The notes beneath the pieces are model-generated. The model was not told where the DNA came from. It worked only from the letters and a program-made list of their open reading frames with translations, and searched no databases. From NCBI GenBank assembly GCA_014898425.1, contig RCSZ01000001.1, positions 1,860,001-1,924,000 on the forward strand: a stretch of 64,000 nt of DNA, given 5' to 3'. Of this stretch, positions 1 to 64,000 are shown piece after piece; the stretch's first letter is position 1, and each line of letters starts with the position of its first letter. This DNA comes from Botryotinia globosa. Its lineage: Eukaryota; Ascomycota; Leotiomycetes; Helotiales; Sclerotiniaceae. A program made the translations under genes and the position numbers.

Positions 1-3000
1 CAATGATGTTGAGTAAGCATAGCCTAAATGTGTCAGAAACATCAAACATCTTCACGATACATGTACTCGGTGTCGTCTCGAAAGAACACTTTACATCGAG
101 TATCGCGTCCCGACTGGCCCGACTTCCCGACTGTCCCGACTCTATCATTTATACTCTTTTGAACGTCAGCCACCAAACTCTGTTTTATTATATGGATTGG
201 TGGATTCAGTGGATTGGATTTCAAAAGTAGTTTGACTTTTACACTTTTGATTGCGACTTCTAGGAATACGAGATTCAAAATGATGTGGCCAACCAAGGAA
301 CAATGATTCAACTTGCAACTTGCAAGTGTCCACTCGTGCACAGAGGATTATTTCCACGGAGTAAAGTCTTTCCTTGATACACTGATGAGTGGGTAGCAGT
401 GGGTTTCGCTTGTTAGCTCTCGACTCTCGACTCTCGACTCTCGAGTCCACCAAGTCTCCCCAAGTTGAAGCACCTTTCGCTGATTGACTCCGAACTTCGA
501 AGAGACGGAAAACACCCCCTAACGTACCATGATTGATAATTAGAATATGGACTGATAGTCTGATAGTCTGATAGCCTGATATCACATGTCTTTCGTCCAG
601 CCGTCGCTCATTTCGAGTCTCTACAGAGCGAGGAAACTTCCAAACGGATCGATAGTCGATACAAACCAATTGCAAAGTTTAAGCGCTGTGACTCTAGAAG
701 CCTAAACAACTGTCTGACTACGTGTGGATTTCACGTACAGTAAGTAACTGTCGGTAAGATTATAGCATAGGACTTACAATACCGTGGATGCATTTTGTCC
801 TGCGAGTGATCTAAAACATGTTTCGCCGACTTCACGGTGCATATCGCCATCTGGGACATGTTCGATCACTGATATAGCAATGCGAATGAATGTCATTGTG
901 AATATCTTGCCAATCGCTACACATCCAGCATTGGATTGAGAAAAATCACCATGACTTCATGTTCAGGTCTCGAGTCATCTCACAGTCACAACAAAGTTGA
1001 ACAAACACTGAAACGCATAAATCGCGGGGAAATTTGAATCCATTTCCCGGACAATATATGACCTGTGGGATCCTCCTTGTTTTTGCCATGAAATCATGAG
1101 TGTCCCGGGCATGTTTTGCTGATGAATATTAGACTTTGTTGATGCAATTTGTCCATTCCGTATGCCCAAATTCTTCTCTTTCTCTCTTTCTCTCTTTCTC
1201 TCTTTCTCTCTTTCTCTCTTTCTTATCTATGAAATTGAAGAATTGGAAATGCTATGACAACTCGATGTGGCACGATTTGCGACTTTTGAAGACACAAGCT
1301 TGAGTTCAAAGTTGAAACGACAATCAATATAATAAGGTTGAGCCCAATGAGCGCCAGTTTGCGGGCACCTGTCTATCCTCACCGCCTGTGATGAATATCA
1401 CGTGACATCTTAGTTCAAGGCTAGCTTGAACTAAGACGATTGTTATTATGTAATAAGACCTCGGGAGACAAAGATTTCTTATTCTATTAGTTCTTTGACC
1501 TCTACGATACACTCTACAGTCTACTAGAGTATGTGATCGTGACATCGCCGACATTTCCAAATTCGACAACATGCGTCAACCAACGAAATATGATGCCTGC
1601 AACGTGCATGTTTGCTGAAACGGAACAAGAATAGTCAGGTTGTCAACATGGCCGATTCTTCAGAATTGGTATAACTGCCAAGTTCTTGACATTGGAAATA
1701 GAGTTCTCGCAATTTTTTCCAGTAACAAACCGCATCAGTGTAGAACTTCACAGGCCCGAGTCTTCGAAAAAAAAAAATCTTCGGATTTCCCGTTGAATAG
1801 TAGCAGTTCTACCTTGTGATTGTTGCCGCACTGCTACTCTACCTGAAAGCTCACTACCGGTAGAGGAAACTCTTTAGTCAAGTTTTTCCTTGCTCTACAT
1901 TCAAGTCTTGTAAATCTGGGTAAAGTTTGATAGAATTTCATACGATGCCAAGTGGTATAATATCACGTCTACGATACCTCAAGACTTTTGATGGCAAGAG
2001 GAGTAGGATACTCGGGTAGCTAATACGTGTCATATTTAAATTTCACTCGATCGTATAGATCGTGAAAGTACTTCATGTTTCTTTTACAGTCTTCAAAACA
2101 GGTATGCTAAACCCCATACTCATGACACCCAACCTTCGCCAAAACGCTATATTTGTTATTCAAACCCTTTGCTTTGTCCAACAAGTCTTCGATAACTCCT
2201 ATACCAATGAGATGTACCATTGCTTCTGAAGTTTTACATGTCAACCTCTCCGCAATGACCTCAATTGCTGTCCAAGTTCTCCGAGTTGGCGGTCGTATCC
2301 AGCCATTGTTTGTCTGTCCGCTGAGCTATTGGGGTTCAGCCAATCTTTCTTAATTCGTATACACTTAATTTCTGATTGAATCTTCTCGCTTTGCGTCTCA
2401 CTCAAAGAAGGGAAAGAGTCTAGTGACTTTTCCTTCTGAAGTCTAGGCGGAGAGTGTGGAGCTGGCGATTTTCTCGGTTTCGATAGAGGGTCCTCATTGC
2501 GACAAATTAAGACATGCCGTTGGTCGCAAATTCGGTCTGTATCCCTCATGCTCACCAGTACACGTACCTATTACCGAAAAAATGAAATCAGAAAACAATA
2601 TTATTGGTAGAACCTTGCAGACCTGAAGTTGTACGTCGATAGACCAGGCCAGTTCATATTGACCGCAAAAGTTATCACACGACCCTAGGGAGCAAACGTG
2701 CTTTGTATCGGCACTTTTTAGACTAATAAGGTCAGAAACTCGGTCAAAGTGCTCAGAATACCATAATTACAGAGACAATCAATACTGAAGTGCTAGGCAA
2801 CTCACAATGGCAATCAACTTCGGCTTTTGCGTCATTCTGGACACAGTATATCAAATTCATCAATAATGCATAAGCACCTCAAATACAGTGTGATACTAGG
2901 TGCACTTCTCTCGCGATAAAAAAATCATCTTTTCACTGAAACTTCGTCTAATCTTTCTGTTTCCAGATAGTCACCTCAAACGAGCTTTTTTTTAATTAAA

Positions 3001-3774
3001 AAAAAAAAGAACCCTCAATTCACTTGTCTTTTTGTAGCCTACCTAGGCGACTCTCAATGTTCTCTTTTGTATACCAACACTCGAACCGTTCTCCGGACCA
3101 ACCGCGCGAGTGGCCTTCTGCTCACTCTCCTGCGTGCTCGTACGGCTCAACGGTTGACCCCTCTCGAACCCACCACCGACAAGCTTTCGGCTCTAATAGC
3201 CGGCTCTCCAAGTGGCCGACTAATTCCTAGTCGAGGAAACCAGGTGTCTCCGAAAAGCTATTATCCCCATGGGATTTTCGATAGGATTCTTCACGAAGGT
3301 TATTAAATCCATGCATTTTCTTTTTCAAGCCCCCTAGAAGAACAACTGCTCTCCGAGGACAATCACCTTCGCCAATGAGGAATTAGGTGGCTGCTCTGAG
3401 AGTCCAATTTTTCAAGTTGTATATGCCAAGATATCAAACGTCATATTATTAGTGCATATATCTCACCCCAGAGTTGGAAATACTACTACCTGGTTAATGG
3501 GCAAGTTGTCAGAACAATTCATCAACATGTCTTTTCAGATACTCAAAGGTTTACTACGCATGGCCAATGGCCAAGATGAATCCAAACTCACTCGTTCCGA
3601 AAAGTAATAATCATAGGTATTACCCAGTATCAAGGTTGCACACAGAGAAAGCTTTGATAAAACAATTTGGTTCATTAATTGTCATCAAGAGAAGGAATAA
3701 TGCTTCTGAAGCCTCTAAATTTTTATCAAAACGACATGAATGAGATACATCATAATATATGCCGACGGGTTCCA
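1..3774. other. Left-end intergenic region without a confident gene
   Basis: No stretch shows a recognisable protein family or convincing exon chain. The longest open frames cross simple tandem repeats and overlap each other on both strands, so they look accidental. Visible structure includes short tandem motifs near 104-141, 413-444 and 549-582, an 8-nt pyrimidine microsatellite near 1174-1223, and a GC-richer island at about 3025-3310. A minus-strand frame at 2241-2555 (about 100 codons) could be an orphan exon, but nothing supports it beyond its length. Confidence 0.6.
1174..1223. repeat. Pyrimidine microsatellite, unit TTTCTCTC
   Basis: About six perfect copies of an 8-nt C/T unit in the gene-poor left end. 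The plus strand is pure pyrimidine, so it can also form a purine/pyrimidine tract. Confidence 0.9.
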
Positions 3775-4514
3775 TTACAGAGCCATCACAGCGCCCACAA
3801 TACCAACCGCCAAACCTCCACAAATTTTGAACATATCAATACCCAATGCACCAGCAGCACCCGTCTCAACAGTGACCGGAGCACTCGAGCTTGCACTCGC
3901 CGATCCCGCCGTTGTCGAAGCCGACCCAGTCGTCGAAGTCTTCTGAGTTCCACTTGCCGTCTGTGACGCGCCGGTAGCGGATGCAGATGCAGCTTCAGTA
4001 GCAGTAGCAGTAGCAGTTTCGCTTGCTATCAAATCGCCAAACCCATTTTTGCTGGCGATGCTCATTTCCGCCGTGTAGATGGAACCGATGAAGCTGGCGA
4101 GAGGAGAGGGCAAAGCAGTCAACACGGATGTATTTGGAGTTTCGCCATCCCTGACGTCGGATAGGAGGGACGCTTGTAAGGAGTTGAGAGAGCTGATGGC
4201 GGCGGTGTCGGTGGCAAGGCTGGAAACTATGGGCTGGGTTGCAAGGTCGAGGATGTACGATTGGAGATCGTCAACTAGAGCTTGGGTTTGACTTGGAGGA
4301 AGTGTTAGTAAAAGTGCAGTTGATATGCATAAAAAGGAAATGTCACGGGGTTTAAAAGGGAATGAAACCCCAAAGTTCGGGAGATGTAGGTAAAATAGAC
4401 AAGTCAAACATACGATGCAGATGGCGTCGTTGGCTCTGGAGCTGGAGCTGGAGCTGGAGATGCTGAGACAAAGGCAATGAGCCCAGCGATGAGAAGTGAG
4501 TCTGAGAACTGCAT
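3775..4514 (-). CDS. GPI-anchored, Ser/Thr/Ala-rich cell-wall-type protein (HsbA-like)
   Basis: Two exons: 4514-4414 and 4291-3775. The intron has GTATGT at its 5' end and ACTAAC then AAG at its 3' end, and joining the exons keeps the frame, giving about 205 residues. The start is the ATG opening MQFSDSLLIAGLIAFVSA, a classic signal peptide, followed by an Ala-Pro repeat. The middle (about residues 35-120) is helical and rich in short aliphatic residues, resembling the hydrophobic surface-binding protein A type. Residues about 130-180 are a Ser/Thr/Ala linker likely to be O-glycosylated. The C-terminus is a hydrophobic tail (GGLAVGIVGAVMAL) after small residues, as expected for GPI anchoring. 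Secretion and wall attachment are inferred from this architecture; the HsbA assignment is tentative. Confidence 0.75.
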
Positions 4515-5216
4515 TCTGTAGTTCTTGAAAACAGTGACGTTGATTGGTTCACCCAACGAAATGAAAGTTCTATTTTGACCGTTTTCCACGTGAAATGGAA
4601 TGATGCAAAGACTATTGAACGTGTCACAATAAAGTTGAGGAAGAGCAGGCGGAGTCATTGATTAAAGTAATGCTATTTAGCCCCCACAAAAGATGATCTG
4701 GATGCCTAGCAGCCCGTGGTTCCGCTTAAATGGTTATACGGTTGAAAACGGAAATTTATTTCTCGGGGAAAGATTTATTGGTTACCTGATACAATTGACC
4801 CTTGAGGCTCGGCGGATGTGACATTCTAGGAGCAGTAATTCGATGCAGCTCTTTCTTGGAACATTCTAAGAGTAGTGATTTGATGCTGCTCTTTCTTGGA
4901 AGTATTGAACATTTCTCACGTGCAGTAAGCTACCTAGTCTGATTCGATGGGGAGTATGGTGAGATGATGCTGAGACCCACAATATAGCAGCCGCAATTCC
5001 ACTTTCAATGTGCGGTGCACGTATTAAGCATCCTGCCGAGCCTGCTCCTAACCTTCAAAACACAGGCCACTTGGAGAGCCCAAGATTTTTCGATACTCCG
5101 AGAGGTTATGTTCGATGTCGCCCGTTGACTCCCTAAGGAACTTTAAGGAAGTAGTAATATGGCTTTCAAATTTTTCGAGACCTCTTACTGTAGTCGGTCA
5201 AAATATCTAGCTAAGT
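4515..5216. other. Intergenic region with a 40-bp tandem duplication
   Basis: About 700 bp between the start of the wall protein and the stop of the methylesterase gene. I see no coding signal. A diverged 40-bp tandem duplication sits at 4821-4900. Confidence 0.7.
4821..4900. repeat. Diverged 40-bp tandem duplication
   Basis: Two adjacent 40-bp units (4821-4860 and 4861-4900) both begin ACATTCTA and end CTCTTTCTTGGA. They differ at five positions, four of them transitions. Confidence 0.9.
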
Positions 5217-6543
5217 TCACACTCTTTTACCAGCCTTAATAAGATCTGACACTTTTGGTGGTAATATCAATGCACTTCGGTCGTTTCTTGAATAGAAGTC
5301 TACTAACACCATGGCTGTCTTCTCAGGAAGATCTTCGTGAACAAAATGACCGGCCTCGGGGAAAACTTGCAGGGCATACTTCCCTATTGATTGTCAATTT
5401 AAGCCTGCTCTCTACAGACTTCACATAGAAAGATGTTCCTTACCTTGCATCTGTCCGATTGTCAACTCCTTGTCAAGTCTGTCTGTCCCTGCAAGCAGTA
5501 ATAGCTTTCCACCCCTGGCCTCAAGAAACTTTTTGCTAAGTCCAACAAACCAACCTTCCCAAAATGGATGAGTGGCTCCCAAATTTGTGCGCCATGTCCA
5601 CGATCGTGATCCACTAGCGTCTTCGTTGTGCTTCAGTAGCCCAGGCACACTCGTCCGCGCTGACAACGAATTGCGTATTGTTCTCGACCTCATGTGCCAC
5701 TCAATGCCAGATTGCAGTGAAGGAAAGCCTAGTGGACGAGTCGATAAGTAAGTTTGCATGCTTTGTAGAGCATCCATAGCAGAGCCCTCAACTACATCAA
5801 GAACTGCATATCCAAGAACCGAGTTGCCTAATTTTCCGCCCTTTGCAACATCTGTAATAACTGCACCGCCAAGAGAGTGACCAACAAGTACAAGAGGCGG
5901 AAGTTGCTTCCATTTCATTTTGTCTTTTGTGGCTTCAATGACATATAACAGATCTGAACTCAAGGTTTCTAGACTAAGATCGAGAAGCTCTGCCGCTGGA
6001 GAGATTTCCGTAGAGCCATGACCTCGAGCGTCAAGAGAAAGTACACCGGCAGAAGGTAGTTTTTTTCGAATCTCCGACGTCAAAACAGCAAACGAGAGGC
6101 CGGATGATCCTGCTCCATGATGTGTAATAAATAAAGGTGCTGACCCAACAGGAGATGTAAGATATGCATGATGCATTATGGTCTCTGCTTCCAACTTGCG
6201 TTCGAGAAACAGTTCTCGCTCAAAATAAGTCGTCCACGGTATCTGGTCCATCGTTCGTTTATTGGGAACACTGATGGTATGGAATGTATCAGCCCGGCAC
6301 AAACAATGAGCAATAGGCAAGAACAAACCCTTGCGGCCGAGCGAACAAGTTCTGATTCGAGGATGGTATGATGGTGCCAGTAGATGAAGCTGAAGATGCC
6401 GAGGAAGAATCGTCATCTATTGGAAGATCGGGTAGTTCACTAGGCATATCAATCTCCTCTTCCTCTTCGTCGGCCTCATTGAATTCTGGCGGAGCAAATT
6501 TGGGCAGCTTGGGCTTAACAAAGGACCTTTGTAAGTCGCTCAT
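5217..6543 (-). CDS. PPE1: Protein phosphatase methylesterase 1
   Basis: Demethylates the C-terminal leucine of the PP2A catalytic subunit. Three exons: 6543-6329, 6270-5444 and 5383-5217 (donors GTTTGT and GTAAGG, acceptors CAG and TAG), total 402 aa. The N-terminal 70 residues are acidic and Ser-rich, as usual in fungal members. The alpha/beta hydrolase core has the nucleophile elbow GHSLGG (Ser about 204), the acid in LDVVEGSAMDAL (Asp about 230) and the histidine in AGHFVHED (His about 360). The last motif exists only after splicing to exon 3, which confirms the gene model. The DVVEG and GHxVHED motifs are diagnostic for PME-1 rather than a generic hydrolase. The start is the first ATG of the MSDLQRSF N-terminus shared by the family. 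Confidence 0.95.
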
Positions 6544-7568
6544 CTTGAAATTTATTTACAGAAGTTAAATCTGCGGTATCTATTTGTATCGAATGGTGAA
6601 AGTCATTTGTGAGGGAAACAATTCAAGTCTAATAAGCTATCAACTGGAAATCAAATTAAAGAACAATCAAATTCGTGTATGAAACTCTAGAAGGATTGAG
6701 CAGAGAGAAGATAGCTGGAGGTAAAAGCCATGATGTCGTCCGCCACACCCACAGAAAGCACCAGCCATGGATTTCCGAGGTCGATGTATGGATAGATAAG
6801 ATAAGAGCATTGCTTAGTAATATCAAGATTCAAGTGACCCTAGCACGTGCCTAGGTACTTGTGATTACTAACGACTAAGCTATGGCACAAAGGAAAATGA
6901 CATCATCCCCTTCAATTCCCTCGGTCTTCCCTCTCCAACAACAAGCTGATTCATTGACCTCCACCTCCTTCATATGTGCTGGGTATCTAGGTAGGTAATT
7001 ATCCAACTATCTATCTATCAATCAATGATCATTGATCAAGCCTCAAAATCTACATACCAATACTACGGACGGGAAGAGAACAAGAACAAGAACAAGAACA
7101 AGAACAAGGTCTAGAAGCAGCAGCAGCACCAGCAGCACCAGCAGCACCAGCAGCAGAAGAAGAATGCTGGCGGTAGGTAGATAATCACAATCACATTCAA
7201 ATACCGGTATCTACCACACACAAAAGCTACCTAGCTTCCAACAACGCGCACCACGCCAGTTTCATTGGGCTTAGATCAACATCAAAACGATCTTCTTTCC
7301 TTGCTTGATTTTGATCTCGAGCTTTGGTTCATTTCTACCATTGTCTTAACTTTGAACATTCTCGGTGCCCAGGTTATCTGCCTCCCTAGTATTTCATGGT
7401 GACGATTGATCTCCTTTTTAAATCTATTTCCATTTCATCCTTCTCCTCAGGAGATTTTGATCTCTTATTATTTCATATCAGTCCTTTCATCTCTTCACTC
7501 ACGATATAGCTTGTCGTGATTTTTGTCGCAGAAGTCTCCACAATCAGGAGTTCCTCATCATAGTTATC
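6544..7568. other. Divergent intergenic region / long 5' leader with CAG- and AAGAAC-type repeats
   Basis: About 1 kb between the divergent methylesterase and DUF2417 genes. It contains an AACAAG hexamer run (about 7079-7107) and a CAG/CAC triplet run (about 7117-7157). Polypyrimidine stretches near 7300-7500 resemble a fungal promoter and leader. No coding exon was recognised. Confidence 0.6.
7079..7157. repeat. Adjacent AACAAG and CAG/CAC microsatellites
   Basis: A run of about five AACAAG hexamers is followed within about 10 bp by CAG triplets interspersed with CAC. Both lie in the probable 5' leader or promoter of the DUF2417 gene. Confidence 0.85.
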
Positions 7569-9323
7569 ATGGCTTCCTCCTTATGGGGTTCCAAGAAGGA
7601 TAGCGAACATCCTTCAGCTGCTGGAAGTGTGCATTCTCGTCCTCGTTCTCAAAATGGAGATTCGAATGAACCTGTAGCTTCTCACCAAGTACATCCTCAA
7701 CCTCATTATTCTCATGAGGCTGACGAGCGTACTCGTCTACTTCCACCAAGCCGTGATGGTTACTTGAGTCCCGATGATCCAGCTGTAAGCTTCTCGCCCC
7801 CTTTGATTTAATCCCCCACCCAGGTTGCAATATCCAGATGGGAAAATTCATTGTAAAATTGTGCTAATAGGGTATTTATATAGGTATCTCCATATAATCT
7901 ATGGAGCGTGCGATTTCTGCGATACTTCACAGTTTTGTTCGCCATCGTCACATTTCTGTGGTGGGTGTTGCTGCTGGTATCAATCTTCGTTTCCCCACCA
8001 GGCATGCACTCGAGAGGCTCTGGTTTCTTCGATTTCTCATACACTACTTTGACCCTCGGCCTGCTACTCATTGTGCTTCTCTTCTTTTCGACGCCTTCCA
8101 AAGCCGCACAAGTAACATGTCTTGTCATCGCCGTGATTCTATTGGTCGATATGATAATGATTGTCGCTGTCCCACGTCTTCGGGTAGAGGAGGGATGGGT
8201 TGGAATTGCTAGTGTTGTCTGGGCCCTGCTCATAGCTATATGGACGATTGTTACAGACCGATTCGTAGCGGCTGGCAAAATAGAAGAGGAGGAGCGCTTA
8301 ACTGGCCGAGCAGAGACTCGCCGAACGCTCAGAGAATGGTGTTCCGTCTTAATATCTACAATCATTCTTATAGTTTTGGCACTTGTCACCATTCTCTTAT
8401 CGGCTACACTCATCTTGAGATCTCGCGATGCCTCCCTTGCGCCACCAGGAGAGCGATATTACGTTGATGGTGACAAATACCAAATACATGTCTATTGCGA
8501 AGGCAATCTTACGGATGCAAAGGGCAAGAAGAACCCAACGGTTTTATTTGAAGCTGGCGAGGGACCGTTCGAGCATGGCATGCTTCAGATTGCAACGAAC
8601 GCTTTTGTCAACGGAAGCATCAGCCGATATTGTTATTCTGATCGACCTGGAATCGCATGGTCTGACAATGCGCCATCTCCGTTCTCAGCAGGCATGGCAG
8701 CGGACGCACTTTCAGAAGCTCTAGCTCGCGCAGGCGAAGAAGGCCCCTGGATTCTCGCTAGTGCAGGAGTAGGCAGCATCTATAGTCGAATATTCTCCTC
8801 CCGACACGCTCGTGAAATTGCAGGTCTTCTTCTCATCGACCCTCTCCACGAAGATCTTCTCTACCGTCTCGGTACACCACAGAGAGGCTTTGTCCTCTGG
8901 GGTCGTGGCATTCTCTCGCCTCTCGGTTTGGATCGTACATTTGGCGCCATTTTCAACGGCCGCACCCGTGAAGATCGAGTGTTCGGACGTTCAGCTTATC
9001 AAGGTGGAAAGTTCCTCAAGGCTAAACTCCAAGAATCTCTGGTCGCCAATTCATTGACGAAGAATGAGGTTAGTAGTGCAAGGAATATACAGTATGCAAG
9101 TACACCACTTGTACTGATTAGTTCCGGCATTGAGGTTAGGAGAGATAGTGAGTGGGAGAGAAAACAAGAAGATCTTAGTCACTTGACGGATAACCTGAAA
9201 AGTTGGGATGTGGTCAAAGGAGCTCCTTCGGAGGTGTGGAAGACGCTCGAGGGAAGAGAGATCGTTGAGAAGAGGTTGAAGAAGTTGGTCAAAGGAGCTG
9301 CAGACTTTGAAATGATGGAGTAG
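7569..9323 (+). CDS. DUF2417 membrane protein with alpha/beta-hydrolase-like C-terminal domain
   Basis: Two exons, 7569-7784 and 7884-9323. The intron runs from GTAAGC to TATAG and the join is in frame, giving 551 aa. The first about 70 residues are hydrophilic. Next come several hydrophobic helices (about residues 78-105, 115-145, 150-180), a basic/acidic loop and another helix (about 215-240). The C-terminal half resembles an alpha/beta hydrolase (VLFEAGEGPFEHG, YCYSDRPGIAWSD, GLLLIDPLHEDLL). This layout fits the fungal DUF2417 family, described as integral membrane proteins, often mitochondrial; location here is inferred. The expected nucleophile elbow reads ILASAGVGSIYSR, so the Ser of a GxSxG motif is not at its usual place and catalysis is doubtful. 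The ATG at 7569 is the first in the open exon. Confidence 0.85.
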
Positions 9324-10183
9324 TTAAATTGATAATGAGCAAGGATGAGGGTGAGCAATGAGGATTCAGATATGAGCACATGATTGGCATGAACATAAAC
9401 GTCTCTTTAATGGGTTCTCGAGTACATTTGCATTTCTATTTTGGTGCTGGATGGCCGGGTTGGATGGACCTTTATATTCTTTTACGATTTGTTTGCCTGT
9501 TTAACTATGTAATTAATGCATAACATTCTTTTGAAGCTTTACTTAGATCTAACTTCTGTGATATGATAAGCCATTTGAATACAGTAGCAGTCCAAGCAAC
9601 ATCCCAAATTGTAATCTTGATCCGCTCAGGAATCATCCACCGTGTTCCCTCCCACCTCAACTCTATGTATCTCATTCGACACAAGTCACTTGGATTCACT
9701 TCACATGGTCCATCCAGAAACATCTATAGGAGCGAGGTGTACCATCACTGTTCATTTCTAGTATTTCCTCTTGAACAAAGTAATAACACTAAGCTCCCCT
9801 CAAAAATCATGTATTTCCATCAAGAGAAACCTTCTTAGACGACAGTCGTTTTCAAATTTCAACTTAAAGTAAGAACGCAAAGTTTCCAAGTCAACAGACT
9901 TGCAATAAATAAAATTCAAAGATACCATGGCGCAACTATATTCCAAAACTCTCCTTGATCAACAACATCAACGGTGATCATCGCAGGCTCATATTAATCT
10001 TCATCTATTCATATTAATCTAAACTATGAAGAGGTAGGTCATGATACATACTATAGCTACATACGCTTTTCCTAATATCGTTTCCGTGTCTGTTTCTCAT
10101 GGTAACCTGAACGCCAATACCTTTGCTATACATATACCACCCCAAACTATCTTTCGGAACTATGATATCATGGCAAACATCGA
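9324..10183. other. Intergenic, convergent 3' ends
   Basis: About 860 bp between the stop codons of two convergent genes. It should hold both 3' UTRs. I see no coding exon or RNA gene. Confidence 0.6.
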
Positions 10184-11510
10184 TTAAGAACTGCCGAGAA
10201 TGTTGGATATCCTTAAAGACAGGTCGAGGATAGTGAGATGTTCGTCTGCACCATCCACGTGTCGTTTGTCTGCCTCTGAAAAAAGAGCTACGATTTTGTT
10301 CTTGTGAGAGTCGGCGATCAGTTCGGAGTTGATAATGGTTTGGTACAGCTGTTGTGTGTATTAGCTTTTATCACATTTTGTGAGGGAAGGAAGGGGGGAA
10401 AAAGCATACCTGCGAGACGACCTGTGTGCCACTCCACCCATCTGCCACCATATCAACGACTACCTTGGACACAGCTTCATATACAACTCCTCTCGATCTC
10501 GGTTGCATGGCCTTGACCAATTTCTCAATCGTGTCATCCGGTATAACTCCTGCAATATCTTCCACGCTGCTCACTGTAACCGTCTTTTCATCCACATCCA
10601 TTTTATCTGCATTGTGTCTCTCTTCGCCGTCCGGACTAACCGCTCCCACCAACCTCGCCGCACTCTGCAAATATGTAATCGCTTTTCTCAGATCTCCCTC
10701 GCTGCACTTAATCAGCGCTTCCACCGCCCCCTCTTCCAACCTCACACCCTCCTTATCCGCGATTTCCCTCACTCTAACCACCGCATTCCCCTTGTCCAAG
10801 CTCTTGAACCGAAACTTGCTACATCTACTCGCCAAGGGATCAATAATCCTCGTCACATAGTTGCAAATCAAACAGAATCTCGTAATCCTACTATACGTCT
10901 CCATCGTTCTTCTCAACGCACTCTGCGCATCCTGCGTCATACTATCCGCCTCATCCAATATAATAATCTTGTAAGGTGGACATGGATATTTCTGACGATA
11001 TGCGGGTGAGGGATTGGAAAGCTGCATGCGAGCGAAATCTTTTACTTTTTCGCGGACAATGGATATGCCTCGTTCGTCGGAAGCGTTCAGTTCGAGAACA
11101 CGGGATTTCATGAGTTCGGGGCCGTAGAGTTCTTTGGCGAGAGCGAGAACCGTCGACGTTTTACCTGTGCCTGGAGGCCCGTAGAAGAGCATATGCGGGA
11201 GCTGGGAGAGGAGATGTTAGAGCTGGGTTGAGGAGGGGAAAGGAAGGTGCTAACATTGGAGGATTGCAGTGTGCGTTGCAGAACTGTGATGGTATGATCT
11301 TGCGCTGTAACATCTCCTAGGCCTTTGGGTCGACTACGAAATCCATTAGTAAAGTTATCGAAGATAGAAATCGCATTCGGAACAAAAGACTGACTATTTC
11401 TCAACCCATGGTTGCATGCGATTATTTTTCTTAGCTTCTTCTTTTGCATTTGTGGTGCCATTTGAGGCAGCTTCCGCCTTACGAGCTTTGATATCGAAGA
11501 AGCTAGCCAT
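10184..11510 (-). CDS. RFC2: Replication factor C small subunit 2 (clamp loader)
   Basis: AAA+ subunit of the heteropentameric clamp loader that places PCNA on primed DNA. It matches yeast Rfc2 (human RFC4) best. Four exons: 11510-11395, 11333-11255, 11201-10410 and 10348-10184 (donors GTCAGT, GTTAGC, GTATGC), total 383 aa. Motifs: Walker A GPPGTGKT (about 73-80), Walker B LDEAD (about 148-151), the SRC arginine-finger motif in [10 protein letters not shown] (about 190-192) and [10 protein letters not shown] between them. The short N-terminus ([16 protein letters not shown], then MQPWVEKYRPK) is typical of the family. The last exon, ending [14 protein letters not shown], completes the collar domain. 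It is a nuclear replication and repair protein. Confidence 0.95.
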
Positions 11511-12070
11511 GTTGAAGAAAATTGTGAGGTTTCCTGAGATTCACAAGTCGTGAGAAAGTTTGGATTTCAGATAATGGAAAGTGTATTCAAGGGAGACGCG
11601 TCGTGAAATTCCACTCTACGCGACATTTTTAGCGCGAGGCTACAATATCATCAAATAATAGGCTGTCTCATCACACGCATTATAATATATATAATAATTC
11701 TATAGTCTGTCATTTTGATTCGAAAAACATTGGTATGAAAGGAAGTGTTCATTCGAGTCATCTTGTATGGTAGTGTGAAATTTAATTCCACATATAGCTC
11801 CAACAATTGCCATCTGGTACCTGCACCTGACAGAAATATTTTGCTTTAGCAAATCTAGCCAGAAGAATAGTTCTGCCAGCTAAACCTGCGAGCAGATTCT
11901 GTTCAGTGATATGTAAACCTCAATTGCACCCACAATCTACACTGTCAAGCTGGATGAACCATCTGTAATAGCTAAAATAAGGGTTTTAAAAGAAGCCTGA
12001 AAGTCTCCACGTGGATATTGACGTTTGAATCCTAAAAGTCGCAACCCACGAGACCCTCCTATGATTGTGA
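11511..12070. other. Intergenic, nothing recognised
   Basis: About 560 bp between the RFC2 start and the 3' end of the coiled-coil gene on the same strand. It should hold the RFC2 promoter and the upstream gene's 3' UTR. No coding signal was seen. Confidence 0.6.
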
Positions 12071-13636
12071 TCAATCCGACGTCAAATCGTCTGTCCTGAT
12101 AACTCCAAGATTGCCATCCAGAGTAGACCAAACTCCGCCGATATTCGAGATTCCCAACTTTTGTCTGCCTGCATCTCCTTGTGCGCCCTGTTCTTCGGGG
12201 AGACACCCCAAAAGACGCTGAAGATCTTTGAGAGTCTGATATGCTCCTGCAAGAGCAGATTCCCCATCTTCCAATCTTTCCAAAACTGCTTCCTTGGTCG
12301 CAATGCTACTCGATTCAGCTGCAAATACCCAAGCTTTGGCTCGGCTGGATAAGGTTGGCTTATCACTATTCGAAATTTCCTGTTCAAACGAAATAGGCTC
12401 TCCTAGTCTTTTCCGTTGAGGATTGTTGACAGCCTGCGTTGGATAGGTAGGTAAGAGATGACTCTCGTCGACTAGCCTGTCTAGATCTTTACTCGCTTCT
12501 TTGCCCTGTTTTGCGAGACTGCTAGTGAGATAAGATCTTTGCTGTATAGTAGATTTCTGCTCATTTGAAATGAGAACTAGATCTTCTAGGTAAGAAAATG
12601 TCGACGCGTTTTTGGTACTAGAGGTATCATTCGTAGGCTCATCTAGGAGCATATCAGAGGAATCATCTGTTCCGACTTCTGTAGGAAGTGATGTAGTAAG
12701 ATTTTCAGTAGCAGCGACAATCAATCTTTTTCTAATTTCAAGGTATTGTCCATAAAGTTGCTTTATAGATGCAAGCTGAGATTCGATGTATTCCTTCCCG
12801 ATATTCTCAGGCACGCTTGAATTTTGTCCCTCTGATGCTGCTGGCGAATCTCCAGCCTTTCCTAATTCCGTCTCAATCCAGTTGATCAATTCATTACGAG
12901 TTGTTTCCAGTGCTTTCTGTCGATTGCCCTGTTCTTGCTGATCTTTTGGTATGCCAGCATCTGTTCTGACTTTTGCCAATAATTTTTGTTCTTTTTTGAG
13001 AAGAAGTTGTGCACGTAAAACTGACTTCTCTAATCGATCGACGAGCGATTTCAGATCAGTTCTCTCAGAATCTTGAAGATGTTCTATCGGTGCCATAACG
13101 CTCGGTGGTACTGACGGTAAGGAACCAATATCCTTCAGCACGTCCACGCTCTTCGAGTTGAGATAATCTTGTGTCGCTGCAGGCTTCTGTGCAAGTTGAT
13201 CCACGACATCTTGAATGATGCGCAAGCTTTCCTTCCTCTGACGTTGCTTTTCTAGATCTAAGAAAGCATGTACAGATATCTCCTTGGATGTAACTTTATC
13301 ATGAGCCTTTGCTTGAATCTCGCTGCGAGATTCTGGTTCATCACGCTGTGAACTGATCGCTGCAAAGTCTCTTTGAGCCTTCAAATTAGCTTGAAGGCTG
13401 CGTAGATAATCATGCTGGACGCCCGGAAAGCCTAATCCTTGTGTCACTTCAGAGGTAGGTTCTGCAAGAGACAAAGTTGCAGGCGTCAAGAAGCTATCTC
13501 CAGAGTTCAAATTGGAATTTAAGTGAGCAGCGAGGACATGGCGAACATGTAGAGCATCCTGTCTTTGCTTTATATAAGGGCTCAAGGTATGATGTATTTG
13601 TCTGATAACCTCGGGAAGCGTTGCCAAATCATCCAT
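12071..13636 (-). CDS. Coiled-coil protein of unknown function
   Basis: A single 521-aa exon starting at the first ATG (MDDLATLPEVIRQIHHTL); the frame is open nine bases further but lacks another ATG. I do not recognise the family. The sequence is hydrophilic and mostly helical, with likely coiled coils near residues 100-175 (RQRKESLRIIQDVVDQL), 200-235 (LKSLVDRLEKSVLRAQLLL) and 290-320. An acidic Ser/Thr segment follows near 325-345. The closing Gly-rich part (KLGISNIGGVWSTLDGNLGV) looks conserved. The coding region is long and uninterrupted, with ordinary codon use and no matching ORF on the other strand. A structural or scaffold role, for example at the cytoskeleton or kinetochore, is possible but not supported by any motif I can name. 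Confidence 0.75.
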   Translation of the reverse strand: MDDLATLPEVIRQIHHTLSPYIKQRQDALHVRHVLAAHLNSNLNSGDSFLTPATLSLAEPTSEVTQGLGFPGVQHDYLRSLQANLKAQRDFAAISSQRDEPESRSEIQAKAHDKVTSKEISVHAFLDLEKQRQRKESLRIIQDVVDQLAQKPAATQDYLNSKSVDVLKDIGSLPSVPPSVMAPIEHLQDSERTDLKSLVDRLEKSVLRAQLLLKKEQKLLAKVRTDAGIPKDQQEQGNRQKALETTRNELINWIETELGKAGDSPAASEGQNSSVPENIGKEYIESQLASIKQLYGQYLEIRKRLIVAATENLTTSLPTEVGTDDSSDMLLDEPTNDTSSTKNASTFSYLEDLVLISNEQKSTIQQRSYLTSSLAKQGKEASKDLDRLVDESHLLPTYPTQAVNNPQRKRLGEPISFEQEISNSDKPTLSSRAKAWVFAAESSSIATKEAVLERLEDGESALAGAYQTLKDLQRLLGCLPEEQGAQGDAGRQKLGISNIGGVWSTLDGNLGVIRTDDLTSD

Positions 13637-14390
13637 ATTGGTCAAAACACAAATATTGATATAAATTTTCGGAATACCTGACTCCCGATGTCCTGGTGTG
13701 CTGGTGTGAGAATGTATGGGTGCGTTGCTCCAGGCAAAGTTATTATATTTACTTTACCTTATTATTGAATGATCTTGTTGACGTGTAGCGGCATACGGCT
13801 CCGCTTGGTTCGTGGCATATGAAATCGAACCAACAACAATTTAATACATAATCGTCTCAACTGTTAACTTATCAACAAGATATCTCACATAGCAATTCGT
13901 TTCTGTTTGTACATTCTCAAGACATTACCCAATTTTTTTAATTTATATATATATATATTTTAAATCAATTGAAAATTTGTAAATGGGACCTATATTTTGG
14001 GAAGTGTGTTACTGTAATCTTTTCGACTAAAAAATACCTACCTACCTACCCATGGCAGGTAGGCACGAGGCGGCAGACACACTAGCGCCTATCAAAAGTA
14101 AATTTAGTGGCCTCGCGTTAAACCTTAATTTTGCGAATTTTGGGAACTGAAAGACCTCTTCTAGTAAACTGATATCAAAATACACTCTATTGTGGCGTCT
14201 GTCAACTTTCTTTGCATACCTTCTTTGATTCATCAGTATATTGGAGATAACTTTAATAATCCATGTTTTAGAGGAACTACTTCAGATGACTTGAAACCTT
14301 CCTTCCAGCCATCTTCTTTCGATTTCTTCTCAATATTCGCCATATAGGCTTCAGCCTTTCTCACACCGTGAAATTGACGACTCATAAACA
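13637..14390. other. Divergent promoter region with AT tract
   Basis: About 750 bp between the divergent coiled-coil and BRR2 genes. An AT run sits near 13938-13965 and a CTAC-rich patch near 14036-14050. No exon recognised. Confidence 0.6.
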
Positions 14391-17300
14391 ATGACGGACC
14401 AACAGCGCGATGTGTCGCAGTACAAGTATGCGGCGATGTCCAATCTGGTTCTCCAGGCGGACCGTCGATTCGTTACTCGCCGTAACGATGAGGTAACAGG
14501 AGATCCAGAATCACTGGCGGGGCAAATTAGTATTCGGGATATGGGTTCGAGAAATGCCCGCGAGGACGCGCCGAAACAGAAAAAGAAAGCTTCAGGCCTT
14601 CCAGATGTTGAGAGAGGAGGATACCGCGAGGGCGAAGATGTCTTAGAACGAGAACAGCGCAAACGCAAGCGTGGAGAGCCAGCACAACTGCGAGGGACTG
14701 GAATCTTGTCAGCTGCAGATGCCTTGGTCGAGGGTATTCGATATAGACCTAGGACTTCGGCAACGCGAGCAACTTACGACCTCATCTTAACCACAGTCGC
14801 TAACAATCTCGGAGATGTTCCTCACGAAGTTGTTCGGAGCGCCACCGACGCCGTGCTGGAATATTTGAAGGACGATGATATGAAAGATTTTGACAAGAAG
14901 AAGGAGATCGACGACCTGCTAGGCGCAGGTATGAATCCAAAGCAATTCAACGAGCTTGTAAACTTGGGGAAAAAGATTACGGATTATGACGCGCAGGATG
15001 AAGACGAAGAGATGGCAGATGGAGATAACGGCGGCGAAAACGGCGCTGAAATAGATGATCGCCAAGGAGTAGCTGTTGTATTCGACGATAATTCCGACGA
15101 GGAAGGTGATGAGGTGCTTAATGAAATTCGAGAAGAGTCGTCTGAAGATGAGGATGACGCTCAAGACCGCCCTGGTGACGAGGAAGTCGCTAAGGCTGGT
15201 GGCGCTGGAGTGGATAGAGATGAAGAATCCCAAGTACTGCCCGAAGAGGAAGCAATAATTATGGACTCTGGTTCAACACAGAACGCTGACTCATCCAAAG
15301 ACAAGAAAGACTTCATACCCGCACGCGAAATTGATGCATACTGGCTGCAACGACAAATTGGCTCAGTCTACACAGATGCGCATGTACAACAGCTTAAAAC
15401 ACAAGAAGTACTCCACACACTTTCTGGAGCTCCCGCGGAAGAAGGCGGGGATGAGAAACCTCTCAGGGAAATCGAAAACGATCTTGCTGAATTGTTTGAT
15501 TATGAGCATCATGAGCTCGTACACAAACTGATCGCCAATCGGGATAAGGTAGTATGGCTCACTCGTTTAGCTAGGGCCGAGGATGCCGAAGCTCGAGGTG
15601 TTGTAGAACGTGAAATTGCATCCGAAGGACTACGATGGATCTTGGATGAGCTTCGCGGAGGTGCGCCAGCAGACGGATCGAAGAAACGAAAACTAGAAAT
15701 GAAAATGGATATTGACGTTCCAGCCGAATACATTAATGGCGGCACCAAGAGCGAGCAAAAAGACAGAGATGGTTTAGTTGGTGGACTGCAACCGCGAAAG
15801 CTCATTAATCTTGAAAATCTTGTCTTTGATCAAGGCAATCATTTGATGACAAATCCCAAGGTCAAGTTGCCAGAGGGGTCTACAAAGCGAACTTTCAAAG
15901 GATATGAAGAGATTCATGTACCGCCTCCCAAGAAGCGCAACGATCCTTCTGATCGTGACATTCCAGTTACGGAGATGCCTGAATGGGCGCGTGTTCCATT
16001 CTCATCCACAGTCAAGCTAAACAAGATCCAATCTCAGTGCTTTCCGACAGCCTTTGAGGATGATGGTAATATGCTTATCTGCGCGCCCACTGGAAGTGGC
16101 AAGACCAATGTCGGTATGTTGACTATATTACGAGAAATCGGCAAAAATCGCAATCCAGAGACCGGAGAAATCAACCTCGACGCATTCAAAATCGTTTACA
16201 TTGCGCCGCTCAAAGCTTTGGTTCAAGAACAAGTAGGAAATTTCGGTGCCAGACTAAAGCCATACGGCATTCAGGTTTCTGAATTGACTGGAGATCGTCA
16301 GCTCACGAAGCAACAGATTGCCGATACCCAAATCATTGTGACAACACCTGAAAAATGGGATGTCATCACTCGAAAAGCTACTGATTTGAGTTACACCAAT
16401 TTGGTCCGTCTCATTATTATTGATGAAATCCATCTTTTGCATGATGATCGTGGACCTGTTCTGGAAAGTATTGTGAGCCGAACAATCAGAAAGATGGAGC
16501 AGACTGGTGATCCTGTTCGTCTGATAGGTCTCTCCGCCACATTGCCAAATTACCGTGACGTCGCAAGCTTTCTACGCGTCGATCCTCTCAAAGGCATGTT
16601 CCATTTTGATGGATCGTACCGCCCTTGTCCACTTCGCCAAGAATTTGTTGGAATAACCGAAAAGAAGGCCATCAAACAACTGAAGACTATGAATGACGTG
16701 ACTTATACCAAGGTTTTAGAGCATGTAGGGACAAATCGAAACCAGATGATTATCTTTGTGCACTCACGTAAGGAGACTGCCAAAACAGCTAGATATATTC
16801 GAGACAAAGCCTTGGAAATGGAGACGATTGGACAGATTTTGCGGAGTGATGTGTCGGGAACTCGAGAGACTCTCGCTTCTGAGGCAGAAGAGGTCAGCGA
16901 CCGAGAGCTCAAGGACTTGTTACCCTACGGCTTCGGAATACATCACGCTGGTATGAACAGGCCAGATCGAACATCTGTTGAGGAACTTTTTCATGAAGGT
17001 TTAATTCAAGTACTTGTCTGTACTGCTACATTGGCATGGGGTGTTAATTTACCAGCACATACTGTCATCATCAAAGGTACTCAAGTCTACTCCCCGGAGA
17101 AAGGAAGTTGGGTAGAATTGAGTCCGCAAGATGTACTTCAAATGCTTGGGCGTGCTGGCCGTCCCCAATATGACACATATGGAGAGGGTATCATTATAAC
17201 CACCCAGAACGAGATGCAGTATTATCTATCACTTTTGAACCAACAATTGCCAATCGAGAGTCAGTTTGTGAGTAGATTGGTAGACAATCTAAACGCAGAG

Positions 17301-20300
17301 GTTGTTCTTGGTAATGTCCGTAGTCGCGACGAAGGTGTTGACTGGTTAGGATACACTTATCTGTTCGTGCGAATGCTGCGGTCACCAGGATTGTACAGCG
17401 TAGGAGCCGACTATGAAGATGATAGCGCCCTGGAGCAAAAGCGAGTTGATTTGATCCATTCTGCGGCTATAGTGCTGGAGAAATCTAACCTTATAAAATA
17501 CGACAAGAAGACGGGTAAACTACAAGCGACTGAACTTGGTAGAATTGCATCTCATTATTATATTACACACAACTCCATGTTGACTTACAACCACCACCTC
17601 CAACCATCGATCACGCCAATAGAACTTTTCCGCGTCTTTGCGTTGAGTGACGAATTCAAGTACATCCCAGTTCGCCAAGAAGAAAAGTTGGAACTAGCCA
17701 AACTTCTAGGACGTGTGCCAATTCCCGTAAAGGAAAGTGTCGAGGAGCCTCATGCCAAGATAAATGTACTTTTGCAGGCTTACGTTTCGAGATTAAAATT
17801 GGATGGACTAGCATTGATGGCAGATTTGGTATACGTCACTCAATCAGCTGGAAGAATTCTGCGTGCTATTTTCGAAATCACTCTTAAGAAGGGGTGGTCT
17901 TCGGTAGCTAGGACAGCTTTGGAGCTTTGCAAAATGGCAGAAAAGCGCATGTGGCCAACAATGTCACCTCTCAGACAATTTGCCGGATGTCCTAGGGACA
18001 TCATACAAAAAGCTGAGAGAATTGACGTTTCATGGGCCAACTACTTTGATCTTGATCCGCCACGCATGGGCGAATTATTAGGTCTTCCGAAAGCAGGCCG
18101 AACTGTTTGCAATCTTGTTGCAAAATTTCCACGACTAGACGTTCAGGCACAAGTGCAACCGATGACGAGATCAATGCTGAGAGTAGAGTTGACCATCACA
18201 CCCAAGTTTGAGTGGGATGACGAGGTTCATGGTGCTGCAGAAAGTTTCTGGATCATCGCTGAAGACTGTGACGGCGAGGATATTCTTTTCCACGATCAAT
18301 TCATTCTTCGTAAAGATTTTGCTCAAGCTGAAATGAACGAGCATCTTATTGAATTCACAGTCCCCATCACAGAGCCCATGCCACCACATTATTTCATCAC
18401 TGTTGTCTCGGACCGATGGATGAATTGTGAAACCAAGCTTGCTGTCTCGTTCCAGAAACTCATCTTGCCCGAGAAATTTCCACCTCATACACCATTGTTG
18501 GATTTGCAGCCTTTGCCTGTTGCAGCCTTAAAAGTCGATGAATTCAAATCATTGTACCCAGACTGGGATCGCTTCAACAAGATTCAGACACAAACATTTA
18601 AATCCCTTTTTGATACTGATGACAATGTATTTGTTGGAGCTCCCACCGGAAGCGGCAAGACTGTTTGCGCAGAATTTGCGTTGCTCCATCACTGGAAAAA
18701 TGGTGACGCAGGACGTGCTGTCTACATTGCTCCATTCCAAGAACTTGTTGATCTTAGGCTTCAAGATTGGCAGAAGCGCTTTTCGACACTTCTGGGAGGC
18801 AAAGAGATTGTGAAGCTCACAGGAGAAACCACTGCCGACCTCAAACTTCTAGAGAGAGGTGATTTAATCCTCGCAACACCTTCTCAATGGGATGTTCTAT
18901 CACGACAATGGCAACGCCGGAAGAATGTGCAGAATGTTGAACTTTTCATCGCAGATGAACTGCACATGCTTGGTGGACAGGCTGGGTTTGTTTATGAGAT
19001 CATTGTCTCTCGCATGCATTATATCCGATCACAAACCGAGTTACCATTGCGAATCGTGGGGCTAAGTGTTTCGCTCGCCAATGCTCGTGATATTGGAGAA
19101 TGGATAGATGCGAAAAAGCACAACATCTACAACTTTAGTCCTCACGTTCGTTCAGTTCCTCTCGAGCTTCATATTCAGTCGTTCACTATTCCCCATTTCC
19201 CCTCTCTTATGCTTGCCATGGCAAAGCCAACTTACCTTGCCATAAATCAAATGTCGCCAGACAAGCCTGCTCTTGTATTTGTTCCTAGTAGAAAGCAAGC
19301 CCGTGCTACAACCCGTGATTTACTCCTGGCATGTCTAGCTAGCGACGACGAAGATCGTTTCCTGCACGCCGATGTGGATGAGATGAAGCCCCTATTAGAA
19401 CGAATTCAAGAAGAAGCTCTCGCAGAATCTATCTCGCATGGCATAGGTTATTATCACGAGGCTCTTAGCACAAGCGATAAACGTATTGTGAAACATCTTT
19501 ATGATAATGGGGCAATACAAGTGATGGTAGCATCTCGTGACGTTTGCTGGGAACTTGATTGCAAAGCACATTTGGTCATTGTGATGGGCACCCAGTTCTA
19601 TGAAGGCAGGGAGCACCGCTACGTCGACTACCCTCTTAGCGAGATCCTACAAATGTTCGGCAAAGCAACGCGACCTCTGGAAGACAAAATTAGTAGGGGT
19701 GTTTTAATGGTACCAGCTGTTAAGAGAGAGTACTACAAGAAGTTTTTGAATGAAGCTCTTCCAATCGAGAGTCATCTTCAGGTTTATTTGCATGATGCTT
19801 TCGTGTCTGAAATCAGTACCAAAATGATCGAGTCAGCTAGCGATGCCATCAACTGGACTACTTTTACGTATTTCTATCGAAGATTGCTTGCAAACCCCAG
19901 CTACTATAGTCTCAAAGATACATCCCATGAAGGTCTTAGTGCCCACCTCTCGGAGCTTGTAGAAACCACTCTGAAAGATCTGGCCGAGTTCAAGATCATC
20001 GATTTGGATGAAGAGGACGACTCTGTCACTCCATTAAACGCAGCAATGATTGCCGCCTATTACAATATCTCATACGTCACCATGCAGACCTTTTTGCTTT
20101 CATTGACTGGCCGTACCAAGCTCAAGGGTATTTTAGAAATCGTCACTTCAGCAACCGAGTTCGAAACCATACAGATCAGAAGACACGAAGACAGTTTGCT
20201 TCGTAGAGTATATGATCGACTTCCGGTCAAGATGGCCCAGCCAAGCTTTGATTCGCCGCACTTCAAGGCATTTGTCCTACTTCAAGCGCATTTCTCTAGA

Positions 20301-21125
20301 ATGCAGCTACCAATTGATCTTGCTAAGGATCAAGAGATCATTTTAACGAAAGTTCTTGGTCTCTTAAGTGCTACTGTAGATGTCTTATCCTCAGACGGTC
20401 ACATTAACGCCATGAATGCCATGGAAATGTCACAAATGGTTGTGCAAGGGATGTGGGATCGCGATAGCCCTTTGAAACAGATTCCTCACTTTACACCCGA
20501 GGTTATCAAGGCTGCAAATGAATCTGGGTACGTTTTAAATTTTCACACTAATAAAGTACCTCCGCTAATCAAACATATCTACAGTATCAAGGACATCTTC
20601 GAGTTTATGGACGCAATGGACCCTTCCGAAAATCCAGACTATGAAGCTCTCATCAAGAGACTTGGTCTCTCGCAAACACAATTGGCACAGGCAGCCAATT
20701 TCACGAATTCTAAATATCCTAACATTGAGCTTGACTTTGAAGTGGAGGATCCGGAGGAGATTGTAGCTGGATCACCAGCCTACCTTAAAATCAAGATTGT
20801 GCGAGATGTTGATGAAGATGACGATGCGGCAGAGGTGGATATGTCCGTACATGCTCCCTTCTACCCCGCAAAGAAAATGGAGAATTGGTGGTTGGTCGTG
20901 GGCGATGAAGGTACAAAAACGTTACTTGCGATCAAACGGGTTACAATCGGGAAAACGTTGAACCTTCGGCTGGAATATACGGTACCAACACCTGGAGAGC
21001 ATGATCTAAAGTTGTTCCTCATGAGCGACAGCTATGTGGGTGTCGATCAAGATCCCAGTTTCCATGTCTCGGTAGCAGAAGGAATGGATGAAGATGAAGA
21101 CGAAGAAGACGAAGAAGAAGAATGA
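14391..21125 (+). CDS. BRR2: U5 snRNP RNA helicase Brr2
   Basis: Ski2-like ATPase that unwinds U4/U6 snRNA during spliceosome activation and acts again in disassembly. One exon, 2244 aa, full length for the family. An acidic, low-complexity N-terminal region (about 1-480) precedes two tandem helicase cassettes, each followed by a Sec63-type domain. Cassette 1 has APTGSGKT (about 564-571), DEIH (about 678-681), the SATLPNYRDVA motif and QMLGRAGRPQYD. Cassette 2 has GAPTGSGKT (about 1416-1424) but DELH (about 1522) and degenerate later motifs (SVSLANARD, QMFGKATRP). This is the known pattern of an active first cassette and an inactive regulatory second one. The C-terminus is a run of Asp/Glu. 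The start is the only ATG upstream of the conserved YKYAAMSNLVLQADRR motif. A spliceosome gene of 6.7 kb without any intron is notable among intron-bearing neighbours. Confidence 0.98.
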   Translation: MTDQQRDVSQYKYAAMSNLVLQADRRFVTRRNDEVTGDPESLAGQISIRDMGSRNAREDAPKQKKKASGLPDVERGGYREGEDVLEREQRKRKRGEPAQLRGTGILSAADALVEGIRYRPRTSATRATYDLILTTVANNLGDVPHEVVRSATDAVLEYLKDDDMKDFDKKKEIDDLLGAGMNPKQFNELVNLGKKITDYDAQDEDEEMADGDNGGENGAEIDDRQGVAVVFDDNSDEEGDEVLNEIREESSEDEDDAQDRPGDEEVAKAGGAGVDRDEESQVLPEEEAIIMDSGSTQNADSSKDKKDFIPAREIDAYWLQRQIGSVYTDAHVQQLKTQEVLHTLSGAPAEEGGDEKPLREIENDLAELFDYEHHELVHKLIANRDKVVWLTRLARAEDAEARGVVEREIASEGLRWILDELRGGAPADGSKKRKLEMKMDIDVPAEYINGGTKSEQKDRDGLVGGLQPRKLINLENLVFDQGNHLMTNPKVKLPEGSTKRTFKGYEEIHVPPPKKRNDPSDRDIPVTEMPEWARVPFSSTVKLNKIQSQCFPTAFEDDGNMLICAPTGSGKTNVGMLTILREIGKNRNPETGEINLDAFKIVYIAPLKALVQEQVGNFGARLKPYGIQVSELTGDRQLTKQQIADTQIIVTTPEKWDVITRKATDLSYTNLVRLIIIDEIHLLHDDRGPVLESIVSRTIRKMEQTGDPVRLIGLSATLPNYRDVASFLRVDPLKGMFHFDGSYRPCPLRQEFVGITEKKAIKQLKTMNDVTYTKVLEHVGTNRNQMIIFVHSRKETAKTARYIRDKALEMETIGQILRSDVSGTRETLASEAEEVSDRELKDLLPYGFGIHHAGMNRPDRTSVEELFHEGLIQVLVCTATLAWGVNLPAHTVIIKGTQVYSPEKGSWVELSPQDVLQMLGRAGRPQYDTYGEGIIITTQNEMQYYLSLLNQQLPIESQFVSRLVDNLNAEVVLGNVRSRDEGVDWLGYTYLFVRMLRSPGLYSVGADYEDDSALEQKRVDLIHSAAIVLEKSNLIKYDKKTGKLQATELGRIASHYYITHNSMLTYNHHLQPSITPIELFRVFALSDEFKYIPVRQEEKLELAKLLGRVPIPVKESVEEPHAKINVLLQAYVSRLKLDGLALMADLVYVTQSAGRILRAIFEITLKKGWSSVARTALELCKMAEKRMWPTMSPLRQFAGCPRDIIQKAERIDVSWANYFDLDPPRMGELLGLPKAGRTVCNLVAKFPRLDVQAQVQPMTRSMLRVELTITPKFEWDDEVHGAAESFWIIAEDCDGEDILFHDQFILRKDFAQAEMNEHLIEFTVPITEPMPPHYFITVVSDRWMNCETKLAVSFQKLILPEKFPPHTPLLDLQPLPVAALKVDEFKSLYPDWDRFNKIQTQTFKSLFDTDDNVFVGAPTGSGKTVCAEFALLHHWKNGDAGRAVYIAPFQELVDLRLQDWQKRFSTLLGGKEIVKLTGETTADLKLLERGDLILATPSQWDVLSRQWQRRKNVQNVELFIADELHMLGGQAGFVYEIIVSRMHYIRSQTELPLRIVGLSVSLANARDIGEWIDAKKHNIYNFSPHVRSVPLELHIQSFTIPHFPSLMLAMAKPTYLAINQMSPDKPALVFVPSRKQARATTRDLLLACLASDDEDRFLHADVDEMKPLLERIQEEALAESISHGIGYYHEALSTSDKRIVKHLYDNGAIQVMVASRDVCWELDCKAHLVIVMGTQFYEGREHRYVDYPLSEILQMFGKATRPLEDKISRGVLMVPAVKREYYKKFLNEALPIESHLQVYLHDAFVSEISTKMIESASDAINWTTFTYFYRRLLANPSYYSLKDTSHEGLSAHLSELVETTLKDLAEFKIIDLDEEDDSVTPLNAAMIAAYYNISYVTMQTFLLSLTGRTKLKGILEIVTSATEFETIQIRRHEDSLLRRVYDRLPVKMAQPSFDSPHFKAFVLLQAHFSRMQLPIDLAKDQEIILTKVLGLLSATVDVLSSDGHINAMNAMEMSQMVVQGMWDRDSPLKQIPHFTPEVIKAANESGYVLNFHTNKVPPLIKHIYSIKDIFEFMDAMDPSENPDYEALIKRLGLSQTQLAQAANFTNSKYPNIELDFEVEDPEEIVAGSPAYLKIKIVRDVDEDDDAAEVDMSVHAPFYPAKKMENWWLVVGDEGTKTLLAIKRVTIGKTLNLRLEYTVPTPGEHDLKLFLMSDSYVGVDQDPSFHVSVAEGMDEDEDEEDEEEE

Positions 21126-21871
21126 GCCACTTTCCCCCCTTTGTCTCGACGAAGCATTGCTGTATAATAGATAGGTTTAGTTGGTCAAAAGCATATCTCG
21201 AGATTGATTGATTTGCTCGGGGGTGCCTTGGATTCCGCATCCTCATTGGGTTTCGTTCGATATTTGTGACTGTGCTGCCTGTGCCACGGACGCCGCTCGC
21301 AAAGTGATTGGCTACGTCAGAAGGTGGCCCAACAGTGGGCGGATTCTTACTCGTGTGTTGATCATGACACGACAGAAGGTTCTGTCAATGATGTCTCATT
21401 GATCACTTTTTTTTCAATTCTTTTTTGTTTTATTATTATGTCAAAAAATTCTCTGTTATCATTTCTTTCTCTTCAACAATACCTTTTCACTATTGACATT
21501 GAATGTCATATTCAATTACAAGTTAGTACAGCTTTGTTACTGTATTGCTATTATCTGGAACTCACTTTTCGCGTCACCCTCTCCGACTAATATCCGGGAG
21601 GCTGGGGGTAGTCGAGAGTGTATTGTGTACAGAATCCACCACATCACCACGTGACTATTGCCTCACTAGCGCGCAGGCGTAACTTCTTTTCAAGCGACAT
21701 TTTGATTTCCAGAATTCCTTCTTCCCAAGCTGCAACAAAAAGTTATCACCTCCATCAGATCATTTATCCGCGATTATCTTAATCATCTCATACATCCCTT
21801 ACGCGTCAATAACTATCCTACCAATACGCCTTACATATATCATTGAACTTTTTTGAAGCTGTGTCGCGACA
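21126..21871. other. Intergenic, 3' UTR of BRR2 and promoter of PWWP gene
   Basis: About 745 bp with a T-rich stretch (21,400-21,480) and a CACGTG palindrome near 21,649. No coding exon recognised. Confidence 0.6.
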
Positions 21872-23981
21872 ATGGCGGATGAGGCAAGCACGCGAGATGA
21901 GGTGGTGCCCCCTCAGTCCCCAGGCACTTCAGCTCCAGATGCTGTTGTAGAGCCCCAAGTCGATGTGTCGGAAGGCGCCAACGGTAGCAATGGTGCTGAG
22001 AATGAAGCTGTTTCCGAGGATCCAGTCGCGACTTCCGGCACGAGCGCGACGGAAGAAGGTACAATTGCTTTTCTATTGTCTCAATTCCCATCACTTTTCT
22101 TTTGCTAATCTTATTTCTTTAGTTAAGAGTAGCAACGCCGAAGCTAAATCAGAGAAGATGGACGAACAAACAATTCCCGATCGCTCAGTGCAGGAGGCGC
22201 CATCCGCGTCTACCCCCGCAGATGGCGACGATGCAGAATTGAAGGGCGAAGAACAATCAGATGATGGGGCTCCAGCAGCGGATGAGTCTGCAGAGTTAGC
22301 AGATGCTGCCGCCAGCACACCCGCTTCAGCCAGCAAGTCAAAGGGTCGACGCAAGTCTAGCGTGCCAGAACACAAGAAAAAGTTGAACAAAAAGCAATCC
22401 AAGGCGAAGTTGACGCATACGGATGCGAAGCCCGGCGATTACTTCTACGTGCGATTGAAGGGATATCCTTTGTGGCCTGCAATTGTCTGCGACGAGGACA
22501 TGCTTCCCAGCACCCTCATCAAATCTCGCCCAGTCACAGCAATGAGAGCAGATGGTACCTACAGAAGTGATTACGAAGATGGCGGTTCTAAGTCCAAAGA
22601 CAGAACATTCCCTGTCATGTATCTTTTTACGAATGAATTGTAAGTGCCTAGCAAAACTCCTGGAGATGAATCTTGCTGATCAATTTAGTGGCTGGATACC
22701 AAATTACGATCTCCTTGATCTCGATCTAGATACAGTCGGGGACGTTCCCAATAATATGCGCAAAGATTTATACGCTGCGCATCAACTTGCCGCCGAAAAA
22801 AACGATTTGGATTATTTCAAAACTGTGTTGACAGAGTTCATGGAGCAGAAGAGAGCGGACGAGGAAGCCAAAGAGGCTGCAAAGGCAGCCAAGAAGGCAA
22901 AGAAAGAGAAGAAAGAAAAGACGCCAAAGAAAGCTGCTCCTAAATTGGATAACAATGAAGACACAGAGATGATGGATGTCAGTGCTATCCCTGATGACGA
23001 GGAGGTCGAAGTACCAAAATCAACTCAGAAGAAGCGCAAAAACCCTTCACAAGTTCCCGAGGATGATACTGTATGTCACCATTCAAGTATAAGTTTTAAC
23101 TATTATCAAGACTAACATAGTAACCCAGCAGCAGCCTGATACCGCCCCAAAGAAGCCTCGTATCAAGTTAAACAATACTCCAAAGGCTGCGAATGGTACA
23201 TCTACTCCAAAGCCTGCCAAAGAAGCAAAGGAGCCCAAGTCCGCAAAGGATAAGAGCAAGACAAAGAAGGCTGCTGCGAAAACCAAAGATGCCGCCCCTG
23301 TCGCTCCTCCTGAACCAGAACTCACCCCTGAAGAGAAAAGGGTCAAGAAAGAGGTTTGATAACTTCCTCCAACAACTTAGTTATTGTGTCTAACAATTCT
23401 TCTAGAAAGAGATCCTGTTCTTGAGGCACAAACTTCAAAAAGGTCTTCTGACTAAAGACCAAGAGCCCAAGGCAGATGAGATGCAACAAATGTCCGAGTA
23501 TGTCAACAAGCTCGAAGGTTATGCCGATCTCGAGGTTAGCATCATCAGACGAACCAAAATAAACAAAGTTCTCAAGGCTATTTTGAAGCTACCTGTCATT
23601 CCCAAAGAAGAAGAATTTCAATTCAAATCAAGGTCTCAGAGCTTACTTGATAAATGGAACAGACTTCTAGCCAGCGAACAGGTCGCACCAGCTACCACTG
23701 AGGCCCCTGCCAACGGCACCAGGGATGATAGTAAGGAGAAAGACGAGCCAAAATCCGACAGCGTGGCAGCAAATGGCATCACCCAAACCGATGAGTCAAA
23801 GACGGAGGAGAAATCACCTGCCCTCGACACACCACTTACCGCCCTGCCCAAAGATGAGGTTGCCAGCAATGATGAGCCCGCGCCTGTCACAGAAGAATAT
23901 CCAGGGGTAAAGCTCCCTTCAAGAGCAATTAAGACAACAAGTATTGACAGAATATTAGGAAGCGGAAGCACCAGCTGTTGA
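21872..23981 (+). CDS. PWWP-domain chromatin protein with TFIIS-N/LEDGF-like helical domain
   Basis: Five exons: 21872-22058, 22123-22639, 22689-23070, 23129-23353 and 23406-23981. All have GT-AG introns and frame-consistent joins, giving 628 aa. An acidic Ala/Ser-rich N-terminus and a basic patch (KGRRKSSVPEHKKKLNKK) precede a PWWP domain at about residues 165-260, with the core motif read as YPLWPAIV. A long Lys/Glu/Ala-rich linker follows. Residues about 440-540 (FLRHKLQKGLL, MQQMSEYVNKLEGY, LEVSIIRRTKINKVLKAI) resemble the helical domain of the TFIIS-N/LEDGF type. PWWP domains bind methylated histone tails and DNA, so a role in reading H3K36 methylation or in remodelling complexes (compare yeast Ioc4 or Pdp3) is inferred; orthology is not settled. 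The exon 4 acceptor is a tandem CAGCAGCAG. Confidence 0.88.
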
Positions 23982-24823
23982 ATCAGAAGCATGAATTATT
24001 TTCCCTCTGAGGAAAGCGAAAAACACACCAGCTTAGGCCAAACAACTTGCGGCCAGCGTGTGCGATCAACACCAAGATCGGTTAATGAGCAGAATTGGCC
24101 CCCTCTAGGTCTCCAGTCGTCGTCTTTTCAGGCATCGTCGTCTCGACTTGAGGTTAATAGTTTTGCATTTGCTTTGCGGGTTCCCATTGTAACATTAAGA
24201 GCTATCGGATTGTTATTTCTTTTAACCCCTGGCTTTTCAGAATGCCACAAATCACCCTTGTACAAATTTCCTTTTCTGAAAAGCACGTTATGGCGGATGC
24301 GTGGGGAGTTAGTTGACTGCGGATTTTCAAGTTGGCACGGATGAACGCTCACTTTTCTTCTTTGACATTAAGGTTTTCTTCAATTTACGTTAGGAAATTG
24401 GCCCAAAATCACAATTAAGATATGAAAACAACAATGGCAATTCTCAAATTACTTGACCGTTCTCTGATTAGATATCAATAGATCACAGCGCGTTTGTGAA
24501 TGTGATATCGTAAGGTTATACATCGAATCCCCGTTTTGATCTCACATTCTCTGTCATGAAGACACAAAAAAGCTCTTGATTGCTTTTAGAGCCTGAGTGA
24601 ATGCTATAGCACTATTGCTAAACATGAGTTGGCACGCCAAATTAATAGGAATGAGCGAATCGAGATAAAGTAGTAAATGAATGTACGAGGAATAGGTAAG
24701 CATAGGAAGTGCAAAATTCACCGCCTCCTTATCAGGAGTCACTGCTGGCAGAATTATTTATCGCAAAAATAAATTTCGTCGATCTGAATTAACAAAAACC
24801 TCATACACAATATACAATATACA
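23982..24823. other. Intergenic, nothing recognised
   Basis: About 840 bp between two plus-strand genes. A 117-codon open frame just after the PWWP stop codon shows no family features and is probably 3' UTR. The last 60 bp before RCL1 are A/T-rich (ATATACAATATACA). Confidence 0.6.
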
Positions 24824-26050
24824 ATGTCCGCCCCTACCCCCGAAATTCTTCGCTTTACAACCCACAAGTCCCTGAGCCACCGACTCGTTCTCTCTGCTTT
24901 AACAGGTCGTCCAATTCATATCTCACAGATCCGAAGCTCCTCACCTACCAATCCGGGTCTTGCACCTCACGAAGTATCCTTCTTGCGCCTCCTAGAATCC
25001 GTCAGCAATGGATCGTCTGTACAAATATCTTACACCGGTACAACGCTAGTCTACAATCCAGGTGTTATAGCTGGATCGATTGATGGATTGGGTGCAGATG
25101 TGGATGGAGTGATCAAATGCCACTTGCCGGCGAATAATACTCGGGGAGTTAGTTATTTCTTGCTGCCTTTATGTATGCTTGCGCCTTTTGCAAAGAAGGC
25201 CGTCAATGTAAGGTTTGAGGGAGAAGGAGTTATCACAAGTGCAACGGAAGCAGGAGATATTTCAGTGGACAGTGTCAGAACGGCCATTCTACCACTTTAC
25301 GAACCATTCGGAATCATGGCCAGCAAATTAGAAATCAGAGTTTTACAGAGAAGTTGTCCGGGAGCGGGAGGCAAGGGCGGTGGAGGCGTAGTGGAGTTAC
25401 GGTTTGGGAGCCAGATCAAGGCGCTACCGAAAACTTTGCATTTGAACAGGAGTCCTGGAAGGGTGAGGAGGATAAGAGGAGTGGCATACGCGACAGGTGT
25501 GAGCAACAGTCATAATGCGAGAATGATACACGAGGCTAGAGGTATTTTGAATCCATTGGTGGGAGATATCCATATTGCGACACAGTACGATCAAGCGCCG
25601 CTAGTATCGGCAAAGGACAAAACGAATCCAAGCGCGAAAAAGAGGACAGGAGTAGGTTTTGGGTTGGCATTGATTGCGGAGACCAGTTCTGCGGGTGTAA
25701 TATATACGGCGGATGTGGTCTCTCCGAGTGCAGGAGGTGTCGCTCCCGAAGATATTGGAAAGCAGTGTGCATATCAGTTGTTAGAAATTATATCACAGGG
25801 AGGGTGTGTGACGAAGGCTGGAGCACCCACAGTACTGACAATGATGGCAATGGGTTCAGAGGATATCGGCAGATTGAGACTAGGACGAGAAATAATAGCC
25901 TCAGAGGATCTAATAACACTAGGAAGAGATCTAAAAAGGTTTGGGGCAAGCAGTTGGGGTTTACGAGATGTAGACGAAGACGAAAGTGAGGATATCATAG
26001 TGAGCGTTAAGGGCACGGGGGTGGGAAATGTTGGCAGAGGCGTACAGTAG
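24824..26050 (+). CDS. RCL1: RNA 3'-terminal phosphate cyclase-like protein (18S rRNA processing)
   Basis: Nucleolar factor of the U3 small-subunit processome, involved with Bms1 in 18S rRNA maturation. One exon, 408 aa, the usual family length. The protein begins ILRFTTHKSLSHRLVLSALTGRPIHI, the RTC/Rcl1 opening. It lacks the catalytic histidine context of true cyclases and carries Rcl1-type blocks such as RGVAYATGVSNSHNARMIHEARG and GFGLALIAETSSAGVIYTAD. The C-terminal KAGAPTVLTMMAMGSEDIGRLRLG is also typical. The ATG at 24824 lies directly after an AT-rich leader. It converges with the DSC4-like gene, the stops being about 130 bp apart. Confidence 0.96.
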   Translation: MSAPTPEILRFTTHKSLSHRLVLSALTGRPIHISQIRSSSPTNPGLAPHEVSFLRLLESVSNGSSVQISYTGTTLVYNPGVIAGSIDGLGADVDGVIKCHLPANNTRGVSYFLLPLCMLAPFAKKAVNVRFEGEGVITSATEAGDISVDSVRTAILPLYEPFGIMASKLEIRVLQRSCPGAGGKGGGGVVELRFGSQIKALPKTLHLNRSPGRVRRIRGVAYATGVSNSHNARMIHEARGILNPLVGDIHIATQYDQAPLVSAKDKTNPSAKKRTGVGFGLALIAETSSAGVIYTADVVSPSAGGVAPEDIGKQCAYQLLEIISQGGCVTKAGAPTVLTMMAMGSEDIGRLRLGREIIASEDLITLGRDLKRFGASSWGLRDVDEDESEDIIVSVKGTGVGNVGRGVQ

Positions 26051-26180
26051 CATAATAAAGCCAATAATCACCTGTTTATCTAAATTCATAACAAATATTT
26101 ACCATATATAGTAGTATGTGCAGGTTACGCTGACTTCTTAACACGTTATGTGGAACCTCCTTTTGTGCACCTTTAGTGGT

Positions 26181-27228
26181 TCATTGCAAGCTGCGCTGAA
26201 ATCTTCGAGCAATAAAATCAAGCCTCGGGTTCCTTGCCGGAAGCTCAGCGACATTAGCAGACAAAGAGTTTGCTCGTACCGAGCCAGAAGCAGCCCCTGA
26301 GAGTGCCAACTGACTGCGAAGCGTATTCAAAACACTGAATTCCCCTATAACGGCTGTCCCTGTCCAAAAAATATCCAATGGCCCATCATCTGATTCTCTA
26401 TTCACTGGCTCAGCTAGCAGCTCTTCTCGTTCATCTTGCTCGTTCTCTTCTGTAGTAAATTCTTGAGTCCGCGAGCGAGCGGCAGCTCTTGTGCGACCTA
26501 GCGACTGCATTTCAATGTCCTCCAGCCCGGCGACAGGATCCCTCAATACGCCTCGTTCCTCTGCATCATAATCTTGTGTGGGGAGTGGTGTTTGGCCGTC
26601 GGTGGTTTTCTTTCCATAGGCCGTTAAAAACTTGTCAAGCTTCTCTCTATCCAGATGAACCGTGAATAATATGGCTTGTAAAATCAATACAAGTAAATCC
26701 AAGACTACCAATTTCAGCTTCGATGAAGGTCCTTTTTGACCAATGAGATCGATTATAATTCCTCCATGAAGATATCCTCTCATCTCCTCTGTAGACCCCG
26801 ATGGCGCAAGGAAAATGTGTAAAAGTATACAAAGAATATTCGTGCCCAATAGCATTATAACCCATGAGGAACTTTGAGGCGGCTGTCTGACATTCTTTGG
26901 CTTTGGTGTGAGAATAATAAATTGAGTGAGGGCGCGTATGAATAGTTGGAAGAATGAGCAGCTTTAGATTTATTAGCTTGAGCAAACCAAGAAGACTGGA
27001 GAGAGCTATTTACTCCATGTAATATAACACGCATAATTGGCAGTAAACCGCGAAGTCGAGATTTGCCATCAACGAGCTTGCTAACTCATACTTCTTTCTC
27101 ATTTGTTCGTAAGCTCTTTTTTGAGCTGGAGTGCTGGAGCGATGTCGACGTCGCCGGCTCGATAGCCCACTTCTGCCATTGGGAGGGGTTGCCGATGGGC
27201 CCGATACTGATGTGGAATCATTGTTCAT
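26181..27228 (-). CDS. DSC4: DUF1746 protein, Dsc E3 ligase complex subunit 4-like
   Basis: Two exons, 27228-27014 and 26961-26181. The intron has GTAAAT and AAG ends, and the join reads YYMDCSFFQLFIRALTQFI. The product is 331 aa. A Ser/Arg-rich N-terminus precedes YEQMRKKYELASSLMANLDF and about four hydrophobic segments (about residues 55-70, 72-90, 100-125, 145-170), including SSWVIMLLGTNILCILLHIFL. This is the fungal DUF1746 pattern. In fission yeast this family is Dsc4, part of the Golgi Dsc ubiquitin ligase that activates SREBP-type transcription factors and acts with Cdc48. The cytosolic C-terminus is acidic and variable. The family match is good; orthology to Dsc4 is inferred. Confidence 0.82.
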
Positions 27229-27703
27229 TGCTTTCAGGAGTCATTGAAGATTTGAGATGATGTGTATGATGGTCGGAGGTTTGGAAGTTCACATCTTTTT
27301 GAACGTGAAAAATAGAGGGCAAGTGACACTTGCGGCTCTGATAGTTCACTGGTCCGATTATCAAAAGCTTTTGAAGCTGTTGATGCGCAACAGGATGGAA
27401 TAGGCGACAGAACGGATTGGACGTTGCAGGGTTGTTTAGTTTTACTTACATAAGCGGAATTGTAATGGATTCGGCACGCTCCAATAATGTGTTGGCAAGA
27501 TTTAAAACCTTTCAAACTCTTTCAATCTTTCTAAAGAGATGAGTTGCACAGTATCTATTCACTCTATTCTTTACATACTGGTGATCATTGAAAATCAGTG
27601 CAAGACGATAGCTGTATAAATTATATTCATAATTTGATTTTTGTGCTGCAGTGCAATGTCAATTCTTTCCAACCACAGAAAATTGGACAATGCAATCCCT
27701 TTC
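27229..27703. other. Intergenic, nothing recognised
   Basis: About 475 bp between the start of the DSC4-like gene and the 3' end of the 2EXR gene on the same strand. No coding signal. Confidence 0.6.
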
Positions 27704-28498
27704 CTATGTTCCCAAAACGAGACGTAGGAATTGCGAATTGTAGTGAAAAACTTCGGGATCGATATCATTCCTAGCTGTTACCCTAACAAGCATCGCCATT
27801 TGATCTTGCCAATTTCGATCTGATCTGGAAATCGCCCTGTCATTCCATCTATCAAACCACCAATGTTTAGAACACTGGCCCATGGCTTTTGCTGAACAAA
27901 CTAGTTTTGGCCAATGTGTCGGCCAGCCATGCTCAACTTCGTCTACCTTGTCAAAACACATTTGCGCAAACATATATCCATACCTCCTCATGCCAACTAT
28001 ATCATCATGATGGCAAGCAATGGCCAATTCTTCCAATCCTTCAAACCTCTTGAATTCTCGCAGATTATCAAACACGTGCGGAATCAGGTAATGCTCGTGT
28101 ATGAGAATCTTTTTTATCCTCCTGCATTCTTCATCCGTGATTTTTCCACCCAGTCGACCTGGGATGCTTCCCATTGATGGCCAGTTGAAGCACAAGAAGT
28201 CTTGATCATAATTGATGCAGGTGTGGGAAAAGATGGGAGACGAGAAAGTCCAATAAGCAAGTGATATTGAACGAGACTCGCTTGAGGTATGAAGTATAGG
28301 AGGAGGCTTCCGATCACAAATGAATCGGCTATCTGACGGGGACCATGATAGCCCAATATATGGTGAGGTGAGTAAGATGGCGTAGTTCCAGATTTGGAGG
28401 CGAAGTTCAGTGGGTAACTTTGCGAATAAGTGGAAGGATGTAGGAAAACCAGTTGAAGATAGTGCTTTATCGGCGCAGCAAGTCATTCCTAAACACAT
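27704..28498 (-). CDS. 2EXR domain-containing protein
   Basis: One exon of 264 aa from the first ATG (MCLGMTCCADK); 13 further open codons upstream have no ATG. The motif FHLFAKLPTELRLQIWNYAI at about residues 22-41 is the hallmark of the 2EXR domain, an F-box-like helical module greatly expanded in filamentous ascomycetes. After it come ICDRKPPPILHTSSESRSISL and Trp/Cys-rich segments typical of these proteins. Their biochemical role is mostly unknown. An additional small 5' exon is possible. Confidence 0.8.
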   Translation of the reverse strand: MCLGMTCCADKALSSTGFPTSFHLFAKLPTELRLQIWNYAILLTSPYIGLSWSPSDSRFICDRKPPPILHTSSESRSISLAYWTFSSPIFSHTCINYDQDFLCFNWPSMGSIPGRLGGKITDEECRRIKKILIHEHYLIPHVFDNLREFKRFEGLEELAIACHHDDIVGMRRYGYMFAQMCFDKVDEVEHGWPTHWPKLVCSAKAMGQCSKHWWFDRWNDRAISRSDRNWQDQMAMLVRVTARNDIDPEVFHYNSQFLRLVLGT

Positions 28499-29322
28499 CT
28501 TGGTGCCAGGAGATGGGTAAATTGTAGTTTCTGTCAAAGTGGCAATGTAGTAGAGATCTCGTGGCTATTAGTGACACTTGTGGCTATTGTCTCTCAATAC
28601 TTGGCTCGGGGCCAAGGAACGGCAATCGGTATCATGAAATAGCTAAAGGCAAACAAGTGAAGAAAATGGTATACATTCAAGTAGTAGACGGGATATATAT
28701 AAATGGACCAAACCTTACAGCTGTTGGCGTTTCGCAATGCGAGGAGGGGCGAGATCCTTGTACATGGTTGTACTGTACTCACAAAGTATACCATAAATAC
28801 CGCTGGGACCTCTTTACCGATACGAGATGCGGTGATGTGATGTGATGAAGAAACATTTTTGGTAACATTGGAGTCCCCCACACCAATCTTGGGTATATTC
28901 GTTTTATTCTCGAATCTGGTGGGACAAAAATAGTACCAATGCAAGCGTCAGAGTGCCCTGGCAGACTGGGCATGTCTCCTTGACGCGGAAGAAGCCGGAC
29001 AACAAATCAAGGTAAATCCACCAAAATGCTAAAGATAAAGATGCCAAAAAGTCAAAAGCGCTATAATGAATGTCATGCGTACTTTTCATAAATTGAAAAC
29101 AATTCATTTCAAAGTGTTGATGTGTTTGGAAAAGAAATCTACCTTTAGTAAATTGGGCGGACAACATGAGAATCTAATTAATATAGGATTTTCTTTTTTC
29201 GTTTGAGGGTGGGACGATTTTGATATCGAAAAGCAGCTGAAGAATTGACAAATGAACAAATGAAAAGCAAGTAACTCACGTGAAGCGACTGTTTGACTGT
29301 CTGGTGAACGTGGGTAGCTCGA

Positions 29323-29380
29323 GGGTAGGTAGGTAGGTAGGTAGGTAGGTAGGTAGGTAGGTAGGTAGGTAGGTAGGTAG
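29323..29380. repeat. GGTA tetranucleotide microsatellite
   Basis: About 14 uninterrupted copies of GGTA (TACC on the other strand). It creates artificial proline-rich or Leu-Pro-Thr-Tyr frames on the minus strand that should not be called genes. Confidence 0.95.
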
Positions 29381-29537
29381 AGAGGCAGAGACATATATAT
29401 AGATGTATGTAAATTGAGACGTTGACAATCAGTATATTCTGAGAAAGCAATTTATTTCAACAGACAAGTAGATATCTATCTACCTCTGCTTGAAGAAACA
29501 TTGGTGATGATCATGCATATGAGTGAGTGAAGAGGGA

Positions 29538-29585
29538 GGTGAGGGAGCGAGGGAGTGAGGGAGTGAGGGAGTGAGGGAGTGAGGG
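29538..29585. repeat. GGGAGTGA minisatellite
   Basis: About five to six copies of an 8-nt G-rich unit, purine-rich on the plus strand, about 140 bp upstream of the Phe-tRNA synthetase start. Confidence 0.9.
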
Positions 29586-29662
29586 GTCGGATAAAAACCC
29601 CTCCTAATGCCTTAATTATTTTTAAGGCATCACCACACCTGAACCTTCAAAATTATTGGGTT

Positions 29663-29669
29663 TGAGTCA
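29663..29669 (+). promoter_or_regulatory. Gcn4/CPC1-type site TGAGTCA upstream of Phe-tRNA synthetase
   Basis: A perfect TGAGTCA lies about 60 bp upstream of the FRS2 start codon. In fungi this is the core site of the Gcn4/CPC1 bZIP regulator of general amino-acid control, which is known to act on some aminoacyl-tRNA synthetase genes. Function here is inferred from sequence and position. Confidence 0.5.
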
Positions 29670-29727
29670 CCTCTAACATTTATTATTACTATTGTAACAA
29701 CGAACTTGTATTGTAATTCTTCCAAAC

Positions 29728-31404
29728 ATGGCGTCCGATCTACCGTCCGAGATTCTTCAGGCTCTCTCCAAAAATGACAATATCCTTTCCTCGGAAGCAT
29801 TTCCTTCCCAAAAGTCCACCGACGTCAAAGGTGCTTTGGACAGACTTGGCTCAAGGTCTATGATCACATACGAAACGATAGATCGCGAAGAAGTTATACT
29901 GGAAGCAGAGGCTGAAGAAATTGCCAACAATGGTAGTCATGAGGCTCGAGTTTTTGAGGCTCTGCAAAAGGCAATGGATGGACTCACAGTTTCTGAATTA
30001 GAAGCTGCTGTGGGAGATAAGAACGTTGTCAAGGTTGGTCAAGGTAAGGCATTTAAGTCAAAATGGATTGCGAAAGGTAAAGATGGAAGGCTGGTAGCAT
30101 CAGTGAGTTATCCTTCTCCAATTCTACAGATTTCGTTCTAAGTCTTGCAGACCGATTCTATCCAGGACACAACTCGAGAACAGCTCCAAATTATCCAAAA
30201 GACTCGTGCGCATCCAGATCCAAAAGTTATCACAGAGCTCAAGAAACGTAAGCTGGTAAAGATGCAGAAGGTTACTAGTTATAAGATCTCGAAAGGACCC
30301 AAATTCGCCTTGGAAATGGTTAAGGAAGAGACAGATTTGACAGCAGACATGCTTGCATCGTAGGTTCCAGGGACACTTTGAGTTATAATAAGTACTCACA
30401 TATTTAGGGGTGCCTGGAAAACCGCCGCTTTCAAACCATATAACTTCAAATCCCTTGGAGCAGACCAGAACTCTGGTGCATTACATCCTTTAAACAAAGT
30501 ACGACATGAATTCCGCCAAATCTTCTTCGAAATGGGTTTCGAGGAAATGCCTACCAATAACTTCGTCGAAACTGGCTTCTGGAACTTCGACGCTCTCTTT
30601 GTCCCACAACAACATCCTGCGAGAGATTTACAAGACACTTTCTATATTTCGGATCCTAAAACTGCAGATAAACCACGTGCAGTGGATGGGGAGGATAAAG
30701 CTGACTATGAGGCATTGTGGAAGAATGTACAAGAAGTTCACCAGGATGGAAAATATGGATCAATTGGTTATAGATATCCTTGGGCTGCGGATGAATCTTT
30801 ACGACTAGTTCTTAGAACACATACGACTGCGACCTCGACAGCAATGCTACACAAATTAGCCCAACAAAAAGGGCCCGATGGACGACCACCACCAGCAAGA
30901 TACTTCTCTATTGATCGTGTGTTTCGTAATGAGACTGTTGATGCTACTCATCTTGCTGAGTTCCACCAAGTTGAGGGTGTTATTGCAGATTATGGATTGT
31001 CCCTGGGAGGTCTTATGGAATTCATGGAGGTCTTCTTCAACAAGATGGGCCTGGAAGATTTGCGTTTCAAGCCAGCTTATAATCCTTACACCGAGCCAAG
31101 TATGGAGATTTTCAGTTACCACAAGGGTCTTGGCAAACTGGTTGAAATCGGAAACAGTGGAATGTTCAGGCCAGAAATGTTGGAGGCAATGGGTTTACCA
31201 AAAGATATGAAGGTCTTTGGTTGGGGATTAAGTTTGGAGCGTCCAACTATGATTAAATATAAGGTAAGATTTCTCCCACACTCTTGGATCATAGAATCAA
31301 TCTAATCCGTCTTTTAGGTGAACAATATCAGAGAATTGTTAGGTCACAAGGTTGATTTGAATTTCATCGAGAGAAATCCAGCTGTCAGACTAGACAAGTC
31401 ATAA
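29728..31404 (+). CDS. FRS2: Phenylalanyl-tRNA synthetase alpha subunit, cytosolic
   Basis: Charges tRNA-Phe as part of an alpha2beta2 enzyme. Four exons: 29728-30102, 30151-30359, 30408-31263 and 31318-31404 (donors GTGAGT, GTAGGT, GTAAGA), total 508 aa. The N-terminal third carries the winged-helix-like tRNA-binding repeats ([22 protein letters not shown]). The class II catalytic core includes motif 2 ([27 protein letters not shown]) and motif 3 ([15 protein letters not shown], completed by exon 4, [14 protein letters not shown]). Substrate-pocket features such as [12 protein letters not shown] and [13 protein letters not shown] are present. The absence of a mitochondrial presequence and the length mark it as the cytosolic form. 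Confidence 0.97.
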
Positions 31405-31587
31405 GGGATTAGATAGGTCTATAAAAATAAATGGTTGCACAGTTAAAAGACAATTGATACCCATGAACTCCTCTCATAAGCAATGTGCAGGGATTCAAGG
31501 TATAATGGTTTCGAGTCAATGATCAGAACGAATTGATAATGGGTATTACACTACAATGAAAATTTTCATGATGTAAATCGATAATCG

Positions 31588-32625
31588 CTAATCATGATCT
31601 TCCTCCGTTAAACCTGGACAGCCATCCATCGAATCGTCAGGATATGTGTATTTGCAGAAGAAGCAATAATTGTACTGCGACCTCAAATGTTCAACGATCT
31701 TTTGCAGTCTCTCAGCTGGTTCCAGTAGATTGAAAGCATCAAGCTCAGGGTCCTCTTCTTCCAAATCCTCTACAAGAGTATGCTGGATCCTGTCCTTTCC
31801 GAGTGCTCTCTTGTCATCCTTGTCTTCGTCCGCATCATCGTAAGTCGGTAAACGTGATAAGCTTTGTTGGAGATCATATCTCATCCTCCTATCCCTTTCC
31901 TTTTCTTCGCGCTTCCGAACTAATCCTCTCCATAAAACGTTGATCTGCTTCAACGGTTTGGTCGATATTTTGCTTTTTAGTTCATCTTTAGTTTCCCCAG
32001 ATCGTTCGCTCACGTTATCAATTGCATTCTGCATTTCCTCTTCCTCTCTTTCCCCATGCATCCTCTCCGCAACCCTCATCACTGCGCCTACCATCCCTTC
32101 CAACCTCGCATCTTCCCTCTCTTTCCTAACCCTCTCCCTATACTCCCCCTCCTCGGCCTTGACCCTCTTCCCCTCTCGTTCCACCTCCTCTCTAAATTTC
32201 CTCTTCTTCTCTTCATCCAACCCGATTCCTCCCTTCCCTTCTTTAATCGTCACTCCCACCGGTTCCAACCTCGCCCCAACATTATGCTTCGCCCCCAGCG
32301 CAGCTCCAGGCTTAAACCCCATCTTCGCCATCATCTTCAATCCCTTACTATTCGCATTCTCCGGCGCCTCCAACATCGATTTCGACAAGGCGTCTTCCCT
32401 CGTAGCATTTTCCTCAGCCGCTATCTCAGCTTTCGACTTCGTGCGCGATCGCGCTTCCGATTCTCGCTGTATGCGCTGTCTGCGTTGGCTGTATGTTTCC
32501 TTCTCTCGTGGTTTGACGGGCTCGGAAATTATCATGTTCATATAATCATCCTCCTCGTCTTCTTCTTCTTCTTCTTGCGCAGCTTCATTTGAAGCTTCTG
32601 TAGCCTTTACATCCTCTTCTGTCAT
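31588..32625 (-). CDS. GPATCH11: G-patch domain protein, GPATCH11-like (DUF4187)
   Basis: One exon, 345 aa from the ATG of MTEEDVKATE; the frame extends 25 codons further upstream but that part is hydrophobic and unlike the family. The acidic N-terminus holds the conserved DDYMNMIISEP. A G-patch (GLKMMAKMGFKPGAALGAKH... GGIGLD) covers about residues 93-137. A long charged coiled-coil region follows. The DUF4187 C-terminus (RLQKIVEHLRSQYNYCFFCKYTYPDD...CPGLTEEDHD) is clear. G-patch proteins activate DEAH RNA helicases, so a nuclear RNA-processing role is likely. The gene converges with FRS2, about 180 bp apart. Confidence 0.93.
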   Translation of the reverse strand: MTEEDVKATEASNEAAQEEEEEDEEDDYMNMIISEPVKPREKETYSQRRQRIQRESEARSRTKSKAEIAAEENATREDALSKSMLEAPENANSKGLKMMAKMGFKPGAALGAKHNVGARLEPVGVTIKEGKGGIGLDEEKKRKFREEVEREGKRVKAEEGEYRERVRKEREDARLEGMVGAVMRVAERMHGEREEEEMQNAIDNVSERSGETKDELKSKISTKPLKQINVLWRGLVRKREEKERDRRMRYDLQQSLSRLPTYDDADEDKDDKRALGKDRIQHTLVEDLEEEDPELDAFNLLEPAERLQKIVEHLRSQYNYCFFCKYTYPDDSMDGCPGLTEEDHD

Positions 32626-33311
32626 GATAGATGAGAGAATAAATATGATTGTTATGCTTCGTAGAAAAACAAGCAATCGAATATACTCCTCAGCTCTCAA
32701 AAAAGTTTTGTTGCACGTCTGTCCGCAAAACCAACTTTGGGGCTTTTGGGAAATTTATAAATTGGATTGCAGATCTGGAAAGAGGAAGGTTGCGCGATTA
32801 TAGAAAAAATTGTCCCGGGGGTTGGGAAGCAAACAATTGAGGTGCGACGGTGAGGGGCGTTTGGGGAGATTTTGGGAAAGGCTGTGGTGATGTCTCGAGG
32901 CTACTGATTTTACTCACCAAAATTTACGTCACCGCCTTGGGCAAAATCTTGAAATTGACCAATGAAATACATGCCGAGGTATAGCTTAAGTGCTGACCCT
33001 CAGGGTTTCTTCAAATTCACTAATGATGAGGCTGTCGTGGACAGTTCAGACGATGTATCCTTTGTAGATTGTCCTTATATGACATTGATTAGGTAGGTAG
33101 TCTATATCATTCATTCACAGCTTTTATGGAGAGAGACATTGCAATTCACCCACCAACCATCATCTCCACACACCTAATATTTCCATTCACCAAGGGAGAT
33201 AGTGCAAAGCAACCAAGTGATTGGCTTCAACAAATTAAGTCATTGGGTATTTGTACCTACAAATACCATAGGTATGTTAATCTACAAGTGTTGGGGAATG
33301 TCTATTCTACT
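32626..33311. other. Intergenic, nothing recognised
   Basis: About 690 bp between the GPATCH11-like start and the stop of the PPR gene on the same strand. A few short AT- and GT-rich stretches, no coding exon. Confidence 0.6.
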
Positions 33312-36022
33312 TTACACATCCAGCAATTCCTCATCTGCTGTGTTGTACACCATCCAAGGAACGCAATCAGGAACACCCATCATCTTCGCCGCCGTTTGGG
33401 ATGATTTGACGATATCCATACGTCCCTCTTGGCCACCGTTCACCTGTAGTGCAACGATACGTAGAAGGTCTGACAATAACGTTAATGCCTCCTCTGATTT
33501 TGCTTGCTCTCGCAAGTCATCATAGACTATTCCTAACTCCGCTAAAGCCTCAATTCTTTGCGATTGGAGCATTGCTAGAACTTTCGTGACTTGTCGCACT
33601 CTCTCCTTTGTACCCTTATTGATGTTGAGACGTCTTAGTGCGGGTCCAGTCGTAGCGCCAATTGCTGTTATTTGTAAAACAATGTTGCGTGCGGTATCAT
33701 CCGTAGGATATGTTCCAAAATACTTTTGCATAGCACGCAAGGCCACTGCAGTTCCTGGTTGGTCGTCTACCAACCCAAAGTTCAATATGATTGAGTTATA
33801 AAGGTCCTTCGGTAGATCATCTTTTCCGAGCTCTGCCTTCAACTCATGTCGCCATCTCATCATTTCTGCGAACAGTTCTGCGGGGGTAAAAAATGTATGA
33901 CGTCTATGTCTTTGCATATTCCTTTGCTTTAGACTATGCCACAATTGCAAAAATGTCTCAATGTTAGGCTTCACTCCGTCGCTGACGAAGGTATAGTACA
34001 TCTCTTTCGTATCCAAAGAGGATTTAGATTCAGCTTTGATTGCTGTGTTCATAAAGTAGGTATTTGCTGGAATTTTTGCTTTTCCTAATGTCGTATAAAG
34101 GTCCAAAAGTTGTTCATGCTTCTGCCCTTTCACATAGTGGCCCATAAGAATTGCAAATGTTTCGATTGTTGCAGGGGGGTGACGGTTGAAGCTGGTAAGT
34201 CTGTACTCTCGCTTGTTTGTCCCTCTTACAGCCGTCAAGGGAGGCAGCAACACCTTAACCCCTTGATCTCGAGCCTTAACGAAATCAAGTCTTGCTGCAA
34301 TCATAGACCAGCCCATTTCCTCAGCCAATTTTCGGTTCTTTAATTTGCCAGTACGGAACCAGGCACCCATAAGCCCATTTGTGAATTTGGCATCAGGGCA
34401 GATCCCGAAATCTCGCATTAAATCGAGTACTCTGCTGGCTTCGTCAAGTTCGCCACTGCCAATCAATTTTTTAATCCATTTTCCAAAGAAATACTTATTG
34501 TTCAGCATGGATGGAAATTCTTCATAATCTCGTGTTGTCAATGAGTCATACCGCAAAGCAGTGGGATCTTTCGAGAGCATCATATCTTTAAAGACTGCTA
34601 ATGCTTCACGATGTTTACCAGCTCGCATGAAAAGTCCGCTGATTACGTCATAATCCTCCATCTCCATACTCGATTTCATGTGTTTCCGAAAGTCAAGGTA
34701 GATATTCCAAGCTTCGAGCGTACGATTTTTGATCGTTGAGGCCAAGCAGCCTTGTATTGTGTGAATAAGAATACGGGCGCTGAGGGGATCGTTTGATCTT
34801 TGTATGACAATCGATGCTGCCTTTCTGGCTTCATCAATGTTGCCGTTCTCGGCAAACATCCGAGTACCAAGCTCCAAATATTGGTCTAAAAGACTTTCAT
34901 CTTTAGAAAAAGTCTGCCAAGCGGATTTCCATAGATCAATTGCGGTCCTTGGATCTCCTTCAACAAAGACAGCTTCGATGTATAACAACAATGTAGGCCC
35001 TCCGAGGTGTAAACCCGCTTTCTGCATATCTAATCCGAGTCGTCTCACATGCGCCATGCGGTCCAAATTTGTCGGGTCTGGTAATGAAATATAACCCCAA
35101 AGAAGTTTCCACGTCTCTGGAGAAACTTCACCAGGATCTGACAATATAGTTTTTCGGCATAAAATGTACTGCTTCCATAACTTAAGCATCAGGTTTTCAT
35201 TCATTTGAAAATCGCTACGACCATAATGATGATCAATTTTCTGCAATATGCTATTCAAAACTTTTAAATGAGGTCGGGCTGAGACAGAGTATGACTTTTC
35301 TGGAATTAATATAGAATTTGAGTTCGATCTCGGATTGGTGATGGAATTTGACTTTGTTTCTGGGGCGAGAAACTGTTGTGTTGTGGAAGAAGTCGGAGGT
35401 GGAGATAGCTCTGTGGAAGTCTCAGCTTCATCTACGACAATTAGCAGACGTACTACGAATCAGTAAATTGAGACTTGCCTTCCTCGATAGATTTTAAGAA
35501 GTAGTTCCGTATCTTTTGCCGGTCTTCTTCTGACATAGGGCCTGGCTTGTTGGTAATGCCTTCTAGTCTGTCCACCTCGGCTTGCAGGCGTTCTATCTTT
35601 GCATCCATTGCATCTTCCCATTCCTCCATATGGAGGCTTGGTTCTTCATCTTCGTTAACCTCCTCAAGTTCTTCCGCCGAAACTTCCCCAATATCTTCTT
35701 TTATTTCTCGAACTGCCTCTTGAAGACCTTCCAGCAATTCCTCCTCTTCAGGGTCAGCCTGCGCTTCTGTTCGAACGCCATCCGGAGTCTCGTCATAGTA
35801 TTTGTAAAAGGGCTCATCAGTCTGCTCAACTTGTTGCGTTTCCGTCTTCGAGGCAAGCGGTGGCACTTTTCCTCCTCTATCTATCGACCTCAGCGGGGCT
35901 TTTTGTGCAGTAAAATGTCTTGAAAGCCATGGTGCTCGCGGGGGGGTCTGTAGTTTTATTCGGCATGACTTGCATACGAAACCACGAATACTAGAAGTGA
36001 AATTGGTGGGTGGCGGCGGCAT
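33312..36022 (-). CDS. Mitochondrial pentatricopeptide-repeat-type protein
   Basis: Two exons, 36022-35479 and 35431-33312, total 887 aa. The only frame-keeping join uses a GC-AG intron of 47 nt (donor AG|GCAAGT, branch GCTAAT, acceptor GTAG). The nearby GT (AAGTCT) would create a stop. The N-terminus (MPPPPTNFTSSIRGFVCKSCRIKLQ... APWLSRHFTAQKAPLRS) is basic and hydroxylated, like a mitochondrial presequence, and has a CxxC. An acidic coiled-coil segment (about 90-170) precedes many paired helices with PPR character (REALAVFKDMMLSKDPTALRYDSL, ASRVLDLMRDFGICPDAKFTNGLMGAWFRTGKL, LLDLYTTLGKAKIPANTYFMNTAIKA). Such proteins bind organellar RNA to promote maturation or translation of specific mitochondrial mRNAs; the target cannot be told from sequence. 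The start is the first ATG; upstream codons are non-ATG. Confidence 0.85.
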
Positions 36023-36200
36023 AAGTATTGATGTTGATGGGTCCAATAAAAAAAGTTGAGGTGCGGGAAACTTTTTTTTGATAAGCTATGATGCGCACTG
36101 CGCAGCATGACTTCGCTTCCCATTCGCGACAACAAATCACGACCACGTCGAAATCTCACGCGTACCCCTTTCTTTTTCAATCGATTGATATCAATTAAAA
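36023..36200. promoter_or_regulatory. Short divergent promoter between PPR gene and ORC3
   Basis: Only 178 bp separate the two start codons, so the genes must share a bidirectional promoter or overlap in their leaders. The segment contains a short T/A run and CGCACTGCGCAG-like GC-rich sequence near 36,095-36,105. Confidence 0.7.
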
Positions 36201-38644
36201 ATGTCTATAAACGGGGATAATAATAGCGTTACTGGATTTGATGGAACAGAGCATCAGGTAAGTTGTATTCCAAATTCTACTCTGCACCGAACTAATTTTC
36301 CATAGGCGGCCTATGTATTTACTCCTGCTTCTATACCTTCAGAAGACCTACTTCAGCGACCTAAGAAGCGTAGGAAGGTAGGAAAGGCGGCAACAAAAGC
36401 CCCTGATATCAATGGCGATGCAGAGCCTTTCAAACTTGCACCATTGTTTGATGAGAAGGAGTCTCATGAACTTTCAAATCTACGTTTAAACTTATTTAAC
36501 AAGTATTGGCCGGAAACAGAAACGAAAATCCAGGCATGTATCCTAAACTATACGATTTCAACATTATAGCTGGCTAATACCATGATAGTCAATTCTGAAT
36601 GAAGCAAATGAGGGCACTTTGTCAGAGGTCACATCCTTTGTAGAGAATGAAAGGTATGCATAATCTGGTATAATTAGTGAGCTGGAGTCTGATAGACACT
36701 CAAAGGAGCATAGGCAAGGTCCCAGCAGGGTTCATTGTAACTGGGCCAAATATCGCGTCTCAAGGCTTGCTTTTTGAACAACTTTCAACAAGACTTTCCA
36801 ACGAGTTTAATGGTCCTGTTGTCACTCTTAGATCCGGAGAATCGTCAAACTTGAAGGTACTACTTAAAAAGCTTATTAGAGATGTTACTCATCAAAAGTT
36901 AAATGGCGAAGACGAGAATGACAATTTCCTTGAGCAAGATGTGAGTTAATATTTCCAAACACTCACCTGATATAGTCTTGCTGATTCTCTAGGGTCGTAA
37001 ACTTCTGAACTATGATTTGGAAATCATTCATGGTTATGTTAAAGCCCACGGGTGTGATAAAGTGATCGTATCATTTCAGGATAGTGAAGCATTTGACTCT
37101 GGTCTGCTTGGAGACGCAATATCCTTGTTTAGGTAAGTCAATATGTCTGTTCCTTCTTCTGTCTACTTTTTAATACTTAAGACCTCAGCTCCTGGCTAGA
37201 TCGCATCCCATTTCTTCTATTATTTGGAATTGCTACATCCGTCGAGTTATTCCAAGAACGACTTTCTCGTGTCGCTGCTCGATCTTTACATGGAGCACAA
37301 TTCGATGTGGAGCAAACAAGCTCCATCCTTGAAAATATATTCTTAGAAGTTATCGCTGGACCAGATGCTCCAATAAGACTGGGACCAGGCATTCTATCGA
37401 GTCTTATGGAACGTCAAAATGATCATGTTCAGAGTGTACAAGCTTTTGTTGGGGCTTTAAAGGTATTACTTCTCTTGAATTTTTAGGCAAATGTTTACTT
37501 ACATGGTTAGTATGCGTACATGTGTCATTTCTATGCCAACCCTTTGAGCATAGTCCTGGGCCTCGCAGACGAACTTGAATTGGGACCCCTTCTGCAAATA
37601 GAGCATTTTGAAGCTATTAGAATGCTTCCATCATTTCAAAAACATACTGAAAGGCTTGTAGATCAAGGCGAATTAGACCGTGCCATGGGGTTGGTTAACG
37701 ATGATGAGCTCCTTATGCAAGAGGTAGAAAATTCTATCCAAGGCAAAGATCATGCGGTGCAGAAGATTCTCAGAATCATGCATATTCTAATTACTTTGGC
37801 AGTCGAAGTACCAGAGAAGATCGATCTCTATATTAAAGCATCAACTGGTTCATTAAAGAACTCTGAAATTGTGCGTACCATTGTGGATTCAATTAAACGC
37901 GCAAGTCTCGATGATTTTCTAGGGATCATTACCTCACTCAAAGAAACCGTAGAGGGTGGAAGCACTGAGCTGAATCTTGAATCATGGTCGGATATGGAAT
38001 CTGAATTCTATTCAGAAATTGCAAGTATCATGGAAGACGCTTCATCACTCGCAGGCTCGGATACTGGAAAGTCTATCCGCAGCAGTTACAACAAAGCACT
38101 CCGCACTACAATTATTTCTCAGAAGGTCCAAATTAGCCAGGATAGATCAGTACTCACAAAGCAAGACAAAGAGTTCACAGCGCTCGTTGACCACTTAATT
38201 CAAGTCATACAGAATTTCGTGGATGTGGACAAATTACAAGATCAATTCGTTTCCGAAATTTGGCTCTACGATCTCAGGTTGCCCTATCTAGATGCCTTTA
38301 CACCTAAACCCCGGTTTACAATCGAACGGGCCCTTTCCTCACCGCACGACTATCTTTCTTGTGCATGTTGTGACCCCACGAAAGAGGGAGCACTAATGTC
38401 TCATCCACCTACCGCGATTCTATACAAACTGTTCTTAGAAGCAGGAAACTTGATTAATATTTTCGATCTCTGGACTGCCTTTATTGCTAACCTGGGACCG
38501 GAATACGACGAGGGCGAAGAGAGCGAAAGACAAGCTTTGATGTTATTTTATAGAGGACTTGCAGATTTGAAATTGTTGGGCATGATCAAGCAGAGTAGGA
38601 AAAAGACGGATCACTTGACGAAATTAGCCTGGAAGGGTTTGTAA
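36201..38644 (+). CDS. ORC3: Origin recognition complex subunit 3
   Basis: Component of ORC, which marks replication origins and loads MCM. Seven exons: 36201-36257, 36306-36533, 36589-36653, 36706-36940, 36993-37132, 37189-37462 and 37511-38644, total 710 aa. Intron 2 appears to be GC-AG (CAG|GCATGT...ATAG): GT alternatives nearby give stops. Diagnostic blocks: KVPAGFIVTGPNIASQGLLFEQL (divergent Walker A region without a functional P-loop lysine), SSWLDRIPFLLLFGIATSVELFQERL (spliced across exons 5 and 6), and KYAYMCHFYANPLSI across exons 6 and 7. The C-terminus has the winged-helix part (FLEAGNLINIFDLWTAFI and LKLLGMIKQSRKKTDHLTKLAWKGL). The short first exon is supported by frame and consensus donor GTAAGT. 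Confidence 0.93.
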
Positions 38645-38783
38645 ACTTGGGGTCACTAGGTGGCAGGATATGAGAAATGATAGAGGATGCAGTTTAAATA
38701 TAATCATATTAATCTTCGAATGCAAATGCAAATGCTCAACGCATCAAATAATACGTATCTAGTCGTCCGTCAGCACCCAAAAT

Positions 38784-39194
38784 CTAATACCACTGATTCT
38801 TATTCCTAAACATCTCCTCTTCGGCCCTTCTGACCCTCTCCTGTCTAACTCTCCTCTCAATTTCCTCGACACTCTCAACCGGACTTTCACACCCTCTCAA
38901 CCCAATAAATCTTCCCAGCCTCCTCCTCTTGGTCTCCAAATCCGCATTTACGTCCCAATACACTGGACACGGATAATGCATCGTCCACTGAGAAGGAGTG
39001 CGCTGATGATAAAAATGCGCGAGCTCGTCTAATTCCGTGGATGTGAGAAGCCAGAAATTCAGAAGTTTCTTGGGAAACGAGGGATGGATTTGTCCTGTTG
39101 TGAGACGAACGAGTGGTGCAAGGGGAAGGGCCATTTGAGATATTTTGGCGGCGAGCTCGGGATTGGTTTTGCTGAGACGGGTCATGGTTGACAT
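38784..39194 (-). CDS. Small conserved-looking protein of unknown function
   Basis: One exon of 136 aa. It starts MSTMTRLSKTNPELAAKISQMALPLAPLVRLTTGQIHPSFP, continues with LLNFWLLTSTELDELAHFYHQRTPSQWTMHYPCPVYW, and ends in a basic/acidic helix (ESVEEIERRVRQERVRRAEEEMF). The dense aromatic core and the defined ends suggest a genuine, conserved fungal protein, but I cannot name a family. No signal peptide or membrane helix. It is convergent with ORC3, 140 bp apart. A mitochondrial or nuclear location cannot be told. Confidence 0.7.
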   Translation of the reverse strand: MSTMTRLSKTNPELAAKISQMALPLAPLVRLTTGQIHPSFPKKLLNFWLLTSTELDELAHFYHQRTPSQWTMHYPCPVYWDVNADLETKRRRLGRFIGLRGCESPVESVEEIERRVRQERVRRAEEEMFRNKNQWY

Positions 39195-40141
39195 GGTTGA
39201 ATTGTAGTGTATCTTGTATGCGGTTTGAGGTTTGTGGGTGATGAGATGAGTTGAGTTGATATGTTTTGGTTTGAGTACCGTACAGTATTGGTTACGACTG
39301 GGTTGCGTGACGGTTTTGGTGGTGGTGATTAGTGTGAAGCTATGAATGTATATAAAGATATTTCCGCAATGAATCAGACGAGGGGAGAGTATATAATTCT
39401 ATGATAACTATATTCGCAAAAGGATGAAGAAGATTATTCGCAAAGCTGCCAGCAGCGTAAAGATATAAGTCTAGGATGAAAGTCAAAGTATAGAAAAAAC
39501 GAAATATAGGAAATTTTGCGGATGCCAGATACCGATAGAGATGAATAGATAAATAGGGGAATGGAAGGTTCTTGTAGTTTTTTTCTTATTATGAGACTTG
39601 ATTGTGTTGAAGAATTTCTTTGTATTTGAGATCAACCTGGGCTTTGTTGCAGGATCATGTCTTTGATGTTGTTGTACTCTGAGATCTATTTTTGAGACTT
39701 GAGTGAAAGGACTCTTGAGACAGCCCTTGTGGAAGGTTCTGACAAGGCGTTTATGATGAATTCTCTCAAAGAACCTGTCTATGCAAAAGTCTAAAATAGC
39801 GACAACTAGAAAGACGCCTAGGTCCAAGTACGAATATGTCTACTTTAGAGAAGACTTAAACGTTGCAGTGAGAACCACTTCATATAGTCATGTGATGTGA
39901 AGAAAATGATAAGGCTTGGAAGTAAATCGTACAAAAATCGAAAGGCCCGCTGGCCCTCTAGGTGCTACATTTTATATTGTGTCTAACCAGTGATTTGGAC
40001 TGGTTACTACAAATTTTGATACACCCCTCGTGAACTATGCATGCAATATCTTACAGCCGCAAAAACGCCAGACACCAAAAACGCCTCGTGCGGGAAAGAT
40101 TCATGCCACTGTACAGTGCCCAGCAGCTAATAAAACACGCT
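39195..40141. other. Intergenic, nothing recognised
   Basis: About 950 bp between two minus-strand genes. One 114-codon minus-strand frame (39,483-39,827) has no family features. I see no RNA gene. Confidence 0.6.
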
Positions 40142-41005
40142 TTATTTCTTTCCCTTCTTCTTCCTGTTGGGGCTTCCTTGTTCGCTAGCTGCTGGCCCAC
40201 CTCCTTGAACTAGAATGGCATCCTCGTCGCTCATGACACTCTGGGCCTTGATTGGTGAGGTAAACTTGGATGCCTTGGCTTCTGCTTCTTGATCTAACTC
40301 TTTCATAAATTCTGACTGGATTGAGGCTCGACGTTTCTCCCACCACTCCTTCTCAGATTGGGTTCTGGCTTGAATGTCATCGAGGCTCTTTCTGAACTGA
40401 TTATTCGTGTAGATTTCGTTGGCGGACTGGAAGATTGTCTGTCCCCAGTTTGATGCCAATCCATTTGCCTATTCATGGTTAACTGTATTCAATTTCACCA
40501 AGCTACTAGTGAGAGAAAGCTCAGCTTACCTCCATAACCACATCCCTAAGCTCCTCTTCCATTTCTTTCTCTGCTCTCAAGAATCTTTGCCATAGATCAT
40601 CGCCAACACTTCCCCTCTGTAATAAGGTACTGCATGCTTGCTTCGCTGTTCTAATGTGAATAATTCGGTAGATATCTTCGACAGCCCTTCTTAATAAAGC
40701 CGCTCGAATAAGCTCCGCTGGTACTTTTGGCGTTTTCTCGTCCCCCTCTTCTGGCTCAAGATGGGCTAGAGAAAAGTAAATGTTCCTTTGCAGATGTGGT
40801 GGAAACCAAGGCGCAAGCGTCGCAGATTTAACTATGAGTACCTGTTAACTTTGCGCATAATATGAAAGCCAGATTTTAACTAACCTGCTATGCGCTTTCT
40901 ATATAAAGAAGAAAATGTTACTAGAGATCCGACGAGGACAACGACATATGCGAAAGGAAGTATTAGACCACGGAGGGTGGTTGCGTAATCGAAGTCTTTA
41001 AACAT
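40142..41005 (-). CDS. SEC66: Translocation protein Sec66 (Sec71), ER post-translational translocon
   Basis: Subunit of the Sec62/Sec63 complex for post-translational import into the ER. Three exons: 41005-40885, 40831-40530 and 40468-40142 (donors GTTAGT, GTAAGC), total 249 aa. It begins MFKDFDYATTLRGLILPFAYVVVLVGSLVTFSSLYRK, a single N-terminal membrane anchor. The conserved core follows: KSATLAPWFPPHLQRNIYFSL, then LLRRAVEDIYRIIHIRTAKQACSTLLQRGSVGDDLWQRFLRAEKEMEEEL, then SNWGQTIFQSANEI. The tail is charged and basic (NRKKKGKK). All joins are frame-consistent. Confidence 0.95.
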
Positions 41006-41790
41006 GGTTGCTGCTGTCACTATGTCGAACACAAATCAACAATCTTTGAGCCTTCCCAGAGATTTGGGATATATCGAATCGAAAGAGGGCCAATGTCTAG
41101 GAAGGGTGGTTGAAATTTTCCGACAAAGACGGTGCGATTGTTGGAGGTATCAAAATAGTAGATTTCCTGTTATGTGTTGTGTGTCCTTTATTAATCTTTA
41201 ATTCTATCACATTCTGCCACTTCAGGACAAATAACCTTAAAGTCACTTTTTTTGACTAAGTAGACAAGCTTATCGCTAATAAATGAATAACCAATTAAAT
41301 CAATTTAACCCGATTTAGTTCTTCTTAAATTCCATCCTTGTAATTCTTATATAATGGTCATAGATAGTATTTATACCAAATTCTTATAATTCTTATAATT
41401 CTTATAATTCTTATAATTCGTATTACAAAGGCGGTGAATTACCTACCCAGGTAAGTGGCATGGCAGTTCTCGATGGTTCTTACCTACCTAACTGCTTTCC
41501 GTAGGCTACCGAATTCTGACGTACACAGTCGTCTTCCTAGCCTTCATAGTGGGATCAGTATTATTTATTACTTTTAGAGCTTAAAGAGCTTCAATTTACA
41601 CAATTAACAATCCAAACAATCCAAACAACCCAACATCTCAACATCTCAAGAATTACTATAAGAACCTCAAAGATTTTGTCTCTTAATACTAACTTTTTGT
41701 CTTTTGTTCTTTAATACAATACTTCTACCTCGAATACATTTCACCTATTTGAATAAACTTAAGAAACAAACTACTTGATAAGAGGTCAAG
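41006..41790. other. Divergent promoter region with TTCTTATAA repeats
   Basis: About 785 bp between the divergent SEC66 and NPL4 genes. A 9-nt repeat, TTCTTATAA, occurs about four times at 41,381-41,418. Pyrimidine/AT-rich leader sequence precedes NPL4. No exon recognised. Confidence 0.6.
41381..41418. repeat. TTCTTATAA tandem repeat
   Basis: About four direct copies of a 9-nt AT-rich unit in the NPL4/SEC66 intergenic region. Confidence 0.85.
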
Positions 41791-43881
41791 ATGCTTTTAA
41801 GATTTCGTGGTCCTGATGGAACAGTTCGTATTACTGTTGAAGCAAATGAAACTTTTGCTCAACTTGGCGAGAAGGTTAGTCTAAGATATGCTGTATGTAT
41901 TGTAGTGAACTTCTGCTAATCTGCTATAGCTTGTAAAACTCCTACCTGAGAACATCGACCCAAAGACATTAACACTTTCAAATGCGCCGAGTGGTGGTGA
42001 GGTCAAGTCTCTTGTAGAAATTGCAAGAGCCAAAGTCTCGCAGATTGGTCTGAAGTAAGTCGGGTATATGTAAAGCCTCTAGAATGTTGTATTGACCAAC
42101 TGAAGGAATGGTGACATGGTATTCATAAATTATCAGCTCTTGGATAGTCTTTCAAATGGCAATGCTACCCCCTCCACCTCGACTGGTCCTCCGTCTCAGC
42201 TCGCCTCGTCAACAAATCGTTTAAATGGACATGTCGTTTTACCTGAATCAATACCTATCGATGTTCCAGCTCAAGAAGTAACTTCGCCATCGGAAAAGAT
42301 CAAGAACCCGTGGGAATTAGTCAAACAATCTGATCTCGATAATAGGCTAGACAAGAAAGATGGAAAGATTCCCAGAAAGAAGGACCAAAAGATGTGTCGA
42401 CATGGTGAAAAGGGAATGTGCGACTACTGTATGCCGTTAGAGCCATTCAATGCGGAATACCTGGCCGAGAAAAAGATCAAGAACCTCTCCTTTCACTCGT
42501 ATCTGCGAAAGATCAACTCGGCGACCAACAAGCCAGAGCTAGGAAGTTCCTTTATGCCACCATTGACGGAGCCGTATTACCGTGTGAAGAAAAACTGCCC
42601 GTCAGGGCATCCTCAGTGGCCCGAGGGTATTTGTACTAAGTGCCAACCGAGCGCAATCACTTTACAGCCGCAAGCATTCCGTATGGTGGATCATGTTGAA
42701 TTCGCTCAAGCAAGCCTCATCGAAAACCTACTCCAATTCTGGAGGGCGACAGGTGCACAACGTTTTGGGTATTTATATGGTCGCTACGAGGAGTATACAG
42801 AGGTGCCATTGGGGGTCAAGGCTGTTGTGGAAGCTATTTACGAACCGCCACAAGTGGACGAACTCGATGGCGTCACATTAAACGAGTGGGAATCCGAAAA
42901 GGATATCGATGAGATTGCGAGATTGTGTGGCATGGAGAGAGTTGGTGTCATCTGGACTGATCTCATTGACTCAGGCGTAGGAGATGGCACTGTCTTATGC
43001 AAGAGACATATTGATTCATACTATTTATCATCGCTGGAAATCGCATTTGCAGCACGTTTACAAGCAAAGCACCCAAAGCCAACGAAATGGAGTGATACGG
43101 GCAAATTTGGGTCCAATTTTGTTACCTGTGTAGTGACAGCCGATGAGACCGGAGGAATCGCCATATCTGCATATCAAGTCTCCAACTCAGCCGTGGAAAT
43201 GGTTCGAGCAGATATTGTCGAACCATCCGCTGATCCTGCTGTGATGATCGTTCGCAGCGAAGGAGATGATGATTCCGATACGAGCGCACGATACATTCCT
43301 GAGGTCTTCTTCCGAAAGATTAATGAGTATGGTAGAAGTGTTCAAGAGAATGCTAAGCCATCTTTCCCTGTAGAATATTTACTCGTCACATTGACTCATG
43401 GCTTTCCTAGCGATCCTAAGCCAGCATTCATGGCTAAGAGTTCTTTCACTATTGAAAATCGCTTGGTCCTTGGCCAGGAACAAGATCTCAAGGACGTTGG
43501 AAAGCAATTAGGACTTGACAAGAGCGGACAACTCACTCAATCTCCTGATGGCGTCCTCGCGGTGTCTGACTTCCATCTCCTATGCTTCATCTATAGTATG
43601 GGTATTTTAAGCAAAGTTCGTACCAACTTTTCCTTTGTCCGCACCCATAAGCATGATACTAACACAACCATTCGTAGGAAGAAATGGCACTTCTCTGCCG
43701 TGTGGCAACTCAACACGATTTAGCAGACGGATACCAATTGATAGCAACCCCTGGCTGGGCAAATTTCCTTGCAATTTTACAATCGACTGGTGAGCGACCC
43801 CCAAAACGTCAGTCGCCGTCCGATGACGATGGTCCTGCGGAGCGTCTTGCTAAAAGGGTTGGCGGGGTTAGGCTAGATTGA
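41791..43881 (+). CDS. NPL4: Nuclear protein localization protein 4 (Cdc48-Ufd1-Npl4 cofactor)
   Basis: Substrate-recruiting partner of the Cdc48/p97 segregase in ER-associated degradation and other ubiquitin-dependent extraction. Four exons: 41791-41874, 41930-42054, 42106-43615 and 43678-43881 (donors GTTAGT, GTAAGT, GTTCGT), total 640 aa. The N-terminal ubiquitin-like domain starts [28 protein letters not shown]. The zf-NPL4 region carries [12 protein letters not shown] (about residue 165) and [19 protein letters not shown]. An inactive MPN domain follows ([35 protein letters not shown]). The C-terminus ([40 protein letters not shown]) is family-specific and spans the last intron. Confidence 0.97.
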
Positions 43882-45722
43882 ATAAGTAGTCTACCCCTGG
43901 ACTGTCTTGTTCTTTTGAGGCTTATACTCTGATAGTGATAATAGGTTTTTAATCGCCAAAACGTCTCGATGACTATTCAAGTCTACAGGGCAGAGGGGAA
44001 AGAGGATTGATAAGGAGGTTTGCAGCATGAATCATTGGCGTGTACGAAGGGGGGCCAAATTAATAAAAAAACGACAGGGCAATGAGGAACTTTAGGTGCT
44101 TGGTGGATAGAGCGGTGACTCTGGTGTTAACGAAGGCATGCATATATGGCGCAGGATATCCCGGATAGGCAGAAGGGAGAAGGGAGAAGCAAAACATCAG
44201 ACAGATATATTGTTGCGATATACGACATATTATAAATTAAATCAATTAACACATTCACGTCTCCTATTGATGAGAATGCCATGAATGGTTAATGTAATTT
44301 TTTGTCTTTTTCTTCTGTCACACGTAACAACCTCGATTATGTAGTATCTAAGATTGGATCAGACTTAGCTCACGTAATTCTCAAGTCAGCGAGAGTAAGG
44401 AATGGGGCTTTCTACTGGGAACTTGTCACATCTAGCAATCATAAAGACTTTAAGATACCCAGATGACTGAGGCATATATATGAACCCTTCCTTGTAACAA
44501 ATGCTCAAGACTGTTTACTTAAAAGTACGTAGTAGTCAAACAGCTTCTTATGAGTTCTAATTCAAGTTTAAACTAACTATCTAATATCAAAAAATTCACT
44601 GATAGATACCCTCTAAAGCACCCAATAATCAATCATATTGTGAGCATAGACATGCATACTCGGTTGGATAGCCAGCTTCTCACGTAGGAAGGAAGTGTTC
44701 ATTTGAAAAACAAGGTTTCAACTTGAAGGTGGAGAGATTGGGCCTGTCGGTTAGTGATATTCGCAGCCGTGGGAGTTTGGATAGAGAAATGGGGAGGGAG
44801 GAGGTGAGGAGTAGGGTGGTTTGGGTTGGGTGGGAAATTGTAATCTTACATGGGATGGTTTCGTGGATGGGGACGGAGTTGAAACTTGAAACTTGAAACT
44901 TGACATGGTGGCGTTGTAAAGGTGGAGTAGGGGTTGGTGGGATGATGGTCGTGGAATTGAGCATCAGGGCTGTGTTTCAGAGGGGAATCTTGAAGGTGTT
45001 GGTGTATTTGGTGTAGAGGGAGATGTAGGAGTAGTATTGCGAGTGGGAGGGGGGCGGTTGTGTTGTTGTGTTGTTTGGTTGGAGATTGAGGGAGGGTGTG
45101 GTTGCTTTGTGGTTGCTTTGTGGTTGCTTGGGTGCGTGGTTGTGTGGAATTCTATTTATGGCAAGAGTCTGAGAATACTTCGAGGGTGGTGATGTAGGTT
45201 TTGAGGAGAGAATGTTTGAGGGCTGTTAGAAATGTGAGATGTTGAAGGTGTTTCGAATTGAACTTCGCAGAAGGAGACAGGGATCAGATACTATCGTGGC
45301 TTTTGAAGTAGATATTATCTGATATAGAAGTGAACCAAGCAATGAGTTCTTTACAACTTCCAAAATGATTATAACGGAGGAGTAGTTCTATGTTTAAGAA
45401 GGGATGATATACATGCTCATGAAAAGATTCAAGCACGGGGCAAGGACGACCAACCAACTAATGGAAAGAATGGTAGGCAAATTTGAAAGGCGTCCTAATT
45501 ATTTGGAGAAAAAAGTCCTGTTATTGTTTAAACATATAATTGTAATCACCACCGTCATTATTTTGGCAGCCACTCATTTCGTCACTCATTTGAGAGTATT
45601 TCTAATCTTAAAATATCTCAACAGTATACCAATCTCCTTTTCATCAAGACAACTCCATGACAGCACTCCGACTGCAACTCTATCTAGTTGATACCTCACT
45701 CGTTCTACGAAAAGAAATTTAG
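43882..45722. other. Long intergenic region with strong G/T skew
   Basis: About 1.8 kb after NPL4. From about 44,740 to 45,180 the plus strand is very G/T-rich, with repeats such as GAAACTT (44,879-44,899) and GTGGTTGCTTT (about 45,098-45,130). A 94-codon minus-strand frame at 44,680-44,964 begins with ATG and could be an orphan exon, but it follows the skew and I do not trust it. A plus-strand frame at 45,404-45,691 with one hydrophobic segment may be an upstream exon of the orphan gene that follows; no frame-consistent junction was found. Confidence 0.5.
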
Positions 45723-46972
45723 GCTCGATGCCTAGCCTCGATACAAGCTAATCAATCGGACCGAAAATTCCGCATAGCTCTTGGAAATCCTTCTCATAGT
45801 TCTAGTCCTGGGAGTGATACATTGAGCTCTCCACTCTCATCTGGCTCTTTCAAGCGATCACTCAAAATCGGTATTGTGCCACCGAAGTTAGTTGGCATTC
45901 AAGAGGAGGAGGTCATCCAGAAGTTTGTTAAGATGACTCCGACTATGAAGGTTATGGGTAAAGGCAATGGTTTGGAACTTACCACTTTTACTCAATGTGA
46001 AGCTGTTCCTCAATTGATCGATATTTCTATTCCTTCGAAGGATATTGAATTTGGTAATCTTTCCCAACCAGGTTCTCGTTCGAACTGACTTGTGAATATT
46101 TAGATACCACAGAAGCCAATGGACAACCTGTACTCATGACAAAGTGTTCCGCCAGTTTAGGATCACAATCTGCTCCCGGTAAGAGACCAAAAGTCAAGAC
46201 ATACAGACCCTCTAAATCTTCGTCATGTAAAGAGGGGTGCAAGTTTAAGCAGGTTGGGAACGAAAACGACGACATTTTTGAAGACGAACTTGTTGAATCA
46301 AAAACCATTACAGAAGCCAACAACACCGCGCCATCGACACCAACAAAGCGTTTATCAGCGACTGAAAAACTTGACATGGATGGATCACACGATACTAAGC
46401 CCGAATTTCCCATTGGTACAACCATTAAAGACTTTGGTGCGTTGCCTGACCATCTTCGAGGTCCTTGCCTTGAAGTCAGCCCTCGAACGAGCGTTTTGGA
46501 TGGTCCATCTGCTGTTCCGAACGTAGATAAACTTTTGTCTATGAACAAGCGTGATAGCTCCCTAGAATCATCGCTCATGAGACCTCTCGAAGCAGTGCCC
46601 GAAGGGTCAATAGCAGCATCGCCATTGCCAGAGGTACCGACAGAAATAACGGAAGATATCATCGGACAATCGGATGGTCCTGCGCAATATCCATCTATTG
46701 CAGCTATTGAACCAAATGTTGGTGGCGATTCTCCAATTACAGAGTTACCAGTCGGCCCAATTGCGAAAGATAAGAAGGATGAAAAGCGCACTCATAAAGT
46801 TATAAATAAGTTTCGATCGGGAGTACGCAAGGGTAGATTTCGTTGCCTAAGAACACCTGTATTGGTGGTAATTCTCGGAAAGGAGCTTTCAAAGCCAACC
46901 AAAGTAGCTATTCAGAATATCGCAAGCGGATTGCCTTCAGGACTTGGTGATGTAAATCCCCTTCCCGCGTGA
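45723..46972 (+). CDS. Orphan, low-complexity protein gene (5' end unresolved)
   Basis: Two exons can be joined: 45723-46053 and 46104-46972. A 50-nt GT-AG intron (GTAATC...TTTAG) gives the continuous reading SKDIEF|DTTEANGQPVLMTKC. The first exon has no ATG but opens directly after an acceptor-like AAATTTAG at 45,715-45,722, so a further upstream exon is expected and was not identified. The product has about 400 residues. It is Ser/Pro/Thr-rich and disordered-looking, with a basic cluster near the end (RTHKVINKFRSGVRKGRFRC) before a short hydrophobic stretch (LRTPVLVVILGK). I recognise no family. It could be a lineage-specific gene or a decaying one. Confidence 0.45.
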
Positions 46973-47923
46973 TAATGCGGACGTCTTTAATTCGAGAACT
47001 GAGGTTAATTAAAACCATAAGATGCAAACAACACTAGAGCCATCGGCCTCGCTTCCTATACTTGAACAACTTTCACCTACTCCAGTAGCAGAGGACCGGT
47101 GCTGCCCTGAGAGCCCTGCACCTTCGTCAGAGAACAATTGCTGTAGCGAGGATTGGAATTGAGAGCTTGATAATGATCGCGACGATGAAATGGTGTGTTG
47201 GAATGGATATTGTCATACACCCTAATACAAGAAACCTGTAAACCTTGTTCAATGATCTTCAATGATGAACTGTGACTCTGTGAGACGTCCTAGTAGTCTG
47301 TAATATCTTCGGTGAGCCATTATCAGATGAGCTCTCCTTGGTAAAATTTGATCGTACAGTACGGATGCAGTTCAACCATCTTTCAACACGGGATGCTGAG
47401 TAACGGGAAGAGAACCCGAATTTCCCGATTCGAATTGGACATCCCTCCAATGCGTCCGTTTGTAGATAGCCATCTCTTTGAATTACCGCGACTGTGAAAT
47501 TCGTACCTCAAATCATTCATACGCTCTAGCACATGGTAGAAACTAGAGGCCAACAAGTGACAACGACATGTAAGGTTTTTAGACAAACTCTTACAGCATA
47601 ATAAAAAAGACCTTCAGTACCTAGGTACTTCGAATATATTTCAATATTGAATGTTGTATTTCCCAACGAGTCATGTACTTTTTTAACTCAAAAAACATGA
47701 GATATAACAAGTGAATTGATCAATACATGTACAATTGTCATCCAGACCAGACTCACAAGTTCCACATCGGTACTCCGAGTCTCCTACCGATCAAACCCCA
47801 CTATTTCTCTCCTCCAAACCAATCTGCACCTCTTGCTCAATCGACCCCACTCGACCCCTGCAAAAACTGATAGTACCCTAATATATATTCAAAAACGGCG
47901 GTTTCGTCAAACAAACATGCCAA
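46973..47923. other. Intergenic region upstream of the tRNA gene
   Basis: About 950 bp with no recognised exon. Close to the tRNA an AT motif (TAATATATATTC, about 47,879-47,890) lies about 35-45 bp before the mature 5' end and could serve as a TATA-like TFIIIB site. Confidence 0.55.
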
Positions 47924-48085
47924 ACTCCAGTGACGCGTAAGTTACTGCCTCCATTCCAAAAATGAAGGTACATCATGGCTAATATATAAATTATAGAGTG
48001 GTTAGCGTGTCGTTCTTATATTCTTCCCCTTGTGGATCAATATGAAGTTATGCGAAAGTCGTGGGTTCGACACCCACCTGGAGTA
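47924..48085 (+). tRNA. tRNA-Ile(UAU) gene with a canonical anticodon intron and a D-arm intron-like insert
   Basis: Read as exons 47924-47936, 47997-48020 and 48050-48085, the RNA folds into a complete 73-nt tRNA. The acceptor stem ACTCCAG/CTGGAGT pairs 7 of 7 with discriminator A. The D stem is ACGC/GCGT with loop AGTGGTTA. The anticodon arm is TCGTT-CTTATAA-TGCGA (one T-T mismatch at the loop end) with anticodon TAT. The variable loop is AAGTC, and the T arm is GTGGG-TTCGACA-CCCAC. The insert at 48021-48049 is at the normal position after base 37 and is expected for this tRNA. The insert at 47937-47996 is between bases 13 and 14 and is not: it begins GTAAGT, holds GGCTAAT and ends ATAG. 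It splits the A box, while the B box (GGTTCGACACC) is intact. It may be functional with dual splicing, or a disrupted copy. Confidence 0.75.
47937..47996 (+). other. 60-nt spliceosomal-type intron inside the tRNA D-arm
   Basis: The boundaries are unambiguous because no flanking base can be shifted. The 5' end is GTAAGT (fungal consensus), the branch-like GGCTAAT lies about 13 nt before the 3' end, and the 3' end is ATAG. Length 60 nt matches the introns of neighbouring protein genes. Only its removal restores the D stem and loop and puts the acceptor strand next to T8-G9. Confidence 0.65.
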
Positions 48086-48114
48086 ACAATCTCTGGTAGA
48101 CACCAAAACAACAA

Positions 48115-48121
48115 TTTTTTT
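48115..48121 (+). terminator. T7 run, candidate RNA polymerase III terminator
   Basis: Seven consecutive T residues, 30 nt after the tRNA 3' end, and the first run of four or more T downstream. Suits Pol III termination. Confidence 0.6.
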
Positions 48122-48802
48122 GGATTCCTTCTTGCATATATTGGGAAGAGGTGGTTGTTGAGTTGGATGATTCTCTGTTGTTTTTGGGGGTTAGATTTGT
48201 GGTGTAAGTGATGGGTCCACCCATTTTGGTTTTTGGTGGAATGTGATAATGGTACGTATCTACCTAGGTACCGCGTTTGCTTTTGTGAAGATATCAAACT
48301 TAAACTTAGGATACATCTTCACGGAGAGAGCTTTATACTTGGCGGTTACCTATGTATCAAAGATACAAGCCTACGGGACGATCTCTTAGTTTTTGTATCG
48401 AGGAGTTGTAACTGGTCATAATCGCATGATAGACATACATATCTGCACTGCACAAAATTGTTGAAGTAACTCTGATGGAAGATTGCATTGATAATGTAGA
48501 ATTGGAACATGTAAAGCAAAACACCACTCCCGTGTATATCTATATATGAACGGCTCCGCGCAAACGCAATAAAGCCATGAACAGCGGCCTGAGATCATGT
48601 AAACAACGCTGGGTATTTGACATTCTCAAACTGAAACAAATCTTGCTTGACTCGATTATTCGACGCTTGTCTCCCAAAGTTCCATGTCTTCGACCTGCTT
48701 CTCTTCTCTCTTTCATCAACCAGACGCTCGCCCTATCTCTACCCGACACTGAACCCATCCTCCGCCAGAACACTCATTCCCTTAACTCTGCAATTTAAAC
48801 TC
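48122..48802. other. Intergenic, nothing recognised
   Basis: About 680 bp between the tRNA terminator and the 3' end of the copper transporter gene. No coding exon recognised. Confidence 0.6.
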
Positions 48803-49518
48803 TCAATGACATGCCGTTTCCTTCGCAGCCGAAGTATCCTTTCCAAATATCAAGAAACCCACAAATGCACCAACTCCTACTGCAATCATAACCCATCCAT
48901 TATATGTCATGAAAAGCAACCTAGAACTTCATTAGTAACCCTCCGCTCAGAGGATAGAATAGAGACCTACATCAACATAAATGCATAAAAATACTGGAAA
49001 GCATATAGCGCAGCTTTAATAACATGTGCTCTCTGACCCACTTCTTCTTGATTGCGTCCTGCCCAGAGAAAAGGCGTATTTTCAGTAACATCATCCACTT
49101 AATTCACACACATAGTCTCAGCTTTTCATTCCACTGCTCAGGTATGAAAGTCGAGGGAGGAAAAGCGCGCATGGGGGAGAGTAGAAAAGTAAGAGAACTC
49201 ACGGGTTATGGAGCCCTGTTGTCGGTCGACCCAGGATTCATAGCGACGGGTCAGGGAGCGGATGCCTTCGTATCCGGCGGTTATAGCGACGACGCCAACG
49301 AGGGAAAGGAGGAGGGAGAAGGTGGAGCGGATGTGCCACCAGCGGAAAATTATACAGAGATTGTTTGTGTCCCAGGTGAAGAGCATCTGCAATTGAGGTT
49401 AGCGATTGAGAAATCGAGAGAGTCGATTAGATTGACAACGGACGTTCATGTTACATCTATCTCCTCCCATATCCATTCCCATATCGTGCATGCTGTGATC
49501 CATATGTGAATGATCCAT
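48803..49518 (-). CDS. Ctr-family copper transporter
   Basis: Four small exons: 49518-49444, 49386-49203, 49058-48971 and 48920-48803. All introns are GT-AG (donors GTCCGT, GTGAGT, GTAGGT) and joins keep the frame, giving 154 aa. No single long open frame covers it. The N-terminus is Met/His-rich (MDHSHMDHSMHDMGMDMGG), the copper-collecting motif, followed by CNMNMLFTW. Three membrane helices follow: about 46-67, 99-120 with the pore motif MxxxM (M116, M120), and 125-142 with GxxxG (G133, G137). This matches high-affinity Cu(I) transporters that work as trimers in the plasma or vacuolar membrane. The small size is typical of Ctr2/Ctr3-type fungal members. Confidence 0.9.
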
Positions 49519-50241
49519 TGTGAATCTGAATGTTACAATAATTTGTATATAATTGAATCGCTCGATATCGATGAAGTGTATGGTAGTTCGAGTTTGCGAA
49601 GATCCGTAAGATTTCAATGAAAGAAGATGATGCTTCTGAAATGGATATTAAAATGATTATGTACATATATCGCTATCTACACCTACTCGCACACTGCTGT
49701 TGGAAGACTGGCGTAACTCCCAAGGGGTTAATTGCACTGCACCAATTACAGAGTGTTATGAATCGATGGTGCAATGGTCCCCTAATTTACCTTCTCAAAT
49801 GCGCTCAAACCAAGCTAATAAAGCGCCAACAGCTCCCGTCTGTCTGACAAGCTCCATGTGAACACCAAAAGCGGTACACTGAATCACTCATGTAGAATCA
49901 TACGTTGATGAAGACATTTATATTGTCATCTCATGATTATACTAACTTAAGGCTTCCAAATGTAATCACCTTCTCTTTTTTGATTTAAAACAATGGTTAT
50001 TTGATTTGATATTGAATAACGAAAGGAGTGTACGAGTCTTCCGCATATTCTTAAGACACCTCAAGCTGCACTGTTCTTTATCAGATAATGCACGGACATC
50101 GGTGTTACAGAAGATAAGCGATTTCATACTGCCGCAACTGGTTTCATCGGATGTGAGGGGCAAGACTCATCAATTCGATCATGAATTTCTAAATTGAGCT
50201 TGGCAATACTCTATTCTACAACCTTTATAATCTCGTCCCAG
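49519..50241. other. Divergent promoter region, Ctr gene and BNA1
   Basis: About 720 bp between divergent starts. No exon recognised. I did not find a clear copper-response element by eye. Confidence 0.55.
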
Positions 50242-50888
50242 ATGCTCTCCAGTCCCTTAAACCTGCCCAAGTGGTAAGCAACTTTCGAGATCACGAAAGG
50301 AATCTGTTTTAACAGTGACTCGATAGGCTCGAAGAGAACTCTCATCTCTTGAAGCCTCCCATTAACAATTACTGCGTGTACAATAAGGATGTGACTGTCA
50401 TGGTATGGTCATCACCACCCATCACTGTCTCAGACAATTTCTAAGCTCCGCAGATCGTAGGAGGCCCCAATGCACGAACCGACTATCACATAAACGAGAC
50501 CGCAGAATGGTTCTACCAATACAAGGGAGCTATGATGTTGAAAGTGGTCGATGAAGGCGAATTTAGGGATATCATCATTGGGGAGGGAGAAATGTTTCTA
50601 TTGCCACCAAATACGCCGCATAATCCTGTTCGATTCGCAAATACAGTTGGCATTGTGCTAGAGCAACCAAGACCAGCGGGTTCATTAGATAGATTGAGGT
50701 GGTATTGCACAAATTGCCGCGAGGTGGTGGAGGAAGCTTCTTTCCATTGTACAGACTTGGGCACGCAAATTAAGGAAGCTGTGAACAGCTTCAAGGATAG
50801 TGAGGATAGGAGGAAATGTAAGAAATGCGGGACAGTCGCGGAATCAGCGCCTCCAGTGGGATCTATCAAGGATCCAAATATCGCTTGA
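50242..50888 (+). CDS. BNA1: 3-hydroxyanthranilate 3,4-dioxygenase
   Basis: Iron enzyme that opens 3-hydroxyanthranilate in the kynurenine route from tryptophan to NAD. Three exons: 50242-50273, 50327-50402 and 50454-50888 (donors GTAAGC, GTATGG), total 180 aa. The short first exon encodes MLSSPLNLPKW and the second ends NNYCVYNKDVTVM, both family-typical. Fe(II) ligands: H48 and E54 in TDYHINETAEWF, H92 in NTPHNPVR. Substrate arginines are R44 and R96. The C-terminal rubredoxin-like metal site has C121xxC124 and C158xxC161, as in fungal and some bacterial enzymes. Cytosolic. Convergent with the FAHD1-like gene. Confidence 0.96.
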
Positions 50889-50994
50889 TTGATGAGAAAA
50901 GGAATAATGAAATAACAAAGTCTTTCGCATAAAGTCTAATAAACTCTTATACATATTGTCGGGTATCCTAGTGTAAATAACCTACGTAAATTGC

Positions 50995-51888
50995 TCAAGT
51001 CTCCTTGAACTGGTATGTACTCGTCGACTCTTCAACTGCAACTTCAATCTTTCCTTCCTCCAACTCCTTACCCCCAACACTGATGCCGACTCGCATAACA
51101 TCTCCGGGCTTCACAGATCCAACTCCCTTTGGTGTACCAGTCAAGACAATATCTCCTTTCTCCAAAGTCATGACCTTCGAGATATCGCTCAAAATTCTCG
51201 GAATTCGGTACAACATCAATTCTGTAGAATCCTTTTGTCTGTGTTCGTTGTTGACTGTAAGCCACACGGTAGCATTATGAGGATCCGGAATCTGAGATTT
51301 GGAAATGATGTTGCTCATCGGGAGAAAGGTATCAAATCCCTTCGCGATATCCCATGGGAGACCCTTCTTCTTGGCTTCGTTTTGGGCGTTGCGAGCTGTC
51401 ATATCAATGCTCATTGCGTAGCCTATGTAATTCAATGATTAGACATCAAATTGAGTCACCCATTCTAGAATACGCACTTTCGATGGAATCATAAGCTTCC
51501 TTCTCATTCTCCGGCTCGAGATTCTTGACCTGTTTCCCCATGATCAAAGCCAATTCCACTTCATAATGCAAATCCACACCCTTTGGTCGAATGACAGCTC
51601 CACCATTTGGAGGGAGAATCGAGGAAGGTGGCTTGAGGAAGAAGAATGGCTGTTTGGGCTTGCTGTTGTTCAATTCCGCGATATGATCTCTGTTTTTCAA
51701 TCAGTTCAACTATACTATACTGTATACTTTGAAGACACTCAATTGAGGGATTTCAAGAAGCAGTTCATGGTCGAGGAGGAAGAGGAGTGGGGGTAAACAT
51801 ACGCGTAGTTTCTCCCGATACATACAACTTTCGAAGCACTCTTGAAAGGAGATATGGTGGCAATGCCACGGCGGAAGATTAAAGACAT
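50995..51888 (-). CDS. Fumarylacetoacetate hydrolase-family protein (FAHD1-like acylpyruvase/oxaloacetate decarboxylase)
   Basis: Three exons: 51888-51803, 51689-51478 and 51422-50995 (donors GTATGT, GTGCGT), total 241 aa. The N-terminus MSLIFRRGIATISPFKS could be a short mitochondrial presequence. Then comes GRNYADHIAEL, including the catalytic histidine (about H31). Metal ligands are E72 and E74 in DLHYEVELALIMGK and D106 in SIDMTARNAQ. KGFDTFLPMSNII and the C-terminal EKGDIVLTGTPKGVGSVKPGDVM complete the FAH fold. Human FAHD1 hydrolyses acylpyruvates and decarboxylates oxaloacetate in mitochondria; the same activity is inferred here. Confidence 0.92.
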
Positions 51889-52214
51889 ATTGAATGAAGT
51901 ATACCAAAATACAAATATTCAAAACTTTTTATGTACGATCAAAAGGTGTGGTAGTTACTTGAAGCTCAAATAAGTGAGCAATTCGTGTGGAGATCTTGTT
52001 ATGACCCTTCGGTGGAGACCCCGCTCGGCCACTGACGGGATAAGCTTCCGGCAGCTCTGATCGGTTCACTGGTGGTTCCGTGGATTATAAAGACTTGCAT
52101 CTTTGTATGCAGTATTGCAGATATACATGATGAGATAGATTCCTGAATACCAAAAGATTTATTAAATTCTCGAGAACTTTCAATCCAGTATTGGATCAAA
52201 TCATATTTGAGCAT
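51889..52214. other. Intergenic, short GC-richer patch
   Basis: About 330 bp. A GC-rich patch at about 52,000-52,075 stands out, but I recognise neither RNA nor coding structure. Confidence 0.5.
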
Positions 52215-52911
52215 CTAACTCTTGAGTAAAAGATAATTACTCCCATCTGGTACTCCAAGCTTTTCAAGAGAACCTCCTTTTCCCACCTGCTGTCTCTTGT
52301 CCGCTTGTTCATACAACGCTTTATCGACCCTTTCCTGTGACATTTTCATTCCCCTTTGACCCTTTTCTTGGAGCTTGTGTCGATTGTTATAATATGCAAG
52401 CAATGTCTTCGCGCGCATAAATTCTTCATCTCTCTGTAATATAATATGTTAGCTATCATTTAAATGCGACTGAGTAGAATCTATAACATACGCCGCTACT
52501 TATCCTTCTTTCAAGACGACGTTCTCGAGTCTCTCGCATGGATTCCTCGGTTTCTGGGAGGTCAATTGAATCCATAGAAGAGTGTTTCCTGAGCGGAGGA
52601 GACGGCGACTGAACAACAGAAGGTGGTGTGGGTATGCGTCGACCGAGGCGATCAAATTTTGGCGTTGGTTGTGAATGTATTGACGTTTTTCTTTCGTCTA
52701 TAGTGGCTGACACGGTGGAGAGGCTGCGTAAAAAGGAAAGGGTAGCTCTAGGTGGCTGCGCATAAGACTGGTTAGCACGTATATGTGTGGGGATGCGTGT
52801 GGAGATGTGGGGAGCCGTAGAATATAATGCAAGACTTTGGCATGCGGGATGCAATGGGCTAATGGTGTTGACGAACTGCTTGCTTGAGGATATTGAGATC
52901 AGCGAGAACAT
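52215..52911 (-). CDS. Unknown protein with mitochondrial-targeting-like N-terminus
   Basis: Two exons, 52911-52492 and 52433-52215. The intron begins GTATGT, has a GCTAAC branch and ends ACAG; the phase-0 join reads RRISSG|RDEEFMRAK. The product is 212 aa. The first about 70 residues are rich in Ser, Arg and Ala without acids (FSLISISSSKQFVNTISP... SFLRSLSTVSA), as in mitochondrial presequences. The rest is charged and helical (EESMRETRERRLERRIS, LAYYNNRHKLQEKGQRGMKMSQERVDKAL). I do not recognise the family. Confidence 0.65.
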
Positions 52912-54784
52912 GTGCGATCTGTAGCTTTGGCGGTGATGGAATTGATGAGGGATCCATTCTGATGAGAATATGAATTCGACACTGCGGATGTAATGGATTG
53001 TTTGTTGTTATGATTAATGATTAATATCTAAGGTCATGGTGAGGAGATGTTTGTGAAAAGGTGTAAACATGTAAGTTCACCTAGCTTATGGGGGGTACCT
53101 TATCGGTTATCTCGGTCACTGCCGCACATGTGCCGATATATAGTACTGTAGATTCAGAACGCACTCGTCGATAAGCGAGCATTAACATCACGCTCTCATT
53201 CTACTCAACTGAACCAACCACCTCTAGAGCAAGGTCGATTCCATCACATTGAAAAAGGCTGGAATTTACTTCTAGGACTATACATCCATTTTATCAACCG
53301 ACTGGTATCCTGCTTTGTTTGCATGAGTCTTATCAAACTACCTACCTGTTTGATAAATCACGAGTGAAAAATCATCTGTTGATTGATTGACAGATAACTG
53401 TTGAGCCCGTGTGAAATTAACGACAAACACAAGCAATCGAAATCTGTGTAATTTGGCATGTTGTGGGGTAGATACAATGTCATCAAGCGTATTTGTATTA
53501 TAACTTATAAGGGGTTGATAGTTATGAGAAACGGGTTGGAAAAGAAATGGATATTGAATGATAACGATAAGGTCAAAGTCATCTCACCATCGTTTGTTCT
53601 TAACAAATCGGTAATTTGGAGTATCACCAGAAACATTTTGTCTAAATGTTATAGGACAACCAATCATGTGAGAATCTTCTGCGAGAGTTAATGTTATAAC
53701 GGACTCCCCCTTTCGAAGGTATTAAGTAAGCGAAACTCAGCCGATGACTAGTGGCTTTCTTAGATTAACATGGGTAGCATTCGATATCTATATTTCCCGA
53801 AATGGTTGCGAGATCACACCTAGCTAATGAGGAAGAAATGTGTGATGCTCATTGAAGATCCATGTATCAAAATATTCACATAGACCCCACGTCTTCCTGC
53901 CACGCACATATGATTCTGAATGATGCACGAAGAAGAATTTTATCATCGGCCGGCATCGCTCTGATGATGCCATGATGGTATGAACCCCTCGTTCAAACCC
54001 CTCGCTCAAAGATGTGGTACATAGAGACATTTATTAGTACATAGGTTGCCTGACTAATAACCCGGGTTCATGAATTAGATGAATTAGATGAATTAGATGA
54101 ATTAGACGAAATAGCTCCCGTCCCCCAACCGGCACTGATTTTCTTTTGGCATATCATGACGCCAAAGAGCCAATTGGTAAATTCAAATATTAATTGAGTG
54201 ACTAATAAATTTTGATTGGTTGAATTCCAATCTTCTTCATCCCCAATCTGGAATAAATCCAAGATATCCTTTGTTGGTTGGTTGGGATTGTCCATGCAGA
54301 TCAAAAAGCGGGGCTAAGAAAATTTTGGTTCCAAGCAGCCGGTCACACAACTAAAAAAGACTCAGACTCATCAGACTCATATCCATCACATATAAGAATA
54401 ACATCTTCAACCAGAATCCAGAAAACCCTCATTGACACAAAACATCTCCAAATTCGAAAAATTAACACGATAGATACCATTTTGATTTCCCCAACTTAAT
54501 CGACAATGCTTAGAGACTTCGAACCTTCCAAACTCCAGGAATAACTTCAATCTGCTACAACAGAGGGGTTCATTATTCCTTTATTTACAAACCGACATCA
54601 AAAGCTTATCAGAAAGCTACCTACCCTAGGTAGATCTCAACAAAAAATATCAATCATCCAAAACTCACATTCTTTTTCCCACAAAAGAGCCAATCCAATT
54701 TTGATTTAATTGGTAGGGTAAAGTGAAAACGGATCAGGTGGAAAAGTTACTTAAAAAGTTCGATTGAAACCACAATTCGATATC
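52912..54784. other. Long intergenic region upstream of the carbamoyl-phosphate synthase gene
   Basis: About 1.9 kb without a recognised exon. A GAATTAGAT tandem repeat (about four copies) lies at 54,069-54,109. GACTCA-like repeats (54,359-54,385) resemble but do not match a Gcn4 site. Confidence 0.6.
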
Positions 54785-57700
54785 ATGGCGCTCGCAAACC
54801 GATTCGCATATCGATCTTCGTCGCTCCTGCGTCAATGCAAAGCTCCAGCTTTGCCTGCGAGAGCATTTACTACTAGAGCTTCCATTAACGGTCTTGTACA
54901 CCGTCAACCAGCTCAAGTCTGGAAAAACAGCAAATATGCTAGACTTTTCTCCAGCTCGACACTCCTTAGGGATCAGTCACAAACCGCTCCCAGCGCAGAA
55001 GCATACTTGGCCAGTGGAGTTGTCAAGGGAGCTGCCAACCCAGTGAACGTGAAGAAGGTTCTGGTCATTGGAAGTGGTGGCTTGAGTATCGGTCAGGCAG
55101 GAGAATTCGATTATTCAGGTTGGTTCCCCAGATTTTGATTTTGGCAGAATGAGTCATTTTTGGGCGTAGAAGTCCTCTTCGTGTCGACTTATTTTCAGGC
55201 CATGTGTTATATCATGCTAACCATTTATTCAATCCAGGTTCTCAAGCATTGAAGGCCTTGAAAGAAGCTGGTGTAGCTTCTGTACTCATCAACCCCAATA
55301 TTGCAACGATCCAAACTGCACACGTTCTCACCGACGAAGTTTATTATCTTCCCGTCACACCTGAATATGTCACATATGTTATCGAGCGTGAGAGACCAGA
55401 TGGTATCTTCCTCACTTTCGGTGGTCAAACAGCTCTCAACCTTGGTGTACAAATGGAACGTATGGGTATCTTTGAGAGATATGGTGTAAAGGTCTTGGGT
55501 ACCAGTATCAAGACTCTCGAGACCAGTGAGGATAGAGATCTCTTCGCCAAGGCTCTTGGTGAGATCAACATACCAATTGCTCAATCTGTCGCTGTATCAA
55601 CTGTGGATGAAGCTTTGGAGGCTGCAAAGGGTATCGGTTATCCAATCATTGTCCGTGCTGCCTATGCTCTTGGTGGTCTTGGTTCTGGGTTTGCAAACAA
55701 TGAGGAAGAACTTCGCAACATGGCTTCTAGATCTTTGACTCTTTCCCCTCAAATTCTGGTTGAAAAATCATTGAAGGGATGGAAAGAAGTTGAATATGAG
55801 GTCGTCAGAGATGCCAGCAACAACTGTATCACTGTCTGCAACATGGAAAACTTCGACCCTCTCGGCATCCACACTGGTGATTCTATCGTCGTCGCCCCTA
55901 GTCAAACTTTGAGCGACGAAGAATATCACATGCTTCGTTCAGCTGCTATCAAAATTGTCCGTCACTTGGGAGTTGTTGGAGAATGTAACGTTCAATACGC
56001 TTTGCAACCAGATGGATTAGACTACAGAGTCATTGAAGTTAACGCTCGTCTCTCCCGGTCATCTGCTCTTGCGTCGAAAGCTACTGGTTACCCTCTTGCA
56101 TATACTGCTGCTAAGATCGGACTTGGCCACACTCTCCCCGAGTTGCCAAATGCTGTTACCAAGACTACAACTGCCAACTTTGAGCCTTCCCTTGATTACA
56201 TCGTCTCTAAGATTCCTAGATGGGATTTGTCAAAGTTCCAACACGTCAAGCGCGACATCGGCAGTGCTATGAAGTCTGTTGGTGAGGTCATGGCTATCGG
56301 TAGAACATTCGAAGAATCCATCCAAAAGGCTATTCGTCAAGTTGATCCAAGGTTTGTCGGTTTCCAGGGAGACAAATTTGATGACCTTGACTACGAACTC
56401 CAAAATCCCACCGATCGTCGTTGGTTAGCTGTTGGACAAGCCATGCTCCACGAAAACTATTCTGTTGATCGTGTACATGACCTTACCAAGATTGATAAAT
56501 GGTTCTTGTACAAGCTTCAGAATATCGTTGATTGTACCCACGAACTTGAGGATATTGGAAGCCTTGATGGATTGAAGAAGGAAATCATCCAAAAAGCAAA
56601 GAAGTTGGGTTTCTCTGACAAACAAATTGCGAATGCTGTTAAGTCCACCGAAGATGAAGTTCGAGCCCTCAGAAAGAGCTTTGGTATCACTCCTTTTGTT
56701 AAGAGAATTGATACTCTTGCTGCTGAGTTCCCCGCAAACACTAACTACCTCTACACGACATACAATGCAACAACTCATGACGTCACATTTGAGGACAAGG
56801 GAACTATCATCTTGGGAAGTGGTGTATACAGAATTGGTAGCTCCGTTGAATTCGATTGGTGTGCCGTTAGTGCAACTCTTGCTTTGAAAGAAATGGGCAA
56901 GAAGACCGTCATGATCAACTGTAAGTTTTTTCTTAACTCTACCTCATGAATCAATGCTAACTTCTTGCAAGACAACCCGGAGACTTACAGTACTGATTTC
57001 GATACTGCTGACAAACTCTACTTCGAAGAATTGAGCTACGAACGTGTAATGGACATCTACGAACTTGAATCTGCCAGCGGAGTTGTTGTTTCTGTTGGTG
57101 GTCAACTCCCACAAAACATTGCTCTTCGTTTGCAAGAATCAGGTGGAGCCAAGATTTTAGGAACAGACCCTAAGGATATTGACAAGGCAGAAGACAGACA
57201 AAAGTTTTCTGCAATCTTGGACAGCATCGGAGTTGATCAACCAGCATGGAAGGAGCTCACCTCAGTCGCAGACGCAGAGGCTTTCGCCGAGGAAGTCAGC
57301 TACCCAGTTCTCGTCCGCCCTTCATATGTATTGTCAGGTGCTGCCATGACTGTCATTAGAAGCAAGGATGAGCTTAAGGAGAAGCTCGAAGCTGCTAGCA
57401 ACGTTTCCCCTGATCACCCAGTTGTCATCACCAAATTCATTGAAGGTGCTGAAGAGATTGATGTGGATGGTGTTGGATCTAATGGCCAACTCATTCTTCA
57501 CGCTGTCAGTGAGCACGTTGAGCAAGCTGGTGTTCACTCCGGCGACGCTACTCTTGTTTTACCTCCTGCTTCCCTTGATCAAACCACCATGGATCGTGTC
57601 AAGGAGATTGCTGAGAAGGTTGCCAAGGCCTGGAGTATTACCGGTCCTTTCAACATGCAAATCATCAAGGCCGAGGACCCTGAGGGTGGCCTTCCACAAT

Positions 57701-58509
57701 TGAAGGTTATCGAATGTAACTTGCGTGCATCCCGTTCTTTCCCATTCGTCAGCAAGGTTCTTGGTGTCAACTTCATTGATGTGGCTACTAAGGCTCTTGT
57801 GGGCCAAAATGTCCCTGAACCCACCGATCTCATGGCCATCAAGCGTAATTACCTCGCTACTAAGGTTCCTCAATTCTCCTGGACTCGTCTTGCTGGTGCT
57901 GATCCATTCTTGGGTGTCGAAATGTCCAGTACTGGTGAGATTGCTTGCTTCGGTAAGGATCTCGTTGAGGCTTACTGGGCTTCTCTCCAATCAACCATGA
58001 ACTTCCGTATGCCAGAACCAGGAGAGGGTCTGCTTTTCGGCGGTGATGTCACTAAGACTTCTCTCACTAAGATTGTTGACTACTTGTCTCCACTAGGCTA
58101 CAAGCTCTATGCTGCCGAACATGAAGTCAAGAAGTTCTTGGAATCGACTGCTAAGGGTGATGTCAGTGTTGAGGTCATTGAATTCCCCAAGGAGGATAAG
58201 AGAGCTCTGAGAGAAGTTTTCAAGAAGTACGATATTCGTGGTGTCTTCAATCTTGCACTTGCTAGAGGCAAGACTGTCCAGGATACCGACTACGTTATGC
58301 GCAGAAATGCTGTCGACTTCGGTGTTCCTCTCTTCATGGAACCAAAGGTAAGAAGATCCAATAAATTCATTCCTCGCACATCACTTACTAACTATTTTTA
58401 GACTGCTGAGCTCTTTGCCCAATGTATGAACGAGAAACTTCCTCGCAAGGAAGGTATTCCAGGAGAAGTCCGCAGATGGTCCGATTTCATTGGTGGCAAG
58501 CCATTGTAA
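54785..58509 (+). CDS. CPA2: Arginine-specific carbamoyl-phosphate synthase, large (ammonia) chain, mitochondrial
   Basis: Makes carbamoyl phosphate from bicarbonate, ammonia from the small chain, and 2 ATP for arginine synthesis (Neurospora arg-3). Four exons: 54785-55118, 55238-56920, 56972-58347 and 58402-58509, total 1166 aa. Introns 2 and 3 have textbook CTAAC branch points. The N-terminus ([17 protein letters not shown]... ARAFTTRAS... ARLFSSST) is a mitochondrial presequence. Two homologous ATP-grasp halves follow: [30 protein letters not shown] with [21 protein letters not shown] and [20 protein letters not shown]; then [20 protein letters not shown] with [20 protein letters not shown] and [13 protein letters not shown]. 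The final allosteric domain is MGS-like ([19 protein letters not shown]). The pyrimidine-specific enzyme is a multifunctional protein in fungi, so this separate chain is the arginine one. Confidence 0.97.
55149..55157 (+). promoter_or_regulatory. Perfect Gcn4/CPC1 palindrome ATGAGTCAT in intron 1 of the carbamoyl-phosphate synthase gene
   Basis: Nine-base palindrome identical to the high-affinity Gcn4 core, 30 nt into the first intron. Arginine genes are classic targets of cross-pathway control; an intronic location is unusual and its activity is inferred. Confidence 0.45.
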
Positions 58510-59245
58510 GTAGTTTATTCAATGAACGAGCAAAACAAATGGTCGCAAATATGTCTGTATATCTAGCCTGTAAAGAAAATCCAATAGTAATTATGATTTA
58601 AACTCAAGTTTATAATACGGAAAGGCCAGCCAGAGGTGATACCATGATGCCTGAATTTAAATGAAACCATGAATGCCATGCCCTGAGTCCGCGCAATCCA
58701 CAAGACTGCAAAAGGGGTTCACTTACGGGGGTAAGATACTTGGGCTGCGAAGTTAATTTAGCATCTAACAGGCTCTTGAAAAGTATCAATTTCTATGAAG
58801 CTTCTTGTAGAGAACGCTAAGTTATTCTTTTTCGAAGAATATACTTCGGGTTTGGAAGGTGGATGGATGCCGTGCAAGATTGTGTGGTGGCTACAGTATT
58901 AGAATAGCATTCCATTTCATGTGTTCATTGAGCATTGGGTTGGAGGAATAGACATAGCATTATGTCTGTCGCCTTTGCCCTTCACATCGTTTAGTCTTAG
59001 CTCTTGAACGTTGAAAAAAGTAGAGTGACCACATCGGATTGGGTTTTGATGGGAGAATATACAGTACTAGGGCACAGATAGTTGTCGCCCGGGATTTCCC
59101 CGGATTTTGATCTCAACTATAATTTATTCAATCTATATTATTAAATCAATTAATCAATATTACATTTTAAATTTTTGATAATATCTTTATATATATATAT
59201 ATTTTAATAATATAAAATTTTGTGATTGTAAATATATTCTATCTT
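58510..59245. other. 3' flank and transition to AT-rich repeat DNA
   Basis: No exon recognised. Base composition changes abruptly near 59,100, just after GTCGCCCGGGATTTCCCCGG, from ordinary to strongly A/T-rich DNA. Confidence 0.65.
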
Positions 59246-59610
59246 CTAATATTTAATATACCAATCCTCTGCTTTAATATAAGCTTCTATTCTATTTTCT
59301 ATATTAGTTTTCAATTTTATAAATAAATTATTATTTAATATATCCCAAATTACTTATAAAACACTTTTTAACCTTTGTTTAGCATATTCTGATTGACTTT
59401 TATCCATTATAATATCCGGAAACATTTCGAAAATGTATATTTTTAAGTGTCACTATATATACTCTATAAGATTGAAATCAGAATTATAAGGAAATCAAAG
59501 ATTGATTAAAAGGATATCTTTTTTCTAAAACTAAACTAATATTTTATAAGCTCAATATATAGAAATATTATCCTATATAAATTGATATTCTTTATTCAAT
59601 CCCTCTCAAT
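59246..59610 (-). pseudogene. RIP-damaged Tc1/mariner-type (DDE) transposase, C-terminal part
   Basis: On the minus strand, ending at a TAG at 59,246-59,248, the reading is a clear Tc1-like transposase end: YNSDFNLIEYI**HLKIYIFEMFPD, then EYAKQRLKSVL*VIWDIL and NRIEAYIKAEDWYIKY. The family pattern here is YSPDLNPIEYxWxxLK and NRxxAVIxAKGWYTKY. The changes Pro-to-Ser, Leu-to-Phe and Pro-to-Leu, and the stops at conserved Trp positions (TGG to TAG or TGA), are all C-to-T or G-to-A transitions, the RIP signature. The catalytic acids further upstream are harder to read. It is inactive. Confidence 0.8.
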
Positions 59611-60496
59611 AAAGAGTTTGTCAAGGTACGGGTAAAGACTTATATTGTACCATAAGGGTTTTAAGTGTTATAAAAGATTGAGGTTTTATTATAGGAAATA
59701 GGGTATACTAAAAGTATACTAAGGATTTATATTTAAAGTATAAAGATAATGTAATTGGTATTGTGATAGTATCCCCTCTTTAAAGTTTGTTTATCCTAAG
59801 TAAATTAAGGTATAGAGTAATTTTGCTATTTTTTGGCAAAATTATAAGAAATCGATTCAACATTGATTAAATAAAAACCCAAAACCCTTTGAAATAATAT
59901 TAGAATAATTTAGTTTTTATTACAAGATTAAAACGAATTGTTTTTAAGATAATAATTAATTAATAGATTTTCTTCGATTTGTTTAATCTTTGTTTAAAAA
60001 TTATTATTAGTATAGTAGTATTTAAAGTAATGAACTTTTTGAATCCAATTTATACAAGTGGATTTGATTTGTTTAAATGTATTAAATGAAATACAATAAT
60101 TATTTCCTTTTAGTTTTGAAGATTCTTAGTTGATTATTATAATAATAAATGATGTTTTTATTTGATATAATAATGGAAATTATATTTGTTATAATAATCA
60201 AAAATCTCCTTGAATTTTTATTACTTAATCTTTTTGTATATTTTATTATCTTTTTTAAAAACTCAATCTTGATTTTTATATAATTTGATAACATTAATGA
60301 TATCTTAACCTAATAATTCTAATAAATAATAGAATAATTGAAATAATAAATTATAAAATATTAGAAAAATCTTGAAGTTAATTGGGAGTTGTAATAGATA
60401 AATTTGTTTATAGATTTTAAGGATTTTATAAAAATTATTTTATTTATTATTATTCTTTTTTATTGGATAATTGATTTTTATATTTTTTATATTAAT

Positions 60497-60775
60497 TTAT
60501 ATTTTGTTATCTTTTTTATAAAAAAGAATATTGATTTGGATTCTATTAATATAATTTTTATATTTTTGGATTAATTGAATTGTAAGTATTTTGAGTTTAA
60601 TTAGAATGAAATCAAATCTGTTTGCAATCTTGTTGGTTTTGAGGAACTCTTGTTTTCTTTGATATAATAGATTTGATGGGATTAGTATAAATGATTCAAT
60701 TTCGAAATATGAATAATAGTTATAATTGATAAAGAATAGGAATATATTAATAATTTCTGATATAGTATTATTCAA
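60497..60775 (-). pseudogene. Fragment of gypsy integrase/pol C-terminus
   Basis: The longest stop-free fragment of the gypsy element, about 90 codons. It resembles the pol region that reads NNSVNxSTGxTPFxxNYGxxPRFxIE, followed by a region rich in Lys and Asn after RIP. It is not a gene in its own right. Confidence 0.65.
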
Positions 60776-62599
60776 TATAAATTTTATAAATGAAAGTCAA
60801 TTAGGCTAATCGTTTTAATAAAAATTTATAAAGGTATAAAGATATTATTTTATTATAATATTGATTCTTTTTATTTGGCTGTTAGATTTGAAATAGAATA
60901 AAAAAAATTGTTTCAAAGTAATCAATAAATATTTGAATAAATATTTTCAAAACTCAAAAACAAATTGGAAGCTCTTATTAAATACAATATTATCAGGAGT
61001 GTTATATAAATAATATATTTTTTTGATAAATCAATCCACAAGCTTTTTTGTAAATAATCCTATTATTAATATAAAATATTATATTTTGATCAAATAGTAA
61101 ACAATTGTAATGATATACTAATATTTTTTTTCATAGTATTTATTGATTAATAACAATGTGATATAATCAATAAAAATATCTAACTAGAAATGAAATGGTA
61201 TTAGCAAGGGTTTAAGAAATTCAGGTATAATGAGATAGAAGGTTTTAATATAAAAATAGAATTAGCAAATTTATATAAATATCTCAATCTCTTTAGATAT
61301 ATTAAATTACTAATATATATAAGAAACGAGATTGATAATTTTGATATAATCTAAATATCTGGTTAATTTAATTGAATATGTATGGTATATAATTTATATA
61401 TGAAATTTGATAAAAAAGAGAATAAAAAGGTGATTGTAATAAAAAATCTTATTATTAATTAATTTATAATTTTATAAAATTATCTAAAGATTCTTTCAAA
61501 TATTTAATAATTAATAATAGATAAAAAGATTTTGAAATATTATATACATAATTATAATTAATTCAAACGATTTGTATATTTTGTTAATAAAATCATTAAT
61601 CGATTTATTGATATCAGGGATAATTATATTCATTAGGGTTATAATTAGGTCTAAATCACTATTCGCTTATCGAATAATATTCTTAAATATAATAGTATTG
61701 AATACTTGTTTTGGAAAAATTATTTGTAAACAATTCTTAATTCGGTTATTATTAGAATCAATATATATTGAATAATTTTTAGCTTTGTAACTCAAAATAT
61801 TAAGGTGAATAGTCTTATGATCAAATCGATATATAATATAAAAGTTGAATTCTAATAAGAATTCGATTTATTTAATTTATTATTAATTTAGTATTTTTGT
61901 TAATATAAAGTATTTGAAGTTTTTATAATCAATAATAATTTCGAATAGTTTTTAAATATTGTATAATTCTAGCCTTTATTTTTCTAATGATTTTATAATT
62001 GCTAGAAATTCTTTATTATAAATCTTATAATTGTATTCAATAATATTATATTTTGATGAAAAGTATATTATTAAATACAGATCTCCTTTATTATTATATT
62101 GCAAAAGAATACTATCTATAGTTTAATTAAAAGTATTGATTTTAATTATTATATAATAATAATAATCAAATATAATAAAAACTGGAGTAAAGAAGAAAGT
62201 ATTCTTTAGTATTGTAAAAATATCTTTCTGTTTAGAATTCTAATTCTACACTTTCTTTTTTTTTAGGAAGTAATTAAAAAGCTTTGTAATCTTGGAAAAA
62301 TTATAAATGAAATATTAATAAAAATTAGTAAATCTAAAAAAATATTAGAAATCTTTGAATTTAGTTAATGATTTTCAATTGAGTATAATATTAACTTTCT
62401 TCAAATTTATTTCTATACTTTCTAAAATAATAATTAAATTGAAATATTTGATTTTTTTTATTTCAAATTTATATTTGTTAATATCGATTTATAATCCAAT
62501 ATCGATTAATTATTAAATAATTTTGTAGATATATTCTTTGTAATTTGTAATATTCTTAGAATAAATCAAAATATTATTCAAATATGTTATATAAATTCT

Positions 62600-63000
62600 A
62601 TCCAAAAGGTTAAAAAGAATATAATTGATATAATTCTAGAATGAGGTTGATATATTATAAAATCTAAAGGATATTATTAATAATTTGAATAGATTGAAAC
62701 AAATAATAAAAACAATTTTCTATTTATAATTCTTTATAATTTGTAATTTATTAAAAATAATAATAATATCAAGTTTAATATAGATTTTAGTATAATATAA
62801 AATATCGAGGATTTTTTTAATTAATAATAGAGAGTATCGATTTTTGATAATAATATTATTTAGATTCTAATAATCTTAATAAATTCAAACACCTCCTTTT
62901 GGTTTAATAATTAAAAGAAATAAAACAATTGATTGAAAACGAAATTCCCAAATAAATCTTTTATTCAGATTATTATCAAATTATTTGTAAACAATTTGAA
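62600..63000 (-). pseudogene. Gypsy reverse-transcriptase fragment
   Basis: Contains the best-preserved family motif in the repeat block (KNRYSLLLI and TKIYIKLD), interrupted by stops at former Arg codons. Downstream on the minus strand, the stretch before 62,600 shows a weak FRFYNISTSFQNYIN, corresponding to MPFGLTxAPATFQxxIN. Confidence 0.8.
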
Positions 63001-64000
63001 ACTCAATTGGGGATATTAAACAATTCTTGTTATATAATAATTTCTTGTTTAATATAATTTTAATTTTATAATCCTATAAATATTGTAATAGAAGTTTGTT
63101 GATAAAAAAGGATAGGAATTCTGGGTATAGGTTACAAAGTTAGGGAGACAGTTTATTTTAAATCTTTGATATAGAAAGGATAAATTGATTTATTTTTTTT
63201 ATAAACTTATTGATATTATTATTTATTAAATCTCGATATAATTGAATAGAATTCTTGATTATTATATAATATAGATTATAGATTTTATTTAATTTGTTTT
63301 AGAATATTTTTGTAATATAAATATTATTGTTTTTATAGAATTATATAAAATTATTAATTATAAAGAATTTCATATCTTATATTTCAAGGTGGATACTTTA
63401 TATAATATTGAATAACTTATTTGAGGGATTTGGTAGTAATAATAGTAATAAAAATAAAATATTCTGATTTTATAGTAATCTTTTATACTTTCTAAAATTA
63501 ATAATAAATCAAGCTAGAACTAATTTCAAAAATAAATAATTAAGAATTATTCTAATTTAGATATTCGTTTTATTATTGATATAATAAATATAATAAAGAT
63601 TTTTGTTTTTATTATTTTCAAGGTTGATAATATTAAGATTTTTTTAGATATTTAGGGTTTTAATAGATTCAAGAATTACTGATTGATTTTAGGGTAATAA
63701 GAATTTAATTTTGAAGTTTTTATTAATAATATCTTTTATAAAAACTAATTTCGGAATAAGTTTTTGTAAAAATAATTTGGGATTAATTATAATTTTGCTA
63801 TTTTTTGGTAAAGTTATCTTGTAACTATCAGGTATATTGGGGATAGTAATTGCTATAATATCAATAGGATAGTAATATTTTAAGTAATATGTGGATACAA
63901 ATTTAAATATTATTATTAATTAATTAATAATAGGGTTATAGTATTGAAATTAAGAAAGATCGAGAATCAATGGATTTGTAGTTGATAGGGTAATAATATA

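Follow-up and report, generated by a model that had tools for sequence, protein, structure and literature searches.

The genome of Botryotinia globosa contains two diverged tRNA-Ile(UAU) genes that are interrupted at the same two places. Judging from their sequences, both are very probably functional genes in which a U2-type GU-AG spliceosomal intron separates positions 13 and 14 of the tRNA and an endonuclease-type intron separates positions 37 and 38. Nuclear tRNA introns are generally viewed as endonuclease substrates. If the reading proposed here is true, the insert at 13/14 would represent a new class of tRNA intron. A preliminary description of the first locus had suggested a tRNA-Ile(UAU) gene with a spliceosomal-type intron in the D-arm and a normal anticodon intron, and this suggestion gains strength from a second gene, which has diverged but has the same inserts, and from covariation between the exons of the two genes. 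The evidence for the explanation consists of the sequences and of the way in which they have evolved.

The tRNA-Ile(UAU) Gene Is Interrupted by Two Inserts

The first gene lies in the window, i.e., the whole stretch of 64,000 nucleotides analysed here, which corresponds to positions 1860001-1924000 of contig C1 in a 45.7-Mb draft genome of 27 contigs (Table 1). The gene reads ACTCCAG TG ACGC, followed by 60 nt, AGTGGTTA GCGT G TCGTT CTTATA, a further 29 nt and exon 3, which is composed of the segments A TGCGA AAGTC GTGGG TTCGACA CCCAC CTGGAGT A. Upon removal of both inserts, ARAGORN draws a tRNA-Ile(tat) of 73 nt with complete acceptor (7/7), D (4/4) and T (5/5) stems and with an anticodon stem comprising four of five pairs, the exception being a T-T at 31-39. 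The program thereby agrees with the earlier claim that excision of the D-arm insert restores a 7/7 acceptor stem and a 4/4 D stem, in which the T-T at 31-39 had remained unmentioned.

When the D-arm insert alone was removed, ARAGORN called tRNA-Ile(tat) with an intron of 29 nt; the full gene, as well as the gene devoid of the anticodon intron alone, yielded no tRNA with this program. Likewise, two Rfam scans and the bacterial mode of ARAGORN returned no tRNA for the unprocessed gene. Thus, the prediction that standard finders miss the gene holds for ARAGORN and for the Rfam scans, both of which are blind to the uncut gene. For tRNAscan-SE 2.0, the search for noncanonical introns is described, in the part of the paper considered here, for archaeal candidates (PMC8450103). 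If the proposed splicing is true, it would suggest that introns of this kind conceal some of the tRNAs that are listed as absent from fungal genomes.

Table 1. Features of the two interrupted tRNA-Ile(UAU) genes. Positions refer to the window unless a contig is given.
Feature	Position	Strand	Basis
tRNA-Ile(UAU) gene with two inserts	47924-48085	+	sequence reading and ARAGORN
Exon 1, positions 1-13: acceptor 5' strand, TG at 8-9, D-stem 5' strand	47924..47936	+	sequence, ARAGORN
D-arm insert, 60 nt, at 13/14; reads as GU-AG spliceosomal intron	47937..47996	+	sequence, shuffles, two-gene comparison
5' splice site GTAAGTTA; the same in the second gene	47937..47944	+	two-gene comparison
Branch-site match CTAAT; branch A 14 nt ahead of the insert end	47979..47983	+	insert sequence
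3' splice site TAG	47994..47996	+	insert sequence
Exon 2, positions 14-37: D loop, D-stem 3' strand, anticodon-stem 5' strand	47997..48020	+	ARAGORN
Anticodon TAT	48017-48019	+	within exon 2
Canonical anticodon-loop intron, 29 nt, at 37/38	48021..48049	+	ARAGORN i(38,29), predicted fold
Exon 3, positions 38-73: anticodon-stem 3' strand, variable loop, T arm, acceptor 3' strand, A73	48050..48085	+	ARAGORN
B box GGTTCGACACC, intact	48064..48074	+	B-box pattern search
TATA-like element, -42 relative to the mature 5' end	47882..47889	+	TATAWW scan
T7 run, candidate Pol III terminator, 29 nt downstream	48115..48121	+	T-run count
Other tRNA-Ile(UAU) gene, likewise interrupted at 13/14 and 37/38	contig C2, 3355279-3355436		genome DNA search with window 47920-48090

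A Second Gene Shares the Same Design

Searching the same genome for another tRNA-Ile(TAT) had been proposed as a check of the locus. The genome DNA search with positions 47920-48090 returned, in two pieces, one further locus on contig C2, which bears an insert of the same kind. This gene reads ACCCCGG TG ACGC, 57 nt, AATGGTTA GCGT G TCGAT CTTATA, 28 nt and an exon 3 with the segments C GTCGA AAGTT GTGGG TTCAAGT CCCAC CCGGAGT A. Its D-arm insert of 57 nt is likewise located at 13/14 and has the form GTAAGTTA...CTGAC...CAG, with the branch A 13 nt before the end. After removal of both inserts ARAGORN reads tRNA-Ile(tat); after removal of the D-arm insert alone it calls Ser(tga) with a misplaced intron, and the boundaries of the 37/38 intron, which the program placed wrongly, were set by eye. 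The flanks of the two genes differ, apart from a partial likeness over about 40 nt immediately upstream, where the second gene contains eight additional bases.

Once the introns are taken out, both loci form the cloverleaf of tRNA-Ile(UAU), with the anticodon UAU and the conserved positions in place. In the window gene, the insert after position 37, which had been regarded as the usual tRNA intron and which ARAGORN reports as i(38,29), pairs with the anticodon in a gap-free helix of 7 bp (TTATATT/AATATGA, including one G-U). The corresponding intron of the second gene, 28 nt at 37/38, forms a gap-free helix of 5 bp with the anticodon. By location and anticodon pairing, the 37/38 insert is a canonical eukaryotic tRNA intron in both genes. 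An artefact of assembly or contamination might be considered for a draft genome of 27 contigs; however, the two loci, which lie on contigs 4.1 and 3.4 Mb long, show the same architecture with differing sequences, which renders this explanation hardly conceivable.

The D-Arm Insert Has the Signals of a U2-Type Intron

U2-type introns are characterised by a 5' GTRNGT, a CTRAY branch site close to the 3' terminus, a final YAG and, in this context, a length typical of fungi. At the level of sequence, both D-arm inserts display all of these features and can be classified as putative U2-type spliceosomal introns. The combination of GTAAGT at the first base and YAG at the last was found in 2 of 100,000 shuffles of the window insert and in 1 of 100,000 shuffles of the insert of the second gene. 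When CTRAY was in addition demanded 4-25 nt before the end, the combination occurred in none of the 100,000 shuffles of either insert.

The window harbors seven candidate introns of 49-58 nt, in which 8-21 nt separate the branch A from the 3' end. As these were chosen by the GTRNGT, CTRAY and YAG signals together with open frames, a comparison of the signals would be circular, and the candidates serve solely as a scale for length and spacing. In these respects the D-arm inserts, with 60 and 57 nt and branch distances of 14 and 13, are near the candidate introns. The statement that the insert is exactly like the introns of nearby protein genes is slightly too strong, the insert having 60 nt and a branch distance of 14 as compared to 49-58 nt and 8-21 for the candidates. 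One of the candidates, 25804-25859, sits in an Rcl1-like frame that is open throughout and is matched over its full length by homologues, and is therefore probably due to chance; without it the branch distances of the candidates amount to 8-16. The Rcl1-like protein shows 92% identity to a protein of Rutstroemia sp. and 87% to a protein of Clarireedia jacksonii; as far as one protein can tell, this places the fungus in or close to the Rutstroemiaceae (Helotiales). Positions 14388-21125 of the window hold another open frame, of 2245 codons, which by eye we take to resemble the spliceosomal helicase Brr2.

The D-arm insert might instead be an ectopic tRNA intron that is cut by the tRNA splicing endonuclease and that resembles a GU-AG intron by coincidence. 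A D-arm intron is known in the same tRNA of Cyanidioschyzon merolae (PMC9602550), and some of the ectopic introns described for Guillardia theta have no defined bulge-helix-bulge (PMC3978253). However, a strict bulge-helix-bulge is absent at the D-arm borders of both genes at the boundaries used. The central helix comprises two of four pairs in either gene, which led us to reject the strict form of an ectopic bulge-helix-bulge intron; the outer helices contain 1/3 and 2/3 pairs, and the scores were equalled or bettered by 7495 and 6626 of 20,000 shuffles. Moreover, an ectopic intron leaves unexplained why GTAAGT, CTRAY and YAG are found at fitting places in both inserts. This alternative is thus very unlikely.

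A genome DNA search with the D-arm insert of the window gene matched the insert itself and nothing else; in view of the lack of near-identical copies, an introner-like element was rejected for this insert. A pattern search for other tRNA genes with TGGCNN followed by GTAAGT at 13/14 gave 6 matches as compared to 12 for the control, i.e., chance level, where the matches were judged on the matched letters, which end ahead of the D loop. For U6, 47 of 3947 candidates from the same genome were scored, and the one match above the family cut-off is uninterrupted, indicating that Pol III genes of this fungus do not as a rule carry mRNA-type introns.

The Two Genes Have Diverged under Constraint

The exons of the two genes are identical at 61 of 73 positions (exon 1, 11/13; exon 2, 22/24; exon 3, 28/36). 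In the D-arm inserts, the first 8 nt are identical and the branch sites (CTAAT/CTGAC) and 3' splice sites (TAG/CAG) are retained. Their interiors, aligned without the first 8 and the last 4 bases of each insert, are similar at the level of chance, as 640 of 1000 shuffles score as good or better. This pattern suggests that the interior has drifted while the parts that a spliceosome would read have stayed.

Among the 12 exon differences, pair 6-67 changes from A-T in the window gene to G-C in the second gene, pair 30-40 from T-G to A-T and the tertiary pair 15-48 from G-C to A-T. Pair 31-39 is T-T in the window gene and T-G in the second, and the sole pair broken by the exon differences is 3-70, which is T-A in the former and C-A in the latter. 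Each gene has 20 of 21 stem pairs, with one mismatch apiece (31-39 T-T and 3-70 C-A, respectively), and all 21 of the conserved tRNA positions considered. When 200,000 random sets of 12 changes were applied to the window gene, 1866 kept as many stem pairs, 5468 kept as many conserved positions and 16 matched both; two covarying pairs were reached in 3685 sets.

These data bear on the possibility that the two genes are pseudogenes descended from an ancestor that was already interrupted, AUA being decoded either by an inosine-containing tRNA-Ile(AAT) or by an intact gene that escaped detection. The six Ile(AAT)-like cores in the genome, the split A box and the one stem mismatch per gene would fit such a scenario. 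It is opposed by the covariation at 6-67, 30-40 and 15-48, by splice signals that are conserved although the insert interiors are at chance similarity, and by the failure to find an intact Ile(TAT) gene in the genome searches, which were non-exhaustive. We consider it very unlikely: 12 exon differences with covarying pairs are, as sequence evolution, hard to explain for pseudogenes, and a tRNA pseudogene with relaxed constraint on its fold was rejected on account of the covariation and of the joint conservation attained in 16 of 200,000 random sets.

In the predicted folds of the unspliced RNAs of both genes the acceptor stem and the T arm still form. Among the covarying pairs, 6-67 alone spans the D-arm insert. 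Since the acceptor stem forms without splicing, covariation speaks for a functional tRNA fold and not, by itself, for splicing; we infer removal of the insert from the retained splice signals, from the D-arm kept on both sides of it and from the ARAGORN result. The predicted unspliced folds would also suit the idea that the loci have ceased to be tRNAs and encode small RNAs with a different function, tRNA-like in fold except for the D-arm. Against this idea, the D loop, the D stem on either side of the insert and pair 15-48 are either conserved or covarying, and the splice signals have persisted as well, so that it appears highly improbable.

An Uninterrupted tRNA-Ile(UAU) Gene Was Not Found

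Several searches of the genome for an uninterrupted gene were performed. TTATA followed by a B box at a distance of 14-44 or 45-75 nt gave 28 and 25 matches, respectively, as compared to 27 and 39 for the reversed pattern. A crude stem scoring awarded the full 10 also to L079, an AT-rich dispersed repeat, and for this reason ARAGORN was run over all 53 loci. With introns allowed, it reported six tRNAs, none of them Ile(TAT), and stem check and ARAGORN together leave just the two interrupted genes as Ile(TAT) among the 53 loci. By eye, L046 is Lys(CTT) and L066 is Val(TAC), which ARAGORN called Asp(gtc) and Ile(aat); its anticodon calls in the presence of introns are therefore unreliable, including those for the 63 RF00005 matches. 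These 63 matches, the ones scored of 2406 candidates, contain no Ile(TAT) according to ARAGORN.

The AT-rich dispersed repeat contains GTAGTAAGCTATTAGGTTCAATCCC and a B-box-like end and is present on contigs C3, C4, C10, C11, C14, C15 and C24. The GTAGTAAGCTATTAGGTTCAATCCC core occurs in 12 of the TTATA/B-box loci at nine distinct places (e.g., L044, L048, L060, L064 and L079).

The pattern GGTTAR-N9-YTTATA had 22 matches (control, 96), which are the two interrupted genes and 20 loci that are no tRNAs according to ARAGORN and the stem check. A version with TAATA found six identical Ile(AAT)-like cores in 31 matches (control, 65), these being cores without flanks, and shows that the design of the pattern can detect real genes. 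A looser B box resulted in 23 matches (control, 50), namely the two interrupted genes, six known earlier and 15 new ones; nine of the latter were inspected together with their flanks and all lack a complete T stem, and the assessment of the remaining six was based on the matched letters. A genome DNA search with the joined 73-mer matched the window gene as the sole locus and missed even the second gene, and is thus of limited sensitivity. Relatives of the locus were absent from viral contigs (0 matches); four matches in prokaryote genome contigs gave no tRNA with ARAGORN in bacterial mode, and two of them are non-tRNA by eye.

Taken together, these searches, which were non-exhaustive, make an intact tRNA-Ile(UAU) copy elsewhere in the genome unlikely. 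The preliminary description had offered as an alternative that the gene is a copy killed by an intron-like insertion; this is disfavored by a second TAT gene that is likewise interrupted, by the covariation and by the absence of an intact gene from the same searches. AUA accounts for 68 of 410 Ile codons in the stop-to-stop frames of at least 370 codons in the window. In this lineage, every tRNA-Ile(UAU) gene is probably split by a GU-AG intron, so that cytosolic decoding of AUA by tRNA-Ile(UAU) would depend on the spliceosome and then on the endonuclease. If true, this would tie spliceosome activity directly to the translation of AUA codons.

Proposed Transcription and Processing

The A box is split by the D-arm insert in both genes. 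Because of this split, we propose that transcription by Pol III would be aided by the upstream TATA and the intact B box. TATAWW is located at -42 and -40 in the window gene and at -52 in the second gene. Since TATAWW is present within -60..-20 in 42 of the 63 other tRNA genes (RF00005 matches), an upstream TATA as a special adaptation of the interrupted genes was rejected; judging from this sequence signal, many Pol III genes of this fungus may be transcribed from a TATA-led start. TATA-dependent tRNA genes are also remarked on in a passage of PMC3978253, which accords with a TATA-led start tolerating a split A box. Position 14 is A in all 63 sampled tRNA genes and G in both interrupted genes when unspliced. 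The second gene has a T5 run 5 nt downstream, and its insert contains TTTT, at which Pol III might partially terminate; among the 63 tRNA genes, an internal T4 is the longest run in six and T5 in one. The interrupted genes provide a natural test of transcription from a split A box.

After transcription, the spliceosome would recognise GUAAGU, the CURAY branch site and the final YAG and cut out the D-arm intron, in the manner of the mRNA-type intron of fission yeast U6. The D-arm and the tertiary core would then form, and tRNA endonuclease and ligase would subsequently remove the anticodon intron. Splicing of the D-arm before removal of the anticodon intron would be the simplest order because Sen54 of yeast is reported, in the section considered, to contact the D-arm (PMC4090602). 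Judging from its anticodon, the mature tRNA would decode AUA. Both genes likewise offer a natural test of whether the D-arm folds before or after the anticodon intron is removed. If this tRNA is indeed matured by the spliceosome, it would demonstrate that a housekeeping transcript of Pol III can depend obligately on the spliceosome.

Comparison with Known Systems

A literature search confined to papers in PMC with an open licence yielded no tRNA gene described as carrying a spliceosomal intron. The nearest precedent for an mRNA-type intron in a Pol III RNA is the U6 snRNA gene of S. pombe, as described in part of PMC10484740. The genes reported here are similar in that a Pol III RNA is interrupted by an mRNA-type intron. 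They differ in that the host is a tRNA, that the D-arm and the A box are split and that a tRNA-type intron is present in addition; moreover, unlike in S. pombe, the U6 gene found in this fungus is uninterrupted.

The ordinary part of the genes, the anticodon-pairing inserts of 29 and 28 nt at 37/38, resembles tRNA-Ile(UAU) of yeast, for which a canonical intron at 37/38 is described (PMC4090602). With the Guillardia theta nucleomorph, many of whose ectopic tRNA introns are described as having no defined bulge-helix-bulge (PMC3978253), they share eukaryotic tRNA introns away from 37/38; compared by description, the setting is here a fungal nucleus and not a nucleomorph.

Another close counterpart is the nuclear tRNA-Ile(UAU) of the red alga C. 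merolae, which likewise combines a D-arm intron with the canonical intron (PMC9602550, PMC3978253). Its introns are located at 12/13, 37/38 and 53/54, and the anticodon intron is removed last; for the ectopic introns endonuclease cutting is proposed and, according to the available part of that report, little beyond the order of processing is known (PMC9602550). In contrast, the insert described here lies at 13/14 rather than 12/13 and has no strict bulge-helix-bulge, and, as far as a comparison by description goes, the inserts of this filamentous ascomycete have a length of 57-60 nt, GU-AG ends and a branch-site match. The interrupted genes therefore combine features of S. pombe U6 and of the C. 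merolae tRNA, and match neither.
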